Shown one piece after another: positions 1-64,000 of a stretch of DNA of 64,000 nucleotides. The stretch is from the NCBI RefSeq assembly GCF_003797835.1, contig NZ_RKMF01000018.1, positions 1-64,000 of the forward strand. The letters run 5' to 3'. The first letter of the stretch is position 1; every line of letters begins with the position of its first letter. Below the pieces are notes generated by a model. That model made no database searches. It was not told the DNA's origin and was given only the letters and a program-made list of their open reading frames with translations. Origin of the DNA: Kocuria soli. Lineage in GTDB: Bacteria; Actinomycetota; Actinomycetes; Actinomycetales; Micrococcaceae. Position numbers and translations under genes: made by a program.

Positions 1-12
1 GGTGACCTGTGA

Positions 13-273
13 GCGATCCAGACCGGCGGCCGCGGACTTTGGCGCGTCGAGTGCCCCGGGCTCGAGGCATCCAAGCCCACCCACCGTCAGACCTCCAACC
101 TCCACGACCTTAAGAGACACGCCCTAGGTGGGCTCATGAATCTGCTTCTGGACGGTTGCATCCGTGCCGAGTGCGGCGTGCAGGATCCGGTGTTGCGCGT
201 CTGGCTCGAAGGGTTCAGAGGCTCCGGGCAGGCTGCAAAGGCGGCGCGGAGGTTGTTGCAGCTCACTGCTTGA
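13..273 (+). other. 3' end of an unidentified reading frame or gene remnant
   Basis: From base 13 to the TGA at 271-273 one frame stays open for 86 codons and most third positions are G or C (I count roughly three quarters), as in genuine genes nearby. The only usual start inside it is ATG 136, which would give a 45-residue peptide beginning MNLLLDGCIRAECG. The same frame is closed upstream by a TGA at 10-12. This could be the tail of a decayed gene, a gene interrupted by a nonsense change, or chance. I do not recognise the product. The rest, to 497, is described under the urtA upstream region. Confidence 0.25.
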
Positions 274-497
274 GAAGGGCACCCCGGCCACCGTGTTCAC
301 GGAAATCGGAATGGACGAAAGAGGAATTTCGCCACTGTTACAGCGGGTCAGCCCAGGGTGGGCTGCATTAGGACACATTCCTGCAACGAACTCTGCACAC
401 ATCAGAAATAAAGCGCAAAGCCCAGGAAACACGGCCTCTCTAATGTCAGGTCTGCCTTGACCGCAGCGGGCCCTCCCGCCTGTACAGAGGAGCCGCC
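274..497 (+). promoter_or_regulatory. urtA upstream region
   Basis: This non-coding stretch is more AT-rich than its surroundings, especially 365-425, and leads to urtA. A purine-rich ribosome site (AGAGGAG, about 485-491) precedes the GTG start at 498. A nitrogen-control promoter is expected for a urea importer, but I could not find a convincing GlnR or AmtR box, so no operator is claimed. Confidence 0.4.
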
Positions 498-1763
498 GTG
501 TCCCCGCGCGCCACCCTGAGTGCCGTTCTCCCGTTGATTGCAGTTTTGGTCCTGACAGGATGCGGTGAGCGTTACGACCCTGAGGCTGAAGCGGCAGCCC
601 AACAGATTTCACCAGAGTCTTGTGTCGACACCGAAGGTGACACCGTCAAAGTGGGTCTGCTCAATTCCTTGTCCGGGACCATGGCTGTCAGCGAAACCAC
701 CGTTAATCGATCCCTCAACATGGCGATCGACGAAATCAACGCCGACGGTGGTGTTTTGGGCAAACAGATTGAACCGGTCACGGAGGACGGTGCCAGCGAA
801 CCCACGATCTTTGCTGAACGGGCGAGCAAACTGATCCGTCAGGACTGCGTGGCTGCCACCTTCGGTGGTTGGACCTCGGCCTCCCGCAAGGCCATGCTCC
901 CCGTGTTCGAGGCCCAGAACTCCCTGCTGTTCTATCCGGTCCAGTACGAAGGTCTGGAAGCATCTCCCAACATCTTCTATACGGGGGCAACCACCAACCA
1001 GCAGATCATCCCGGCTCTGGACTGGATGAGGGAACAGGGGCACAAGAAGATTTTCCTGGTGGGTTCCGATTACGTCTTTCCACGGACGGCGAACCGGATC
1101 ATCAACGCATATGCCGAAGCGCATGACATGGAGGTCGTGGGGGAGGAGTACGTACCCCTGGGCTCCACCGAGTTCTCCACGATCGTCAACAAGGCCATGG
1201 CGTCCGATGCGGATGCGGTGTTCAACACGCTCAACGGTGATTCCAATGTGGCCTTCTTCCGTCAGTACAACGCGGTGGGCTTGGACGCCCAGTCCCTGCC
1301 TGTGATGTCCGTGTCCATCGCCGAGGAGGAAGTGCCGGGGATCGGCGTGGACAACCTGGAAGGCCAGTACGTGGCCTGGGACTACTACCAGACCGTGGAC
1401 AGCCCCGACAACCAGGAGTTCGTCACCAACTTCAAGGACCGCTACGGCCAAGACCAGGTCACGTCCGATCCCATGGAAGCCGCCTATACCTCGGTTTACC
1501 TGTGGAAGGACATGGTGGAAGAAGCGGGTTCCTTCGATGTCGCCGCCGTGCAGGAAGCCGCGGACACAGGCGGGAGTGAGTTCGACGCCCCAGAGGGGCA
1601 GGTGAGCGTGGACGGCGAGAACCAGCACATTTCCAAGACTCCTCGCATCGGCCGGATCCGCGAGGACGGGCTGATCGACACAGTGTGGCAGGCACCGGAG
1701 CCCGTGGCACCGGATCCGTTCCTGGACACCTATTCCTGGGCAGGTTCCATCAACGGAGCCTGA
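498..1763 (+). CDS. urtA: UrtA, urea ABC transporter substrate-binding lipoprotein
   Basis: This 421-residue protein captures urea outside the membrane for the UrtBC channel. The N-terminus has a hydrophobic signal ending in the lipobox LTGC (Cys near residue 22), so it should be lipid-anchored. The mature part is a periplasmic-binding-protein type I fold of the Leu/Ile/Val class, with the opening VKVGLLNSLSGTMAVSE typical of UrtA/AmiC-like proteins. GTG at 498 is chosen because it sits behind AGAGGAG and gives a complete signal peptide. It is first in urtABCDE, and adjacency to urease makes urea, rather than an amino acid or amide, the likely ligand. Confidence 0.93.
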   Translation: MSPRATLSAVLPLIAVLVLTGCGERYDPEAEAAAQQISPESCVDTEGDTVKVGLLNSLSGTMAVSETTVNRSLNMAIDEINADGGVLGKQIEPVTEDGASEPTIFAERASKLIRQDCVAATFGGWTSASRKAMLPVFEAQNSLLFYPVQYEGLEASPNIFYTGATTNQQIIPALDWMREQGHKKIFLVGSDYVFPRTANRIINAYAEAHDMEVVGEEYVPLGSTEFSTIVNKAMASDADAVFNTLNGDSNVAFFRQYNAVGLDAQSLPVMSVSIAEEEVPGIGVDNLEGQYVAWDYYQTVDSPDNQEFVTNFKDRYGQDQVTSDPMEAAYTSVYLWKDMVEEAGSFDVAAVQEAADTGGSEFDAPEGQVSVDGENQHISKTPRIGRIREDGLIDTVWQAPEPVAPDPFLDTYSWAGSINGA

Positions 1764-1813
1764 ATCTTCCGTATATCAATCGAGCACCACAACATTTCGA
1801 GAAGGGGGGTCTC

Positions 1814-2698
1814 ATGGAGATTCTGATCAGCCAGCTCTTTGCGGGTTTGAGCTTGGGCTCGGTCCTGCTGCTGGCAGCGGTAGGGTTGTCTTTGACTTTC
1901 GGTCAAATGGGCGTGATCAACATGGCTCACGGTGAATTCATCATGGCTGGGGCATACACAGCTTTCACGGTCCAACAGATTCTTGGTAGTGCCGGGTGGT
2001 CGCTATTGGCCAGTATCCCCGTGGCTTTCCTAGTGGGCGGCGCCTTGGGGCTCATCCTGGAGATCGCGCTGTTGCGCCACATGTATCACCGTCCACTGGA
2101 CACACTTCTGGTGACTTTCGGCGTCAGTCTGATCCTGCAGCAGCTGGCCCGGGACATCTTCGGTGCCCCGTCCGTGGACGTGAGGCTGCCCGAGCTGCTG
2201 TCCGGTCCCGTGACGATCATGGGGACCCCGGTTCCGGCGGCGCGGGTCTTCATTCTGGTCTTGACCGTGTTAGTGGTGGCAGGCCTGTCCCTGGTGATGA
2301 ACAAGTCGTCCCTGGGGCGCAGGACCCGTGCCGTCGTACAGTCCCGTGATCTCGCCGAGGCCTCAGGCATCTCCTCGCGCCGTACCGATGCCCTGACCTT
2401 TTTCGTGGGCTCCGGGCTGGCGGGCGTGGCTGGGGTGGCCATCACGTTGATCGGCTCTACCAGCCCCACACTGGGTACCACCTATATCGTCGATGCCTTT
2501 CTGGTGGTGGTGGCCGGAGGCATCGGACAGATCCGCGGCGCCGTGATCGCCGCCGCGGGCCTCGGCCTGTTGCAGGTGTTCTTCGAGTTCGGCACCACCG
2601 CCTCAATCGCCAAGGTGATTGTCCTGGTGATTGTGGTTGCCTTCCTTCAGATCCGCCCGCAGGGCATCGTGGCCACGCGCACCAGGGGGTTGGCATGA
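1814..2698 (+). CDS. urtB: UrtB, urea ABC transporter permease
   Basis: This is a 294-residue LivH-type inner-membrane permease, one of the two channel subunits for urea. Hydrophobic segments run through the protein, and the N-terminal region has the family-typical LTFGQMGVINMAHGE. ATG 1814 is preferred over longer in-frame starts because the strong site GAAGGGGGG lies just upstream and LivH-family proteins begin this way. It follows urtA after a 50-base gap, and its TGA overlaps the urtC ATG, indicating translational coupling. Confidence 0.93.
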   Translation: MEILISQLFAGLSLGSVLLLAAVGLSLTFGQMGVINMAHGEFIMAGAYTAFTVQQILGSAGWSLLASIPVAFLVGGALGLILEIALLRHMYHRPLDTLLVTFGVSLILQQLARDIFGAPSVDVRLPELLSGPVTIMGTPVPAARVFILVLTVLVVAGLSLVMNKSSLGRRTRAVVQSRDLAEASGISSRRTDALTFFVGSGLAGVAGVAITLIGSTSPTLGTTYIVDAFLVVVAGGIGQIRGAVIAAAGLGLLQVFFEFGTTASIAKVIVLVIVVAFLQIRPQGIVATRTRGLA

Positions 2699-3858
2699 GC
2701 GCCGCAGCACCATCAACTCCGTCAACATCGACGACGCCCACACCCGCCGGGACCCGCACCTTACCTGCGGTGACGGAGGGTGCGGGGGTGTGGACCACCG
2801 GACCTCGGGGGGCCCTGCTGGGCCTGGGAGTCGGCGCGATCCTGCTCCTGGTGGTTGCCCCGATGACCCTGAGCGGGTTCGGGTTGGACCTGCTCGGTCG
2901 CTACCTGTGCATGGCCATGGTGGCGGTGGGAATCGGCCTCGTCTGGGGCCGCGGCGGCATGCTGGCGATGGGCCAGGGCGTCTACTTCGGTCTGGGTGCC
3001 TACATCATGGCCATGCACATGACCCTGGCGGACACGACGCTGGAGGGTGAATCCATCCCCACCTTCATGCGCCAGAACGGTGTGGATCGCCTGCCTGAAC
3101 TGTGGGGCATAGTGCAGCACCCTGTGGTCGCGGTGGCCGCAGTGGTGTTGGTGCCCACGGGGGTGGCCGGGTTGCTGGGCTGGGCCATTTTCTCTCGACG
3201 GGTCAAGGGCGCGTACTTTGCGATCCTGTCCCAGGCGCTGGCCGCGGCTTTCGCCGTTCTGATCATCGGCCAACCGGTGCTGACCAACGGCTCCAACGGC
3301 CTGTCCAACTTCCACTCGTTGTTTGGCTGGGACCTCTCCGATTCCACCAACCGCACGATCCTGTTCCTCGTTGTGGCCGCCGTTCTGCTGACCATGCTCG
3401 CAGTAACCTGGCAGTTGTACCGCTCCCGATTCGGTGAACTGCTGGTAGCGGTCCGTGACCAGGAGGAGCGCGTCCGCTTCCTGGGCTATGACCCGGCCCT
3501 GGTCAAGACCGTCGCCTACATGATCGCCGCCCTGTTCGCAGCTATCGGCGGAGCTCTGTTCGTACCCGTGGTTGGCATCATTTCACCGGCCGACATCGGG
3601 GTGGTCCCCTCCATCGCGTTCCTGATCGGCGTGGCCATCGGAGGTCGGGCCACGTGGTTGGGCCCCGTCCTGGGTTCCATCGCGGTGTCCTTTGCCGGAA
3701 CCCAGTTGGCGTCTGTCTTCCCGTCGTTCTGGGTCTACTTCCAAGGTCTCCTGTTCATCCTGGTCATAGGTTTCCTGCCCGGTGGTTTGGCGTCCGTCAC
3801 CGGATTTCTGCGCCGCCGGAAGACATCGGAAACCATCGAAATGGAGGTAACACGATGA
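2695..3858 (+). CDS. urtC: UrtC, urea ABC transporter permease
   Basis: This 387-residue LivM-type permease is the partner of UrtB. A soluble, Ser/Thr/Pro-rich head of about 40 residues precedes roughly nine or ten hydrophobic segments. The stretch GLVWGRGGMLAMGQGVYFGLG (partly shared with UrtB) and a late EERVRFLGYD loop, the likely contact for the ATPases, are family features. ATG 2695 overlaps the urtB stop by four bases, and its own stop overlaps urtD by four. Confidence 0.93.
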   Translation: MSAAAPSTPSTSTTPTPAGTRTLPAVTEGAGVWTTGPRGALLGLGVGAILLLVVAPMTLSGFGLDLLGRYLCMAMVAVGIGLVWGRGGMLAMGQGVYFGLGAYIMAMHMTLADTTLEGESIPTFMRQNGVDRLPELWGIVQHPVVAVAAVVLVPTGVAGLLGWAIFSRRVKGAYFAILSQALAAAFAVLIIGQPVLTNGSNGLSNFHSLFGWDLSDSTNRTILFLVVAAVLLTMLAVTWQLYRSRFGELLVAVRDQEERVRFLGYDPALVKTVAYMIAALFAAIGGALFVPVVGIISPADIGVVPSIAFLIGVAIGGRATWLGPVLGSIAVSFAGTQLASVFPSFWVYFQGLLFILVIGFLPGGLASVTGFLRRRKTSETIEMEVTR

Positions 3859-4697
3859 ACCGCGACCACCGGCCCAGTTACTTGGAAATTCGGAACCTGC
3901 GCGTGGTGTTCGACAGGTTCGTGGCCGTGGACGGCGTGGACCTGCGCGTGGACCAAGGGGATCTGCGGTTCCTCATCGGGCCGAACGGCGCCGGCAAGAC
4001 CACGACCATCGATGCTGTCACCGCCTTGGCTCCGGCGCAGGGTTCCATCAATCACAACGGCCACGAGCTGGTGGGGCGCAAAACTCACAAGATCGTGCGT
4101 TACGGGGTCGGCCGAACTTTCCAGACCGCCAGCGTGTTCGAGGACCTGACGGTGGTGCAGAACCTGGACATTGCAGCCGGGCTGCGGCGACGTATGCGGG
4201 ACATGGTGCGCAGCCGTCGTGGCGTGTCCCCGCGGATCCAGGAGGTTCTGGAGGCCATCGGGCTCACGGATCACCAGGAGACAAAGGCAGGGGTACTGTC
4301 CCACGGGCAGAAGCAGTGGCTGGAGATCGGCATGTTGATCGTCCAGGACGCCACCGTGCTGCTGTTGGACGAACCCGTGGCAGGCATGAGCCAGGATGAA
4401 CGCGATGCCACGGGGGACCTACTGGCTGCATTGGCCGAACGGCACGTGGTGATCGTGGTGGAGCACGACATGGAGTTCCTGCGCAAGTACGCCCAGTCCG
4501 TGACCGTGATGGCCGCGGGGAAAATCGTTGCCGAAGGAACGGTAGCCGAGGTCCAGGCCAGTCCTCTGGTCCAGGAGATTTACCTTGGGGCTGCCGGTAC
4601 CAAGAGCCTCGAAGAAGCACGGGTGGATGCACAGTTGGTGGGCCTGGATCCCGATGCGGTGACCGCGGACAGTGCACCTGAAGGGGCGAAGAACTGA
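3855..4697 (+). CDS. urtD: UrtD, urea ABC transporter ATP-binding protein
   Basis: This 280-residue cytoplasmic ATPase of the LivG type helps power urea import. Walker A is GPNGAGKTT (residues 42-50), the signature loop is LSHGQKQWLEIGM, and Walker B is VLLLDEPVAGM followed by the switch histidine in VVEHDMEF. The signature reads LSHGQ rather than LSGGQ, as is common in UrtD/LivG. ATG 3855 is used because it overlaps the urtC stop and has GGAGGTAA before it; longer upstream reading would run through urtC. Confidence 0.94.
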   Translation: MNRDHRPSYLEIRNLRVVFDRFVAVDGVDLRVDQGDLRFLIGPNGAGKTTTIDAVTALAPAQGSINHNGHELVGRKTHKIVRYGVGRTFQTASVFEDLTVVQNLDIAAGLRRRMRDMVRSRRGVSPRIQEVLEAIGLTDHQETKAGVLSHGQKQWLEIGMLIVQDATVLLLDEPVAGMSQDERDATGDLLAALAERHVVIVVEHDMEFLRKYAQSVTVMAAGKIVAEGTVAEVQASPLVQEIYLGAAGTKSLEEARVDAQLVGLDPDAVTADSAPEGAKN

Positions 4698-5389
4698 TGT
4701 TCAAACTCGAAAGCTTGCGATCAGGTTATGGGCGCACGGAAGTCCTGCACGGTGTGGACCTTGTGGTTCCTGACGACGGAGTGACCACCGTGCTGGGACA
4801 CAACGGTGCTGGGAAGACCACACTTCTCAAGACCGTGATGGGGCTGCTTCCAGCCCGCTCCGGGAGGATCACCTGGGATGGTGAGGACATCACCCGCCTG
4901 TCCGCACACCAGAGAGTGCGCAGAGGTTTGGCCTGGGTGCCGCAAGGACAACAATCATTTGGCACTCTGACCACCCGTGAGAATTTGCTGGTGGTGGCCG
5001 AAGCTCATCCCGGCGGCCGCGGTCGCCTTGATGAGGTCCTTGCTCTCTTCCCCGCACTGGAGGAGTTGATGGAACGTCGGGCAGGTCTGCTCTCAGGGGG
5101 CCAGCGCCAGCAACTCTCAATTGCCCGTGCGCTGCTGACCGGGCCTCGGCTGCTGGTGCTGGATGAACCGTCCGAAGGCATCCAGCCGTCGGTGGTGCAG
5201 GAAATCGAGGAGAAGATCGTGGGCCTCGCCTCCCGCTCCGGTACCCAGGTGCTACTGGCCGAGCAGAAGGTGGGTTTTGCCCTGAACGCCGCTGACGAAT
5301 ACGCCGTCCTGGCGACCGGGCGGGTGGTTCGGGCCGGCCGGGCTGACGAAGCCGCGGTCGACGCCGCCAGGGAGGCACTCGCCGTGTAG
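4697..5389 (+). CDS. urtE: UrtE, urea ABC transporter ATP-binding protein
   Basis: This 230-residue LivF-type ATPase is the second nucleotide-binding subunit, expected to pair with UrtD. Walker A is GHNGAGKTT (residues 34-42), the signature is LSGGQRQQLSIARAL, and Walker B is LLVLDEPSEGI. Its ATG shares one base with the urtD stop (TGATG). It closes the urt block; 58 bases follow before ureAB, and these contain a separate promoter. Confidence 0.94.
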   Translation: MFKLESLRSGYGRTEVLHGVDLVVPDDGVTTVLGHNGAGKTTLLKTVMGLLPARSGRITWDGEDITRLSAHQRVRRGLAWVPQGQQSFGTLTTRENLLVVAEAHPGGRGRLDEVLALFPALEELMERRAGLLSGGQRQQLSIARALLTGPRLLVLDEPSEGIQPSVVQEIEEKIVGLASRSGTQVLLAEQKVGFALNAADEYAVLATGRVVRAGRADEAAVDAAREALAV

Positions 5390-5434
5390 ACACGGGCAGG
5401 ATCAGCGTGTCACAGGGCTGTAACGTGGCGCCGC

Positions 5435-5447
5435 TAACGTTCGGCAC
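5435..5447 (+). promoter_or_regulatory. Likely leaderless promoter for ureAB
   Basis: A -10 element TAACGT at 5435-5440 is followed by seven bases and then the ATG of ureAB at 5448, which has no ribosome site before it. This TANNNT-7-ATG arrangement is the usual signature of a leaderless transcript in actinobacteria. It suggests that the urease genes can be transcribed apart from urtABCDE. A -35 element is not obvious. Confidence 0.55.
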
Positions 5448-6092
5448 ATGCAGTTGACACCCCGGGAACAAGAGAAGCTGCTGATCGTCACCGCTGGTGA
5501 GGTGGCGCGGCGTCGTCTGGACCGTGGTCTCAGGCTGAACCACCCGGAGGCCGTGGCTCTGATCACTGCGGAGCTCCTGGAGGCTGCCCGGGACGGGCGG
5601 ACTGTGGCCGATCTGATGTCCTGGGGCGCCACGATTCTCTCCACGGAGCAAGTCATGGACGGTGTTCCAGAAATGATCCAGTCGGTGCAGGTGGAAGCGA
5701 CCTTCCCGGACGGCACCAAACTGGTCACGGTTCACGATCCCATCCGCTCAGGCCCGGGGGCCACGGCCCCAGGCGGACCGAGGGTGAGACCCGGCGAATA
5801 CGTCTTGCGGGACTCCCCGGTGACCATCAATCCGGACCGCTCCACAGTGGAAGTTGAGGTGGTCAACCGCGGAGACCGTCCGGTGCAGGTGGGCTCCCAC
5901 TTTCCGTTCGCCCAGGCCAACCCGGGGCTTGAATTTGACCGCGATGCCACGGACGGCTATCGGCTCGATGTGCCGGCGGGAACGGCCGTCCGTTTCGAAC
6001 CCGGGGACCGCAAGACCGTGCGGTTGGTGAGCTTTGCGGGGACGGGCGAGGTCGTTGTCGTCGGATGGAACGGAGAAGATCGTGGCGCGTGA
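5448..6092 (+). CDS. ureAB: Urease gamma/beta fusion subunit UreAB
   Basis: This 214-residue structural subunit of urease joins the gamma domain (about residues 1-100, beginning [12 protein letters not shown] and containing HPEAVALI) to the beta domain (about 105-210, with [15 protein letters not shown] and [13 protein letters not shown]). In most bacteria these are separate UreA and UreB; fusions are known in Helicobacter and some actinobacteria. Together with UreC it forms the enzyme that hydrolyses urea to ammonia and carbon dioxide. The stop overlaps the start of ureC, so the two are probably translationally coupled. Confidence 0.93.
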
Positions 6093-7806
6093 GCTGACTC
6101 GGGCCGAGTACACGTCCCTTTACGGGCCCACCGTCGGCGATCGGGTGCGGCTGGCCGACACGGAGCTATTCGCGGAGATAGAACGCGACTTGACGAACCA
6201 GGATCTGACCGCTGCCGGAGATGAGGTCGTGTTCGGTGGCGGTAAGGTCATCCGTGACGGCATGGGCCACAATGGCCGTCTGACCAGGGGCGACGGTGTG
6301 GTGGACACTGTCATCACCAGCGCGTTGATCATCGACCACTCCGGGATCTACAAAGCGGACGTGGGGATCGTGGACGGCCGAATCTGTGCGATCGGCAAGG
6401 CAGGCAACCCGGACACCATGGACAACGTGAACATCCTGATCGGTGCCGCAACGGAGGTGATCGCCGGCGAGCACAAGATTCTGACTGCGGGGGGAGTGGA
6501 CACACACATCCACTTCATCGGCTCCGATCAGGTGGGTACGGCTCTGGCCAGTGGCGTCACCACCATGATCGGTGGTGGTACGGGACCCGCGGAAGGCTCC
6601 AAGGCCACGACCGTCACCCCCGGGGCATGGCACATCGAGCGCATGTTCCAAGCTCTGGATGGGTACCCCATGAATTTCGGGCTGCTGGGCAAGGGGCATA
6701 CCGCCGATCCGGCTCCCCTCGAGGAGCAGGTCCGCGCGGGTGTGGTTGGCTTCAAGATCCACGAAGACTGGGGAGCAACTCATGGGTCCATCAACGCCGC
6801 ATTGAGTTCCGCGGACCGATTTGATCTTCAGGTGGCCATTCATACGGACACCCTCAACGAATGTGGGTTTGTTGAGGACACCATTCGGGCCATCGACGGG
6901 CGGGTGATTCACACCTTCCACACCGAAGGTGCCGGTGGTGGTCACGCCCCGGACATCATCGCCATGGCGGGGATGCCCAACGTGCTGCCTTCGTCGACCA
7001 ATCCCACGCTCCCGTTCACCCGGAACACGGCGGAAGAGCATCTGGACATGCTCATGGTTTGTCACCACCTGAACCCGTCCATTCCGGAGGACGTGGCCTT
7101 CGCGGATTCGCGAATTCGGCCCGAAACCATCGCGGCCGAGGATGTGCTGCACGACTTGGGGGTGTTCTCCATGACCTCTTCCGATTCCCAGGCCATGGGG
7201 CGCGTGGGAGAGGTCGTGTTGCGCACCTGGCAACTCGCGGACCAGATGAAGAAGCGCACCGGTTCACTTGCCGGGGACCACGATGCGGACAACTTCCGGA
7301 TCAGGCGCTACATCTCCAAATACACGATCAACCCCGCCATCACCCACGGAATCGCGCAGCACGTTGGATCCGTGGAAGTCGGAAAGCTGGCAGACCTCGT
7401 GTTGTGGGAGCCCGCATTCTTCGGGGTCAAACCAACTACCGTGCTCAAGAGCGGTCAGATCGTGCACTCCGTGATGGGTGACCCCAATGCCTCCATTCCC
7501 ACGCCGCAACCACAGCTCATGCGTGATGCTTTCGGGGCCCAGGGCCAGGCTCCCGCTCACAATTCCGTGCATTTCACCTCGCAGGCAGCGCACGACGACG
7601 ACGTCCGCGCCCGTTACGGTCTGGCCAAACAAACGCTGCCGGTCGGCGGGATCCGTGCTCTGGCCAAGGCTGACCTCAAGCACAATGACCAGACTCCGAA
7701 TATTGAAGTTGACCCGCAGACCTACCAAGTGCGCGTGGACGGTGAACTCATCTCCGCCGAGCCCGCGCAGGAACTCGCGATGGCGCAACGCTACTTCTTG
7801 TTCTGA
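6082..7806 (+). CDS. ureC: Urease alpha subunit UreC
   Basis: This 574-residue catalytic subunit carries the dinickel site. Visible landmarks are the HxH pair at His142/His144, the lysine that becomes carbamylated in GFKIHEDWG (Lys225), HTDTLNE (His254), the [13 protein letters not shown] loop, the mobile-flap cysteine in MVCHHL (Cys327) and SSDSQAMGR with the metal-binding Asp. GTG 6082 is chosen over an earlier in-frame ATG because GGAGAAG lies just upstream and the resulting N-terminus, [10 protein letters not shown], matches the family. It overlaps ureAB by 11 bases. All catalytic residues are present, so the enzyme should be active. Confidence 0.95.
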
Positions 7807-7867
7807 CCGCCATGCCTTGACCACCCGCCCGTGATCTCATGTCAAGACCGAAAGGACCCCCGCCCTC

Positions 7868-8356
7868 GTGATCGTTGAGAAAGTCCTTGGCAACCTGCAC
7901 GAGCTTCCCGCCGACCAGCGAGCCGACATTCATGTGGAACGCGTGGCCTTGGAAGGCGCTGCCTTGCGCCAACGGGTGCAGCGAGTGACCACGGATCACG
8001 GCAAAGAGTTCGGACTGCGTCTCAGCGATCGTAGGGAACTGCGCGACGGGGACATCCTGGTCAGGGACGGGCGAAACGTCGTGGTGGTCTCCACACTGCC
8101 CACGGAGGTCCTGGCCATTGCGCCGGCTACCGTGCAGGAAGCTGCGTTCGTGGCGCATTCCCTGGGGAATCGCCACCTACCCGCCCAGTTCTTTGGGCCG
8201 GACACCTCCATTGCGGGGCTGGAACCACACAACGGGGTGATGGTGATCCAGTACGATCACACGGCCGAGCACTTCCTGACGGACCATGGAGTGCGTTTCA
8301 TGCGTGTGGACCGGGTCATGGAGGTCCCTTTCCGACACGCAGAGCACACTCACTGA
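7868..8356 (+). CDS. ureE: UreE, urease nickel-binding chaperone
   Basis: This 162-residue accessory protein delivers nickel to the UreDFG-apourease complex. The N-terminal beta domain includes a DRRELRDGD segment, and the C-terminal domain carries the conserved metal-site histidine in AHSLGNRHLPAQF. The tail (FRHAEHTH) has only three histidines, so it is a low-histidine UreE without the long storage tail of Klebsiella. GTG 7868 follows an AAGGAC stretch and a 61-base gap from ureC. Confidence 0.93.
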   Translation: MIVEKVLGNLHELPADQRADIHVERVALEGAALRQRVQRVTTDHGKEFGLRLSDRRELRDGDILVRDGRNVVVVSTLPTEVLAIAPATVQEAAFVAHSLGNRHLPAQFFGPDTSIAGLEPHNGVMVIQYDHTAEHFLTDHGVRFMRVDRVMEVPFRHAEHTH

Positions 8357-8358
8357 TC

Positions 8359-9078
8359 GTGGTGTCCCTGAATTCCGGGCTGCTCACGGTTCTTCAGTTC
8401 GCCGATTCGGCGCTGCCGACCGGTGCTTTCAGCCAGTCCATGGGCCTGGAGACCGCGATCAATGACGGCGCCGTGAATGACGAAGCCACGTTCCGGCAAT
8501 GGCTCACACATTTCCTGCACCACCAACTGGTACCGGCCGATGGCTGGGCCATCCGAACGCTGGTCCGGGACGACGCCGATGCCTTGACGGTGGATGCCAT
8601 GTTGCATGCAATGAGCCTGCCGATGGAGGTGCGCGACGGCAACGCCGCAATGGGCAGGAGGGCGATCGAGATTGCCCGAGCGAACTTCCCATCCCCAGAC
8701 ATCGAGCGATACGCAGTGGCTGTCCTTGGGAAGGGTGGAGATGAGGTGGAGCCCGGAGAGTTCAGAACCGGCGTGGCTGCGGGCAGTGTGCCCGTAGTGA
8801 TCGGATTGTTCGCGCGCGACCACGGATCCGGTTGGCGTGATGCATGTGCTGCTCACCTGTTCACCTCGCTGACCTCTTTGACGCAGAACGCAGTACGCGG
8901 AATTCCGATCGGGCAGAACGCCGGGCAGAGAGTGCTGCGCAGCATGCACGACGAGATCGAAACTGCCGTGCGACGGATCGACGGCATGACCGATGACCAC
9001 GTGGGCGCCGTGAGCCCCGCCTTGGAGATCGATCAAATGCGTCATGTCTGGCAGCGCGCTCGAATGTTCATGTCCTGA
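8359..9078 (+). CDS. ureF: UreF, urease accessory protein
   Basis: This 239-residue helical protein acts with UreD and UreG in GTP-dependent assembly of the nickel centre. The opening [20 protein letters not shown] and the phrase [15 protein letters not shown] are UreF landmarks. Two GTG codons (8359, 8362) are possible starts; the first is given. It begins two bases after the ureE stop. A hairpin follows its stop. Confidence 0.92.
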
Positions 9079-9085
9079 CAGATTG

Positions 9086-9108
9086 ACGACGGCGTGTTTC
9101 GCCGTCGT
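9086..9108 (+). other. Intra-operon hairpin between ureF and ureG
   Basis: ACGACGGCG (9086-9094) and CGCCGTCGT (9100-9108) form a perfect nine-base stem with a five-base loop. No U-tract follows, and ureG begins 34 bases later. It could be a partial terminator, an RNA-processing site or a stability element that sets different levels for the accessory genes. Confidence 0.6.
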
Positions 9109-9142
9109 GGTTAGCGGAAAGCAATATAGACAGGAGGACCTG

Positions 9143-9763
9143 ATGGCGACGGACCCGGTTCGGATCGGCGTGGGCGGCCCCGTGGGTGCGGGGAAGACGC
9201 AACTGGTGGAACGTATTACGCGGGCATTGGACGGGGAGGTATCCACCGCGGCGATCACGAATGACATCTACACAATTGAGGACGCCAAGATTCTGGCGCG
9301 AACCTCAGTGCTCTCCGAGGACCGCATCGTAGGCCTGGAAACCGGCGGATGCCCGCACACGGCGATCCGTGAGGACACATCCATGAACGAGGCGGCGATC
9401 AGGGACCTCACGGACAAGCACCCTGACCTGCAGGTGATCTTCGTGGAGTCGGGGGGCGACAACCTGTCTGCCACGTTCTCCCCGGAGCTCGTGGATTTCT
9501 CGATCTACGTCATCGACGTTGCTCAAGGGGAGAAGATTCCGCGCAAGGCCGGACAGGGCATGATCAAGTCAGACCTCTTCGTGATCAACAAGACCGACCT
9601 GGCCCCGTACGTGGGCGCAGACCTGAGCGTGATGGAGGCCGATTCCAGGGTGTTCCGGAAGGACAAACCGTTCGCTTTCACGAATCTGAAGACGGACGAG
9701 GGCCTGGATACGGTGTTGGAATGGATTCGTCGCGACGTGTTGATGATGGATCTCGCGGGCTGA
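9143..9763 (+). CDS. ureG: UreG, urease accessory GTPase
   Basis: This 206-residue SIMIBI-class GTPase drives nickel insertion. The P-loop GPVGAGKT is at residues 12-19, the nickel-binding Cys-Pro-His motif is in [12 protein letters not shown], and [12 protein letters not shown] is the guanine-recognition region. ATG 9143 is used, although the frame is open further upstream, because AGGAGG lies six bases before it and the protein then has the normal UreG length. Confidence 0.95.
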
Positions 9764-9767
9764 TCCG

Positions 9768-10694
9768 TTGTCCGTCTCTGCTTCATTGACCGGTGGCCTG
9801 TGGCTGGGGGTCCAGCGCCACGGTGAACGCAACGTGGTCGCATCGCAGCGTCACCACGGTGGATTGCGGTTGCTTCGTCCCTTGTACCTGGACTCCTCCG
9901 GCCAGCCCTGTCTGACCGTGGTCAATCCTGGTGGGGGGTATGTAGGGGGAGACCGGTACGAACTCGGGGTCTCGGTGGGCGAATCGTCCTCTGCCCTGGT
10001 CACCACTCAGTCCGCGACCAAGGTCTATCGGACCCCTGGGCAGCCCGTGGAGCAGAAGCAACGGTTCGTGGTGGAACCGGATGCTGTCCTGGAAGTGGTT
10101 CCGGACCCATTGATCGCATATCGGGACGCCGACTACGTTCAACGCACGCGGGCCACGGTGGCCCGCGGGGGGAGGCTGGTCATGACAGACATCGTGACGC
10201 CGGGGTGGGCCCCAGATGGATCGCTCTACCAGTGGAAATCGGTCCTGCTGAAGACCGTAATCGGGCGTCCGACAGGAGCCCTGATCGCCTGGGACACGGT
10301 CCATATGGCGCACGGTGCGTACAGGGGCGAGAGTCTCACGAACTTTTCGGTCTCCGGCGACCTGGACCCGCACGGCTTCGCTGCCGAGCGGACCCACTTG
10401 GGCACGTTGCTGGCCGTTGCCCCAGAGTTGGACGCGGACGCCGTCGAAGAAGTCCATGACCTCCTCGTGGAGTACGAAGCGACTGTTCCGGGGTCACGTG
10501 GTGGGGTGACGCCGCTGGCCGAGCCGCGTGATTCCGCAGTTGCAGCACATCCACAGGTGCGCGAGACAGCCGGTCTGGCAGTTCGCTTGATGGGCCCTGG
10601 AACAGGTCCTCTCCACGAGTTGCTGCTCGACATCCACGCCGCGCTGCGTCGTCGTTGGGGGCATAAGACCAGGCTGAACTTGAGAAAGTACTGA
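9768..10694 (+). CDS. ureD: UreD (UreH), urease accessory protein
   Basis: This 308-residue scaffold protein joins UreF and UreG on apourease. Family segments visible are VVNPGGGYVGGDRY, TTQSATKVYRTP and a C-terminal LRRRWGHKTRLNLRKY-like end. The start is TTG 9768; a second TTG at 9786 is possible. It begins four bases after ureG and ends four bases before the nickel permease, placing all three on one transcript. Confidence 0.9.
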   Translation: MSVSASLTGGLWLGVQRHGERNVVASQRHHGGLRLLRPLYLDSSGQPCLTVVNPGGGYVGGDRYELGVSVGESSSALVTTQSATKVYRTPGQPVEQKQRFVVEPDAVLEVVPDPLIAYRDADYVQRTRATVARGGRLVMTDIVTPGWAPDGSLYQWKSVLLKTVIGRPTGALIAWDTVHMAHGAYRGESLTNFSVSGDLDPHGFAAERTHLGTLLAVAPELDADAVEEVHDLLVEYEATVPGSRGGVTPLAEPRDSAVAAHPQVRETAGLAVRLMGPGTGPLHELLLDIHAALRRRWGHKTRLNLRKY

Positions 10695-10698
10695 CCGT

Positions 10699-11805
10699 AT
10701 GGAGAGTGTCACCCGCTTGAGTGCCGCACCAGCCGACGTGCGCGGAGCCGAACGCCGTTCCACGTTCCTAGTGTCACTGACCGTCCTTTTACTGCATGCC
10801 GTCGGCTGGGGGACGTTGCTGCTCTTCGTGGTGCCTGCGGACCTCAGACTTGGAATCCAAAGCGATGGCAGCGCAGCGGTGTTCGGCACCACGCTGGGCG
10901 TGACGGCGTTCTTCTTGGGCGTGCGCCACGCCTTCGACGCTGATCACATCGCGGCCATCGACAACACCACGCGACGGCTGCTCATCGAAGGCAGACCGGC
11001 CGCAACCGTGGGGTTCTGGTTCTCCATGGGACATTCGAGTGTCGTGGTTGGTCTGTGTCTGCTGCTGGCTTTCGGGTTGTCAGCGGTCATGGGTCCCGTG
11101 GCCGATCAGGACTCCCCCTGGCATCACTTCACGGGAGTGTGGGGGCCTTTGATCGCGGGATTATTCCTGCTTGTGATCGCGGCATTGAACGTCCTGACAC
11201 TGCGGCGAAGTCTTGCCGAGAGGGGCCGTGCCGGGCAGACCGGCACATATTCTCCCGCTCCGGTGGGTGACCTCGCGGGTGGGCCGATCACCAAGGTCAT
11301 CAACGGGGTCGGCGCACGCATCCGAACACCGCGGCAGATGTACCTGGTGGGCCTGCTGTTTGGTTTGGGCTTCGACACCGCCACGGAAATCGGTCTCTTG
11401 CTGTTGGCAGGTACAGCAGGAATGGCTGCCGTTCCCTGGTGGGCGGTACTTACCCTGCCGCTGCTGTTCACCGCTGGGATGAGTACCTTCGACTTGGCTC
11501 AAGGGTGGGTGGCTCGTCGCGCATATGGTTGGGCGGAAACCCACCCGAAACGGCTGCTCACCTACAACGTGGCAATCACGTCGGTGTCCGTCGTGGTGGC
11601 GTTGGTGGTGGGATCGGCGTCGCTATCCGGGGCCTTGTCCGAATGGCTCGGGATACCTGACCTGTTCGCTTGGACGCGATTGATCGGTGTAGATGCCTGG
11701 GGATTCGCTCTGGCCGGGTTGCTGTTGGTGGCGTGGATCGCGGTAGGAGGGGCCATGGGCCTCAGTCGTGCTCCGGCCCCGCCGCCCGACCCAGCTGACC
11801 GTTAA
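10699..11805 (+). CDS. NiCoT-family nickel/cobalt permease
   Basis: This 368-residue integral membrane protein is expected to import Ni(II) for urease. The NiCoT signature RHAFDADHI occurs at residues 76-84, followed by FSMGHSSVVV, GFDTATEIGLLL and GMSTFDLAQGW, all characteristic of HoxN/NixA transporters; about eight hydrophobic segments are evident. Four bases separate it from ureD, so it is the last gene of the urea operon. Cobalt transport cannot be excluded from sequence, but the context favours nickel. Confidence 0.9.
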   Translation: MESVTRLSAAPADVRGAERRSTFLVSLTVLLLHAVGWGTLLLFVVPADLRLGIQSDGSAAVFGTTLGVTAFFLGVRHAFDADHIAAIDNTTRRLLIEGRPAATVGFWFSMGHSSVVVGLCLLLAFGLSAVMGPVADQDSPWHHFTGVWGPLIAGLFLLVIAALNVLTLRRSLAERGRAGQTGTYSPAPVGDLAGGPITKVINGVGARIRTPRQMYLVGLLFGLGFDTATEIGLLLLAGTAGMAAVPWWAVLTLPLLFTAGMSTFDLAQGWVARRAYGWAETHPKRLLTYNVAITSVSVVVALVVGSASLSGALSEWLGIPDLFAWTRLIGVDAWGFALAGLLLVAWIAVGGAMGLSRAPAPPPDPADR

Positions 11806-11814
11806 AGTGGGAGT

Positions 11815-12249
11815 TCAGGTCGACAGGAGCGCCACGAGCGCCGCCCCAGTCACCAGTGCGTTGTTGCACATGTGCGCGATCCAGGATGCCCAGAGGCTTG
11901 CGTACCAAATCCGGAGCAGGGTCCAGAAGCCTTCACAAACCAGGATGTAGAGCATGACGGGTGGGGTGACATGGATCGCCGCAAAGGTCACGGTGACGAC
12001 GATGAACGCCAGCGCGGCGGATGTTCGCGCCAGCAGCCAGTCCAACAGAAGTCGGCGGAAGATGATCTCCTCGGCCAGCGGCAAAGCAACGACCGTAAAG
12101 ACTGGGGTGATCACCGCGAGGACCCACCCGTGGCCCAACTCCGATGTTGACGACGAATCTCCGGCCGGTGTCACGGACAGGGCAGCGGCGAGCAGGACCG
12201 TGATGATCAACGATGCGGTGATGACCAGGAGCACCTGCCATGGGGGCAT
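11815..12249 (-). CDS. CPBP-family intramembrane protease-like protein
   Basis: This 144-residue hydrophobic protein has the CPBP (Abi/CAAX protease) motifs: EEIIFRR with Glu60-Glu61 and Arg65, FAAIH with His93, and a late AHMCNNA. It is shorter than most members but retains all three motifs, so it may be active; its substrate is unknown. It is convergent with the nickel permease, with only nine bases between the stops. Confidence 0.75.
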   Translation of the reverse strand: MPPWQVLLVITASLIITVLLAAALSVTPAGDSSSTSELGHGWVLAVITPVFTVVALPLAEEIIFRRLLLDWLLARTSAALAFIVVTVTFAAIHVTPPVMLYILVCEGFWTLLRIWYASLWASWIAHMCNNALVTGAALVALLST

Positions 12250-12280
12250 GACCGACCATACGGAGGGCTGATCCCTGTCG

Positions 12281-12297
12281 CGTCCTTCGAAAGGACG
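12281..12297 (-). terminator. Small hairpin downstream of the FAD oxidase gene
   Basis: CGTCCTT (12281-12287) pairs with AAGGACG (12291-12297) across a three-base loop, seven bases beyond the stop of the minus-strand oxidase gene. No U-tail is present, as is common for actinobacterial terminators. Confidence 0.45.
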
Positions 12298-12304
12298 GCC
12301 TCGG

Positions 12305-13753
12305 TCAGATGGCTCGTCCGGGGCTGAGGATGCCGACGGGGTCGAAGAAACCCTTCAGCTGATGCTGCAGGTCCAGGGTGTCAGGGTCGAACTGCTGGGC
12401 GAGCATCCCGGTCTTGAGCGATCCGATTCTGTGCTCGCCGGAGATCACGCCCCCCATGTCCAGCGCCGCCTCGGTGATCAGTGTCAGGACGTGCTCGGCC
12501 GCGGCAACCTCCTCGGCAGAGTCGTTCGCGGCGAGCACCGATGGGTGCATGTTGCCGTCCCCGGCATGGGCGCAGGTGTTCACCGGGTAGCCGGTCTGAA
12601 CGGAGATGTCGTCGATGCGTTCGAACATCTCGGCCAGTCGGGAAGGTGGGACGGCCACGTCACAGGACAGGGCAAGCCCGGCGGCGTTGAGCGCGGGGTT
12701 GACCATGCGCCGCGTGTCCAGGAGCTCCTCACCCCCGCCCGCTTCGGCGAGCAAAGCGCCCGCGTCGCGGCAGGCGGAGACCACGGCTTCGGCCTGTTGC
12801 TGTGCGTCGGTACCGATGGTCTGGCCCACCAACAGGGCCTCCCCTTCGGCAGCGACGGCGGAGGGAAAGTGCCGCTGGACGATGTCGATGCTGTTGCGGT
12901 CCATGAGCTCCAGCATTTCCGGGGTGGTCGCGGAGGCCATGATCGTCGCCACCGCGGCCCCGGCGGCGGCCATGGTCGGGAACTGGGCCGAGAAGGTGAC
13001 CGCTTCGCCGACGGGTCGGGGCTTGAGCCGGGCGATCACCCTGGTGACCACCCCGAGGGTGCCTTCGGAACCGATGAACAAACCGGTGAGGTCGTAACCG
13101 GTGCTGTTCTTTCGGGTCCTCGAACCGGTCCGGATGAGCCGGCCGTCAGCCAACACGACTTCCAGGCCGGCAATGACGTCGCGGGTGACGCCGTGGGCCA
13201 GGCAGCGCAGGCCGCCGGCGTTGGTGTCCACCGTGCCGCCGATCGTGGCGGTCTGGTAACTCACCGGGTCCGGTGCGTACATCAATTCGTGCGCTGCCGC
13301 CGCCTGATCGAGCTGGTCAACGATGATGCCGGGATCCACCTCGGCGATCCGGTTGGGAGCATCGATCTCGAGCACTTGATTCATGGCGGCCAGGGACACG
13401 ACCAATCCGCCGGGGTAGGCCAGGGCCCCACCGCTGACCCCGGTGCCGGCCCCTCGCACGGACACCGGCACCCTGTGGGTAGTTGCCCAGCGCAACACCG
13501 TCTGAACCTCGGTGGCCGAATGGACCCGGACCACCGCAGCGGGCAGACCCCCGGGCTCGGCTCGTGAGGTGTCCCGGCTGTGCTCTTCCAGCACGGCGGC
13601 ATCAGTGCTCACGACGTCGCCCAACTCCCGGACCAGTTCCTTAATGGCCTCATCTGACGCCGTCCGGAGGTGACCGGGAAGTGTTGCGGCCGACTGGTCC
13701 TGGTCGAGGAGTGCGTCGGTGGGTTGGCTGTGGTCTCACTCTGTGGTCGGCAT
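12305..13753 (-). pseudogene. GlcD-type FAD-linked oxidase, in-frame TGA at codon 6
   Basis: The frame encodes a glycolate oxidase/D-lactate dehydrogenase-like flavoprotein with the FAD-binding VSVRGAGTGVSGGALAYPGG region, IGGTVDTNAGG, GSEGTLGVVTRV and a C-terminal NTCAHAGDGNMHP and GEHRIG. Reading back in frame, typical family sequence (for example ASDEAIKELVRELGDVV) continues upstream to ATG 13753, which has a GAGAGAGAG site before it, but the sixth codon is TGA (13736-13738). Without that start the next usual codon is TTG 13624, giving 439 residues that lack the N-terminal part. It is probably a recent pseudogene, or is expressed poorly from an internal start. It is third in the ald operon. 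Confidence 0.7.
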
Positions 13754-13804
13754 GATCGGTCTCTCTCTCGGTCACCGTTCGAGGGCTGGGCGACGTCGTC
13801 TCGG

Positions 13805-15233
13805 TCAGCGGGTGGCAGGGCTGGTGGAGCGGGCGCGCTGCGCGGCCGCGAGGATCTCGCTCATGTAGGGGGCGATGACGTCGGCCGAGATCTTGCAGTC
13901 GAGCAGGAGCACACCTCTGGCCCCCGCGTCCGTCCAATCGCTCAGGGTCTGAAGGTCCTCGAGCGTGCGGACGGTGGCGGCGTGCGCGCCGAGCGCGGTG
14001 GCCATCCCGGCGAAGTCGACGTCGGGGATGCGCATCGGCGCATCGGCCAGTCCCAGGGGACCGTACTGATGGACTTCCGCGGCGTAAGTGGCGTCGTTGA
14101 ACACCACGACGACGCCACTGGCCACGCTGCGCACGACGGTCTCCAGGTCGGCCAGGCACATCAGCAGCCCACCGTCACCAGTGGTCAACACGGTCGTGGA
14201 TTCCGGGGCGGCCCGTCCGGCCCCGACGGCTGCGGGCAGCCCCAGACCGATCGTCTGGTAGGCGGTGCCCACCAGGTTCAGAGCGACGGACAGAGAACGG
14301 GGTCCAGGCGCCCGTCGGGAGCCAATGGTCCACCCGGTTCACGGTGTGCTGCTCGATGGACGCGGTCTGCGGCCGTCTTGCGCCAGGACTGCTGTGTAGG
14401 TGCATCAAGCATCTCGGTGAGTTGTTCCGCGACCACCCGCGCGTCCGCGCACACGTGGTGGTCGACGCGAGGATGGGTGGCTTGCTCGGCGAGATCGACC
14501 TGGATCACGGTGGCCTCCGGGCCGAAGAGGTGCCCGAACCGGGTGGTGAACTGATTCAGCCCGGCCCCGAACACCACCACGACGTCGGCCTCGGCCATCA
14601 GCTCAGCCCAGTCGTCGCTGCCGAAGCCCCCGGCGATGCCCAGATGACCGGCGCCGTTCAGCAGGTTCCGGGCCGCGACGGTGGTCGCGGTGAGGGCACC
14701 GAGCCGGTCTGACAGCACGTTCAACGCCGGTCCGGCATCGGACACGCGTGCCCCTCGCCCGGCCAGCAGCAGGGGGCGCCGTGCGGTGTTCAGCACCGCG
14801 GCGATCCGATCAAGGTCGGCCTGGGTGGGGTGCGGGGCAGGGCTCCGTAGCTCGGGTGCCTGCAGGGTCTCGGGGTCGGCCGCGGCGGCTGCCAGGTCGT
14901 AGGGGATGGCCAGGATCACGGGCACCCGGTGGTGGGAGCCTCGCCGGTGACCAGAATCAAGGGAATCCGCGTCTGGCGTGCTTCGGCCAGGGGTGTGATC
15001 GCGTTGGTGAATCCCGCCCCGTACGTCGTCGTGGCTACCGCCAACCGTCCCGAGACCCGCCCGTAGGCGTCGGCCGCGGCGACCGCACCCGCCTCGTGCC
15101 GCACGGCCGTGAACGTCATGTCCGAGGAGTCCACGGCGTCGAGGAAGTGGGCGTTCCCGTTGCCCATCAGCCCGAAGACGTCGGTGACGTAGGGGGACAG
15201 GGCTTCGACGATGCGAGCGGAAACAGTGGTCAT
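13805..15233 (-). pseudogene. ThDP-dependent acetolactate synthase-like enzyme, multiply broken
   Basis: Three blocks in three different frames make up one ThDP enzyme. The N-terminal pyrophosphate domain (15233 down to about 14920) includes VFGLMGNGNAHFLDAV and RHEAGAVAAADAYGR. The middle domain (about 14928 to 14290) includes RRPLLLAGRGAR. The C-terminal ThDP-binding domain (about 14300 to 13805) includes GTAYQTIGLGLPAAVGAG and TTGDGGLLMCLADLET. At the first junction EAPTTG runs directly into VPVILAIPYDL, and at the second LDP-RSLSVALN runs into LVGTAYQTIG after a one-base shift; in intact relatives about 40-50 residues lie at each place. Its ATG shares a base with the ald stop. Confidence 0.8.
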
Positions 15234-16351
15234 CAGTGCTCCTCCGGAAGGGAAGTGTCAATACGGTGTGGCACTCCGGGGAACTCCGCGGCGATCGCCG
15301 AATGCCGGATTCGGCCCCCGGCGACCAGGACACCGCGGCCCAGGGCGACATTGTCGGCGCAGGCCGCTTCCCATCCGGAGTCGGCCAACTGGAGCGCGTA
15401 CGGCAGGGTTGCGTTGGTCAACCCGTACGTCGCGGTCACCGGCGCTGCGCCGGGCATGTTGGCCACGCAGTAGAACGTCGCCGGGCCCACGGTGAACGTG
15501 GGGTCGTCGTGCGAGGTGGCCCGGGTGCCCTCGAAGCACCCGCCCTGGTCCACGGCAATGTCCACCAGAACGGAACCTTCCATCATGCGTTCCACGGTGG
15601 AATGCTCCACGACCTTCGGGGCCCGCCGCCCGGGCACCAGCACCGCACCGATGACCAGGTCGGACTTCAGGACGCACCGCTCGATCTCGAAGGGGCTGGA
15701 GACCACGGTCCGCACTCGCCCGCCGTACTGCTCGTCGACCCGCCGCAGCGCGTCGATTGACAGGTCCAGCACGGTCACGTCCGCGCCCAGCCCGACCAGT
15801 TGGCTCAAGGCGTTCGATCCGGCGTTCCCCGCACCGATCACCGTTACGACGGCGGGCCGCACACCCGGGATTCCCGGCATCAGGATTCCGCGGCCTCCGC
15901 TCGTGGACAACAGAAGGTGCGTTCCGACCAGCGCCGACATACGCCCGGCGACCTCGGACATGGGCGCCAGGAGGGGCAGGGCGCCGTTGTCGGTCTGCAC
16001 GTTCTCGTAGGCGATCGCCGTCGTTCCCGCCTCGACCAGGGCGCGGGTCAGCTCTTCCGAGGCTGCCAGGTGAAGGTAGGTGAACAGCACCAGGTCCGAG
16101 CGCAGGTACTGGTACTCGGACGGGGTGGGCTCCTTGACCTTGAGGACCAGCTCCGCTCCCCACGCCTGCTCCGCGGAGCCCAGTTCCGCCCCGGCCTCCG
16201 TGTACTCCTCGTCAGGGATTCGTGAGCCCGAACCGGCGCCCTCCTGCACGACCACACGGTGTCCGTGGCGCACCAGTTGGTGAACACCGGCCGGGGTGAT
16301 GGCCACGCGGTCTTCGTGGTTCTTGGTCTCGGTGGGAATGCCGACGATCAT
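15233..16351 (-). CDS. ald: Alanine dehydrogenase
   Basis: This 372-residue NAD-dependent enzyme deaminates L-alanine to pyruvate and ammonia, or works in reverse. The N-terminal signature is GIPTETKNHEDRVAITP, the catalytic His/Lys region is LVLKVKEPTPSEY and LFTYLHLA, and the nucleotide-binding loop is VIGAGNAGSNA; the C-terminus has GLTNATLPYALQLA. ATG 16351 is selected because GAAAGG lies before it and the mature N-terminus matches the family; the frame extends upstream but has no homology there. The stop overlaps the ThDP gene start (TGATG). It appears intact, unlike the two genes behind it. Confidence 0.95.
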   Translation of the reverse strand: MIVGIPTETKNHEDRVAITPAGVHQLVRHGHRVVVQEGAGSGSRIPDEEYTEAGAELGSAEQAWGAELVLKVKEPTPSEYQYLRSDLVLFTYLHLAASEELTRALVEAGTTAIAYENVQTDNGALPLLAPMSEVAGRMSALVGTHLLLSTSGGRGILMPGIPGVRPAVVTVIGAGNAGSNALSQLVGLGADVTVLDLSIDALRRVDEQYGGRVRTVVSSPFEIERCVLKSDLVIGAVLVPGRRAPKVVEHSTVERMMEGSVLVDIAVDQGGCFEGTRATSHDDPTFTVGPATFYCVANMPGAAPVTATYGLTNATLPYALQLADSGWEAACADNVALGRGVLVAGGRIRHSAIAAEFPGVPHRIDTSLPEEH

Positions 16352-16492
16352 GTCGTGCGCCTTTCGTCCTGGGGCAACCGCCACGGAGCCGGGGTGTCGG
16401 CCGGACGGTTCGATGACCCCAGTGTGCTTCAGCTCACGGCCCGACTCAATTGGGTCACGTGAGCTTCCCGGCCCGCCTTCAGCACCCGGTCC

Positions 16493-16505
16493 TAGGATCG
16501 GGTCC
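16493..16505 (+). promoter_or_regulatory. Likely leaderless promoter for the GNAT gene
   Basis: TAGGAT at 16493-16498 is followed by seven bases and then ATG 16506, which has no ribosome site. The ald promoter must lie on the opposite strand in the same 154-base divergent gap. Confidence 0.5.
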
Positions 16506-16970
16506 ATGACCGAACCGCGCGTATTCGAACTCACCGCACAGGACATGACCGCCGTCCAGATGCAGCGGATCCTGCAGCTGAGGGTGTCTGTGTTCGTGGC
16601 AGAGCAGGGGATCATCTGCGAAGAGGTCGACGACCTGGACCGGGCCGAGACAACGGTGCACCTGTGGCTCGAGGTGGAGGGGGAGCCGGTGTCCGTGCTG
16701 AGGCTCCTGTTGGACGGTCCCGTGGTGCGGATCGGCCGGGTGGCCACCCACGCGGGGCACCGTCGTCGCGGGTATTCGGAGCAACTCATGCGCGTGGCGT
16801 TGCAGCGCGCTGCTGCCACGGGCCGACCCGTGGAGATCCACGCCCAGGCGTACCTGGAGAACTGGTACGGGAAGTTCGGATTCGAGCGCACCGGTCCGGA
16901 TTTCCTGGAGGAGGGCGTGGACCACACCCCCATGACCTGGCGCGGTGAGCCGCAGGCCGTGGACGCGTGA
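16506..16970 (+). CDS. ElaA-like GNAT acetyltransferase
   Basis: This 154-residue protein has the ElaA-type GNAT pattern: ILQLRVSVFVAEQG early, RIGRVATHAGHRRRGYSEQL as the acetyl-CoA-binding motif A, and AQAYLENWYGKFGFE near the end. It is predicted to acetylate an unknown small molecule or protein. ATG 16506 is fixed by the promoter directly before it. Its stop overlaps the next gene by four bases. Confidence 0.85.
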   Translation: MTEPRVFELTAQDMTAVQMQRILQLRVSVFVAEQGIICEEVDDLDRAETTVHLWLEVEGEPVSVLRLLLDGPVVRIGRVATHAGHRRRGYSEQLMRVALQRAAATGRPVEIHAQAYLENWYGKFGFERTGPDFLEEGVDHTPMTWRGEPQAVDA

Positions 16971-17677
16971 CCGCGGGGGAATTCGTCACCGGCCTCTTGG
17001 AAGCCAGGCCCGCGTCCCCGGCCGACACCTGGATCCTGGTCCTGTGCGCTGCGGCGGCGGTGGCCATCAGCATCCCGCGGGGTACGTGGCGCTGGTTCGG
17101 CCTGGTGGTCACCGTGGTCCACGAACTCGGGCACGCGCTCGCCGGACTGGTGACCGGCCGCCGCATCATGACCATCCGGATCGAAGCCGACCACTCCGGC
17201 GTCACACATTCCATGGGGCGCGGCGCATCCGCCATGTGGTCGACATTCTGGGGTTACCCGTTCCCCGCGCTCGTGGGAGCGGCGTGGACCGCAGCCGTCG
17301 GCGCCGGGTACTGGCCTCTGGCGGCCGTGGTTTCCGCCCTGGTCCTGGTCGTCTCCCTGGCCGTGATGCGCGGGTGGCTCTCGTGGTTCGTCACGACGAC
17401 GACCGCGGCCGCCCTGCTGGCTCTTGCCTGGTTCGAGGTGGCGCCCGGGCGGTGGTTCATGCTCGCCGTGGGAGCGGCGTTGTGGATCGGCGCGTTCCGG
17501 GCCTGGCTGAACCTGACCCGGGCCCATCTTGCCGGCCAACGGCGTCGCCGTCGACCGCTGGCATCCGATGCGGCAATCCTGGCCCAAGCAACAGGGGTGC
17601 CCGCCGGGCTCTGGCTGGTGGCTCTCCTGGCCGTGATCGTCCTGTGCGGCCTGTGGATCGTCGGGGCTTGGGTGTGA
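16967..17677 (+). CDS. M50-type membrane metallopeptidase-like protein
   Basis: This 236-residue multi-span membrane protein contains the zinc-protease motif HELGH (His52, Glu53, His56) inside a hydrophobic segment, as in M50B site-2-type proteases. A second zinc ligand of the NPxG/DG type is not obvious, so activity is uncertain. About six hydrophobic segments follow. GTG 16967 overlaps the GNAT stop, so the two are cotranscribed; the link in function is unknown. Confidence 0.75.
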   Translation: MTAGEFVTGLLEARPASPADTWILVLCAAAAVAISIPRGTWRWFGLVVTVVHELGHALAGLVTGRRIMTIRIEADHSGVTHSMGRGASAMWSTFWGYPFPALVGAAWTAAVGAGYWPLAAVVSALVLVVSLAVMRGWLSWFVTTTTAAALLALAWFEVAPGRWFMLAVGAALWIGAFRAWLNLTRAHLAGQRRRRRPLASDAAILAQATGVPAGLWLVALLAVIVLCGLWIVGAWV

Positions 17678-17805
17678 GACGGTCTCTCCTTGCTGGGTGC
17701 CAGACAGTCCCGCCAGTACCGGATCGTTGGCCGAAACATGTTTTGACGAGCCGTTCTACGGAACTACCGTGATGACCAGTATTTTCCCGGGGAAAGGCGC
17801 TTGGC

Positions 17806-18612
17806 ATGTCGAAACACGTAGAAGAGTGGGTGGCCGCCACACCAGTACCCCACAAGGCGCACCAGCCTTCTGCAGGGCTCGGCCGCAACATCCAAGGCAA
17901 TGAGAACTGGGACGGAAAGGTCCTGAGTTTCGAGGATTTGTTCGTCCAATTACCGCCAGGTGGAGGTCCCGTTCTGGGTCAGGCAACGGTGGCATTGCGT
18001 GGTGTTCGCCGTTTGGCCAACCCTGGGGGTGGGCCACCTCTTTATGCGCAGCGTCGAGTGGGCTGGGTAGCCCAGCGCGATCGTGTGGTCGTTGTCGAAT
18101 CACATCGACGGGTTGAGGCACGCGCCGACGGCAAGTTCCGCGCTGTGGGTGGGTGGGCGCCCGCCACCGTCGAACTCCTGGATGCGAGTAGGCTCCCGGA
18201 CCGCACCCAAGGGGAAATTCCGGACGATTCCATCAGCGGGAACCGGGGAAAAATGCAAGGGGCAACGGGAGCGGCCACTGCCACGGACAGGCAGGCCACA
18301 GACGAAATTCTGGTCACAGGACGGGATGCCCTGCAGTACCTGCCCCACGAGATTCGTCTGGGGGTCTCGCAGGCGATTCCTTCTCCTGAATTCCATGTGG
18401 GAGGCGCCGTGCGATGGACGGATACTCAAGGGCAAATCAGCCGCCACGAGGTCAACTTAATGGCCATGCAAGGTCAGCGCGCCGTCGTCGTGATGGCATC
18501 CACACAGGGTCGTTCGGGGTGGTGGCAGGCCGACCAGATCACGTACGACTTTGTCCGCCCCGTGGGTGAGGCTCTTCCAGGCGTGACTGCTGCGGGTGCG
18601 ATCGGGCGGTGA
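17806..18612 (+). CDS. Unrecognised cytoplasmic protein, partner of the J-domain gene
   Basis: I do not recognise this 268-residue protein. It has no signal peptide or membrane segment. It contains two parts rich in beta-type residues (about 60-125, GWVAQRDRVVVVESHRR, and 175-250, VGGAVRWTDTQGQ), joined by a polar linker (about 130-165). Both parts end in a similar hydrophobic strand (DRVVVVES; RAVVVMAS), so a duplicated fold is possible. ATG 17806 follows GGGGAAAGG. The stop overlaps the GTG of the J-domain gene by four bases, which implies coupled synthesis and probably a joint role. Confidence 0.7.
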   Translation: MSKHVEEWVAATPVPHKAHQPSAGLGRNIQGNENWDGKVLSFEDLFVQLPPGGGPVLGQATVALRGVRRLANPGGGPPLYAQRRVGWVAQRDRVVVVESHRRVEARADGKFRAVGGWAPATVELLDASRLPDRTQGEIPDDSISGNRGKMQGATGAATATDRQATDEILVTGRDALQYLPHEIRLGVSQAIPSPEFHVGGAVRWTDTQGQISRHEVNLMAMQGQRAVVVMASTQGRSGWWQADQITYDFVRPVGEALPGVTAAGAIGR

Positions 18613-20099
18613 CTGCGCAAGACCACTATCAGGTTCTCGGCGTTGCCCGAACCGCTTCACAAGATGAAATCAAACGTGCATACCGCCGTGCCATGCGGAG
18701 GAACCATACGGATGTCGGTGGTTCAGCCGAGGAAACCGTAAAGATCAACCTTGCTCGCGACACGCTGGCTAACCCTCTCAAGCGCAAGGAATACGATGCT
18801 GCGCTTGCCTGTGGCGAAAAGCCGGAGCCCGGTCAGGCCACGAAGCCCAGTTCCCAGGAACCCAAGTCCGCTAGCCCCGCAGCAGACCCGCCACCAGCGT
18901 CTCGACCTTCCTGGGGGAGACGCACAAGTTGGGACGGTTCAACTCCGCCCAAGGGTCAGCAGCGACGCATGCGACGTCCGGTAGGACACCATTCACCGCA
19001 GCCCGGCACGACTGAACCGGGCGGAAGTCATTGGCGCGACGCCCCTGGTTCGGTGGCACCCGACATCAACGACGTCACCTGGCCCGCGACGGAGGGGCCG
19101 ATCCGCGTGTCCAAAGGGCGGCCCAAGTGGCTCCAGATGTCGCGGCGCACGACTTGGACGGTTGCAGCGATCATGGCTTGGACGGTGTGGGCCCTACTCC
19201 CACTTCTCCTCAGTGCGCTCGCCGCACTGGTAACTCCCCCGGACGTATCAGGGCTCTCGGGTGGCATCTCATTTCTCGTCCTGATGTGTATCCCCCTGGG
19301 CGGGATCCTAGTCACGAGGGGCGGGTGCCTGGGTAATGGATTTCACTTCCTCGGAGCGTTGTTGGGGCTGGCCATCGTGGCGGGAGCACTGCTTGGTGAT
19401 TCGTCACTGAGCAATGTCGTGGTGGCCATCTGGGTGGGCATCGGGCTTGTTCTCTACTTGGCTGCCGGTCGGCTCTGGGCCAAACCAGGACCGCGTCTTC
19501 CGCGCGATGAGGCCATTCACGAATCTGACTTGCTCAACCACTCCCACTGGGGCCAGATGCCTTTGTCTCCACTGGTTGGCGATCCCGGACTCGATGCAGC
19601 CTGCCGGTATGTGTCCCATCTGATTCAGCAGCTTCGGACTCGGATACCGGGGGTGCGCTACGTCTTGCGTCTGGGAACGGGTGAGCATGACGGGGATACT
19701 CGGATTGTGCCGTTCGCCGTTATTGCACACAGACGGATTGCGTTGGTGTACGCCACTGTGGCCACCAACGGCACCGTGTCCTGGGACAGAAGGTGCGTGG
19801 TGGAACAGGCGCCTAGTGGCAGCCGCGATGTGATCCTGGAGGACATCACCGCCGTTCCTGGGCTAATTCGGCGGTTCTTCCCGGAAGCTCGAGTTCGCAC
19901 CTGGGTGGTTGTCGTTCCCTACCCGGGGGCGCGTCCGAGCGTGCCAGCTCAGCGTGGCCCACACGCCATATCCCTGGTGGACGGGGCTGGCTTCCTGGAG
20001 TCCTGCGGTGCTTGGCTCGCCAAGGGTGAGACGGCAGTCGTTCGTCAGGACTTGGTGAGTCGTCTTGCACAGCTGAGTCGTCCATTGTCATGGACGTGA
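18609..20099 (+). CDS. Membrane J-domain protein with degenerate HPD motif
   Basis: This is a 496-residue protein. Residues 4-65 form a J domain (DHYQVLGVARTASQDEIKRA), but the essential His-Pro-Asp is His33-Thr34-Asp35, which in known J proteins would abolish DnaK stimulation. A basic, Pro/Ser-rich linker (about 70-165) follows, then three or four hydrophobic segments (about 180-295), then a soluble C-terminal domain (about 325-495) with VPFAVIAHRRIALVYATVA and RTWVVVVPYPG. The C-terminal part resembles other uncharacterised actinobacterial domains only loosely. GTG 18609 overlaps the preceding stop. Possible roles are a membrane-tethered DnaK adaptor or a protein that has reused the J fold. 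Confidence 0.75.
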   Translation: MTAQDHYQVLGVARTASQDEIKRAYRRAMRRNHTDVGGSAEETVKINLARDTLANPLKRKEYDAALACGEKPEPGQATKPSSQEPKSASPAADPPPASRPSWGRRTSWDGSTPPKGQQRRMRRPVGHHSPQPGTTEPGGSHWRDAPGSVAPDINDVTWPATEGPIRVSKGRPKWLQMSRRTTWTVAAIMAWTVWALLPLLLSALAALVTPPDVSGLSGGISFLVLMCIPLGGILVTRGGCLGNGFHFLGALLGLAIVAGALLGDSSLSNVVVAIWVGIGLVLYLAAGRLWAKPGPRLPRDEAIHESDLLNHSHWGQMPLSPLVGDPGLDAACRYVSHLIQQLRTRIPGVRYVLRLGTGEHDGDTRIVPFAVIAHRRIALVYATVATNGTVSWDRRCVVEQAPSGSRDVILEDITAVPGLIRRFFPEARVRTWVVVVPYPGARPSVPAQRGPHAISLVDGAGFLESCGAWLAKGETAVVRQDLVSRLAQLSRPLSWT

Positions 20100-20119
20100 T
20101 CACTCTGTCGTCCAGTGTC

Positions 20120-21724
20120 CTACTGCACCGGGCTCCCCGGCCCCAAGGGGATCCCGAGCGCGATCCAAACCAGGAAGAACAGGAACCACACCACCAGCAG
20201 GGCTATGGACAGCGGCAGCGTGAGTGACAACAGGGTTCCGATTCCGGCCTGGGGGAGGTAGCGCTGAATCATGCCCAGCGTCATGGCGAAGAAGGGGTTG
20301 AGCGGCGTGATGATGTTCGTCGTCGAATCGCCGATCCGGAACAGCATCTGAGTGGTCTCCGGGTTGATGCCCAGGTACATGAACATCGGCACGATCACGG
20401 GTGCCGTGAGCGTGTACTGCGCTGAGCCCGAGGTCACCAGGAGGTTCAGCACGGCGACCGCCAGCACCACACCCGCGAAGAGAACCACGGTCGGGACGTC
20501 CCCGCCTCCTAGCCACTCGGAGCCACGGATCGCCAGGACCGTGCCCATGTTGGTCCAGGCGAAATAGGCGATGAACTGGGCGGCCGCGAAGAACAGGACC
20601 AGCAAGGGAGTGACGTCCTTGAGGCCTTGTGCCATGAGTTCGGGCACGGCTGCGGGATGACGGATGGTTCGTGCGGTCACCCCGTAGGCCACGCCGGCGA
20701 TCAGGAACATGAGGCCGATCGGGCCGGAGATGTCGGTGATCAATACAGAACTCAGTGTGCCCAGTTCCGGGTCCTGACCTGCCAGCGGAGAGAACGGTAC
20801 GAACAGCAGCAGGAAGTACAACGCGGTGAAGACAGCGACGGCCACACCGGTTGCCTTGATGCCCTTGATCTCCAGGGGCGTGTAGACGCGGAGATTCTCC
20901 TGCGTCAGGGTGGGGCGATCGCCGTCGTCAATGTCCGTGGTGCCGCGCGCCTCGGCCTCCTGCTCGGCACGGTGGATCGGCTCGGTGAGTTTGGTCAGCA
21001 GGAACTCCGTGACCAGGGTGATCACGACGGCGAGCATGACGGCGGAGGCAGCAGAGAAGAAGTAGTTCGCCACTGGGGAGACCTGGTACTCGGGATCCAC
21101 CAACTGGGCCGCCGATGTCGAGATCCCACCCAGCAATGGATCTGTGAGGTTCACCAGCAGGGAGGCGTTGAACCCGGCCGAGGAGGCGGCGAAGGCCACC
21201 ACGCCACCCAGCACGGCCGACCGGCCGGCCGCCTTGAAAGCGGCAGCCCCCAACGGGATGAGGACCACGGTGATCGCATCCGAGGCGATGGATCCGGTCA
21301 CGCCGGCCAGGGCCAGAACGAAGGTCAGCCAGCGGGCGGACACCTTGGACACCACCACGCGAAGGGCGGTGTTGATCAGCCCGGAACCCTCCGCGACGGC
21401 GACCCCCAGCAGGACCGTGAGCACCACACCGAGGGGCGGGAACTCGACGAAGTTGGGAACCACCCCTTCGACGATCTGACGGAACCCAGGCGCGTTGAGC
21501 AGACTCGTGATCGTGACGACGTCCCCGCTGGCCGGGTCCGTGGCCGAAACGCCCAGGCGGGCCAGGAGCTCGGAGAGCAGGATCACCACGAAGGCCAGGA
21601 TCACGAAGATCCAGAAGGGGTGCGGCAGGCGATTGCCCACCCGCTCCACCCAGGTCAGCGACCGGGCCAGGAGACCGCCCGGTCCGGCTCCTCGGTTGAG
21701 TGCAGATGTGTTGGACGTGGCCAT
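20120..21724 (-). CDS. AbgT-family transporter
   Basis: This 534-residue membrane protein has the AbgT (p-aminobenzoyl-glutamate transporter) architecture. Landmarks are the early HPFWIFVILAFVVILLSE, the hairpin-loop phrase AASSAGFNASLLVNLTDPLL, and the second repeat with LVTSGSAQYTLTAPVIVPMF and RIGDSTTNIITPL. AbgT members either import p-aminobenzoyl-glutamate or export sulfonamides; the sequence does not decide which. ATG 21724 gives the full first segment. No aminoacyl hydrolase (abgAB) is adjacent. The stop converges with the J-domain gene 20 bases away. Confidence 0.88.
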   Translation of the reverse strand: MATSNTSALNRGAGPGGLLARSLTWVERVGNRLPHPFWIFVILAFVVILLSELLARLGVSATDPASGDVVTITSLLNAPGFRQIVEGVVPNFVEFPPLGVVLTVLLGVAVAEGSGLINTALRVVVSKVSARWLTFVLALAGVTGSIASDAITVVLIPLGAAAFKAAGRSAVLGGVVAFAASSAGFNASLLVNLTDPLLGGISTSAAQLVDPEYQVSPVANYFFSAASAVMLAVVITLVTEFLLTKLTEPIHRAEQEAEARGTTDIDDGDRPTLTQENLRVYTPLEIKGIKATGVAVAVFTALYFLLLFVPFSPLAGQDPELGTLSSVLITDISGPIGLMFLIAGVAYGVTARTIRHPAAVPELMAQGLKDVTPLLVLFFAAAQFIAYFAWTNMGTVLAIRGSEWLGGGDVPTVVLFAGVVLAVAVLNLLVTSGSAQYTLTAPVIVPMFMYLGINPETTQMLFRIGDSTTNIITPLNPFFAMTLGMIQRYLPQAGIGTLLSLTLPLSIALLVVWFLFFLVWIALGIPLGPGSPVQ

Positions 21725-21941
21725 GACAGTCACCCAGACGTTGAGAGGCAATTGCGTGCGTCTGCACGCAGCTTCCGTGGGGACGACCGTATCAGTGCTG
21801 ATGAACAGGGGTGAGAAACCCTCGAGGCAGGTCAAGCCGGGCTGATCTCCCCGGCGAAAATTTCTCGAGAAGAATTTGCAGAACTCGCGTCACGATTTCC
21901 CGGGTGCCCCGTCTAACCATCGAGAGCCGCACAAGGTTCTC

Positions 21942-22153
21942 GCACCATCGGTGCAGGAGAGATGCAGTTGTCCCTCGCCACGGCGAGGTTGACGCAGCCG
22001 GTCCGAGTGGGTGGCGGTGGGCACCGCGACTGATACCGGGCCGGTGGTCGAGGCGGTTGGGGCCGCCTCGACGCGGCGCACGGTCAGGCAGAGGCCGGGC
22101 GCTGGGCCCGGAGGCGTGGGACCTGGGAGAGGGGTCCGCGCCTCCGGGTTTTT
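21942..22153 (+). ncRNA. Candidate structured RNA ending in a strong terminator
   Basis: The 463-base gap 21725-22187 between two minus-strand genes has no convincing ORF. On the plus strand it holds a run of hairpins: GCACC/GGTGC (21942-21954), CCTCGCC/GGCGAGG (21973-21988), TCGAGGCGG/CCGCCTCGA (22048-22071) and finally CCCGGAGGCG (22107-22116) pairing with CGCCTCCGGG (22139-22148), followed by TTTTT at 22149-22153. The last is the best intrinsic terminator in the window and points away from both neighbours' direction of transcription. A small RNA is a reasonable reading; a lost gene or a 5' leader of abgT on the other strand are alternatives. RNase P, tmRNA and SRP RNA signatures were looked for and not seen. 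Confidence 0.35.
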
Positions 22154-22187
22154 CCAATGGCCTGGGGCCTCCTGGGTGGACTGACGC

Positions 22188-23360
22188 TCAGTCCTGTGCT
22201 GACCGTTGATCCGGCAGCCGTGCTCCCGAAGCCGTGTCGAACAGGTGGATCCGGTTCGGAGCGGGGGCCGCCCAAACGGTTTCACCGGAGGCGACCCGGC
22301 TCCTTCCCGCAGTTCGTACCACGATGGTGTTCGCAGACGACGCCTCTTCCTCAGATGTCTCGGCCTCCACTGCGGACGAGTGTGTGGTCACGATCTGGTT
22401 GGCCATGGTGACGGGAGCGAGCGCCCCGTAGAGGTAGGCATCTGCCCCCAGTTCTTCGACGACGTCGACGCTGATCGGCAGCCCTTGGCCCTCCTCGCCG
22501 ACCTTCAGGTCCTCGGGACGGATGCCGATGGTGACTTCGTTCCCCGTGACAGCCGCACGCTGATCCTCGGTCAACCGGATCTTGGTGGAGCCGAGTTGGA
22601 GGACGCCGTCGTTGTCCGGGGTGGCCCGGAAGAGGTTCATGGCCGGTGATCCGATGAAGCCGGCCACGAATTCGTTCGCGGGGTGGTCGTAGAGTTCGGC
22701 AGGCGTGTCGACCTGCATGAGCAGCCCGTCCTTGAGCACCGCGACGCGGTCGCCCATGGTCATGGCCTCGGTCTGGTCGTGGGTCACGTACACGGTGGTC
22801 ACCCCCAGTTTGCGGGTCAGCGACGCGATCTGCGTACGGGTCTGAACACGTAGCTTGGCGTCCAGGTTGGACAGCGGCTCGTCCATCAGGAACACCTGCG
22901 GAGAGCGCACGATCGCCCGCCCCATGGCGACGCGTTGGCGCTGACCACCGGACAGGGCCTTCGGCTTGCGGTCCAGGAATTCGCTGAGGTCCAGGATCTT
23001 GGCCGCTTCCTCCACCTGCCGGCGGCGTTCGTTGGCAGGGACCTTGGCGATCTTCAGGGCGAACCCCATGTTCTCGGCCACGGTCATGTGCGGGTAGAGC
23101 GCGTAGTTCTGGAACACCATGGCGATGTCCCGGTCACGGGGATCCACATCGGTGACGTCCCGCTCACCGATCCGGATCGATCCGCGGGTAACGTCCTCCA
23201 ATCCGGCGAGCATGCGCAGCGTGGTGGATTTGCCGCAGCCGGAGGGGCCGACGAGGACCAGGAATTCGCCGTCGGCAATCTCCAGATCGAGATCGGAGAC
23301 CGAGGGGCTGTCGGCCCCCGGGTACTGACAGGTCACGCGGTCATAAGTGACTGTAGCCAT
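22188..23360 (-). CDS. MalK/MsmK-type sugar ABC transporter ATPase
   Basis: This 390-residue ATPase of the carbohydrate-uptake type has Walker A GPSGCGKST (residues 38-46), signature ALSGGQRQRVAMGRA, Walker B VFLMDEPLSNLDA, and a C-terminal regulatory domain (about 235-390) with IGIRPEDL. The two sugar permeases 5 kb away have no ATPase of their own, so this protein probably energises them, as multitasking MsmK proteins do. ATG 23360 is used; the frame continues upstream without homology. It is divergent from lacZ, and both face GAACAT-type operators. Confidence 0.92.
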   Translation of the reverse strand: MATVTYDRVTCQYPGADSPSVSDLDLEIADGEFLVLVGPSGCGKSTTLRMLAGLEDVTRGSIRIGERDVTDVDPRDRDIAMVFQNYALYPHMTVAENMGFALKIAKVPANERRRQVEEAAKILDLSEFLDRKPKALSGGQRQRVAMGRAIVRSPQVFLMDEPLSNLDAKLRVQTRTQIASLTRKLGVTTVYVTHDQTEAMTMGDRVAVLKDGLLMQVDTPAELYDHPANEFVAGFIGSPAMNLFRATPDNDGVLQLGSTKIRLTEDQRAAVTGNEVTIGIRPEDLKVGEEGQGLPISVDVVEELGADAYLYGALAPVTMANQIVTTHSSAVEAETSEEEASSANTIVVRTAGRSRVASGETVWAAPAPNRIHLFDTASGARLPDQRSAQD

Positions 23361-23441
23361 CGTGATGTCTCGCTTTCTTTCCCGGCAGGTACGCGCCGGA
23401 CGATCCGTTGGAAAGAGGGTGTGGCGTGGGCCACATGATCG

Positions 23442-23480
23442 ACTATACATCTGGCGGCGTTGAATGGTAGAAAATGTTCG
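23442..23480 (-). promoter_or_regulatory. malK-side promoter with GAACAT half-site
   Basis: On the minus strand, TATAGT (23447 down to 23442) resembles a -10 element for the ATPase gene. The half-site CGAACAT, read on the plus strand as ATGTTCG at 23474-23480, lies at or just upstream of the expected -35. The same heptamer recurs in the lacZ and alpha-galactosidase promoters. The 328-base divergent gap 23361-23688 contains no gene. Confidence 0.45.
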
Positions 23481-23556
23481 AAAATTACTTGGTTCTTGCG
23501 GCATCAGATTGCGGGTCTGCCCCTGATTTCAGGGGTTGAGAACACCGGGGGTCTGA

Positions 23557-26838
<3,282 letters not shown>

Positions 26839-26861
26839 AAGGTCGACAGACCTGGTTGCCC

Positions 26862-26909
26862 GGTGTTCGCTGCGGGGGCGGGCACAAGCTCGCCTCCGCA
26901 GCGCACACC
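26862..26909. terminator. Bidirectional terminator between lacZ and the sugar-binding gene
   Basis: GGTGTTCGCTGCGGGGGCG (26862-26880) pairs with CGCCTCCGCAGCGCACACC (26891-26909), with two mismatched positions and a ten-base loop. It lies between two convergent genes and has no U-tail. Confidence 0.7.
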
Positions 26910-26917
26910 GCGGATCG

Positions 26918-28345
26918 CTACTGCTCCTCGGTGAGGAACAGGTCGTTGATCGCCCCGTTGATCGGGTCAAGGACTTCTCCCGACGGTGGCCGGTCGGACC
27001 AGATCTCCTGGAATGCGGGTGTGGTCAACGCGGTGACATCCGCGCCGTGGCTGGTGATGGGCAGGTAGAAGGTTTCACCTTCGTCCACCGGGTCCGTGAA
27101 GGCCGAGGTGTCAAAACCCTGCTCGGTCCAGATCTCCTCCGTGCGCGCCACCGAGTCGTTGCGCGCCGGGAACACCACTCCGGCTTCGGCCACCACGGAC
27201 TGGCACTTCTTGGAGCCCAGGAAGGCCACCCACTCGGCTGCCACCTCCGGGTCATCGGCGTCAGACGAAATCGAATCGGCCAGACCGTTGATCACGGTGG
27301 GTGCCGTGCCGTTGGGGCCTTCAGGCATGCGGGCCGTGCCGATGTCGAATTCCTCTGAACCCGCATACGCCGGCACCATCCAGGACCCGTCGGCCACCAT
27401 GGCCACGGATCCGGACATCAACTGGCTCAAGGTTCCGTCGTCCTGGTTGAACTGCCCGTACTTGGGCATGTAGCCCTTGTCCGAAAGCCCGAAATACCAG
27501 TCCAGGGTTTCGTGCAGGGCGGGGTCGTCGTAGTTGTACTCGGTGCCCCACAGGGGTTGGTCGGTGGCTTCCCACCCGGCGCCGTTGGCGAACGGCCCCC
27601 ACTGGCCCTGACCGGAGTTGCCACCTCCGGGGTCGGACAGGCCCAGGCCGTAGACGGCCACGTTGTCCTTGTCGAACCCGGGCTCGTCGCCGCGGACACC
27701 GTTTTCGTCCACGGTCAGGTGGGCCACCATGTCCTCGAAGCTCCCACCGTCCTGGGGGTTCCACTTGAGGTTGCCCAGTTCATCGGGCGTGACCCCGGCC
27801 TCCTTGAGCTCGGTGTCGTTGTAGAACAGGGCGATGGTGTCCCAGTCCTTGGGGCTGCCGTACTGGTGGCCGTCCGCGCCGGTCCAGATGTCCATGAGCC
27901 CCTCGGCGTACTCCGATTCCTCCTGGCCCGCAGTGGCTTCCTGCTCGTCCAGAGGCATCAACACCTCCAGATCCGCGTACTGCGGATAGCGGGACACATG
28001 GTTCACGAACACATCCGGTCCCGTGTCGGCCAGGAACCCGGCTGTGAGCCGCTGCCAGTAGTCGTCCCAGCCGGTCTGGGTGATGTTGACCTTGTACTGA
28101 GGATTTTCCTTCTCGAACAGGTCCGCGCACTCCTGATAGGCGGGAAGCTGCTGGGTGTCCCACATCCAGTAGTCGATCACGTTGCTGTCGCCCTGTTCCT
28201 GGCCGCAGCCACTGAGGAGCAGCCCCGCCGTCGTGGCAATGGCGGCGGTACTGAGCCACCGCGACCGGGAGGGTCGAGTGCGTCGTGAGCCGGGGTCCGA
28301 GGTCGACAGGGGTCGGCCAGTGCGGGTGAAAATGCTGTATTTCAT
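26918..28345 (-). CDS. Sugar ABC transporter substrate-binding lipoprotein
   Basis: This 475-residue extracellular binding protein (family 1) for a di- or oligosaccharide has an extended basic N-terminus, a hydrophobic stretch and lipobox LLSGC (Cys near residue 47). The mature part begins with VIDYWMWDTQQ and contains FLADTGPDVFVNHV and MSGSVAMVADGSWMVPAY, typical of galactoside or maltoside binders. It is last in the order alpha-galactosidase, permease, permease, binding protein. The ligand is probably an alpha- or beta-galactoside; sequence alone does not settle it. Confidence 0.9.
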   Translation of the reverse strand: MKYSIFTRTGRPLSTSDPGSRRTRPSRSRWLSTAAIATTAGLLLSGCGQEQGDSNVIDYWMWDTQQLPAYQECADLFEKENPQYKVNITQTGWDDYWQRLTAGFLADTGPDVFVNHVSRYPQYADLEVLMPLDEQEATAGQEESEYAEGLMDIWTGADGHQYGSPKDWDTIALFYNDTELKEAGVTPDELGNLKWNPQDGGSFEDMVAHLTVDENGVRGDEPGFDKDNVAVYGLGLSDPGGGNSGQGQWGPFANGAGWEATDQPLWGTEYNYDDPALHETLDWYFGLSDKGYMPKYGQFNQDDGTLSQLMSGSVAMVADGSWMVPAYAGSEEFDIGTARMPEGPNGTAPTVINGLADSISSDADDPEVAAEWVAFLGSKKCQSVVAEAGVVFPARNDSVARTEEIWTEQGFDTSAFTDPVDEGETFYLPITSHGADVTALTTPAFQEIWSDRPPSGEVLDPINGAINDLFLTEEQ

Positions 28346-28357
28346 GGTCCGAAGTCC

Positions 28358-29317
28358 TTACTTGATGCCCGAGAAGCCGATCGAGTTCACGATGCGGCGG
28401 GCGAACGCCATGAACAGGAGGAACATGGGCAGCGCCGCGATCAAGGACGCCGCCATGAGCCCGGCCCAGTCGGTGCCTGACTGCGGGGACTGGGCGCGGA
28501 AGACTCCGAGCGCCACCGTCAGGACACGTGACGAGTCGGTGTAGGAGACCATCAGCGGCCAGAAGTAGTCGTTCCACGCCGTCATGTACGTGAGGATCGA
28601 CAGGGTCGCGATGGGGGAGGCGGCCAAGGGGAGGATGACCTTGAAGAAGGTCCCGATTCTTGAGGCACCGTCCAGGCGGGCAGCCTCTTCGATCTCCATC
28701 GGGATGCCCATGAAGAACTGTCGCAGGAAGAACACGGCGAACGGGGTCATGAACATCGTCGGCAGTGCGATGCCCAGGACGGTGTCGATCAACCCCAATT
28801 GCTTGATCAACACGAAGTTCGGCAACAGCGTGAACACGGTCGGCACCATGAGCCCCGCCAGGAACAGGGCAAACACCTTGTCCCGGCCCTTCCAGCGCAG
28901 GCGGGCGAACGCGTAGGCCGCCATCGCGGAGAACAGGACCTGGCACACGGTGACCAGCGTGGCGACCATGACCGAGTTCAACAGGTAGCGCCAGAAGTTG
29001 AGCTCGGCACCCGAGCCACCTTCGGCCAAGGCCTCGTCGGTCGACTGCATCCCCAGCACGCGTTCGAAGGCGCCCGTGGTGAACTCGGGTGGTGTCAACG
29101 AACCGGGTTCGCTGAGCAGCCCGGGGTTCGTGGACAAGGCTGTTCGCAGAATCCAGTAGAACGGCAGCATGGTGATCAGCAGGATCACGATCATGACCGC
29201 CCACGCCAGGACCTTGCCCGGCGTCGGCAGCTTGCGTCGTCGTCGAACCTCGGCCCGCTCGGGCGGGTTCGTCAGGGGCTCAACGGAATCCGTGGGTGTG
29301 ACGGGTGTCGTGCTCAT
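28358..29317 (-). CDS. Sugar ABC transporter permease, MalG type
   Basis: This 319-residue inner-membrane permease has six hydrophobic segments and the EAA loop EIEEAARLDGASRIGTFFK, which docks on the ATPase. A polar N-terminal tail of about 35 residues precedes the first segment. It lies 12 bases upstream of the binding-protein gene and 27 bases downstream of the partner permease. Confidence 0.92.
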   Translation of the reverse strand: MSTTPVTPTDSVEPLTNPPERAEVRRRRKLPTPGKVLAWAVMIVILLITMLPFYWILRTALSTNPGLLSEPGSLTPPEFTTGAFERVLGMQSTDEALAEGGSGAELNFWRYLLNSVMVATLVTVCQVLFSAMAAYAFARLRWKGRDKVFALFLAGLMVPTVFTLLPNFVLIKQLGLIDTVLGIALPTMFMTPFAVFFLRQFFMGIPMEIEEAARLDGASRIGTFFKVILPLAASPIATLSILTYMTAWNDYFWPLMVSYTDSSRVLTVALGVFRAQSPQSGTDWAGLMAASLIAALPMFLLFMAFARRIVNSIGFSGIK

Positions 29318-29344
29318 GGCTCAGCTCCTTCCTGTCCGGCCGTT

Positions 29345-30289
29345 TCAGCCCATGTCCGACGTGTCCGCGCGGGACAGGCGGTACTGGATGACGGTGATGA
29401 TGCCCAGAACGATCAGCAGCCCCACGGACATCGCGGAGGCGTAACCGAACTGGAAGCGGTCGAAGGCCATGTCATAGATGTACAACTGCAGGACGTTCGT
29501 GGCGTTCGCGGGTCCACCGGCAGTGGTCACGGCCACGGTGTCGAAAACCTGGAACGAGCCGATGATGGTCATGATCAGGACCAGCGCCATGATCGGTCGG
29601 AGCAACGGCAGGGTCACGGAGAAGAAGGTCCGGACCTCACCTGCCCCGTCCAGGCGGGCGGCTTCGTACACGCTGGCCGGCAGGGTCTGCAGCCCCGCAA
29701 AGATCAACAAGGCCGTGTATCCCATGTGTCGCCAGACATTGACCAGGGCGATCGTCGGGATGGCCCATGCGCTGTCCGTGAAGAAGCCGATGGGGTCGAT
29801 CCCGAGCCAGCTCAGAATCTGATTGCCGACGCCGAACTGCGTGTCCAGGATCCAGACCCACACCAGGCCGGCCACCACGTTGGACACCAGGTACGGGGTC
29901 AGCACCAGACCGCGCAGCAGGGTTGACTGGGTGAGGCGGTACATCAGCAACGCGATGATCATGGCGACCACGGTCTGAATGCCGATGTTGAGCACCACGT
30001 AGTAGACGGTGGTCTTCATGGAGTCCCAGAAGATGGGATCCGCGATCAGCCGTCGATAGTTGGCCAAACCGACGAACTCGGCCGGGGTCAGCAGGTTGTA
30101 GTCGGTGAAGCTCAACCAGATTCCACGGATCAAGGGCCACAGCAGGAAGACGCCCAGGCCAAGCGCCGCGGGGGCGATGAACATCAGCGCCACGCGGGTG
30201 TCGTCGCGGCGCTTTCGAGGCGGCGATTGAGCCTCCGTGGCGGTGCTCGACGATGCCCGGGGCCCTGTCGAGGGCGATACAGCGGTCAT
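29345..30289 (-). CDS. Sugar ABC transporter permease, MalF type
   Basis: This 314-residue permease is the partner of the MalG-type protein. The EAA loop reads SVYEAARLDGAGEVRTFFS, and the first segment is ALMFIAPAALGLGVFLLWP. ATG 30289 is chosen because it lies eight bases after the alpha-galactosidase stop and leaves a normal short N-terminal tail; a longer reading would run into that gene. No ATPase gene lies in this operon. Confidence 0.92.
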   Translation of the reverse strand: MTAVSPSTGPRASSSTATEAQSPPRKRRDDTRVALMFIAPAALGLGVFLLWPLIRGIWLSFTDYNLLTPAEFVGLANYRRLIADPIFWDSMKTTVYYVVLNIGIQTVVAMIIALLMYRLTQSTLLRGLVLTPYLVSNVVAGLVWVWILDTQFGVGNQILSWLGIDPIGFFTDSAWAIPTIALVNVWRHMGYTALLIFAGLQTLPASVYEAARLDGAGEVRTFFSVTLPLLRPIMALVLIMTIIGSFQVFDTVAVTTAGGPANATNVLQLYIYDMAFDRFQFGYASAMSVGLLIVLGIITVIQYRLSRADTSDMG

Positions 30290-30297
30290 GACTTTCC

Positions 30298-32514
30298 TTA
30301 GGCCGAGAGATGGAGCAGGCGGATACGGTCGGGGCGCAAGTTCGGCGTGTGGAATCCCGCATGCTGCAGGACGCTGCCTCTGGCGGTGGTGCCGTTGGGC
30401 CACCAGGACGGTGCGGTGAACCCGGCGTCCTCAGCTGCCGGGGTCACGTCCGTGATCGTGTACAGCGTGTTGGGGTCCAGCCCCGCCAAGGTCAGACGGC
30501 CCACGGGATCGGTCAAGGACACCCCACTGCAGACGACGGCGAACATGGCCTCGTGCCCATCGGCGGATACCACGCCGTGGACATCCCATTCGGGGTCTGC
30601 CTGGTCCAGCCGGACCAACCGCCCGTGGTGCAGGAGTCCGCGGTGTTGTTTGTAGAGGGAGACCCACTCGGAGAGTTCATCGAGTTCCGCCTCGGACGCC
30701 TGCGTGAGATCCCATTCCACGCCGAAATGTCCCCAGAGGGCGGTGCCCGCACGGAAGTTGACCGTGTGCAGTCGGCCGGTTTCGTGCGAGTGCCCGGCAG
30801 CCACGTGGCTCCCCATGAGTTCCGGTGGGACCAGCTGCTGGGTCCACCGGTGCATCTCCTGACGCTCGGCCGGGTCGATGCAGTCGGAGGTCCAGAAGCG
30901 ATCGGTGTGTTCCAGGACCCCGAGGTCCACGCGTCCACCGCCCGATGCGCAGGACTCGATCTCCAGTCGGGGAAAGCGTTCCTTGAGTTCAGCCATGAGC
31001 CGGTAGGCGGCCAGGGTCTGCCGGTGGACACCAGGGGCGCCGTCCACCGAAGAACCGGCCTCGAGCAGATCGCGATTGTGATCCCACTTGATGTAGGCGA
31101 TGTCGTTGTCCGTCAGGACTCGGACCATCTGGTTACGGACGTGCTCGTAGGCCTGTGGGTTGCCGATGTCCAGGACCTGCTGGAAGCGGCTGGACACGGG
31201 CGGGCGACCTTCCGGCGAGAGGATCCAGTCCGGATGGGCTCGGGCAAGGTCCGAGTCCACATTGATCATTTCCGGTTCGAACCACAGCCCGAACTCCATC
31301 CCGAGTGAGGTGACGTGCTGGACCAGCGGTGCCAAACCGTTGGGCCAGACCTCCGGGGAAACCGTCCAGTCACCCAGACCGGAGGTGTCGTCGCGTCGGG
31401 AGCCGAACCATCCGTCGTCGAGGACGAATCTTTCGATGCCGATGCGGGCGGCCAGATCCGCCAGTTGTTGCAGCTTCTCCAGCCGGTGATCGAAGTAGAC
31501 GGCCTCCCAGACATTCAGTGTGGCCGGCCGCTCTCGCCTGGGGTGCTGGGGCCGGGAGCGGATCCAGTCATGCAGCCGGTTGGCCTGGGCATCCAGGCCG
31601 ACGCCGTAGGCGCCGTAGAGCCAGGGGGTCGTGTAGGACTCGTCCTTTCCCAGCACGATTTCTCCGGGGAGGAGCAACTCACCACCCCCGAGAGTGCGTT
31701 GACCCGAGTACTCGCGTTCGGCCCAGGTCCGGTGGTTGCCCGAGAAGCCGGTGTGCAAGCCCCAGACCTCGCCCTGGCGGAACCCGAATCCGGACTCACC
31801 CGCGATCATCAGGTGCGCGGCGTCGGCGCCGGTGCGCCCCTTCCGGCCCTCACGGAGGTGGAGGCCGACCGTGAACGGGGCCCGCTGGGCGCGGCGTTCC
31901 TGTCCCCAGTGCCCCGCGAAATCCTGCAACTCCGTCGCGCGCGCCGGGACGGGCAGTGTCATGCTCAGGTCGTCCAACCGGTAGTGCCCGTCGATGCGGT
32001 TGGTCACGGTGCTCTGCGCCCGCACCACGCCCTCTGGCGTCAGCTCCAGGGTGATCGTGAGGTCGATGCCATCAGGTGACCCGACATCAACGATCAAACG
32101 ACCGGGTCCGAACTCGGAGAAGCCGTCACCCACCTCCTGCGCAGCGGTGTCGCTGGCTGCGTGGGGCAGGAACTGGGTCGTCTGCACGGAGAAATCCGGG
32201 GCCCACGCCTGACCGTCGCGGTGTCCCACCAGCCCGGGGCGGCCCGCCCAGCCCCAGCGGGGTTCCGGAATCACACCGACGTGCATGGGTGCATCCGGGC
32301 AATTGGCAACCTGAGCCGATTCGGTGGACAGGGCAACCATCCGCGCGTCGTGCGAGGTCAACTCACCCAGGTCAGCTCCCCAGTGGGCGATTGCCGGGAT
32401 CCGCCCGTCCGGTCGGCTCAGCAGGACGGACACGCCTCCGGCGCGCAGGTGGATCTGTTGTGCGTTACCCGCGACTGCACTGGTGTGGACTGCAGCCTTG
32501 GTGGACTGGTTCAC
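30298..32514 (-). CDS. Alpha-galactosidase, GH36 family
   Basis: This 738-residue intracellular enzyme releases galactose from melibiose or raffinose-type sugars. The catalytic barrel shows RFVLDDGWFGSRRDD, GLWFEPEMIN, the nucleophile Asp478 in YIKWDHNRD and the acid/base region RFWTSDCID. The N-terminal beta-supersandwich and a C-terminal beta domain complete the fold. GTG 32514 follows GGAGG. It is the first gene of the transport operon, so the imported sugars are probably alpha-galactosides, with LacZ covering beta-linked ones. Confidence 0.92.
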   Translation of the reverse strand: MNQSTKAAVHTSAVAGNAQQIHLRAGGVSVLLSRPDGRIPAIAHWGADLGELTSHDARMVALSTESAQVANCPDAPMHVGVIPEPRWGWAGRPGLVGHRDGQAWAPDFSVQTTQFLPHAASDTAAQEVGDGFSEFGPGRLIVDVGSPDGIDLTITLELTPEGVVRAQSTVTNRIDGHYRLDDLSMTLPVPARATELQDFAGHWGQERRAQRAPFTVGLHLREGRKGRTGADAAHLMIAGESGFGFRQGEVWGLHTGFSGNHRTWAEREYSGQRTLGGGELLLPGEIVLGKDESYTTPWLYGAYGVGLDAQANRLHDWIRSRPQHPRRERPATLNVWEAVYFDHRLEKLQQLADLAARIGIERFVLDDGWFGSRRDDTSGLGDWTVSPEVWPNGLAPLVQHVTSLGMEFGLWFEPEMINVDSDLARAHPDWILSPEGRPPVSSRFQQVLDIGNPQAYEHVRNQMVRVLTDNDIAYIKWDHNRDLLEAGSSVDGAPGVHRQTLAAYRLMAELKERFPRLEIESCASGGGRVDLGVLEHTDRFWTSDCIDPAERQEMHRWTQQLVPPELMGSHVAAGHSHETGRLHTVNFRAGTALWGHFGVEWDLTQASEAELDELSEWVSLYKQHRGLLHHGRLVRLDQADPEWDVHGVVSADGHEAMFAVVCSGVSLTDPVGRLTLAGLDPNTLYTITDVTPAAEDAGFTAPSWWPNGTTARGSVLQHAGFHTPNLRPDRIRLLHLSA

Positions 32515-32561
32515 GGTCTCGAACCTCCGAGCCCTCGATTATGTGGTCTGACTCACTCTAG

Positions 32562-32580
32562 AATGAACATAATCGAACAT
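32562..32580. promoter_or_regulatory. Shared operator between alpha-galactosidase and DeoR genes
   Basis: AATGAACATAA (32562-32572) and CGAACAT (32574-32580) place two GAACAT units ten bases apart, one helical turn. A weaker GAACAA lies at 32592-32597. On the minus strand, CATAAT (about 32543-32538) would be a -10 element and TTCATT a -35, so the operator covers the -35 of the alpha-galactosidase promoter. The first 11 bases recur inverted in the lacZ promoter. Confidence 0.55.
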
Positions 32581-32650
32581 CAATAGTGATAGAACAATCA
32601 TGACGAACCGCGGTGAGTGGCATCATGGAGGCGAGAGCAAGGAGATGGTC

Positions 32651-33433
32651 GTGATTGATCTACTGCCCGCCGAGCGTCGTGCGCGCATCCTCGAACAAAC
32701 TCGTGCACAAGGTTCGGTGCGTGTCGCCGACCTGGCGCAGGTGTTGGGGGTTTCGGAGATGACCGTGCGTCGAGACCTCGACCAACTTGCAACCGACGGG
32801 GAGTTGCACAAGGTTCACGGTGGGGCGCGGCTGGCGGCCCCGGGGTCGGCGTCGGAGGAGCCAGGGTTCCTGCGCAAGTCCCGATTGCATCAGGGGCAGA
32901 AGAGCGCCGTTGCGAAGGCCGCTGCGGCCCTGGTCGAACCGGGCATGTCGGTGTTCGTCAATTCCGGGACGACCACCTTCGCCTTGGCTCGCGAGCTGCG
33001 GGCCGTTGAGGATCTGACCGTCGTGACCAACTCGCCGCGCATCGCGCAGGTGTTCGAGGATCGCCCCGCGGCCGGCGGGCAGGTGGTCATGCTCGGCGGC
33101 GTCCGCACTCCCTCTGATGCACTCGTGGGGCCGCTGGCCGTCCGTTGCCTTGAGACGCTTCACGCGGATGTGTGCTTCATGGGCGTCCACGGCTTCGACA
33201 TCGAGGCGGGCCTGAGCACCCCCAACATGCTCGAGGCGCAGGTCAACCGAATGTTCTTGGAGCACGCGAACCGTAGCGTCGTCGTCGCCGACGCGACCAA
33301 GTGGGGAACCGTGGGCCTGTACGGGTTCGCGCCGCTGGAGGTCGTCGACGACCTGGTCACGGACACCGGGCTGCCGGAATCAGCGCTGAACGAACTCGAG
33401 GAAAGGATCACCCGTGTCCACCGTGTCGCATGA
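32651..33433 (+). CDS. DeoR-family transcriptional regulator of galactoside genes
   Basis: This 260-residue regulator has an N-terminal winged helix-turn-helix (LLPAERRARILEQ, VRVADLAQVLGVSEMTVRRDL) and a C-terminal sugar-phosphate sensing domain (about 75-235) with VFVNSGTTTFALARELR and LTVVTNSPRIA. GTG 32651 is preferred, with AGGAG six bases before it; ATG 32645 and ATG 32600 are alternatives. Its position among galactoside genes and the GAACAT sites suggest it represses them and responds to a phosphorylated galactose intermediate, which is an inference. Confidence 0.88.
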   Translation: MIDLLPAERRARILEQTRAQGSVRVADLAQVLGVSEMTVRRDLDQLATDGELHKVHGGARLAAPGSASEEPGFLRKSRLHQGQKSAVAKAAAALVEPGMSVFVNSGTTTFALARELRAVEDLTVVTNSPRIAQVFEDRPAAGGQVVMLGGVRTPSDALVGPLAVRCLETLHADVCFMGVHGFDIEAGLSTPNMLEAQVNRMFLEHANRSVVVADATKWGTVGLYGFAPLEVVDDLVTDTGLPESALNELEERITRVHRVA

Positions 33434-34535
33434 CCTGCCAGCGTCGTTGGTGCATCACATCTCCCATCGGCTCTCCGACGGTCGAGAAATCACGTTCTTC
33501 GGCCACGACGACGACGTCCTTCCGACCGTTGTTCATGACCCACGACCGGCCGCAGAGCGGGCGGGGCACGGGCAGCTGCGCCAAGACCCGTTGTCCGGGG
33601 ACTGGATCGCGCTGGCCACGCACCGCCAGAACCGAACCCACCTGCCGCCCGTCGACCAATGTCCTCTGTGCCCCTCCGCGCCGGGGCGGCAGTCGGAGAT
33701 CCCGGTCAATTTCGAAGTGGCTGTTTTCGAGAACCGGTTTCCTTCGTTGGGGCCTGATTTGGTCGAGCTTCCGGGGCCGGATCAGCTGCCGGAGATCGGG
33801 CACGTCCACCCGGCCGGTGGTCGGTGTGAGGTGGTGGTCTACACCCCGGAGCACGAGGGAAGCTTGGCGGAACTCGACCTCGATCGCGTTCAGCTGGTGG
33901 TTCGTGCCCTGGCGCAACGCACCGGTGCGCTGTCTCGGCTGAAGGGGGTCAAGCAGGTCTTTCCGTTCGAGAACCGCGGTGAGCAGATCGGTACCACGCT
34001 GCACCACCCGCACGGGCAGATCTACGCCTACCCCTATGTCACGCCCACTGCCCTGAAAACGGCACGCCGGGCCGAACAGCACCTGAGCAACACCGGGCGA
34101 ACGCTGCATGCCGACCTGTTGGAGGCGGAGCAGGCCGACGGCGAGCGCATGCTCCTGGCGGGTGAGCGCGTGAGCGCATACGTTCCCTGGGCAGCCCGAT
34201 GGCCGCTGGAAGTGCACGTGGTCCCGCACCGTCATGTACCGGATCTTGCGGCGCTCACCGGAGAAGAGTTGGATGAGTTCGGTGCCGTGGTGCAGGACGT
34301 GCTGCGTCGGCTCGACGCTCTCTACCCCACTCCCACCCCGTACATTGCGGCCTGGCACCAAGCCCCGCTGGTACCTGGATTGCGGGAGGCTTCGCGGTTG
34401 CACCTGGAGATCGTCAGCCCGCGCCGGGCGGAGAACAAGCTCAAGTTCTTGGCTGGCTCCGAAGCTGCCATGGGCGCGTTCGTGGGGGATGTCAGTCCGG
34501 AGGAGACCGCGGCACGATTGCGAGGTGTGTTGTGA
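33414..34535 (+). CDS. galT: Galactose-1-phosphate uridylyltransferase
   Basis: This 373-residue Leloir enzyme exchanges UMP between UDP-glucose and galactose-1-phosphate. The active-site motif HPHGQ lies in TTLHHPHGQIYAYPY; CPLCPS provides zinc-ligand cysteines, and VHVVPHRHVPDL holds later histidines. GTG 33414 gives a 20-base overlap with the regulator gene and follows GAGGAAAGG; GTG 33423 is possible. galK follows with a four-base overlap. No galE was found in the window. Confidence 0.95.
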   Translation: MSTVSHDLPASLVHHISHRLSDGREITFFGHDDDVLPTVVHDPRPAAERAGHGQLRQDPLSGDWIALATHRQNRTHLPPVDQCPLCPSAPGRQSEIPVNFEVAVFENRFPSLGPDLVELPGPDQLPEIGHVHPAGGRCEVVVYTPEHEGSLAELDLDRVQLVVRALAQRTGALSRLKGVKQVFPFENRGEQIGTTLHHPHGQIYAYPYVTPTALKTARRAEQHLSNTGRTLHADLLEAEQADGERMLLAGERVSAYVPWAARWPLEVHVVPHRHVPDLAALTGEELDEFGAVVQDVLRRLDALYPTPTPYIAAWHQAPLVPGLREASRLHLEIVSPRRAENKLKFLAGSEAAMGAFVGDVSPEETAARLRGVL

Positions 34536-35728
34536 GCGAGGCAGACATGGTGCACAGCGGCGAGTCGAACCGGGCCCGCGCGCTCGCGGGGGAGTTCCAG
34601 CGGCACTTCGACGTCGAACCTGATGGGGTTTGGCGCGCGCCCGGTCGAGTCAACCTGATCGGCGAGCACCTCGACTACAACAACGGCTTGGTTCTGCCCT
34701 TTGCCATTGACCGCTCTGCGATGGTCGCCGTCCGACTGGTCCCGGACAGGGAAGAGAGTGACCTGACGTCGACCTGGATCGACCCCCGCACCGGGGAGCC
34801 TGCCCGTGCACGTCTTGTCGTCAGGGATGTGCAACCGGGTTCGGTGTCAGGGTGGGCCAGCGGTCCGGCAGGCGTTGCCTGGGCGCTGGAGCAGGCTGCG
34901 GGCGTTCATGTCCCCGCCTTCGAGCTGATGCTGGATTCCAACGTCCCCGTCGGTTCTGGGCTGTCCTCCTCCCACGCTGTGGAGGTGGCTGTGGCCATGG
35001 CGCTCAATGACCTCACGAACGCAGGGTTGAGCCGTCGCGACCTCGCGCGGGTGACACAGCGGGCCGAGAACGAATTCGTGGGAGCTCCCACGGGCATCAT
35101 GGACCAATCGGCATCCCTGCTGGCCACGTCCGGCCACGCTGCGCTCTTGGACTGCCGGACCCTGGAGGTGGAGCACATTCCGCTGCAGCTGGCGGAGGCG
35201 GGATTGCGGATCGTGGTGGTTGACACTTGCGTGGCGCACAGTAACGACGACGGCGGATACGCTGCCCGTCGTGCTGCCTGTGAACGCGGAGCCGCTGCGC
35301 TGGGGGTCGAGTCCCTGGGTGATCTGCCCGTTGACGCGGACATCTCGGATTTGGACGAGGCCACTCTCCCCAGGGTTCGTCACGTGCTCCGGGAACGTGC
35401 TCGGGTGGACGCCGGCGTCGAGCACCTGAGAGCGGGGCGGTGGGCAGAACTGGGGAAGGAACTCACGGAGTCACACAACTCGCTGCGTGACGATTACCAG
35501 GTCTCCTGTCCTGAACTCGATGTCGCGGTCGAACGCATGTTGGGTGCGGGTGCCCTGGGTGCCCGGATGACCGGCGCGGGATTCGGAGGGTCAGCGATCG
35601 GTCTGGTCCCTGCTGATGATCTCGAAAGCGTGAAGGTCGAGGTGCTGGCCGCATTCGATGAACGCGGTTGGCAGTCCCCGCGTCTCTTCACCGTGTTGCC
35701 CGGGCCGGGGGCGTCCCGGGTGGGCTGA
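34532..35728 (+). CDS. galK: Galactokinase
   Basis: This 398-residue GHMP kinase phosphorylates galactose at C1. Motifs are GRVNLIGEHLDYNNG (galactose binding), PVGSGLSSSHAVEVA (ATP loop), and GARMTGAGFGGSAIGL (third GHMP motif). GTG 34532 overlaps the galT stop; ATG 34547 is an alternative giving a slightly shorter head. It completes deoR-galT-galK. Confidence 0.95.
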   Translation: MSEADMVHSGESNRARALAGEFQRHFDVEPDGVWRAPGRVNLIGEHLDYNNGLVLPFAIDRSAMVAVRLVPDREESDLTSTWIDPRTGEPARARLVVRDVQPGSVSGWASGPAGVAWALEQAAGVHVPAFELMLDSNVPVGSGLSSSHAVEVAVAMALNDLTNAGLSRRDLARVTQRAENEFVGAPTGIMDQSASLLATSGHAALLDCRTLEVEHIPLQLAEAGLRIVVVDTCVAHSNDDGGYAARRAACERGAAALGVESLGDLPVDADISDLDEATLPRVRHVLRERARVDAGVEHLRAGRWAELGKELTESHNSLRDDYQVSCPELDVAVERMLGAGALGARMTGAGFGGSAIGLVPADDLESVKVEVLAAFDERGWQSPRLFTVLPGPGASRVG

Positions 35729-35866
35729 CGCCGTGCCCACGATCACCGCGTAACACCCGCGGACTTTCCCGCCCCTCTGGACCGCCATTGATGTGCGAAT
35801 GTAAACTAGATGCAATCGCAAATCTGACGGTGGGTGAGGTGGATCGTGGCTCATGGAGGGGTGCGG

Positions 35867-36424
35867 GTGACGACCAAGTGGGTCGTCCGCCCGGAGGTCG
35901 TGACGCTGCTGGCCGCACTGCTGGGTTTCGCGGCTGTCTTCCTGGTGCTGCTGGCCCTGGTGTCCTCGGGAATCCTCGTGTGGTGGGTCGCCGCGTGTGC
36001 ACTGGTCGCCCTGTTGGTCGGAGCGCTCGTGGTGTCGATGCTGCTCCTGACGCTCCGCGGGCCGAAGCACGTGCGCACCCGGATCTCCCACGACTGGGTG
36101 GTCCCTGAAGAGCGGGACGCCATGCAGATGCTCACGGGGTGGTTCGCGGCCCAGAATGCTCGGGTCGTGCGCCTTGACCAGCACAAGCTGTACGTCCGGG
36201 TCGGTCACCGCCTCCCGAGCACCGTGTTCACCCGGCCGGATCGTCTCCCGGCGGTCCTGACGATCACCGCGCACCCGCGCCCCGGGGCGGCCACAGTGAT
36301 CAATGCGCGCAGCAGGGACGACCTGCGCTGGACGCCGTGGCACAGCCCTGAACTGGTCGCCGTGCTCAGGCGGCGTCAACGTGAGCTGCTGCAACGATGT
36401 GTTGCCATCACCACGTCCCGATGA
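35867..36424 (+). CDS. Small membrane protein of unknown function
   Basis: This 185-residue protein starts with two adjacent hydrophobic segments (about residues 11-60, VTLLAALLGFAAVFLVLLAL and the segment after it). A cytoplasmic basic domain follows with VVPEERDAMQMLTGWFAAQN and RVGHRLPSTVFTRPD. I do not recognise the family. GTG 35867 is chosen because GGAGGG lies six bases before it; GTG 35834 is possible but has no good ribosome site. It stands alone between galK and the aquaporin. Confidence 0.6.
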   Translation: MTTKWVVRPEVVTLLAALLGFAAVFLVLLALVSSGILVWWVAACALVALLVGALVVSMLLLTLRGPKHVRTRISHDWVVPEERDAMQMLTGWFAAQNARVVRLDQHKLYVRVGHRLPSTVFTRPDRLPAVLTITAHPRPGAATVINARSRDDLRWTPWHSPELVAVLRRRQRELLQRCVAITTSR

Positions 36425-36425
36425 C

Positions 36426-36445
36426 CGGTGTGCTCCTTCACACCG
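36426..36445 (+). terminator. Hairpin downstream of the small membrane protein
   Basis: CGGTGTG (36426-36432) pairs with CACACCG (36439-36445) across a six-base loop immediately after the stop codon. No U-tail is present. Confidence 0.5.
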
Positions 36446-36574
36446 CATGTATGGTCGGCAGTGAGCTATTGCGACCGGTGACGGATGGACTGACCGCGAC
36501 CGGTCCGTGGCGGCCGGGTGCGACCTCCACCATTCGGCTCCTGAACGACAACCCCCAATCGTGAGGTAATCACC

Positions 36575-37345
36575 ATGCCTGCTCATTCCATGCCGTCCCG
36601 GCTGCTCGCTGAAGCGCTGGGAACCCTGGTCCTGGTCCTGGGTGGCTGCGGCGCAGCTGTCCTTTCCGCATCTGTCATCGCCGGCGGTGCCATCAACATG
36701 GGCATCGGCTTCCTGGGCGTTGCTCTGGCCTTCGGCCTGACCGTCGTGGTCATGGCGTACGCAGTCGGCTGGGTCTCCGGCGGACATTTCAATCCGGCCG
36801 TCACGCTGGGCGCCGCCGTTGCTGGTCGCTTTGAGTGGAAAGCCGTCCTGCCGTACTGGGTTGCCCAGATCCTGGGTGGCTCGCTCGGCGCGATGATCCT
36901 CTACGTGATTGCCTCCGGTCAAGAGAGCTTCTCCGCCACGGCGGGTGGCTTTGCGACCAATGGCTACGGTGACCTGTCGCCCATGGGCTACACCCTGCTG
37001 TCCGTGTTCATCGCCGAAACCGTGCTGACCTGCATCTTCCTCTTCGTCATCCTGGGGGTGACGGATGACCGCGCCAACCTGGGCTTTGCCCCGCTGGCCA
37101 TCGGCCTGTCGTTGACCTTGATCCACCTGGTCTCCATCCCCGTGTCCAACACGTCCGTCAACCCGGCGCGTTCGCTCGCCGTGGCCTGGTTCGTGCCGGA
37201 TGCCTTGGGGCAGGTGTGGTTGTTCTTCGTGGCACCGTTGCTGGGCGCTGCCATCGCCGGGATCCTCTACCGGGCGTTCTTCCCGAACAAGACCGACGAC
37301 GTCCTGGAGCGCGACGACGACGTCGACATCTACGCCTCCGCCTGA
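36575..37345 (+). CDS. aqpZ: Aquaporin Z-like water channel
   Basis: This 256-residue member of the MIP family has two NPA boxes, [11 protein letters not shown] and [10 protein letters not shown], and six transmembrane segments with two half-helices. The residues around the selectivity filter (His in [11 protein letters not shown] is replaced by a Ser/Thr-rich loop) were not resolved, but the lack of the glycerol-facilitator Asp after the second NPA favours water. An acidic tail ([10 protein letters not shown]) ends the protein. A strong hairpin terminator follows. Confidence 0.88.
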
Positions 37346-37385
37346 TCGTCACCGGGCTCGCTGCCCGATTGCATCAGCACCAACG

Positions 37386-37413
37386 ACGACGGCGCCCCAC
37401 GGGGCGCCGTCGT
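37386..37413 (+). terminator. Terminator after the aquaporin gene
   Basis: ACGACGGCGCCCC (37386-37398) and GGGGCGCCGTCGT (37401-37413) form a perfect 13-base stem with a two-base loop, followed by TCTTTCGTTT. It can also serve the convergent LysE gene. Confidence 0.85.
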
Positions 37414-37465
37414 TCTTTCGTTTCGTGACCAGGCCCGTGAGTTGAAGGCCGCTTCGGACCCACGC

Positions 37466-38089
37466 CTACAAGGCCGTCAGGCCCCGGATCACCATCGTCA
37501 CTCCGAGCGCCACGAGAACCAGGCCGGCCGTGGCGCTGATCCACGGCAGCACCCTCTGCAACGCCCCCAGCGTGCGCGGCGCTCCCAATGCGAAGGCGAG
37601 CAGAAGGTCCCACGTGAGGACCACCGTGAACATCCACGTCCCGTAGAAGATCAGCGAGCCTGCTGGAGCGGGGGCAACGGCGGCGGCCAGGCTGACGTAG
37701 AACAGGGCATTCTTCGGATTGAGCAACCCGGAGGCGAAGCCGGTGCCCAGAAGTCGCCACCGCAGCTGCGGGTTCACAGCGCTCGACCGTTGTGCTTCGA
37801 GCGGTACGGTCGCCCGGGCATCCGCGCGGAAGAACTGGACGCCGACATAGGTCAGGAAGCCACCACCCACCAGTTCGAAGACGGAGAGCACCACCGGATT
37901 GGTGATGAATCCCAAGCCCGCGAAGGCGGCTGAGATGAACAGCGCGTTGGCCAGTGCAATACCCACGCACACCATCGCGGCAGGCACCCGGCCGTGTCTG
38001 AGCGACGTGCGGACGATCAGGAAGAAGTCCACTCCCGGGATGAGCAGAGCCAGGAAATGCGCCGCAGCAACCGCCACGAATTGCTCCAC
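37466..38089 (-). CDS. LysE/RhtB-family amino acid exporter
   Basis: This 207-residue protein has six hydrophobic segments and the family opening LALLIPGVDFFLIVRTSLRHG, followed by GLLNPKNALFYVSL. Members export lysine, arginine, threonine, homoserine lactone or other small molecules; the substrate is not evident here. GTG 38089 is used because GGAG precedes it and the length then fits the family. It lies about 200 bases downstream of the AraC regulator on the same strand, which may control it. Confidence 0.87.
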   Translation of the reverse strand: MEQFVAVAAAHFLALLIPGVDFFLIVRTSLRHGRVPAAMVCVGIALANALFISAAFAGLGFITNPVVLSVFELVGGGFLTYVGVQFFRADARATVPLEAQRSSAVNPQLRWRLLGTGFASGLLNPKNALFYVSLAAAVAPAPAGSLIFYGTWMFTVVLTWDLLLAFALGAPRTLGALQRVLPWISATAGLVLVALGVTMVIRGLTAL

Positions 38090-38286
38090 TGCTCCAACTC
38101 CGTTCCCCGCAAGCCGTTTCACACAAGCCGCTTCCCCGCGAGCTCTGACCCGGGTCGTACACCCGCCCCGGGAAACGCCGTCGAGGGCCACGATCGCCCG
38201 TGCCCATGACGCCTGTACCCATGACTGTGCCGGCTCGGGGAAACCTGGTCTTGTACGAAAGTGAGCGACCGACTGCCGCGGGAGAT

Positions 38287-39090
38287 TCAGCTGCGGTAGC
38301 TGCCTGGGGAGGCGGCCACGTGGGCCCGGAAGAGCCGATGGAAATGGCTCTGATCGGTGAAGCCGAGGCCGTGGGCGGTGCCCGCCAGGTCGTGTCCCTC
38401 GGCGAGCATGCGGCGAGCGCGAATGATCTTCTGGTTCTGCCGCCAGGCCAGCGGTGTCAGCCCGGTCGCGGACTTGACCGATCGGATGAGCTGGTACCGG
38501 GTCATCCCCGCCAGCTGCGCCAACTCATCCAGCGAAGGATTGCGTTCGTCGTCCCGCAACCGCTCGAGAACCGACCCCAGACGCGTGGCCGACAAAAAGG
38601 TGGCGGGTTCGGGCTCGGCCCAGACGGGCTTCATGTTGCTGCACTCCTCCAGCGCTTTCCGGAGATGTGCGCCCACGCGTTCAGCGTCTTGCGGGTCCGC
38701 AGCAACCATCTTGGTGATGCGCGTGAACGCTTCGTGCAGTCGCGGGCTCCGGAAGACCCGGATGCCGCTGAACCAGGTCTCCACCGCTCGGCCCTGTTCG
38801 ACCGAATCGATCTGGGAACGGGCCCAGGTCTGATCCATTTGCAGGAACTGGTAGTTCCAGGCCCCGTCATGGGGGTTGCACGCATGAACGTGACCCGCGG
38901 GAATGACGATGGTGTCGCCCGCGCGGAGGTCGACGACGGTGTCAAAGGCCCCCGTGAACCGCGTGCTTCCGCGGTCGATCACACCCAGGGCCGCCCGCTC
39001 GTGGAAGTGCGGACGGTAGCACCGCTGACTCTGCTCGGAGCGCCGCAGCTCGAAGTGCGGCGAACCGGTGCTGCGCGTGAATTCGTTCAT
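38287..39090 (-). CDS. AraC-family transcriptional regulator
   Basis: This 267-residue regulator has an N-terminal cupin sensing domain (about 20-150, with YRPHFHERAALGVIDRG and PAGHVHACNP) and a C-terminal double helix-turn-helix (about 170-267, LDELAQLAGMTRYQLIRSVK and GTAHGLGFTDQSHFHRLFR). Such proteins commonly control a neighbouring LysE exporter, here directly downstream. Only 26 bases separate its ATG from the insertion sequence, so its original promoter has been displaced. Confidence 0.9.
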   Translation of the reverse strand: MNEFTRSTGSPHFELRRSEQSQRCYRPHFHERAALGVIDRGSTRFTGAFDTVVDLRAGDTIVIPAGHVHACNPHDGAWNYQFLQMDQTWARSQIDSVEQGRAVETWFSGIRVFRSPRLHEAFTRITKMVAADPQDAERVGAHLRKALEECSNMKPVWAEPEPATFLSATRLGSVLERLRDDERNPSLDELAQLAGMTRYQLIRSVKSATGLTPLAWRQNQKIIRARRMLAEGHDLAGTAHGLGFTDQSHFHRLFRAHVAASPGSYRS

Positions 39091-39116
39091 GGGCGTGTGA
39101 CGACGGCGCCCCGAGT

Positions 39117-39138
39117 GAACTGTTCCCCGGAAGTTGGA
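39117..39138 (+). repeat. IS left inverted repeat
   Basis: This 22-base terminal repeat starts GAACTGTTCCCCGGAAG and is exactly complementary to 40529-40550. Confidence 0.92.
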
Positions 39139-39145
39139 GCGGTAA

Positions 39146-40015
39146 TCACAGCGTAGTGGTGGTCGTTGTCATGAGGGCCTGATTCCGATACTGCATCGGG
39201 GTCAGGCCCTCGAGTCGTTCTTGGATACGGTTGTGGTTGTACCAGTGGATGTATTCCTCGATCTGGTCGATCAGCTCGGTAACAGTCTCGGGTGTTCGCT
39301 CGAGGAAGGCCTCAGCCTTCAAGTGTCCGAAGAAGTTCTCTGCGATCGCGTTGTCGTAGCAGTTGGCTTTACGAGACATCGATTGGATGGCTCCGGCGTT
39401 GGCCAGCAACTCCCGCCAGGACGCGTGGCGGTACTGGAAGCCCTGGTCCGAATGCACCAATGGGCCAGCACCGGTTGGCAGTGACTCCAACGCCTTGGCC
39501 AGGGCGGCGTTGGTGAAGGCGGTAGTTGGTCTCAGGCTGATCGAGTGCGAGATCACGACCCGGTCGTGCAGATCGATGATCGGAGACAAGTACACGCGGG
39601 TCCCGGCTACGCGGAACTCGGTGACGTCTGTGACCCACTTGTGGTTGGGTGCCTGCGCGGTGAACTCACGCTTGAGCAGGTGCGGGGCTGTGAGACCCTC
39701 AGCACCGGGGTATGAGTTGTACCGAGGTCTGCGGACCCGGCAGCGCAGTCCGAGCTGATGCATTAAGGCCAGCACGGTTTTCTTGGCCACCGTGTATCCC
39801 TCGGTGGTGAGCACTCGGTGGATCCGGCGGTGCCCGTACCTGCCCTTGGCCTGGGTGAACACGGTCTGGATACGTGCTTTTACCTGCGCGAACCGGTCAG
39901 GACGTTGACTCCGGCGTTGGTGGTAGAAGTACGTCGAACGGGGCAGGGCTGCGATCTGCAGGAGTAGCTCGAGTCGATGGGATGCCTTGAGACTGGCGAC
40001 GATGCTGGCTCTCAC
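39146..40015 (-). CDS. IS3-family transposase OrfB (DDE integrase domain)
   Basis: This 289-residue catalytic part begins with a helix-turn-helix-like segment (about 1-90) and continues with the rve core. The catalytic triad is visible as Asp in VTDVTEF, Asp in LVHSDQGFQY and Glu in DNAIAENFFGHLK. GTG 40015 overlaps the orfA stop by four bases. An A6 run in CTGAAAAAACTT near the end of orfA would allow a -1 shift that joins OrfA to OrfB in frame, as in other IS3 elements. Confidence 0.92.
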   Translation of the reverse strand: MRASIVASLKASHRLELLLQIAALPRSTYFYHQRRSQRPDRFAQVKARIQTVFTQAKGRYGHRRIHRVLTTEGYTVAKKTVLALMHQLGLRCRVRRPRYNSYPGAEGLTAPHLLKREFTAQAPNHKWVTDVTEFRVAGTRVYLSPIIDLHDRVVISHSISLRPTTAFTNAALAKALESLPTGAGPLVHSDQGFQYRHASWRELLANAGAIQSMSRKANCYDNAIAENFFGHLKAEAFLERTPETVTELIDQIEEYIHWYNHNRIQERLEGLTPMQYRNQALMTTTTTTL

Positions 40016-40491
40016 CGATGCCCTTGGTGTCTCAAGGCCCGAAGTTTTTTCAGGTACGCGACCTCGGCGCGCAGTCGTTCGTTCTCCTGCCGTAGGTACT
40101 CGGTCTGATCAGTGGGCTGTTGCTCAGAGCTAGCCCGGCGACCGCGCTTGCGTGGTTCTAGAGCCTTCACCCCGCCGGTGCGGTAGAGCTCGGACCAGCG
40201 TTGAATCAGCCGTGGCGTGCTGATGCCAAGCTCAACGGCCAGGTCGGTGCTAGCTTCCCCGGCAGCGTGACGGGTCACGGCCTCGAGCTTGAGTTCGACG
40301 GGGTAGACGCGCTTGGTATTACTAGGCACAAGTGTCAGCCTGCCATGTACTCGCCACCGGCCATGCAGGTTCCGCACGGCCTGATATCGAACTCCAAGCC
40401 GGTAGGCCACCGCACGTTGACCGTGGCCTTGCTCGAACAGGGTGATCGCTTGTTCTCGTTGTTCAGGGGTGAGGCTTGATAACTCGGGCAT
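40012..40491 (-). CDS. IS3-family transposase OrfA (DNA-binding subunit)
   Basis: This 159-residue protein has two helix-turn-helix units of the IS150 group (LTPEQREQAITLFEQGHGQ and LKLEAVTRHAAGEASTDLAV) and a C-terminal coiled coil with LRQENERLRAEVAYLKKL. ATG 40491 is used because it gives the normal IS150 OrfA start; a longer frame would run through the terminal hairpin. Its ribosome site lies inside that hairpin. Confidence 0.88.
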   Translation of the reverse strand: MPELSSLTPEQREQAITLFEQGHGQRAVAYRLGVRYQAVRNLHGRWRVHGRLTLVPSNTKRVYPVELKLEAVTRHAAGEASTDLAVELGISTPRLIQRWSELYRTGGVKALEPRKRGRRASSEQQPTDQTEYLRQENERLRAEVAYLKKLRALRHQGHR

Positions 40492-40492
40492 A

Positions 40493-40550
40493 GAACTGTT
40501 CCCCGGAAGGTCGGACTCAAATTCGGAGTCCAACTTCCGGGGAACAGTTC
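40493..40550 (-). repeat. Long hairpin at the IS right end, covering the orfA ribosome site
   Basis: The right inverted repeat (40529-40550) has an inward, inverted second copy at 40493-40518 that matches it over its first 17 bases and again at GGACTC. RNA reading in from outside would fold into a hairpin ending next to the orfA ATG. This resembles the fold-back protection that other insertion sequences use against read-through transcription. Confidence 0.75.
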
Positions 40551-40553
40551 AGA

Positions 40554-40566
40554 GGGACGCCGTCGT
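40554..40566 (-). terminator. Right arm of a terminator split by the IS
   Basis: GGGACGCCGTCGT at 40554-40566, just after the gpx stop, is complementary (12 of 13) to ACGACGGCGCCCC at 39100-39112 on the other side of the element. Without the IS, the arms would form the gpx terminator. Confidence 0.65.
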
Positions 40567-40571
40567 CGTTA

Positions 40572-41054
40572 TCACTTCTCGAGCAGGTCCTCGATGTCCG
40601 CGGTGATCTCGGCGGGCTCGGTGGCCGGTTCGTACCGGGCCACCACCTGACCCGACTGGTCCACGAGGAACTTGGTGAAGTTCCACTCGATGTCCGCGCC
40701 GTTGGGCCCCTGCTTCTGGGTCTTGAGCCACTCCCACAGCGGATGTGTGTGCAACCCGTTGACGTCCACCTTCTTGTACAGCGGGAACTCGACTCCGAAG
40801 GACGTGCGGCAGAACTCCTGGATCTCCTGCTCCGCGCCGGGCTCCTGCCCACCGAACTGGTTGCAGGGGAAACCCAACACGGTGAACCCGCGGTCCTTGT
40901 ACTGCTCGTAGAGCTTTTCCAGACCGTCGTACTGGGGGGTGAAACCACATTCACTCGCCGTGTTGACGATCAGGACGACCTGACCCGCCAGCCGTTCGAA
41001 GCCGTCCTGGGAGCCGGAAATCGTGTCCGCGGTGAAATCGTGAAGGTTGCTCAT
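40572..41054 (-). CDS. Glutathione peroxidase family thiol peroxidase
   Basis: This 160-residue thioredoxin-fold peroxidase reduces hydroperoxides. Peroxidatic Cys36 is in NTASECGFTPQY, the Gln of the catalytic set is in GFPCNQFGGQEPG, and Trp is in WNFTKFLVD. As in most bacterial members, the active site is Cys, not selenocysteine, so thioredoxin is the likely reductant. ATG 41054 follows AAGGA. Its transcription terminator has been split by the IS. Confidence 0.92.
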   Translation of the reverse strand: MSNLHDFTADTISGSQDGFERLAGQVVLIVNTASECGFTPQYDGLEKLYEQYKDRGFTVLGFPCNQFGGQEPGAEQEIQEFCRTSFGVEFPLYKKVDVNGLHTHPLWEWLKTQKQGPNGADIEWNFTKFLVDQSGQVVARYEPATEPAEITADIEDLLEK

Positions 41055-41129
41055 GAGTTCCTTTCGGATGCAATGAGTGGACGCCTACAGTCTGCCGTAC
41101 GGTCTGCTGAACCGCAGGCGGGTTCTTGC

Positions 41130-41759
41130 TCAGCCGAGCAGGACGACGTCCAGCCTCCTGGGGCCGTGCACGCCCTCGACCCGCTCCAGTTCGATGTCCG
41201 AGGTCGCGGAGGGGCCCGAGATCATGGTGATGGGATCCGCGTGGTTGATGCGCTCGAAGGCTTCGGGGATCAGCTCGACCACCGTGTCCAGCGGCACCAC
41301 GCACACGTGATGATCCGGAACCAGGCTCAGGGCCCGCCGTCCTTCGTCGGGGCGGCTGTTGAGGAAGATGGTCCCCGTCTCTGCGCAGGACACGGTGGAT
41401 GCGGTGACCACGGCACCCAGCGCATCCAGTTCGCGGGCCGAGAGGACGGACCCTGAGTCGTTGACGTCTCGCACCGGCTCGATGCCTTCCGGCAGCCAGG
41501 TGTCCGGAACACCGTCCGGGACGACGGTCGATGCGTCGCCCAGCAACTCACGTAAACGCCCCGGCAGGGTTTCGGTGGTCTCCCGGTACACGTTTGCCTT
41601 GTAGTCGGTCAGCCGGTCCTCGAGCATCTCGACCACGTCGTCGTGGTTCAGCGAGGAGGTCCTGCGATAGTTTCGCGGGACCTCCGGTGCCGCCGGTTCA
41701 TCGCGCAGTGCGTGCCCGATCCGGGCCAGGATGGTGGCCTTGGCGTCTGTCTGGCTCAT
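41130..41759 (-). CDS. lutC: LutC, lactate utilisation LUD-domain protein
   Basis: This 209-residue subunit belongs to the LutABC L-lactate-oxidising complex, which converts lactate to pyruvate. The LUD domain has ASTVSCAETGTIFLNS and LVPDHHVCVVPLDTVVELIPEAF. It is third in lutABC, and its start overlaps the lutB stop by four bases. The complex is an iron-sulfur, cytochrome-independent lactate oxidase known from Bacillus. Confidence 0.92.
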   Translation of the reverse strand: MSQTDAKATILARIGHALRDEPAAPEVPRNYRRTSSLNHDDVVEMLEDRLTDYKANVYRETTETLPGRLRELLGDASTVVPDGVPDTWLPEGIEPVRDVNDSGSVLSARELDALGAVVTASTVSCAETGTIFLNSRPDEGRRALSLVPDHHVCVVPLDTVVELIPEAFERINHADPITMISGPSATSDIELERVEGVHGPRRLDVVLLG

Positions 41760-43567
41760 GCCGGTTCCTCCCCGGTGCTGTTGACCTCACTGGATTTGGT
41801 GTCCTGCCCTTCGGGGTCGGGGCGTTGCGCGCGCAGGTGGTAGACCGCCTGTGCCTCGGCTCCCCACGCGGCATGTTCCTCGATGCCGGCCGCCAACGAC
41901 GGCGTAGGGCCCGGTGCGCCGTCGGCCTGTGGCAGGTGGGTCTGCCCCAGATCGCGCTCCACGCGCTGCTCGGCGTTCGCACCGTTCTTCTGCCACCAGT
42001 TCCGGAAGGACTGCGACGGCGGCACGGGGATGTCGCGTTCCTGGGTCCAGCCGCCGACCATCCCGGGCAACCACTTGAGTCCGCCGAAGGGCTTGAGGGC
42101 ACCGCGCCCCACAGGCAGGGCGCGCTCGGCCAGTCCCATCCTGGTGCCGGAGGACATCACGGTGCCGGCGGCCTTCATGAGCAGGTCCATCTCAGAGGGA
42201 ACGCGCTTCTTCTTGAAGTCCGCCGGGTGCTCGGCGGGTTCCACGGGTGCGCCGGAGGCTTCCGCCTCAGCCGCCCGCGCTTCGAGTACGGTGGCCCGCT
42301 GGGCAGAGGCCTGATCGTCCCGCTGACCGTGTTTGGTCCGGATGTCCTCGTCGCGCAGGTGCACCAGGATCGACGGGATGTCGATCTTCACGGGGCAGAC
42401 CTCGTAGCACCGGCCACACAGCGAGGACGCGTAGGGCAGCGAGTTGTTCTGTTCTGCTGCCACACCCGTGAGCTGAGGGGACAGGATGGCGCCGATGGGC
42501 CCCGGGTAGGTCGAGCCGTACGCGTGACCGCCTGCGTGTTCGTAGACGGGGCACACGTTCAGGCAGGCCGAGCACCGAATGCAGTGCAGGGCCGAGCGAC
42601 CGTCGGGATCGCCGAGTACGGCCGAGCGGCCGTTGTCCAGCAGGATCACGTGGAACTCTTCCGGGCCGTCGTCCTCGGTGACCCCGGTCCACATGGAGGT
42701 GTACGGGTTCATGCGCTCGCCTGTGGAGGACCGTGGGAGCAGCTGGGTGAAGACTTCCAGGTCGGCGAAACGAGGCAGGAGCTTCTCGATGCCCATGACC
42801 GTGATCAGGGTCTTGGGCAGCGTCAGGCACATGCGTCCGTTGCCCTCGGATTCGACGACCGTGAGGGTTCCGGTTTCGGCGATGCCGAAGTTCGCACCGG
42901 AGATCGCAACCGTGGTGTCCAGGAACTTCTCCCGCAGATAGCTGCGGGCGGCCTCGGCCAGAACAGCGGGTTCGTTGGTCAGTTCCGCGCCGGCTCCGGG
43001 CATCCGGCGGGAAAAGATCTCCCGGATCTCGTCACGGTTCTTGTGAATCGCAGGCACCAGGATGTGGGAGGGCTTGTCCTCGGCCAACTGCACGATCAGT
43101 TCGGCCAGGTCCGTTTCATGGGCCGTGATGCCCTGGGCCTCCAGGTGCTCGTTCATCCCGATTTCCTGGGTGGCCATGGACTTGACCTTGATGACCTCAT
43201 CTACGCCCTTGGCGCGCACCAGATCGGTGATGATCCCATTGGCCTCAGCGGCGTCGCGCGCCCAGTGGACCACTCCGCCGCGCGCGGTGACGTTGGCCTC
43301 GAACTGCTCCAGCAGTTCCGGCAGTCGCGCCCCCACCTCCTTCTTGATGGCCGAGCCTGCGTCACGCAAGTCCTGCCAGTCGGGGAGCTCGCCCACCACT
43401 CGACCGCGCTTGGTCCGGATCGTGTGCGTCGCGTGGCCGATGTTGGCCCGCATCTGCTTGTTCTCGAGTTCTGAGCGGGCGTGCTCGGGGAACGGCGTCT
43501 CCTCGTAGAGATTGCCGGACCCGTAAGCAACGCGAGTCCCGGGCATTCCCAGGTTGACAGAGCTCAT
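41756..43567 (-). CDS. lutB: LutB, lactate utilisation iron-sulfur protein
   Basis: This 603-residue protein has a LUD domain (about 70-300, with ISGANFGIAETGTLTVVES) and a 2[4Fe-4S] ferredoxin-like region, CIRCSACLNVCPVYE and CGRCYEVCPVKIDIP (about 365-425). A long C-terminal extension (about 450-603) has a WW-type SQSFRNWWQKNGA and a Glu/Pro-rich tail; it is longer than Bacillus LutB. ATG 43567 overlaps the lutA stop by four bases. Confidence 0.93.
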   Translation of the reverse strand: MSSVNLGMPGTRVAYGSGNLYEETPFPEHARSELENKQMRANIGHATHTIRTKRGRVVGELPDWQDLRDAGSAIKKEVGARLPELLEQFEANVTARGGVVHWARDAAEANGIITDLVRAKGVDEVIKVKSMATQEIGMNEHLEAQGITAHETDLAELIVQLAEDKPSHILVPAIHKNRDEIREIFSRRMPGAGAELTNEPAVLAEAARSYLREKFLDTTVAISGANFGIAETGTLTVVESEGNGRMCLTLPKTLITVMGIEKLLPRFADLEVFTQLLPRSSTGERMNPYTSMWTGVTEDDGPEEFHVILLDNGRSAVLGDPDGRSALHCIRCSACLNVCPVYEHAGGHAYGSTYPGPIGAILSPQLTGVAAEQNNSLPYASSLCGRCYEVCPVKIDIPSILVHLRDEDIRTKHGQRDDQASAQRATVLEARAAEAEASGAPVEPAEHPADFKKKRVPSEMDLLMKAAGTVMSSGTRMGLAERALPVGRGALKPFGGLKWLPGMVGGWTQERDIPVPPSQSFRNWWQKNGANAEQRVERDLGQTHLPQADGAPGPTPSLAAGIEEHAAWGAEAQAVYHLRAQRPDPEGQDTKSSEVNSTGEEPA

Positions 43568-44418
43568 CGGGGACCTCCTGAGGGTGCGACCGACGCGGAG
43601 TCGGCGGGCGCGACAGTGGCGTGGCCGTGGGGGATGGACAGCTCGGCGATCTGATCCAGTTCCAGCGGGTTGGCGCGGGTCGAGGCCAGGATCTCCGCGA
43701 TGTGGACCGTGCGGACCTCGGATCCCCGGCGGCGCGCGGCCCCGCTGATGTGCAACTGGCAGGACGCGTCCCCACCCGCGCACAGGTTGGTGCCGGTGGA
43801 TTCGATGTTCTTGAGCTTGGCCTCCACCATGGCGCCGGAGACATCGGGGTTCTTGAAGGAGAACGTCCCGCCGAAGCCACAGCACTCATGGGCGTCCGGC
43901 AGGTCCACGAGGTCCAGGCCTTCCACGCTCGAGAGCAGGGTGGTGGGTCGATCGCCGAGGCCCAGCAACCGCAGGCCGTGGCAGGACGGGTGGTAGGTGA
44001 TGCGGTGGGGGAAGTAGGACCCCAACTGTTCTGCGGCGTTCGTGATGCCCAGGACGTCCACCAAGAGCTCCGAGAGCTCGTAGGTCTTGGCGGCCACCTC
44101 CTCGGCCCGCTCGGCCAGGGCGGTGTCGCCACACTTGCGGGCGACCATGGGCTGCTGGTGCCCCAGGGAGGCCACGCACGAACCCGAGGGGGCGACGGCG
44201 ACGTCGTAGTCCGCGGAGGTGAACGCCTCGACGTGGTTACGCACCACCGGTAGGGCATCCTCGATGTACCCGCTGTTGACGTGCATCTGGGAGCAGCAAC
44301 CCTGGCCGGGGGGAAACACGACCTGGTGGCCCAGCCGTTCGAGAATCCGAACCGTGGCCAAGGCGACCTTGGGATACATCGCGTCCACGATGCACGTGGC
44401 GAAAAGTGCGACCTTCAT
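43564..44418 (-). CDS. lutA: LutA, lactate utilisation CCG-domain protein
   Basis: This 284-residue protein has two cysteine-rich CCG domains (GQGCCSQMHVNSGY and DAHECCGFGGTFS) that probably bind the iron-sulfur cluster accepting electrons from lactate. ATG 44418 follows GGAGGATC and is the first gene of lutABC. It is divergent from the lactate permease across a 149-base gap with a GntR-type palindrome. Confidence 0.93.
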   Translation of the reverse strand: MKVALFATCIVDAMYPKVALATVRILERLGHQVVFPPGQGCCSQMHVNSGYIEDALPVVRNHVEAFTSADYDVAVAPSGSCVASLGHQQPMVARKCGDTALAERAEEVAAKTYELSELLVDVLGITNAAEQLGSYFPHRITYHPSCHGLRLLGLGDRPTTLLSSVEGLDLVDLPDAHECCGFGGTFSFKNPDVSGAMVEAKLKNIESTGTNLCAGGDASCQLHISGAARRRGSEVRTVHIAEILASTRANPLELDQIAELSIPHGHATVAPADSASVAPSGGPR

Positions 44419-44473
44419 AGATCCTCCGCGATTTCTGTGACGCGGGTCATGTACAGTTTCACACGACCTCATG

Positions 44474-44484
44474 TGGTTCGACCA
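44474..44484. promoter_or_regulatory. Probable LldR operator
   Basis: TGGTTCGACCA is a perfect TGGT-N3-ACCA palindrome in the lutA-lldP divergent promoter region. FadR-subfamily GntR regulators such as LldR bind TGGTNNNACCA-like sites. The lldR-like gene lies in this cluster. Confidence 0.6.
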
Positions 44485-44567
44485 TACTCGTCCGTGAGCC
44501 ACATCGCACTCCGGGCTGACTCCTGGATCCCCACGCGGAATCAGTCCCTCAACTGCAGGAGTCATCC

Positions 44568-46241
44568 GTGAACACATACACCGCCCAAGTTGATGCGGTG
44601 GCCGGGAGCCTGGGTCTCTCGGCCCTCGTCGGCATCATCCCGTTGGCTGCCTTCTTCATCGCCCTGGTCGGGCTCAAGCGCAGCGCGTGGCTCTCCGGTC
44701 TGATCGCTTTGGCCACCGCGATCATCGTGGCGGTCCTGGCCTTCAAGATGCCGGTCGATCTCGCCCTGCTGTCGGCCAGCCAGGGTGCCGTCTTCGGCCT
44801 CTTCCCGATCGTGTGGATCGTCGTCATGGCGCTGTGGTTCTACCAGGTCACCGTCGCGGCCGGACGTTTCGAGGACATGCGGGCGATCTTCGATTCCATC
44901 GGTGGCGGTGACGTCCGCATCCAAGCCATCCTGATCGCCTTCTGCTTCGGTGGTCTGTTGGAAGCCCTCGCAGGTTTCGGTGCGCCGGTTGCCATCACCG
45001 CCACGATGATCTTGGCGATCGGGCTCAAGCCGCTCAAGACCGCCGTCGTCGTGCTCATCGCCAACACGGCGCCTGTCGCCTTCGGCGCCGTGGCCATCCC
45101 GATCACGACGGCGGGCAAGCTCACCGGTCTTGATCCTGCTCACATCGGTGCCGTGGTCGGGCATCAGGCGCCCCTGTTCGCGTTCGTCGTTCCGCTGTTC
45201 CTCCTGCTGCTGATCGACGGAGTGCGCGGTGTGAAGGACGCCTGGCCGGCGGCCGTCGCCATCGGCGCCTCCTTCGCCGTGGCCCAGTGGTGGACCGCCA
45301 CCCACTTCTCCTACGAACTCACGGACGTCGTCGCCTCCCTGGTGGGCGTGGCCGGTGCCGTGATCCTGCTCCGGTTCTGGAAGCCCAAGGGCGCAGCCGA
45401 GGCCAAGCAGCGCCTGGGGATCGAAGAGATCGAGAACGTCAGCGAACTCACGCCGGTGCGCGTGTGGATGGCCATGGTTCCCTACGTCCTGGTCGTGTTC
45501 GTGTTCGGCGTGGCCAAGCTGTGGACCCTCGGGGTCAACGTGCCGAAGGCGCTGGCCGCGACCGACCTCACGATCCCCTGGCCAGGGCTGGACGGGCGGT
45601 TGCTCAGTGCCGCCACGGGGGAACCGATCACCGGAACCGTGTACACCTTCACCTGGCTCTCCTCGCCCGGCACGCTGCTGCTGATCACCGGCCTGCTGGT
45701 CACGATCATCTACACGGTGTTCAACCACAACGGGAAGTTCCCCATGACCATCGGCAAGGGCCTGCGGGAAATCGGTGCGTGCATGTACAAGATGCGCTTC
45801 TCGGCGCTGACCATCATGTCCGTGCTGGCATTGGCCTACGTCATGAACTTCTCCGGTCAGACCCTGGCCATCGGCAGCTTCGTGGCGGGTCTGGGTGCGG
45901 CCTTCGCGTTCTTCTCCCCGGTCCTGGGGTGGGTCGGTACGGCCGTGACCGGATCCGACACCTCCGCCAACGCACTGTTCTCCAACCTGCAGCAGACCGC
46001 GGCAACGGGTGCGGGGTTGGATCCCAATCTGATGGTGGCGGCTAACACCACGGGCGGTGTTGTTGGCAAGATGATCTCTCCGCAATCCCTGGCCATCGCT
46101 GCAACCGCGGTGAGCATGCCCGGTCAGGAGTCGACCATCTTCAAGAAGGTGCTGCCTTGGTCCCTCGGCATGTTGGTCGTGCTGTGCGCACTGGTGTTCC
46201 TGCAGTCCAACGTGCTGGCCTGGATGCTGCCCCCGCAGTGA
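44568..46241 (+). CDS. lldP: L-lactate permease
   Basis: This 557-residue LctP-family membrane transporter imports lactate with protons. Landmarks are GLLEALAGFGAPVAITATMI, NTAPVAFGAVAIPI, GSDTSANALFSNLQQ and ANTTGGVVGKMISPQ, all diagnostic of LctP. GTG 44568 follows GCAGGAG. The stop overlaps the regulator start by four bases. Confidence 0.95.
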   Translation: MNTYTAQVDAVAGSLGLSALVGIIPLAAFFIALVGLKRSAWLSGLIALATAIIVAVLAFKMPVDLALLSASQGAVFGLFPIVWIVVMALWFYQVTVAAGRFEDMRAIFDSIGGGDVRIQAILIAFCFGGLLEALAGFGAPVAITATMILAIGLKPLKTAVVVLIANTAPVAFGAVAIPITTAGKLTGLDPAHIGAVVGHQAPLFAFVVPLFLLLLIDGVRGVKDAWPAAVAIGASFAVAQWWTATHFSYELTDVVASLVGVAGAVILLRFWKPKGAAEAKQRLGIEEIENVSELTPVRVWMAMVPYVLVVFVFGVAKLWTLGVNVPKALAATDLTIPWPGLDGRLLSAATGEPITGTVYTFTWLSSPGTLLLITGLLVTIIYTVFNHNGKFPMTIGKGLREIGACMYKMRFSALTIMSVLALAYVMNFSGQTLAIGSFVAGLGAAFAFFSPVLGWVGTAVTGSDTSANALFSNLQQTAATGAGLDPNLMVAANTTGGVVGKMISPQSLAIAATAVSMPGQESTIFKKVLPWSLGMLVVLCALVFLQSNVLAWMLPPQ

Positions 46242-46996
46242 CACCAGGGGCCGGGGGGCAGCCGGACTCCGGCACCGTCAAGGACGACGCGCCCGCGTAC
46301 GCGGCCGTCCTCGAATGGGTCGAAGAGCGTTTGCGCAGCGGCGATCTCGCGGTCGGGCATAAGCTGCCCGGCGAGCGTGCGTTGGCCGAGGAGTTCGGCA
46401 TCTCTCGCGCCTCGGTCCGTGAAGCGGTGCGGGTCCTCGCGGCCATGGGCCTGGTCCGTTCGGGGACGGGCTCGGGGCCCAAGGCTGGTGCCGTCGTCGT
46501 CTCGGAACCCTCGGCCGCACTGTCCTGGGCGCTGCGCATGCACGTTGCCACCAAGGCGCTCCCCATGGCCGACGTGGTCGCCACGCGCGTCCTGCTGGAG
46601 ACGCAGGCGGCACTGGCGACCGGGCTGGGCGTGGAGGAGGAGCAGAGGGGGGAGGTCCTCGTAGCGGCCCGGTCCTACTTGGAGGAGATGGACGATCCGA
46701 GCATCCCTGATGCGCGCTTCCATGACCTTGACGCGCGCTTCCACGTGGAGCTCACCACTTTGGGGGGCAACGTCGTCCTGACCACTGTCATGCAGTCCCT
46801 GCGTGATGCGGTGATCGGTTACGTGCAGCAATCCGTGGCCCGCGTTCCCGACTGGATCGGGCTGCGCGCGCGATTGCAGCGTGAGCACTGGGGGATCCTC
46901 GAGTCGTTCGAGGCGCAGGACGGTGCCCGTGCTGCACGGCTGCTCCGGGGCCATATCGAGGGGTTTCATGCGACCGTCGTGGCCACGGAATCCTGA
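46238..46996 (+). CDS. lldR: GntR/FadR-family regulator, LldR-like
   Basis: This 252-residue repressor has a winged helix-turn-helix (about 40-95, GERALAEEFGISRASVREAV) and a helical FCD ligand domain (about 105-240, with metal-site-type DLDARFHVELTTLGGN). It probably senses lactate and controls lutABC and lldP through the palindrome at 44474-44484. GTG 46238 overlaps the lldP stop; a longer frame into lldP has no homology. Confidence 0.88.
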   Translation: MTPGAGGQPDSGTVKDDAPAYAAVLEWVEERLRSGDLAVGHKLPGERALAEEFGISRASVREAVRVLAAMGLVRSGTGSGPKAGAVVVSEPSAALSWALRMHVATKALPMADVVATRVLLETQAALATGLGVEEEQRGEVLVAARSYLEEMDDPSIPDARFHDLDARFHVELTTLGGNVVLTTVMQSLRDAVIGYVQQSVARVPDWIGLRARLQREHWGILESFEAQDGARAARLLRGHIEGFHATVVATES

Positions 46997-47012
46997 GCTT
47001 CCTGTCCCTTGG

Positions 47013-47033
47013 CGGGCACCAGCTGGTTGCCCG
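47013..47033 (+). terminator. Hairpin downstream of lldR
   Basis: CGGGCA (47013-47018) pairs with TGCCCG (47028-47033), with a partly self-complementary loop, 17 bases after the lldR stop. The remaining part of this 503-base gap holds the promoter and riboswitch of the next gene. Confidence 0.5.
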
Positions 47034-47233
47034 AGAGTGTCCGTATCTGTCCCGTCGTGACCAATTTGGCGACCACTCCGAACTTTTTTGTGATGTTTTG
47101 GAGATCACGTTCCGCCGAGTCTCGTTCGATCTTGAAACGCGCTGACCAGTGGAAATGTGGGACCGCCGGACCTAATCGGCATCGATATGCATGGAGTTTG
47201 GTCCCTGTCGGGCATCGATGGCGTTACTCGATC

Positions 47234-47262
47234 GTGACAATCCGTGATCTGTTCGTTATGGT
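47234..47262 (+). promoter_or_regulatory. Promoter of the NlpC/P60 gene
   Basis: GTGACA (47234-47239) and TATGGT (47257-47262) are spaced by 17 bases, a good sigma-70-type pair. Transcription would start near 47269, about 40 bases before the riboswitch aptamer. Confidence 0.6.
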
Positions 47263-47310
47263 TTTCGTCGTGCCGCTCGAACGGGCGACACCGCCGGACT
47301 GGATGCCGCA

Positions 47311-47482
47311 TCCTGCCGCTGTCCGGTGAAGATCCCGAACACGGACATGGCAGGAGCGAGGGACCCACTTCTGTGGCCCGAACCTCATGGAGGTCGGACC
47401 TTGGGGTGAAGCCGAGGCGGTCCACCCACTGAGCCTCGGCCGGTTTACTCCGAACCGAACCCGACAGCTCACCCCGCAGGCA
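47311..47482 (+). promoter_or_regulatory. c-di-AMP riboswitch (ydaO-yuaA type)
   Basis: The leader carries the conserved ydaO elements in order: CGAGGGACCCA (47358-47368), TTGGGGTGAAGCC (47401-47413), and CCGACAGCTCACCCCGCAGG near the 3' end (47461-47480). The ends TCCTGC and GCAGG can close the outer stem. This class binds cyclic di-AMP and typically represses cell-wall hydrolase genes in actinobacteria. The aptamer ends just before GGAGGAAA, so control may be by ribosome-site access or by an upstream termination decision. Confidence 0.8.
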
Positions 47483-47499
47483 CTCTGGAGGAAAAACCA

Positions 47500-48297
47500 A
47501 TGCAGAACGTCAAGACTGTTGCTCGTCGCACCGGCCTCGGTATCGCAGTTGCCGGTGTCGCCGCTGCAGCCACCATTGCTCCCGCTTCGGCCATGCCCGA
47601 GCTGAGCTACACCGGCACGCTGCCCACCTCCTTCGATGGTGTGGACTACTCCGCTGCCGAGGCCAACGGCTGGTCCTTCTCCTGGACCCTCGACGCCAAC
47701 GGCAACCCGACCTACAACTACGGCAACGGCGCCTCCTCGGCTCCGGCTGCTGCTTCCAACGCTGCTCCGGCCGCTCAGGCTTCGTCCTCCGACGCCGCTC
47801 CGGCTGCTGCTTCCAACGCTGCTCCGGTGGCCCAGGCTTCCTCCAACGAGGCTGCCCCGGCTTCCGCTTCCTACGAGGCCCCCGCCGCCCAGGCTTCCTC
47901 CTCGAACGAGGCCCCGGCTGCTCAGGCTTCCTCGGGTGTCTCCACCCAGTCCACCGGCTCCGGCTCGACCTCCGGCATCGCCGGCGCTGCTCAGGGCTAC
48001 GTGGGCTCCGGCTACGTCTACGGCGGCACCACCCCGGGCGCCTGGGACTGCTCTGGCTTCACCCAGTACGTCTACGCTCAGCAGGGCATCGAGCTGCCCC
48101 GCACTGCTGCTGCTCAGGGTGCCGCAGGCACCCCGACCTCCAACCCGCAGCCGGGCGACCTGGTCATCCAGAACGGTGGCAGCCACGTCGGCATCTACCT
48201 GGGCAACGGTCAGATGATCTCCGCTCTGAACCCGAGCCAGGGTACCCAGGTCCACTCGGTCAACGCCATGAGCGTTGACAGCTACGTGACCTTCTGA
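47500..48297 (+). CDS. Secreted NlpC/P60 cell-wall hydrolase
   Basis: This 265-residue exported peptidoglycan endopeptidase has a signal peptide (about 1-31, ending APASA). A short N-terminal domain (about 32-75) is followed by an Ala/Ser/Pro linker of imperfect repeats (about 76-155, units such as SNAAPAAQASSS), then the NlpC/P60 domain with the catalytic Cys in GAWDCSGFTQYVY and His in GSHVGIYLG. Codon choice is strongly biased to C/G-ending codons, suggesting high expression. The ATG is 17 bases after the riboswitch with GGAGGAAA before it. Confidence 0.93.
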   Translation: MQNVKTVARRTGLGIAVAGVAAAATIAPASAMPELSYTGTLPTSFDGVDYSAAEANGWSFSWTLDANGNPTYNYGNGASSAPAAASNAAPAAQASSSDAAPAAASNAAPVAQASSNEAAPASASYEAPAAQASSSNEAPAAQASSGVSTQSTGSGSTSGIAGAAQGYVGSGYVYGGTTPGAWDCSGFTQYVYAQQGIELPRTAAAQGAAGTPTSNPQPGDLVIQNGGSHVGIYLGNGQMISALNPSQGTQVHSVNAMSVDSYVTF

Positions 48298-48377
48298 TTC
48301 GCGCAGCGATCACTGCGGTGATCACCCTTTCGGCGCGGTGACGCGCCTGACATCCGAGTCAGTCTTGGACGTCCTGC

Positions 48378-48413
48378 CCGGAGGCGGCGGACCACACGGT
48401 CCGCCGCCTCCGG
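48378..48413 (+). terminator. Terminator of the NlpC/P60 gene
   Basis: CCGGAGGCGGCGGACC (48378-48393) and GGTCCGCCGCCTCCGG (48398-48413) form a perfect 16-base stem with an ACAC loop. No U-tail is present. Between the hairpin and 48498 I see nothing further. Confidence 0.8.
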
Positions 48414-48498
48414 CGTGTACGGGGTCAGGGGCCCAGTGGTGCGTTTGGGCTCACAGCGTACGTGGGGCTGAGCTGTGCGGCCTGTTGGCCCGACCCTT

Positions 48499-48511
48499 TA
48501 CACTTGACCTC
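48499..48511 (+). promoter_or_regulatory. Likely leaderless promoter before the 51-codon ORF
   Basis: TACACT at 48499-48504 followed by seven bases and ATG 48512 repeats the leaderless pattern seen at ureAB and two other genes here. It would drive the CorC pair. Confidence 0.5.
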
Positions 48512-48667
48512 ATGCCTCACGACATATCCCGGACGACCCACGGCGCCCGCCGCGTGGCCACACCGGACGATGCGGAGTATCGAAGTTGCCACTACGGCAA
48601 CAGCTCCCGCTCTCATGATCTGCACATCACTGGCTGCCTGACGACGACGGCGGTGAACGCCCGTTGA
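48512..48667 (+). CDS. Possible leaderless small ORF, coupled to the CorC gene
   Basis: A 51-residue frame begins at the predicted transcription start and ends with a TGA that overlaps the TTG start of the next gene by four bases (TTGA). The peptide begins MPHDISRTTHGARR and includes DAEYRSCHYGNSS; it has no hydrophobic segment and no recognised homologue. It may be a leader peptide that couples translation to the CNNM gene, whose TTG has no good ribosome site of its own. Coding bias is suggestive but not decisive in such GC-rich DNA. Confidence 0.4.
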   Translation: MPHDISRTTHGARRVATPDDAEYRSCHYGNSSRSHDLHITGCLTTTAVNAR

Positions 48668-50151
48668 GCACGATCGTTTCGGCACTGATCCTGCTGGTCG
48701 TTCTTCTTCTCCTGATCTTCGCCAACGCGTTGTTCGTCGCGGTGGAGTTCGCCTACCTCACGGTCAATCGGAACACCATCCGAGAGCGTGTGCACTCGGG
48801 TGACGCTATAGCGGGAGCCGTGGACAAGGCATTGTCCAAGACCTCCACGAACCTTTCCGGCGCCCAACTCGGTATCACCATCTCGAGTCTGGTCGCCGGT
48901 TACCTGACCGCCCCCTCCCTGGGTGTCCTGCTGAGTGAAGGGCTCGGGACCACGCATCTGCCTGCCGGTGTGGTCACCGCGATCGGCACCACCGGGGCCT
49001 TCGTCGTCGTCACGTTCGTCCAGATGGTCTTCGGTGAACTGGTCCCCAAGAACTGGGCCATAGCGGAACCGATCAAGGTTTCCCGTCTGGTGGTGCGTCC
49101 GCAGAATCTCTTCATGCTGCTCCTCGGCTGGCTGGTCCGCATCCTCAACTCCTCGGCCAACGGGATCCTGCGGCTGTTGGGCTTCGATCCGCAGGAGGAA
49201 GTCGCCAACGCGCGGACGGCAGAGGAACTCATCTCCGTGGTGTCCCGCTCGGGTGAAGAAGGAACACTGGACCCGGCCACCGCCGAACTGGTCGCACGTT
49301 CTATCGAATTCGGCGATCGCACCGCTGCCGATGTCATGATGCCCCGGCCTCGCGTGACCTTCGTGGAGGACGAATCCGTGCAGGACGTCCTGGACCTCAC
49401 CGCGCGGACCGGGCATGCCCGGTACCCGGTCATGGGTGAGAGCGTGGACGACATCATCGGCATCGTGCACTTCAAGGACGCTCTGGGGGTGCCGATCGAG
49501 GAGCGGGTGAGCACGCCGGCGCACAAGATTGCCCGCGAGGCCACCGTGGTCTCCGAATCCATGACCCTGGACCCCCTCCTGCGTGAACTCCGCCAGCCGG
49601 GTCTGCAGATAGCAATCGTCGTCGACGAATACGGCGGAACGGCCGGGATCGTGACCCTGGAGGACCTCATCGAGGAGATCGTCGGCGAGATCGACGACGA
49701 ACAGGACACCACGCTGGCCAAGTACCGGCGTCGGCGGGACGGATCGATCGTGGTCTCCGGCCTGCTGCGGCCGGACGAACTCGGAGAGATCGTCAAACTC
49801 GACCTGCCCGAGGGGGAGGAGACGGACACCCTGGGTGGCCTGATCGGCGAGATGCTGGACCGCCTGCCCGAAGTCGGAGACGAAGTGACCGTGGAGGGCA
49901 CCGACCACGAGCACCGGGACGAGGACGACCTGCCCACCCAGGGCCGGTTGTCACTGCGAGTCGGGGCGATGGACCAGTACCGCGTCGAGCGGGTGATCGT
50001 GAACCGTCTCCCGCAGGAGGACGACGACCAGGAAGCGGGCGAACCACCCGTGCAGTACGAGACCGTTGAGGACCCGACCGGAAGCGGGCCCAGCGAGGAC
50101 GGGCAGGGTCCTGAATTGGACACCGCGCTGCGACCGGGGGAGCAACGATGA
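48664..50151 (+). CDS. CNNM/CorC-family membrane protein with CBS domains
   Basis: This 495-residue protein has an N-terminal DUF21/CNNM membrane domain (about 1-190, with FANALFVAVEFAYLTVNRN and FGELVPKNWAIAEP), a CBS pair (about 210-335, DVMMPRPRVTFVEDES, IVVDEYGGTAGIVTLEDL) and a CorC_HlyC transporter-associated domain (about 350-430). Proteins of this type act in Mg2+ or Co2+ homeostasis; the hemolysin label is historical. The start is TTG 48664, overlapping a small upstream ORF. The next gene overlaps by four bases. Confidence 0.88.
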   Translation: MSTIVSALILLVVLLLLIFANALFVAVEFAYLTVNRNTIRERVHSGDAIAGAVDKALSKTSTNLSGAQLGITISSLVAGYLTAPSLGVLLSEGLGTTHLPAGVVTAIGTTGAFVVVTFVQMVFGELVPKNWAIAEPIKVSRLVVRPQNLFMLLLGWLVRILNSSANGILRLLGFDPQEEVANARTAEELISVVSRSGEEGTLDPATAELVARSIEFGDRTAADVMMPRPRVTFVEDESVQDVLDLTARTGHARYPVMGESVDDIIGIVHFKDALGVPIEERVSTPAHKIAREATVVSESMTLDPLLRELRQPGLQIAIVVDEYGGTAGIVTLEDLIEEIVGEIDDEQDTTLAKYRRRRDGSIVVSGLLRPDELGEIVKLDLPEGEETDTLGGLIGEMLDRLPEVGDEVTVEGTDHEHRDEDDLPTQGRLSLRVGAMDQYRVERVIVNRLPQEDDDQEAGEPPVQYETVEDPTGSGPSEDGQGPELDTALRPGEQR

Positions 50152-51206
50152 GCGACGCACTTGCTGTTCTGGTCCTTGTTCTCCTGTTGCTGGGCAACGC
50201 CTTCTTCGTGGGGGCCGAATTCGCCATGGTCTCGGCCCGCCGCGACCAGCTCGAACCCAGGGCCGCCGATGGCTCGGGAGCCGCCCGATCCGCACTCAAG
50301 GGCATTGAGGACGTCTCCACGTCCCTCGCCGCGACGCAGCTGGGGATCACGGCCTGTTCGCTCTTGATCGGCTCCGTGGGTGAGCCGGCGATCGCCCACC
50401 TGATCGAGCCCCTGTTCGAAATGGTGGGTGTGCCCGAGTTCCTGGTCCACCCGATCGCGCTGGTCATCGCGCTGCTGGTGGTCACCTTCCTGCACATGGT
50501 GATCGGTGAGATGGTGCCCAAGAACATCGCCATTGCCCAGCCGGCCGCCTCGGCGTTGGCCCTGGGTCCCGTCCTGCGGTTCTTCGTCGTCGTCCTGCGG
50601 CCTGTGATCTGGTTGATGAACGAGACGGCGAACCTCGTGGTGCGTTACGGCTTTCGCGCAACGCCCAAGGATGAAGTGGCCTCGGCCTACACATCGGACG
50701 AGGTCGCCGGTTTCGTCGCCGAATCCGGACGGGTCGGGCTTCTGGACTCCGATGAAATCCACCTGCTGACGGGTGCCCTGAACTTCGAGCGACTGACGGC
50801 TGCCGACGTCGCCATTCCGTTCGAGCAGATGCGCACGGTGGCCCATGACGCCACCAACGCCCACCTCGAACGGCTGACCGCCGAAACCGGGTTCTCCCGG
50901 TTCCCGGTGGTCGGGCCCGACGGTGAATTGCAGGGTTACGTTCACACCAAGGACGTCCTCGGTCTGGCCCCGGAACAGCGGGACCAGCCTTTCGATCGAT
51001 CGATCCTCCACCAGCTCGGCACGGTGCCCGAGGAAGCCAAGCTGCAGAGCGTCATGCGCCGAATGCAGGTCAACAACGCGCACCTGGCGCTGGTGGAAGG
51101 CTCGGCCGAGACGCAGGGACAGCGCGCGATCGTTGCGCTCGAGGACGTGCTCGAGGAACTCGTGGGTGAGGTCCGTGACGCCACGGACATGCCGCGTCCA
51201 CGCTGA
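50148..51206 (+). CDS. CNNM/CorC-like membrane protein lacking the C-terminal CorC domain
   Basis: This 352-residue paralogue of the preceding protein has the CNNM membrane domain (GNAFFVGAEFAMVSARRD, GEMVPKNIAIAQP) and a CBS pair (about 200-330), but stops before the CorC_HlyC domain. The two overlapping genes recall the paired CNNM proteins common in actinobacteria and may form a heterodimeric Mg2+ transporter, which is an inference. Confidence 0.87.
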   Translation: MSDALAVLVLVLLLLGNAFFVGAEFAMVSARRDQLEPRAADGSGAARSALKGIEDVSTSLAATQLGITACSLLIGSVGEPAIAHLIEPLFEMVGVPEFLVHPIALVIALLVVTFLHMVIGEMVPKNIAIAQPAASALALGPVLRFFVVVLRPVIWLMNETANLVVRYGFRATPKDEVASAYTSDEVAGFVAESGRVGLLDSDEIHLLTGALNFERLTAADVAIPFEQMRTVAHDATNAHLERLTAETGFSRFPVVGPDGELQGYVHTKDVLGLAPEQRDQPFDRSILHQLGTVPEEAKLQSVMRRMQVNNAHLALVEGSAETQGQRAIVALEDVLEELVGEVRDATDMPRPR

Positions 51207-51224
51207 TCTAACCGGTTGAACTGC

Positions 51225-51256
51225 GACCCCCGAGCTGATTCCACGGCTCGGGGGTC
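51225..51256. terminator. Bidirectional terminator between convergent genes
   Basis: GACCCCCGAGC (51225-51235) pairs perfectly with GCTCGGGGGTC (51246-51256) between the CNNM pair and the serine hydrolase gene. Confidence 0.8.
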
Positions 51257-51266
51257 CGTTCATCGG

Positions 51267-52283
51267 TCACTCTTTGTCGGCCACCAGCAGCGTGAGATCG
51301 TCCAGCAGCGTGAACCCGCAGGGTGAATTGGGAGCTCCGTGCGTGGTGAACACGATCTCGTACGGGGTCCCGTCGACGCGGGCCTGGCCGATCGTAGAGA
51401 CCGACCACTGGCCGTCGTCTTCGGCAAGCCACCCGTTCTTGACCGTGACCCCCTCCACCACGGAACTCTCCGGTACGACGGCGGGGTTCGCCAGAACCCC
51501 CAGGCCGAAGCCCTGGGAGTAGCTCGGGTAGCCAGGCGTCGGTGACATGAGCGAACGCAGCAGGGCGGCGTCCTCCGCGCCCAGCCAGTCGGGCGGGTCG
51601 GCCAGCGCGTCGACAACCTTCAACTGGTCCGAAACCGTGGTGGACTCCGCTCCCCACCCGAGTTCGGGCACGGTGTCCTCGGTGCCCAGGAGGTCATAGG
51701 TGTCGGCCAGGGCATCTGTGGCAGCAGCGTCGTCTGGCCCGAGGCGACCGAAGAGAACCGCAGTGGACTCGTTGCCGCTTTTGGAGATCGAATCCGCCAA
51801 CAGGGCACGGTCGCCCGCCGGCAGCTCCTGGCCGGCGGCATCCTGCTGGCGCAGGAAGCTCATGGCCACCACCACCTTGGACAGGCTCGCCGCGCTGGCA
51901 CTGCGCTGGTCGTTGACCAGAACGGTCTCCCCGGTGTCCCGGTTCCGGACGGCGACTCCGACTTCGATGCCCAGGTCGGCCCGGGCACCCTCCACCGCCT
52001 TGTCGAGCGTGGCCTGCATGTCGTCCTCCGGTTGGGCGGCCAGCCACGGGGCGGATACGTCCGAGTCGGCGGTGGCCTGTTCGACGTCGGCGTCCGCCGC
52101 TGAGGTCTCCAGCAGACAAGCGGAGGGAATCATCCGGTACTCGACCCCGGTCTCCTCGGCCTGTTCCGTGGTCATTGACGACGGATACGGAGCATCGGAA
52201 GGAGGTTCCTCCGCCGAGCCGCATCCGGTCACCAACACGGCGCACACCGCCAGTAATGATCGCCTGGTCCCACGTTGCCGCAC
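51267..52283 (-). CDS. Beta-lactamase-fold serine hydrolase lipoprotein
   Basis: This 338-residue exported protein has lipobox VTGC (Cys21), then an acidic linker and a class A beta-lactamase-like domain. The SxxK motif is SLSK (Ser133, Lys136), an SGN motif is in KSGNESTAV, and a KNG triad stands where KTG is usual (TVKNGWLAE). The motifs are complete but variant, so it could be a peptidase, an esterase or a non-resistance paralogue; antibiotic resistance should not be assumed. The start is GTG 52283. Confidence 0.8.
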   Translation of the reverse strand: MRQRGTRRSLLAVCAVLVTGCGSAEEPPSDAPYPSSMTTEQAEETGVEYRMIPSACLLETSAADADVEQATADSDVSAPWLAAQPEDDMQATLDKAVEGARADLGIEVGVAVRNRDTGETVLVNDQRSASAASLSKVVVAMSFLRQQDAAGQELPAGDRALLADSISKSGNESTAVLFGRLGPDDAAATDALADTYDLLGTEDTVPELGWGAESTTVSDQLKVVDALADPPDWLGAEDAALLRSLMSPTPGYPSYSQGFGLGVLANPAVVPESSVVEGVTVKNGWLAEDDGQWSVSTIGQARVDGTPYEIVFTTHGAPNSPCGFTLLDDLTLLVADKE

Positions 52284-52364
52284 GTCACCACCCCACCCCC
52301 CATCAGTTCACTTTGCAAGTGGGAATGCAAGGGTGACTCGGCGTGTTACAGGCAGTGACGCCGA

Positions 52365-53579
52365 CTAGGAGTTTCGATTCCTGGCCCGGGTAAAGCGCAG
52401 CGCACGGTACTCGGCCGATCCGAAAGTCTTGAGGAAAGGGCCGGGTGGCACGTGGCGCTGCCAATGGCGTTGGACGGCGAGTTCGTAGAACTCGACCAGC
52501 CGGTTCGTTGAAGCCCGCCAGGAGTACCGCAGGGCTTCCTGGCGCGCAGCCGCTCCCATGGAGGAGCGCAACTGCGGGTTCTCGACAAGGTCCTGCAAGC
52601 GTCGCGTGAAATCGTCGGCGTCTCCGGGCTCGGCCAGGAACCCCGTGACGCCGTCGTCGATCACGAAAGGAATGCCGCCGGCGCGGGCACCGACCACGGG
52701 CACGCCGGAGGCGAAGGCCTCCAGAGCCACCAGTCCCAAGGTCTCGGAACGTGACGGGAAGGCGAAAACGTCCGCGGACGCGTAGGCCTCGGTGAGTTCC
52801 TCCCCGGACATGTACCCGGTGAACACGGTGTTCGTCCCGGCGAACTCCCGTTCGAGCTGCTCCTTGTGGGGCCCGGAGCCCACGATCGCCAGGCGTGCCT
52901 GCGGCAACCGGCGGATCGGTTCCACCAAGTCGTCCAGGTTCTTCTCCTTGGAAACCCGTCCGACGTAGACGATCAAGGGCGCCTCCGGGTGCCCGCCGGT
53001 CAGTCGCTCACGCATGCTTCGGCTGGCCCGGGACGGGTGGTATCCGGCCGTGTCCACCGCCTTGGGCCACAGGTCCACGTCCCTGACGCCCACGCTGCGG
53101 GCGCGTTCCACCATGGGGCCTGAGGTGCACAGATTCACCTCGGACTGGTTGTGCAGCCAGCGCAGCCAGTTCTCCGACGGGTGCCGGAGAAGGGAAAGAC
53201 CCAGCGCATCGGTGTAGTGCGGAACATCGGTGTGGAACGAGGACAGCAGGGGCAGGTCACGACGACGAGCCGAGAGGACTCCGTAGGCGGCCAGCCAGAT
53301 GGGGTTGACCGCGTGCACGATGTCCGGTTGGAAATTCGCCATGTGCGTGGCGATCCGCCCGGTGGGCAGTCCCACCTTGATTTCGGGATACCAGGGCTTG
53401 AACGAGACCGAACGCACCGGAACCACGGTGTGTCCCGCGAAGGACAACGGCGGTTTGCCGGGCGCGAAGATCACGACCTGGTGCCCGAGCGCCTCGAGTT
53501 GTTCGAGGGTACGGAGAATGCGCGTGACCACCCCGTCGATTTTGGGCAGAAAGACCTCGGTGTAGAGGGCGATGCGCAC
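52365..53579 (-). CDS. GT4 glycosyltransferase, probable sulfolipid synthase (SqdX-like)
   Basis: This 404-residue GT-B glycosyltransferase begins RIALYTEVFLPKIDGVVTR and has the UDP-sugar-binding region IVYVGRVSKEKNLDDLVEP and SRSETLGLVALEAFASG. These features are shared by the SqdX/SQD2 and mannosyltransferase branches of GT4. It starts seven bases after sqdB, so transfer of sulfoquinovose from UDP-sulfoquinovose to diacylglycerol is the best reading. GTG 53579 is chosen to match the family N-terminus. Confidence 0.8.
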   Translation of the reverse strand: MRIALYTEVFLPKIDGVVTRILRTLEQLEALGHQVVIFAPGKPPLSFAGHTVVPVRSVSFKPWYPEIKVGLPTGRIATHMANFQPDIVHAVNPIWLAAYGVLSARRRDLPLLSSFHTDVPHYTDALGLSLLRHPSENWLRWLHNQSEVNLCTSGPMVERARSVGVRDVDLWPKAVDTAGYHPSRASRSMRERLTGGHPEAPLIVYVGRVSKEKNLDDLVEPIRRLPQARLAIVGSGPHKEQLEREFAGTNTVFTGYMSGEELTEAYASADVFAFPSRSETLGLVALEAFASGVPVVGARAGGIPFVIDDGVTGFLAEPGDADDFTRRLQDLVENPQLRSSMGAAARQEALRYSWRASTNRLVEFYELAVQRHWQRHVPPGPFLKTFGSAEYRALRFTRARNRNS

Positions 53580-53586
53580 GGAGGAC

Positions 53587-54810
53587 TCAGCGCTCGGCGG
53601 GTGTGGTCGCTGAAGCGGCCATCGATGCCGGGATCCCTGCGTGCGTGCGTCTGTTCCAGAGGGACGTGGCTGGGATCTTGGACAGGTCCGCACGGTGTGC
53701 GTAGCGGCGGGCGGTGTCCTCGACCTCCATCAGCAGTCCCTCGGACAGGGTGGTGGGTTCCAGCCCCAGGTCCAGGAAGGTGTCGTTGGTGACGTGCAGT
53801 TCGTTCTCGGCAGACTCCTGGCGGGGGTTGGGCACCATTTCCACCTCGGCCTCGGAGATGCGGGCCACCAGTTCGGCAAGATCACGCACCCGGTGGGTCT
53901 CGGTCATCTGGTTGAGGATCATGACCCGGTCGCCCGGTGCGGGTGGGTTCTGCAACGCGATCTCGACGCAGCGGACCATGTCTTGGACGTGGATGAACGC
54001 GCGGGTCTGCCCACCGGTGCCGTGCACGGTCAAGGGGTAGCCGACCGCCGCCTGCATGAGGAAGCGGTTGAGCACGGTGCCGTAGTCGCCGTCGTAGTCG
54101 AAGCGGTTGATCAGGCGTTCGTCCAGCAGTGTTTCGGCGGTGTTTGTGCCCCAGATGATGCCCTGGTGGAGGTCGGTGATGCGCACCCGGTCGTTCTTGG
54201 CGTAGAAGGCGAACAGCAGCTGATCCAGTGACTTGGTCATGTGGTAGATCGAGCCCGGGTTGGTCGGGTACAGGATCTGCGTCTCGATGTTGTCCCTGCC
54301 CTCGTGGGGGATCTCCACGTCCAGGTAGCCCTCGGGGATCTTCATCCCGGCGGTGCCGTACCCGTAGACGCCCATGGTGCCCAGGTGCACCACGTGAACG
54401 TCCAGGTCGGATTCGACAATGGCAGCCAGGAGGTTGTGGGTCGCGTTGACGTTGTTGTCCACGGTGTAACGCTTGGTGCGGGGCGTCTTCATCGAGTAGG
54501 GAGCGGCACGCTGTTCCGCGAAGTGCACCACGGCGTCCGGGCGTTGGGTGACCAGCAGGTCGAGCAACCCCTCGTAGTCCTGAGCCACGTCCAGGTGCAC
54601 GTGATCGATCACGTTGCCCGTGACCTCGGTCCAGGCGTGCAGCCGCTCGACCAGGGGACGGATCGGGGTCAGGGACTGGGCATCGAGTTCGTCGTCGATG
54701 CGCCGCCGCGAGAGATTGTCCACGATGACGACGTCGTGTCCCTTGTTGGAAAGGTGCAGGGCGGCCGGCCAGCCGCAGAATCCGTCGCCGCCGAGGATTG
54801 CGATCTTCAC
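53587..54810 (-). CDS. sqdB: UDP-sulfoquinovose synthase
   Basis: This 407-residue short-chain-dehydrogenase-fold enzyme makes UDP-sulfoquinovose from UDP-glucose and sulfite. The NAD-binding loop is ILGGDGFCGWPAALHLS (residues 5-21), the substrate-binding region is DNLSRRRIDDELDAQSL, and the catalytic Tyr/Lys pair is in SIYHMTKSLDQ; QHRAAP-like AEQRAAPYSMK is characteristic of SqdB/SQD1. The start GTG 54810 gives the canonical N-terminus. With the next gene it forms a minimal sulfolipid pathway. Confidence 0.92.
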   Translation of the reverse strand: MKIAILGGDGFCGWPAALHLSNKGHDVVIVDNLSRRRIDDELDAQSLTPIRPLVERLHAWTEVTGNVIDHVHLDVAQDYEGLLDLLVTQRPDAVVHFAEQRAAPYSMKTPRTKRYTVDNNVNATHNLLAAIVESDLDVHVVHLGTMGVYGYGTAGMKIPEGYLDVEIPHEGRDNIETQILYPTNPGSIYHMTKSLDQLLFAFYAKNDRVRITDLHQGIIWGTNTAETLLDERLINRFDYDGDYGTVLNRFLMQAAVGYPLTVHGTGGQTRAFIHVQDMVRCVEIALQNPPAPGDRVMILNQMTETHRVRDLAELVARISEAEVEMVPNPRQESAENELHVTNDTFLDLGLEPTTLSEGLLMEVEDTARRYAHRADLSKIPATSLWNRRTHAGIPASMAASATTPAER

Positions 54811-54968
54811 GTGGTCTCCGTTTCTAGCGTGCGTCCTGTCGGTGCTTTCCCGCTGCGCCGTCGGTCTGGGTGCGGGCGGTCCGGCCATGCTCCGTTGACC
54901 ACGGGCACCGAGTCCCTCAATTCTGGCAGATGGTTGTCCTGGCGGACGGGGCACCCTGCGGAGTCGGC

Positions 54969-55520
54969 TCAGGCGGCCCGCCGAATCCAGTCCACGGGGC
55001 GATGGCCTCCTCGGTGAGCAATCTGCAGGCGGGCGCTGGACAGCATCCGGTCCAGCCGATGAGCGTGGGCCACGGGTACCACGGGGTCGTCCTCGGAGTG
55101 CACGATCACGACGTCCAGATCGGCCAGTGCCCTGTCCGCGTGGAGGGGGAGGGCCCACGCCGGGCCCCACCAGGGGTGGGATTCATCGTGTGCCTGGCCC
55201 GGGCCCGGCGCCTCCCACAAGGGCGCGCCCACGATGACCGTGCGGCGCAACATCGTTGGCCTCCGCAGGCACAGGAAACGCAGTGCCTCGGACCCGCCCA
55301 GGGAATGGCCCACCAGGATCCAGGGCTCGTCGGGCAGCTCACGGATCGCACGGGCGATTTCGTGCTGCCACAGTTGCGCGGAATCCGGGCGGTCGGTCGG
55401 CGGGAGCTGTGGGGCGATGATCTCGGCGTCCGGCCAGTGGGCACGGAGTTCCCGGGCGATCTCGTCGTCCGGGCCGTCGTCGTCACCTGCGCCGTGCAGG
55501 TACAGAATGCGGTTGACCAT
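54969..55520 (-). CDS. Small alpha/beta hydrolase (RBBP9/YdeN-like)
   Basis: This 183-residue serine hydrolase has the nucleophile elbow GHSLGGS, an early ILYLHGAG oxyanion region, Asp in VIVHSEDDPVVP and His in HRGGHRPVDW. The compact size and the position of the triad resemble RBBP9/YdeN proteins. The substrate is unknown. ATG 55520 follows AAGGAG. Confidence 0.85.
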   Translation of the reverse strand: MVNRILYLHGAGDDDGPDDEIARELRAHWPDAEIIAPQLPPTDRPDSAQLWQHEIARAIRELPDEPWILVGHSLGGSEALRFLCLRRPTMLRRTVIVGAPLWEAPGPGQAHDESHPWWGPAWALPLHADRALADLDVVIVHSEDDPVVPVAHAHRLDRMLSSARLQIAHRGGHRPVDWIRRAA

Positions 55521-55737
55521 GTGAGGCTCCTTCTGCGCGTCCAGTGTTCCCGGACACCCTGCTGGTAAGTGTTCTTAGAGTTTCGCACTTCCCAGGAGCG
55601 CAGTCACCGGATTGGCCGAAGATGTGCTCTGGCAGGGGAGGTTGGTGGCGGTTGACCGGGCTGTGGTGGAATCACCTCGACGGGCGGGGGCAGCGCAGGC
55701 CCTGGAGCGGGGCGTCGTGACGGGAGGAAGGGCGAGC

Positions 55738-57126
55738 GTGGCTGAGGCGACTCGTGTGGCCGCTCACGGTCTGGACGTCCCCGGGCCCGTGGGCGACCGG
55801 GACCTGGCGGTCGATGCCGCCCGCGTGGGAGCCCTTGTCCTGGTGGTCTGCGCGCACGTCCTGCTGGTCACGCTGGTCACGGTTCCGGGGACCGGGGGCG
55901 TTTCCCTGACCATGGCACCCACCCGTCACTCGTGGTTCTGGTGGTTCTCGTGGATCGTCCAGATCATGCCGCTGTTCTTCGTGGTGGGTGGGTTCTCCTC
56001 CGCGGTCTCCTGGGCCCGGTTCGCCGACGGCCCGGGTGCCTCGGTCGGTGCCAAGGCACTGTGCTGGATCCGGGGGCGACTGCTCAGACTGGCCCAACCG
56101 GCCGCCGTTCTCTGGGTGTCCTTGGCGGTCGTGACAGCTGGTGCACTGGCGGCCGGGGCGCCGGTGAGGGAGGTTCGCCTGGCGCTCTCGGGGTTGGGGA
56201 TGCACCTGTGGTTCCTGGGTGCTTACGCACTGTGCCTGGCCCTCGTGCCTCTGACCCATGCTGCGCATCGCCGCCATCCGTACCTGAGCCTGGGGGCCTT
56301 GTTGGTGGTGTGTGCAGCCGCTGAGATTCCGCGGTTGGTCACCGGAGACCATTGGTGGGGGCTGTTGTCCCTCGGGCCCGTCTGGGTGACGATCCATCAA
56401 CTGGGCTATTTCCGGGCGGACGGCACCGCGGCGCGTGCTCGCGGCCCGGTCATGGTCCTCGCCGCCGGCGCCGGGTACCTGGCACTGTGGGCCTTGGTCA
56501 GCACGGGCTGGTGGGTACGGGACATGTTGGCCGGTCTCAATCCACCGAGTCTGACGCTTGTCGTGCTGGGCTTCAGCCAGGCCTGCCTCCTGCAGGCGCT
56601 GACCCCGGCCCTGTCCCGCCTCATGTCTTGGCGACCCGTCCAGGCAGCGGCCTGGCTCATCGGATCCCGGCCCGTGACCCTTTACCTGTGGCACCTGCCC
56701 GTCATCGTCCTGGTGATGTCCGTGTGGTGGTTGTCGAACGCTCCCGAACCGGAACCGGCCAGCGGCCGCTGGTGGCTGTGGCGGATACCGTTGGCGCTCA
56801 TCTGCTGGGCGGGGGCGCTGGCCGTCGTCCGGATGTTCGGTCGGTGGGAGACGACGGCGGTCCTGCCGCCCGCCACGCGTGCCCGGGCGCTCGCCGTCGT
56901 ACCTTCCACGCCCCACTACGCGGCCGTCGTCCTTGCGGTGATTCTGCTGATAGTGCCGGTGGTCCTGGAGATCCGGTTCCTGCTCAACCCGGTCCTGGTG
57001 ACCGTGGGTGCGGTGGCCTACTTGGCCGCCGCGGTTCTCTTGCGGTGGGCCCCTGACCTGCGCCGGCCTGCCGACGCACCCGAAGGCGAAGCGTCCCTAC
57101 AGACTGAGCAGCGGCGAAACATGTGA
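55738..57126 (+). CDS. Acyltransferase-3-family membrane protein
   Basis: This 462-residue protein has about ten to twelve hydrophobic segments and the family opening VDAARVGALVLVVCAHVLL. It contains an FFVVGGFSSAVSWARF segment with an Arg/His context used by O-acyltransferases, and the late LYLWHLPVIVLVMS. It probably transfers an acyl group to a surface carbohydrate or lipid. GTG 55738 is selected because GGAGGAAGG precedes it; the frame is open from TTG 55612 with no family sequence there. Confidence 0.75.
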   Translation: MAEATRVAAHGLDVPGPVGDRDLAVDAARVGALVLVVCAHVLLVTLVTVPGTGGVSLTMAPTRHSWFWWFSWIVQIMPLFFVVGGFSSAVSWARFADGPGASVGAKALCWIRGRLLRLAQPAAVLWVSLAVVTAGALAAGAPVREVRLALSGLGMHLWFLGAYALCLALVPLTHAAHRRHPYLSLGALLVVCAAAEIPRLVTGDHWWGLLSLGPVWVTIHQLGYFRADGTAARARGPVMVLAAGAGYLALWALVSTGWWVRDMLAGLNPPSLTLVVLGFSQACLLQALTPALSRLMSWRPVQAAAWLIGSRPVTLYLWHLPVIVLVMSVWWLSNAPEPEPASGRWWLWRIPLALICWAGALAVVRMFGRWETTAVLPPATRARALAVVPSTPHYAAVVLAVILLIVPVVLEIRFLLNPVLVTVGAVAYLAAAVLLRWAPDLRRPADAPEGEASLQTEQRRNM

Positions 57127-57158
57127 CGCAACATCGCCGAAGTGGGATAGGCTGAGCG

Positions 57159-57239
57159 GGCTTCACGAGATGCGTTCGCCAAGCTCCGACTTGAGCGCAC
57201 ACCAACCCCATGTTCACGGGTGGTTCGGATGACGAAGCG
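57159..57239 (+). promoter_or_regulatory. SAM-IV riboswitch upstream of metY-metB
   Basis: The leader has the SAM-IV elements in order: TTCACGAGATGCG, the hairpin CAAGCTCCGACTTG (57180-57193), CACCAACCCC, and GGGTGGTTCGGATGACGAAG. P1 can form between GCTTC (57160-57164) and GAAGC (57234-57238). Downstream CCTGCAC (57241-57247) can pair with GTGCAGG (57282-57288), a possible expression platform that ends 22 bases before the metY ribosome site. This class binds S-adenosylmethionine and shuts down methionine synthesis genes. Confidence 0.65.
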
Positions 57240-57319
57240 GCCTGCACCGCCCGCAGCGCACGAACAACTCCGTGGGTGACCGTGCAGGTCAAGAGCACCA
57301 ACCCACTGGAGGTACCGAG

Positions 57320-58708
57320 ATGACGCTCTCGCCCTCGGCAACCATCAACGGCTCGTCCTCGTTGGCCACTCGGCAGATCCATGCCGGTCGCGGCGGTTCG
57401 GCCGATTCGCCCACCCAGGCGACCCTTCCCGTGCCGATCTACCAGTCCTCGGCCTTCGAGTTCCCCGATCACGCCTCCGCGGCGGCCATGTTCGCTCAGA
57501 CCCAGCCGGGCTTCACCTACTCCCGTACCGGTAACCCGACCGTGGCTGTTCTGGAAGCGCGCTCCGCTGATCTGGAGGGCGGGATCGCGGGTCTCGCCCT
57601 GGGGTCGGGTCAGTCCGCTGTTGCCGCCGCACTGTTGGCGCTGGTGAGCACCGGGCCCGGCAAGCACCTGGTCGTCTCGGAGAAGATCTACGGCGGCACC
57701 GTGGACCTCCTGGGCGACACCCTGGCCGACCTCGGCGTCACCGTGACCTACGTGGACCCGACGGACGCCTCCCAGTGGGCCGCGGCCGTCACCGATCAGA
57801 CTCGAGGATTCTTCCTGGAATCCATCGGCAACCCGCTGTCCACTCTGGCCGACCTCGACGCCATTGCCGAGGTCGCACACGAGGCCGGTGTTCCCGTGGT
57901 CGTGGACAACACACTGGCCACGCCGGTCCTGTACCGCCCCATCGAACACGGGGCGGACATCGTGGTCCACTCGGCCACCAAGTACTTCGGGGGCCACGGC
58001 ACGGCGCTGGCCGGGGTCATCGTGGACGCCGGGCGGTTCGACTGGGAGGCCCGGCCCGAGCGGTGGCCGCAGTTCACGAGCCCGCGTGAGCGGTGGGGCC
58101 ACCAGAGCCTCGTGGACAAGTGCCGCGGGGGCTCACCTTTCCTCCACCTGTGCCGTGCCAAGTTCGTCCACGACCTCGGCCTCACCCTGTCGCCGTTCAA
58201 CGCCTCCCAGATCATCCAAGGAATGGAGACCCTGGACCTGCGGGTGCGCAGGCACAGTGATTCCGCGGCACGGATCGCACGGTTCCTGGACGGCCACCCG
58301 GCTGTCCGGCGGGTGCACCACCCCGTCGTCGAATCCTCCGTGGATCACCGGATCGCGGAACGGGACTATCCTTCGGGGACGGGCGCGGTGTTCGCCTTCG
58401 AACTCAACTGCGACCCCGAGCGCGTGCCGGAATTCGTGGACTCGTTGCGCCTGTTCAAGCTGGTGGCCAACATCGGTGACGTCCGGTCACTCGTCGCCCA
58501 CCCGGCGGCCATGACGCACTGTCGCCTGACCGAGGAGCAGCGGTTGGCCGCTGGCATCACGTGGGAGACGCTGCGTCTGTCCATCGGTTTGGAAGCCGCC
58601 GAGGACCTGATCGCCGACCTGCAGTCCTCCCTGGACGAACTGCAGAGGACCAGCCCCGCCTCGGCACGGACCTCGGACGTCGAGTCCGCGCAGGAGGCGC
58701 GGGCATGA
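57320..58708 (+). CDS. metY: O-acetylhomoserine sulfhydrylase-like PLP enzyme
   Basis: This 462-residue member of the Cys/Met-metabolism PLP family has the lysine in [18 protein letters not shown], the cofactor-binding [15 protein letters not shown] and a [15 protein letters not shown] substrate region. The length and the additional loops match MetY, which makes homocysteine directly from O-acetylhomoserine and sulfide. ATG 57320 follows ACTGGAGG. It is behind the SAM-IV aptamer and overlaps metB by four bases. Confidence 0.88.
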
Positions 58709-59886
58709 GCGGGTTCACCACGCGGGCGGTCCACGCCGGGCAGGAACCCGACCGCCTCACGGGTGCCGTGATTCCGCCGATCTACCAGACCTCCACCTTT
58801 GTCCAGGACGGCATCAACGTCCTGCGGGACGGACACGAGTACTCGCGGGGGTCCAACCCGACCCGCAACGGTTTCGAGGAGCAACTGTGCGCCCTGGAAG
58901 GTGGGTTCCGGGCGTTCTCGTTCGCCTCGGGGATTGCCGCGGAGGACGCCTTGCTGCGTGCCCTGCTGCGCCCCGGGGACCACGTGATCCTGGGCGGTGA
59001 CGGGTACGGCGGGACGAACAGGCTGATCTCCAGGGTCCTGGCTCCCTGGCAGGTTGCACATTCGCCCGTGGACGTCACCAACCCCGACGCGGTTCGCGGA
59101 GCCTTCACGGACAAGACCCGTGTGCTTTGGGTGGAAACACCCACGAACCCGCTGTTGGGGATCGCCGATCTGGCGACGCTGGCGCAGCTCGCCCACGACC
59201 ACGGAACGCTGCTGGTCGTGGACAACACCTTTGCCTCGCCCTATCTCCAGCGTCCTTTCGAATTCGGCGCCGACGTCGTGGTGCACTCCACGACCAAGTA
59301 CGTGGGCGGCCATTCGGACGTGCTGGGCGGCGCCGTCGTCGTCACGGACAAGGCCTGGGAGGTTGCCGAGGTCAACGGGTTCTCGCCCGGAGCCACCCTT
59401 GCTGAACTGCTGGCCTTCCAGCAGTTCGCGGGGGGAGCGGTCTCCGGCCCGCAGGACAGCTACCTGGCCGCACGCGGACTGAAGACGCTGGCCCTTCGCA
59501 TGGAGCGACACCAGGCCAATGCCGGGCGGATCGCGCAATGGCTCACCGAGCGACCGGAGGTGGCGGAGGTCCTGTACCCGGGGCTGCCGGACCACCCGGG
59601 ACACGAATTGGCGGCGCGGCAGATGGACGGCTTCGGCGGAATGGTGTCCTTCCGGCTCGCGGCCGGAGAGGCGGCCGCGCGCCGATTCGCGGAGTCCACG
59701 CACATGTACAAGCTCTCCGTGTCCCTGGGCGGAGTCGAGTCCCTGATCTGCTGGCCTTCGGAAATGACCCACGGGTGCGTCGTCGGCACGGACCAAGCGG
59801 TCCCGACCGACCTGGTCAGGCTCTCCGTGGGCATAGAGGACCTGGAGGACCACCTGGAGGACCTGGAGCGCGCCTTCACATCGTGA
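58705..59886 (+). CDS. metB: Cystathionine gamma-synthase/lyase-type PLP enzyme
   Basis: This 393-residue enzyme is in the same fold family, with the PLP lysine in VVHSTTKYVGGHSDVLGG, EYSRGSNPTRNGFEEQL and a C-terminal SLGGVESLICWPSEMTH. Its operon with metY under SAM control favours cystathionine gamma-synthase (homocysteine via cystathionine); gamma-lyase and MetZ cannot be separated from it by sequence. It has a four-base overlap with metY. A perfect hairpin follows. Confidence 0.85.
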   Translation: MSGFTTRAVHAGQEPDRLTGAVIPPIYQTSTFVQDGINVLRDGHEYSRGSNPTRNGFEEQLCALEGGFRAFSFASGIAAEDALLRALLRPGDHVILGGDGYGGTNRLISRVLAPWQVAHSPVDVTNPDAVRGAFTDKTRVLWVETPTNPLLGIADLATLAQLAHDHGTLLVVDNTFASPYLQRPFEFGADVVVHSTTKYVGGHSDVLGGAVVVTDKAWEVAEVNGFSPGATLAELLAFQQFAGGAVSGPQDSYLAARGLKTLALRMERHQANAGRIAQWLTERPEVAEVLYPGLPDHPGHELAARQMDGFGGMVSFRLAAGEAAARRFAESTHMYKLSVSLGGVESLICWPSEMTHGCVVGTDQAVPTDLVRLSVGIEDLEDHLEDLERAFTS

Positions 59887-59912
59887 CCCGTGACGCGCAA
59901 TGCGCTTAACCT

Positions 59913-59932
59913 GGACCCGGGCCCCCGGGTCC
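59913..59932 (+). terminator. Hairpin terminator after metB
   Basis: GGACCCGGG (59913-59921) and CCCGGGTCC (59924-59932) form a perfect nine-base stem with a two-base loop. No U-tail is present. Confidence 0.6.
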
Positions 59933-59985
59933 GAATGACGATGCGTACCGACTGACGCGTTTAGATGCGCAAGGAGATCCTCACC

Positions 59986-60768
59986 ATGACCACCGATGAC
60001 AGCGATCGCAGCGCTTCACACGACGACGGCGCCGCTGGTCCCGTCCAGGACCCCTCCGGCTCCGAGCCCGGTGCTGGGCCCGGTGCCGGGTCGGATGCCA
60101 ACGGCTCCTCCGCCACGACGTCGCAGTACGGCCAACAGCCGGGGTACCAGCCGGGTGGGCCGCAATCTGGTCAGCCGCAGTACGGCGCAGGGCAGTACGG
60201 GGCACCCGAGACCAGCGCGCCCCAGTACGGCGCTCCCCAGAACGGCGCACCTCAGTACGGGGCTCCGCAGAACGATGGGGCGCAGTACGGCGCGCCCGGG
60301 CATGGGTACGGCCAGCAGCCGAACTACGGCCAGCAGGCATACGGGCAGCAGCCGAACTACGGTGGCGCGCCGAACCCCGGCGGTCCGTACCAGTTCAGCG
60401 GGATGCCTCCGCAGGAGGCCCGGACCATGGCCCTGGTCACGCATCTGTCCGCGCCCGTGCTGTATTTGCTGTCCGCGGGGTGGGCAGGGTTCCTGGCGCC
60501 GTTGATCCTGTGGGCCATCTACAAGGACAAGGATCCGCTGGTCCGCCAGGCCGGTGCGGGTTCCTTCAACTTCAACTTCGCTCTGATGGTCGTCAGCGTC
60601 GTGGCTTGGATTGCCGGGTTCGTGAGCCTCGGTCTGCTCATCCCGCTCACGATCCTGGTGGTGTTCGCCGTTCTGGTGGTGCAGGTGATCTTCGGAATTT
60701 TCGGGGCCATGGCCGCAAACCAGGGGCAGGCGTACAAGTACCCCTTCGAGATCCCGATCCTGAAGTGA
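59986..60768 (+). CDS. DUF4870-like membrane protein with repeat-rich head
   Basis: This 260-residue protein is in two parts. Residues 1-140 are low-complexity, with repeating QYGAP, QNGAPQ and GQQPNYG units and no hydrophobic residues. Residues 145-258 form a DUF4870/Tic20-like domain with three hydrophobic segments (LVTHLSAPVLYLLSAGWAGF, FNFALMVVSVVAWIAGF and LIPLTILVVFAVLVVQVIFG) and the phrase DKDPLVRQAG. ATG 59986 is preferred to ATG 59965, since AAGGAGA is nine bases before it. The function is unknown. Confidence 0.75.
   Translation: MTTDDSDRSASHDDGAAGPVQDPSGSEPGAGPGAGSDANGSSATTSQYGQQPGYQPGGPQSGQPQYGAGQYGAPETSAPQYGAPQNGAPQYGAPQNDGAQYGAPGHGYGQQPNYGQQAYGQQPNYGGAPNPGGPYQFSGMPPQEARTMALVTHLSAPVLYLLSAGWAGFLAPLILWAIYKDKDPLVRQAGAGSFNFNFALMVVSVVAWIAGFVSLGLLIPLTILVVFAVLVVQVIFGIFGAMAANQGQAYKYPFEIPILK
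60160..60400 (+). repeat. Degenerate tandem repeat coding Gln/Tyr/Gly/Pro units
   Basis: Units of about 15-18 bases related to CAGTACGGCGCACCC recur eight or more times, encoding QYGAP-type peptides. They lie inside the DUF4870-like gene. The repeats are imperfect, so they are under coding selection and not a recent expansion. Confidence 0.7.
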
Positions 60769-60799
60769 CCCGCCCCGCCCTTCGCCCACGGACGTGATC

Positions 60800-61423
60800 A
60801 TGAGCGACATGAACCCCACCGAATCCGGGCAAGGTGCCGTGCGCCCGAGTGCGGATGACGATCCACTCCGAACGGACTCCGTCCACCTGCCGGCACCCGT
60901 GGAGAGTCGGCACCGGTTGGTGCCCACCCCACTCGGTGACATGGTGTTGGCGGTGGGTGATTTCGACGGCGGCCCGGCGGTGACCGGTGCGTGGTTCGCA
61001 GGGCAGAAGCACTTCCCGGACGCCGTCGTCCTCGGCACTGCCGACGATGGCCAGGACCCACTGCTGTCCAGGGCCGCGGAACAGCTCAAGGAGTGGTTCG
61101 CCGGTGAGCGCCGGGACTTCGACCTCCCTCTCGCGCTGGACTCCAAGCCGCAGGGCTTACGGCCGCCCGTATGGCAGGCCCTGCGTGATGTCGCGTTCGG
61201 GCAGACCACGACCTACGGGGAGTTGGCCCTACAGCTGGGAGGGGCCGGCCTGGCCCAAGCGGTGGGCCAGGCCGTCGGGCGTAATCCGTGGTCGGTCATC
61301 GTCCCGTGCCATCGGGTCCTGGGGGCCGACGGCGGTCTCACCGGTTACGCCGGGGGCCTTGAACGCAAGCGCTCGCTGTTGGAGTTCGAAGGCTCGCTGC
61401 CGCGGACACCCGGGCTTTTCTGA
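60800..61423 (+). CDS. ogt: Methylated-DNA-protein-cysteine methyltransferase
   Basis: This 207-residue DNA repair protein transfers O6-alkyl groups from guanine to its own cysteine, in VIVPCHRVLGADG. The helix-turn-helix region is FGQTTTYGELALQLG, with GNPxx-like VGRNPWSV. It has a longer, polar N-terminal tail (about 1-40) than E. coli Ogt. ATG 60800 is used; GTG 60794 would add two residues. Confidence 0.93.
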   Translation: MSDMNPTESGQGAVRPSADDDPLRTDSVHLPAPVESRHRLVPTPLGDMVLAVGDFDGGPAVTGAWFAGQKHFPDAVVLGTADDGQDPLLSRAAEQLKEWFAGERRDFDLPLALDSKPQGLRPPVWQALRDVAFGQTTTYGELALQLGGAGLAQAVGQAVGRNPWSVIVPCHRVLGADGGLTGYAGGLERKRSLLEFEGSLPRTPGLF

Positions 61424-61532
61424 GGCTGCGCGGGGGTCTCGTCGCCGCACCGGGGCGGTGCGCTGCTCTGGGGTAACTCGCTGATCTGCCTGCGCTTTCG
61501 CGGGCGTCTTGTTGCAACCCGGACTCCGCACC

Positions 61533-61545
61533 TACTGTGGATCGT
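61533..61545 (+). promoter_or_regulatory. Likely leaderless promoter for the thioesterase gene
   Basis: TACTGT at 61533-61538 is followed by seven bases and ATG 61546. TTGCAA at 61512-61517 could be the -35, 15 bases upstream. Confidence 0.55.
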
Positions 61546-62031
61546 ATGGATCCCAACCAGGCCGCTGCCGGTCATGCCCCGGACACGGAAGCCCCGCAGG
61601 ACAACGACATCGTCACCTTCCACACGCGTAAGTGGGTCAAGCCCGAGGACCTCAACCCGAACGGGACGCTGTTCGGAGGGAGCCTGCTGCGCTGGATCGA
61701 CGAAGAGGCTGCCGTCTACGCCATCGTGCAGCTGGGCAACCAGCGGGCCGTGACCAAGTACATGTCGGAGATCAACTTCGTGTCCTCCGCACGCCAGGGT
61801 GATCTGATCGAGATGGGTCTTCGCGCCACGCATTTCGGCCGCACCTCGATCACAATGACCGCTCAGGTCCGCAACATGATCACCCGGCACCTGATCCTCA
61901 CGATCGAGAAGATCGTGTTCGTGAATCTCGACCAGGACGGCGTGCCCGCTCCGCACGGGTTCACGGAGATCACCTACGAGCGGGACAGGGTCCCGACAAC
62001 GGCACTTCCGGTGGTCCGACCGAACCAGTGA
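61546..62031 (+). CDS. Acyl-CoA thioesterase, hot-dog fold (YciA-like)
   Basis: This 161-residue single hot-dog domain has the catalytic-region motif NPNGTLFGGSLLRWIDE and FVSSARQGDLIEMGLRA. It hydrolyses acyl-CoA to free acid and CoA. ATG 61546 is fixed by the adjacent promoter; GTG 61537 would lie inside that promoter. It is convergent with a GNAT gene. Confidence 0.87.
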   Translation: MDPNQAAAGHAPDTEAPQDNDIVTFHTRKWVKPEDLNPNGTLFGGSLLRWIDEEAAVYAIVQLGNQRAVTKYMSEINFVSSARQGDLIEMGLRATHFGRTSITMTAQVRNMITRHLILTIEKIVFVNLDQDGVPAPHGFTEITYERDRVPTTALPVVRPNQ

Positions 62032-62045
62032 GGTCCGGGGTCGCG

Positions 62046-62612
62046 TCAGTTGTCCGGGTCGGACGGCATTTCGTGGGAGAGGATGGCGTAGATCAGTTCG
62101 TCGCGCCATTCGCCCAGCTGCCAGTGTGATTCCTTGAGTTCGGCTTCCAGCCGCATACCCAGGCGCTCGCAGACCTTCGCGGAACTGACGTTGAGGGAAT
62201 CCAGTCGCGCGAAGACGCGGTGCGCGTCCAGTCGCTCGAACACAGCTCGAATGGCGGCCGTGGCAGCTTCGGAGGCCAGGCCCTGACCGGTGTGCGCCGG
62301 ATTGACCACCCAGCCCATTTCGATCTGCTTGGACTCGGCGTCCACGAGCGTCAGCACGATCTCACCGTAGAGCTCGCCGTTGCCACCCTTGGGCGAGAAG
62401 GCATAGCGCACGGAATCCCCGTCTCCCACGAATGCACGCGGGCCGCGGTGCTCAGCGATCACGCGGTACGAGTGTTCCCACGAGCGGGGCCCCCGCCATG
62501 CATGCTGGGCGTAGTCCTCACGGGACTGGTAGGAGTGCATCTCCTCCAGGTCGGCTTCCGTGAAACGACGGAAATACAGGCGCTCGGTTTCCAGGGGCAG
62601 CAGATCCTTCAC
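62046..62612 (-). CDS. RimJ/RimL-like GNAT acetyltransferase
   Basis: This 188-residue protein has the family opening PLETERLYFRRFTEADLEEM, the acetyl-CoA loop GWVVNPAHTGQGLASEAA and a C-terminal LNVSSAKVCERLGMRLEAEL. Substrates of this group include ribosomal proteins and antibiotics; none is indicated. GTG 62612 is preferred because AGGTGA lies five bases before it; GTG 62639 would add nine residues. Confidence 0.85.
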   Translation of the reverse strand: MKDLLPLETERLYFRRFTEADLEEMHSYQSREDYAQHAWRGPRSWEHSYRVIAEHRGPRAFVGDGDSVRYAFSPKGGNGELYGEIVLTLVDAESKQIEMGWVVNPAHTGQGLASEAATAAIRAVFERLDAHRVFARLDSLNVSSAKVCERLGMRLEAELKESHWQLGEWRDELIYAILSHEMPSDPDN

Positions 62613-62764
62613 GACGCTCACCTTACTTGCCGTTTCCACCCCGTCGCCGCCCCGGGTCCGCCCTCGACTCGGACCGTCGTTGTGGGTAAGGTCACACCAA
62701 AGTTGGTGATACCCACAGGACCACTTAATTCACCGCCTCGGATCTCCCGGAGGAAACGACGACG

Positions 62765-64000
62765 ATGGCCAGCCCCGCGCCCCTGGAACAAGACCAGTTC
62801 CCCTCGACCGTGGACATCTCGGTCCAGAACCGCGTACTGCCCGGACGCGAACGCCCCACGGCGGTGATCCGCCTCGACTCGCGACCTTCCGGGGGTCTCG
62901 TCATCTGGAGCTCCGCGGCGCTCACCCAGTTGCGCGACGCCGTCGACGGCATCGATCAGGACCAGGTTGAGGCGATCGTCGTCGTCGGCAACCGACATTC
63001 CTTCGGCGCCGGGGCGAATCTGGACGAGATTCGCCACAGGCAGGAGGAGGGCTCGGCTGCGGAGTACATCGCCACGGGCCATGAGGCCTTCGGCCGCTTG
63101 GCGGAGGCGGCGGTCCCCACCTTCTCCGTGCTCAGCGGACAGGCCCTGGGCGGCGGACTCGAGTTGGCGCTGCACACGGACCACCGCATCGGTCACGCGG
63201 GCGGTGGCCCCCTGGGGTTGCCCGAATGCAGGCTCGGGATCTTCCCCGCGTGGGGCGGGGTGTACCTGCTGCCGCACCTGATCGGCCCCTCGGCAGCGAT
63301 CGACGCGATGGTGTTCAACTCCGTTCGTGGCCGCCACGTGCGGCCCTCGGAGGCCCTGGACCTCGGGCTGGTTGATCGTCTCCTCGACGTGGGGCCGGAC
63401 GACGACGCATGGGACGCCGCCTGGGAGCCCGCCGTCGTAGACCTCCTCACCCAGGGTGAGGACGATTCGCAAGCGCCCCGCGGCGGTGCCGAGCAATCAA
63501 AGCCCGACGGAGGCTCCTGGCAGGAGGCCGTGGACAGCGCAAGGGCAAGGGCCGAAGCGCAGTGGCACGGCGCGGCCCCGGCACCACTGGCGGCCTTGGG
63601 CCTCGTGGCAGCCGCGGAGACCCAGTCCCGGTCGGAAAGCGCCGCGGCAGCGACCGACTCCTTCGGCGAACTCGTCACGGGCGACATCGCCAAGGCCTGT
63701 CTGCGTACCTTCCGCTTGGTCGACGGCAGATCCCGGCGGGCTCCCGACCGCCCCGATGTCCCGGGTCGGGAGATTCGCAAGGTGGGCGTTGTCGGGGCCG
63801 GCCTCATGGCACGGCAGCTGGCGGCCTTGTTCGCCCGATCTCTGCGGGTTCCGGTGGTCCTCACCGACATCGACCAGGAGCAGCTGGCCAACGGAGTCCG
63901 TTGGGTCTCCGAGCGCTTCCGACGCCAGGCCGACCAGGGCCGGATGACACCGGAGGAGGCCGAAACCCTGGCAGCCCTGGTCACGGGCGCTGCATCCGAC
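62765..64000 (+). CDS. FadB-like enoyl-CoA hydratase/3-hydroxyacyl-CoA dehydrogenase, 3' end missing
   Basis: At least 412 residues are encoded before the window ends in frame. An enoyl-CoA hydratase domain (about 20-220) has the oxyanion stretch NRHSFGAGANLDEI, the two catalytic Glu positions in ALGGGLELAL and GLPECRLGIFPAWGG. A linker (about 225-335) leads to a Rossmann fold starting KVGVVGAGLMARQLAALFA (about 340). This is the beta-oxidation trifunctional alpha-chain layout. ATG 62765 follows GGAGG. A thiolase partner would be expected beyond or near the window. Confidence 0.88.
   Translation, partial: MASPAPLEQDQFPSTVDISVQNRVLPGRERPTAVIRLDSRPSGGLVIWSSAALTQLRDAVDGIDQDQVEAIVVVGNRHSFGAGANLDEIRHRQEEGSAAEYIATGHEAFGRLAEAAVPTFSVLSGQALGGGLELALHTDHRIGHAGGGPLGLPECRLGIFPAWGGVYLLPHLIGPSAAIDAMVFNSVRGRHVRPSEALDLGLVDRLLDVGPDDDAWDAAWEPAVVDLLTQGEDDSQAPRGGAEQSKPDGGSWQEAVDSARARAEAQWHGAAPAPLAALGLVAAAETQSRSESAAAATDSFGELVTGDIAKACLRTFRLVDGRSRRAPDRPDVPGREIRKVGVVGAGLMARQLAALFARSLRVPVVLTDIDQEQLANGVRWVSERFRRQADQGRMTPEEAETLAALVTGAASD

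Follow-up and report, generated by a model that had tools for sequence, protein, structure and literature searches.

The window, the 64,000-nucleotide stretch of Kocuria soli DNA analyzed here, comes from a genome of 2.95 Mb in 31 contigs. On its minus strand it carries sqdB, predicted to encode a UDP-sulfoquinovose synthase (53587..54810, 407 amino acids, assigned by homology to SQD1 and by its position in an SqdB tree), and downstream of it a GT4 glycosyltransferase gene, whose product is a predicted SqdX-type sulfolipid synthase (52365..53579, 404 amino acids, assigned by Pfam GT4 domains, tree position and marker residues). Read directly from the sequence, sqdB starts with GTG at 54810 and stops with TGA at 53589-53587, while the glycosyltransferase gene starts with GTG at 53579 and ends at 52365, leaving an intergenic gap of 7 bases (53580..53586, minus strand). 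The original prediction of an sqdB gene followed after seven bases by a GT4 gene was thereby confirmed. The interval first given for the pair, 53579-54810, spans sqdB, but includes only the first base of the glycosyltransferase gene. The next gene upstream of sqdB on this strand encodes a small alpha/beta hydrolase (54969-55520), and the glycosyltransferase gene is followed downstream by one whose product weakly matches Beta-lactamase2 (51267-52283). This downstream neighbor, used to look for an empty site in Kocuria lacking the pair, had matches in 10 of the 27 genus members searched.

The best PDB match of the window SqdB was plant SQD1 (crystal-structure sequences 1qrr and 1i24, E 6e-93 to 7e-93, residues 2-387 of 407). 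The residues that had been named as specific for SqdB were all found, namely the GGDGFCGW motif (residues 7-14, 54769..54792, minus strand), SRRRIDDELDAQSL and the pair Y189/K193. Thr145 (54376..54378, minus strand) aligns with Thr145 of SQD1, and Tyr189 to Lys193 (54232..54246, minus strand) with Tyr182 and Lys186; we take these three SQD1 positions to be active-site residues, Tyr and Lys being the catalytic pair. The 1i2b sequence, a solved mutant of position 145, has Ala where Thr145 stands in SQD1. Counting aligned rows rather than species, with repeats included (the window SqdB is present four times), Tyr and Lys were kept in 131 of 131 rows, Thr in 126 (the remaining 5 have Ser), and G7, G8, D9 and G10 of the motif in 130, 129, 130, and 130 of 131. 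At the column of SQD1 Glu148 the window SqdB has Val; the four columns read T-V-Y-K in 79 of 132 rows, Sinorhizobium meliloti and Leptothoe included, and T-E-Y-K in 47, which include SQD1 and both of the remaining cyanobacterial rows inspected. The NCBIfam model NF041015 scored the window SqdB at 331 bits, under its equivalog cut-off of 575. As all five comparison SqdB proteins also miss this cut-off (332 bits for S. meliloti, 458 for a cyanobacterium), it was not treated as defining. The E value of 6e-93 to SQD1, together with linked close copies in 16 family genomes, makes the match more than a chance one, and the sequence strongly indicates that the gene encodes a UDP-sulfoquinovose synthase of the SqdB/SQD1 family.

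An SqdB tree of 68 rows separated into two sides joined by long branches, the row of Agrobacterium being very long. SQD1, 12 cyanobacterial SqdB proteins, five f18 rows and a Pseudonocardia protein formed one side (support 100/99). The window SqdB was placed on the other side (91/92), which it shares with S. meliloti, Leptothoe, Trueperaceae, a plasmid of Rhodobacteraceae and several further groups from its own phylum. This division is consistent with the two major SqdB clades mentioned in passages of two earlier papers, one of which comprises certain cyanobacteria, alphaproteobacteria and red algae (PMC8227023, PMC6946739). An f18 group with 71-73% identity was considered as donor of the window SqdB; the fork with the window side has 88/82 and the deeper forks are open, and no donor is claimed.

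The downstream protein has GT4 domains by Pfam and an EX7E motif (E279-E287, 52719..52745, minus strand). Fifteen comparison glycosyltransferases were chosen, of which five from the same genome had no match to the window enzyme at 1e-8 and did not enter the tree. A first tree of 72 rows included MshA, PimA, PimB' and rows that we call MgtA-like, a presumed name. The window glycosyltransferase and 32 glycosyltransferases of Actinomycetota and Trueperaceae formed one group (99/99), and all but one of these 32, Trueperaceae L114, adjoin SqdB. Within the genus, the enzyme of Kocuria sp. S28M_Sa_16 was identical over the tree columns to that of one sampled genus member, and that of K. dechangensis grouped with those of three other genomes. 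The cyanobacterial SqdX proteins (100/99) and the f18 glycosyltransferases (100/100) formed two further groups. The MgtA-like rows, MshA, PimA and PimB' fell outside these three groups, PimA and PimB' segments on long branches, and the joins between groups were open.

A second tree omitted 7 long rows and 9 of the 32 actinobacterial and Trueperaceae rows. In this tree the window group, cyanobacterial SqdX and the f18 enzymes were separated together from MgtA-like and f27 glycosyltransferases (99/95), while the union of the window group with SqdX alone was weak (86/49). The original prediction had named a firm grouping with PIM or galactolipid enzymes as counting against it; the part of this comparison that was run pointed the opposite way, placing the window enzyme with SqdX and f18 and away from the MgtA-like paralogue of its own genome, with a less firm link to SqdX by itself. 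Neither tree contains a galactolipid synthase, plant SQD2 or the GT4 loci L184 and L188-L196 of the window's genome; Trueperaceae glycosyltransferases without SqdB (L105, L111) are in neither, while L114, which has no adjoining SqdB, is in both. An AU test did not reject a union of the window group with the f18 enzymes (p 0.10).

Sixteen marker positions, e.g., D15, V18, T19, R20, N92, N149, C151, T152, and L281, were common to the window group and SqdX. Each of these residues occurs in at least 85% of the 33 window-group rows and of the 18 cyanobacterial rows; the three MgtA-like rows lack all of them, and any given one is present in no more than two of the nine other GT4 rows. The f18 enzymes, which do not adjoin SqdB, have 13 of the 16 residues in most rows. 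Identity between the window glycosyltransferase and cyanobacterial SqdX is 44-47%. Tree and markers point to a probable SqdX-type sulfolipid synthase, in which sulfoquinovose would be the sugar donated and diacylglycerol the acceptor.

The distribution of the two genes was followed in a family sample of 245 genomes, with thresholds of at least 70% identity for SqdB and E ≤ 3e-140 for a close glycosyltransferase. SqdB was present in 17 genomes; 9 of them are among the 18 that represent the genus of the window, and the remaining 8 belong to a second genus. The close glycosyltransferase was found in the identical 17 genomes and, judged by coordinates, adjoins SqdB in all of them; in the 16 genomes other than that of the window SqdB is 72-90% identical to the window protein, with the glycosyltransferase alongside. 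The six remaining family matches of the glycosyltransferase reached 33-38% identity. Matches to SqdB of about 30% identity in four genomes of two other family genera have Ser/Cys at columns 145/148, look like members of a different clade and were not counted as SqdB.

A scan of named genomes with the glycosyltransferase alignment yielded at least 80 loci, of which 29 among the matches listed were non-cyanobacterial and 51 cyanobacterial. Among these matches, sqdB lies directly upstream of the glycosyltransferase gene in 26 of the 29 non-cyanobacterial loci (Kocuria 2, Citricoccus 2, Brevibacterium 5, Serinicoccus 2, Propionibacterium 2, of which one is cut by a contig end, Corynebacterium 7, Gulosibacter 1, and Trueperaceae 5). 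Cultured strains with the pair include Kocuria dechangensis CGMCC 1.12187 and Citricoccus zhacaiensis CGMCC 1.7064. Among the matches listed, the pair therefore ranges over seven actinobacterial genera and Trueperaceae, that is, two phyla besides cyanobacteria. The other three of the 29 listed loci are from Trueperaceae, and one of them has SqdB elsewhere, beside a second glycosyltransferase. In the remaining two, both Trueperaceae MAGs with the glycosyltransferase at 55-58% identity, a genome search did not find SqdB. Of the 51 cyanobacterial matches listed, 36 had SqdB upstream inside the stretch retrieved, not always adjacent; six of the 15 others were searched at genome level, and SqdB was present elsewhere in all six. 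Ten other neighbors of the pair differ among five genera and one Trueperaceae locus (YceI, an FHA protein, a nitroreductase-family protein, a metallo-beta-lactamase/rhodanese protein, DUF6882, an ABC protein, GT2, a methyltransferase, one protein with a weak match and one without family). Because the surroundings differ, the conserved unit is the sqdB-glycosyltransferase pair itself.

Beyond the family, an SqdB match (E ≤ 1e-30) was detected in 101 of 396 genomes of a phylum sample, all but that of the window outside its class. The glycosyltransferase was not found within about 1.5 kb in any of 29 fetched SqdB loci from these other classes, and SqdB alone is therefore no proof of sulfoquinovosyl diacylglycerol (SQDG). 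Of 34 such genomes searched, 18 contained a glycosyltransferase at 31-45% identity at another place.

According to the literature, SqdB forms UDP-sulfoquinovose from sulfite and UDP-glucose, and the sugar is then passed on to diacylglycerol by SqdX (PMC5638391, PMC8227023). In the Kocuria cell, SqdB would accordingly join sulfite to UDP-glucose; at the membrane, the GT4 enzyme would take the sulfoquinovose off UDP and attach it to diacylglycerol, giving SQDG. The cell would gain an anionic lipid free of phosphorus, which might serve it when phosphate is scarce. Supply of the two substrates is plausible, as the genome encodes GalU (348 bits, above the curated cut-off of 327) and two neighboring genes of the PAPS-reductase family (PF01507). 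The two genes very probably form a self-contained SQDG pathway, and the sequence supports this interpretation of the original prediction.

SqdB could also supply UDP-sulfoquinovose to a glycosyltransferase whose acceptor is a glycolipid, phosphatidylglycerol or a wall glycan, and the product would then be a different sulfosugar glycoconjugate. SqdB does occur with other partners: on a Rhodococcus plasmid it accompanies a GT2 protein and a 639-amino-acid protein lacking a Pfam match, and an Agrobacterium plasmid combines it with glycosyltransferases and methyltransferases; the weak join of the window group to SqdX alone would also fit this reading. The best NCBIfam model for the window glycosyltransferase is GlcNAc-phosphatidylglycerol synthase, at 170 bits against a cut-off of 480. 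However, the same model gives 155-165 bits with three cyanobacterial glycosyltransferases of the SqdX group and a similar score with an MgtA-like paralogue, and it was set aside as not discriminating. Since marker residues and tree both follow SqdX, we regard another acceptor as unlikely, though it deserves to be kept in mind.

A mannosyltransferase of MgtA or PIM type that adjoins sqdB by coincidence is a still more distant prospect. The nearest solved sequences to the window enzyme are indeed PimB' and PimA (E about 1e-20 to 1e-19), and the AU test did not reject a union of its group with the MgtA-like rows (p 0.078). Yet the second tree splits these two, and an MgtA-like paralogue is encoded elsewhere in the genome of the window, on a different contig, just as Corynebacterium minutissimum has one in addition to its sqdB-linked glycosyltransferase. 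A coincidence is also hard to reconcile with the enzyme accompanying sqdB in all 17 family carriers and, among the matches listed, at 26 of 29 named loci. When four GT4 paralogues of the same genome were compared with the PDB, none was labeled PimA or PimB; three had no match at the limit used and the fourth matched tetrahydrobiopterin glucosyltransferases. It appears highly improbable that the pair was acquired but is silent or decaying and yields no lipid product. Its patchy presence (9 of the 18 genus members sampled) and a window sqdB without a PHO-box-like site would agree with decay, but both frames are open, the active-site residues are kept and, among the matches listed, the pair is maintained in seven actinobacterial genera and Trueperaceae.

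Passages in the literature describe the actinobacterial PHO box as 11-bp direct repeats with GTTCACC (PMC9019756, PMC4415409). Such a box was scored, in matches of 14 and against 200 shuffles, within the 300-base stretch preceding sqdB at each of 42 loci; as the motif had first been noticed by eye in the scored stretches, the shuffle counts are post hoc. Upstream of the window sqdB the best score was 9 of 14, equaled by 156 of 200 shuffles. Of nine Kocuria relatives, four had 12-13 matches, as good as none of the 200 shuffles, and two further ones had 11 (5 and 9 of 200 shuffles as good), while L010, L011, and L014 had no PHO-box-like site before sqdB. The sites of the Kocuria relatives are located 85-125 bases before the sqdB start, and in the nine loci together (44.7 kb) all five sites scoring at least 12 lie before sqdB. 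Citricoccus L016 scored 13 before sqdB; in other Citricoccus loci a site of 11-14 was found on the opposite strand, about 270-340 bases upstream, and may belong to the divergent YceI gene. Scores were 11-12 in three of seven Corynebacterium loci, 10-11 in all five Brevibacterium loci (4 to 42 of 200 shuffles) and 11 on the opposite strand in Gulosibacter (2 of 200). For Serinicoccus, Propionibacterium and six Trueperaceae loci, scores of 8-10 were at chance level (20 to 200 of 200). These sites give a hint of phosphate-sparing use and control of sqdB in the relatives, a lead that is not supported for the window.

Another element lies 5' of the window sqdB, the 13-mer CTGCCAGAATTGA (54917..54929, minus strand), which recurs in three other Kocuria with no more than one difference and is perhaps a promoter or regulatory element. 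It occurs in its own genome in one exact copy and two copies with one mismatch, compared with 12 for a reversed control pattern, and with fewer copies than the control it looks unlike a regulon motif.

Kocuria is not photosynthetic, whereas the cyanobacteria in which sqdB and sqdX stand in the same order are. The window resembles the cyanobacterial system in this order, in the types of enzyme and in the glycosyltransferase markers, but cyanobacterial SqdB falls on the opposite side of the SqdB tree, and among the matches listed the window SqdB is 44-47% identical to that of 35 of the 36 cyanobacterial loci holding one. Leptothoe kymatousa has the same mix as the window, with an SqdB at 69% identity beside an SqdX. 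The SqdB on pSymB of S. meliloti is on the window's side of the tree (66% identity), but its gene has a neighbor encoding a GT8-family protein, unlike the GT4 partner in the window. Plant SQD1, also on the other side of the tree, differs in its Glu148; SQD1 and SQD2 perform the same reactions as those proposed for the window pair (PMC8227023). MgtA-like enzymes, PimB' and PimA are GT4 relatives of the window glycosyltransferase that stand in separate groups in the trees.

The reactions and the gene order of the sqdB/sqdX pathway are already known. What seems to be new is the host range, with an SqdB of S. meliloti type paired with an SqdX-type glycosyltransferase outside photosynthetic bacteria. 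Full-text literature searches, in which subscription papers were mostly outside the coverage, showed no report of SQDG synthesis in these bacteria among the titles, abstract openings and passages considered. Excerpts of a Baltic Sea study report lipid-remodeling genes in Actinobacteria and, among bacteria, name cyanobacteria for SQD1/SQD2 expression (PMC13086504). A 2026 review lists phototrophs and certain archaea as producers of sulfoquinovose (PMC12890257), and a 2024 review counts SQDG among the biomarkers of algal and cyanobacterial 'chloroplasts' (PMC11278827). Root-nodule bacteria are described in PMC5638391 as a known non-photosynthetic exception.

SQDG may thus be made by a wider range of bacteria than usually stated. 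We further propose, as a possibility that we do not yet favor, that sqdB-sqdX is a spreading phosphate-sparing cassette of heterotrophic Gram-positive bacteria (including Corynebacterium and Brevibacterium) and Trueperaceae, which would in many of them be induced by PhoP, with SQDG replacing phosphatidylglycerol. In that case SQDG would be no marker of photosynthetic membranes, and sulfoquinovose would enter habitats without plants or algae through these bacteria. Should SQDG indeed be a product of culturable Kocuria, Citricoccus, Brevibacterium and Corynebacterium, the statements quoted above from PMC12890257 and PMC11278827 would need widening, bacteria that degrade sulfoquinovose would have a source besides plants and algae, and a non-photosynthetic role of SQDG could be tested in simple cultures.

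Before the window's sqdB (53587-54810, reverse strand), the element CTGCCAGAATTGA was observed at 54917-54929. It is common, with at most one difference, to the three Kocuria relatives (L010, L011, and L014) that are devoid of the PHO-box-like repeats (GTTCACC direct repeats with an 11-bp period) found before sqdB in several other relatives. The window's copy is the sole exact one in the genome.

Further upstream, 55612-57126 encodes an acyltransferase of the Acyl_transf_3 family and is divergent from the upstream neighbour of sqdB. Sulfolipids bearing acyl groups are known from other systems, and a link with the gene pair is conceivable. Genes of sulfur amino-acid metabolism, an O-acetylhomoserine sulfhydrylase-like and a cystathionine gamma-synthase gene (57272-59886), lie a few kb away from sqdB. 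On the other side of the pair, inspection by eye of the product of 47500-48297 revealed Ala/Ser-rich repeats and a C-terminal part that looks like an NlpC/P60 peptidase; this protein is probably secreted.

At the loci from other classes of the phylum (L032-L060), where SqdB shares about 48-73% identity with that of the window, no counterpart of the window's probable SqdX-type GT4 glycosyltransferase (GT; 52365-53579, reverse strand) was found within about 1.5 kb of SqdB. Two Trueperaceae MAGs (L105 and L111) contain a GT 55-58% identical to the window's, and a search of their genomes found no SqdB; the MAGs may have gaps, or the GT may be used otherwise. In the cyanobacterium Leptothoe kymatousa (L156), a cyanobacterial sqdX lies close to an SqdB from the S. 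meliloti-type side of the tree, 69% identical to the window's, while SqdB of the other 35 SqdB-holding cyanobacterial loci is unlike it.

On a Rhodococcus qingshengii plasmid (L083; NZ_CP054208.1, 196186-213364), SqdB (64% identity) is accompanied by a GT2 protein, an alkyl-sulfatase-type protein, and a protein of 639 aa for which Pfam gave no match. A few kb upstream lie genes for a sulfate permease and for a member of the "sulfolipid-1-addressing" family (PF11139, 85 bits against a cut-off of 35). The locus perhaps represents a different sulfosugar glycolipid pathway, including its own exporter. A membrane protein with a weak match to PF11139 (26 bits, under the cut-off) was also present near sqdB in three of the seven Corynebacterium loci. 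In L106 (2925-3578) and L104 it is divergent from sqdB and directly upstream of it; in L100 it lies further up, at a distance of about 2 kb. It is possibly a lipid exporter in Corynebacterium.
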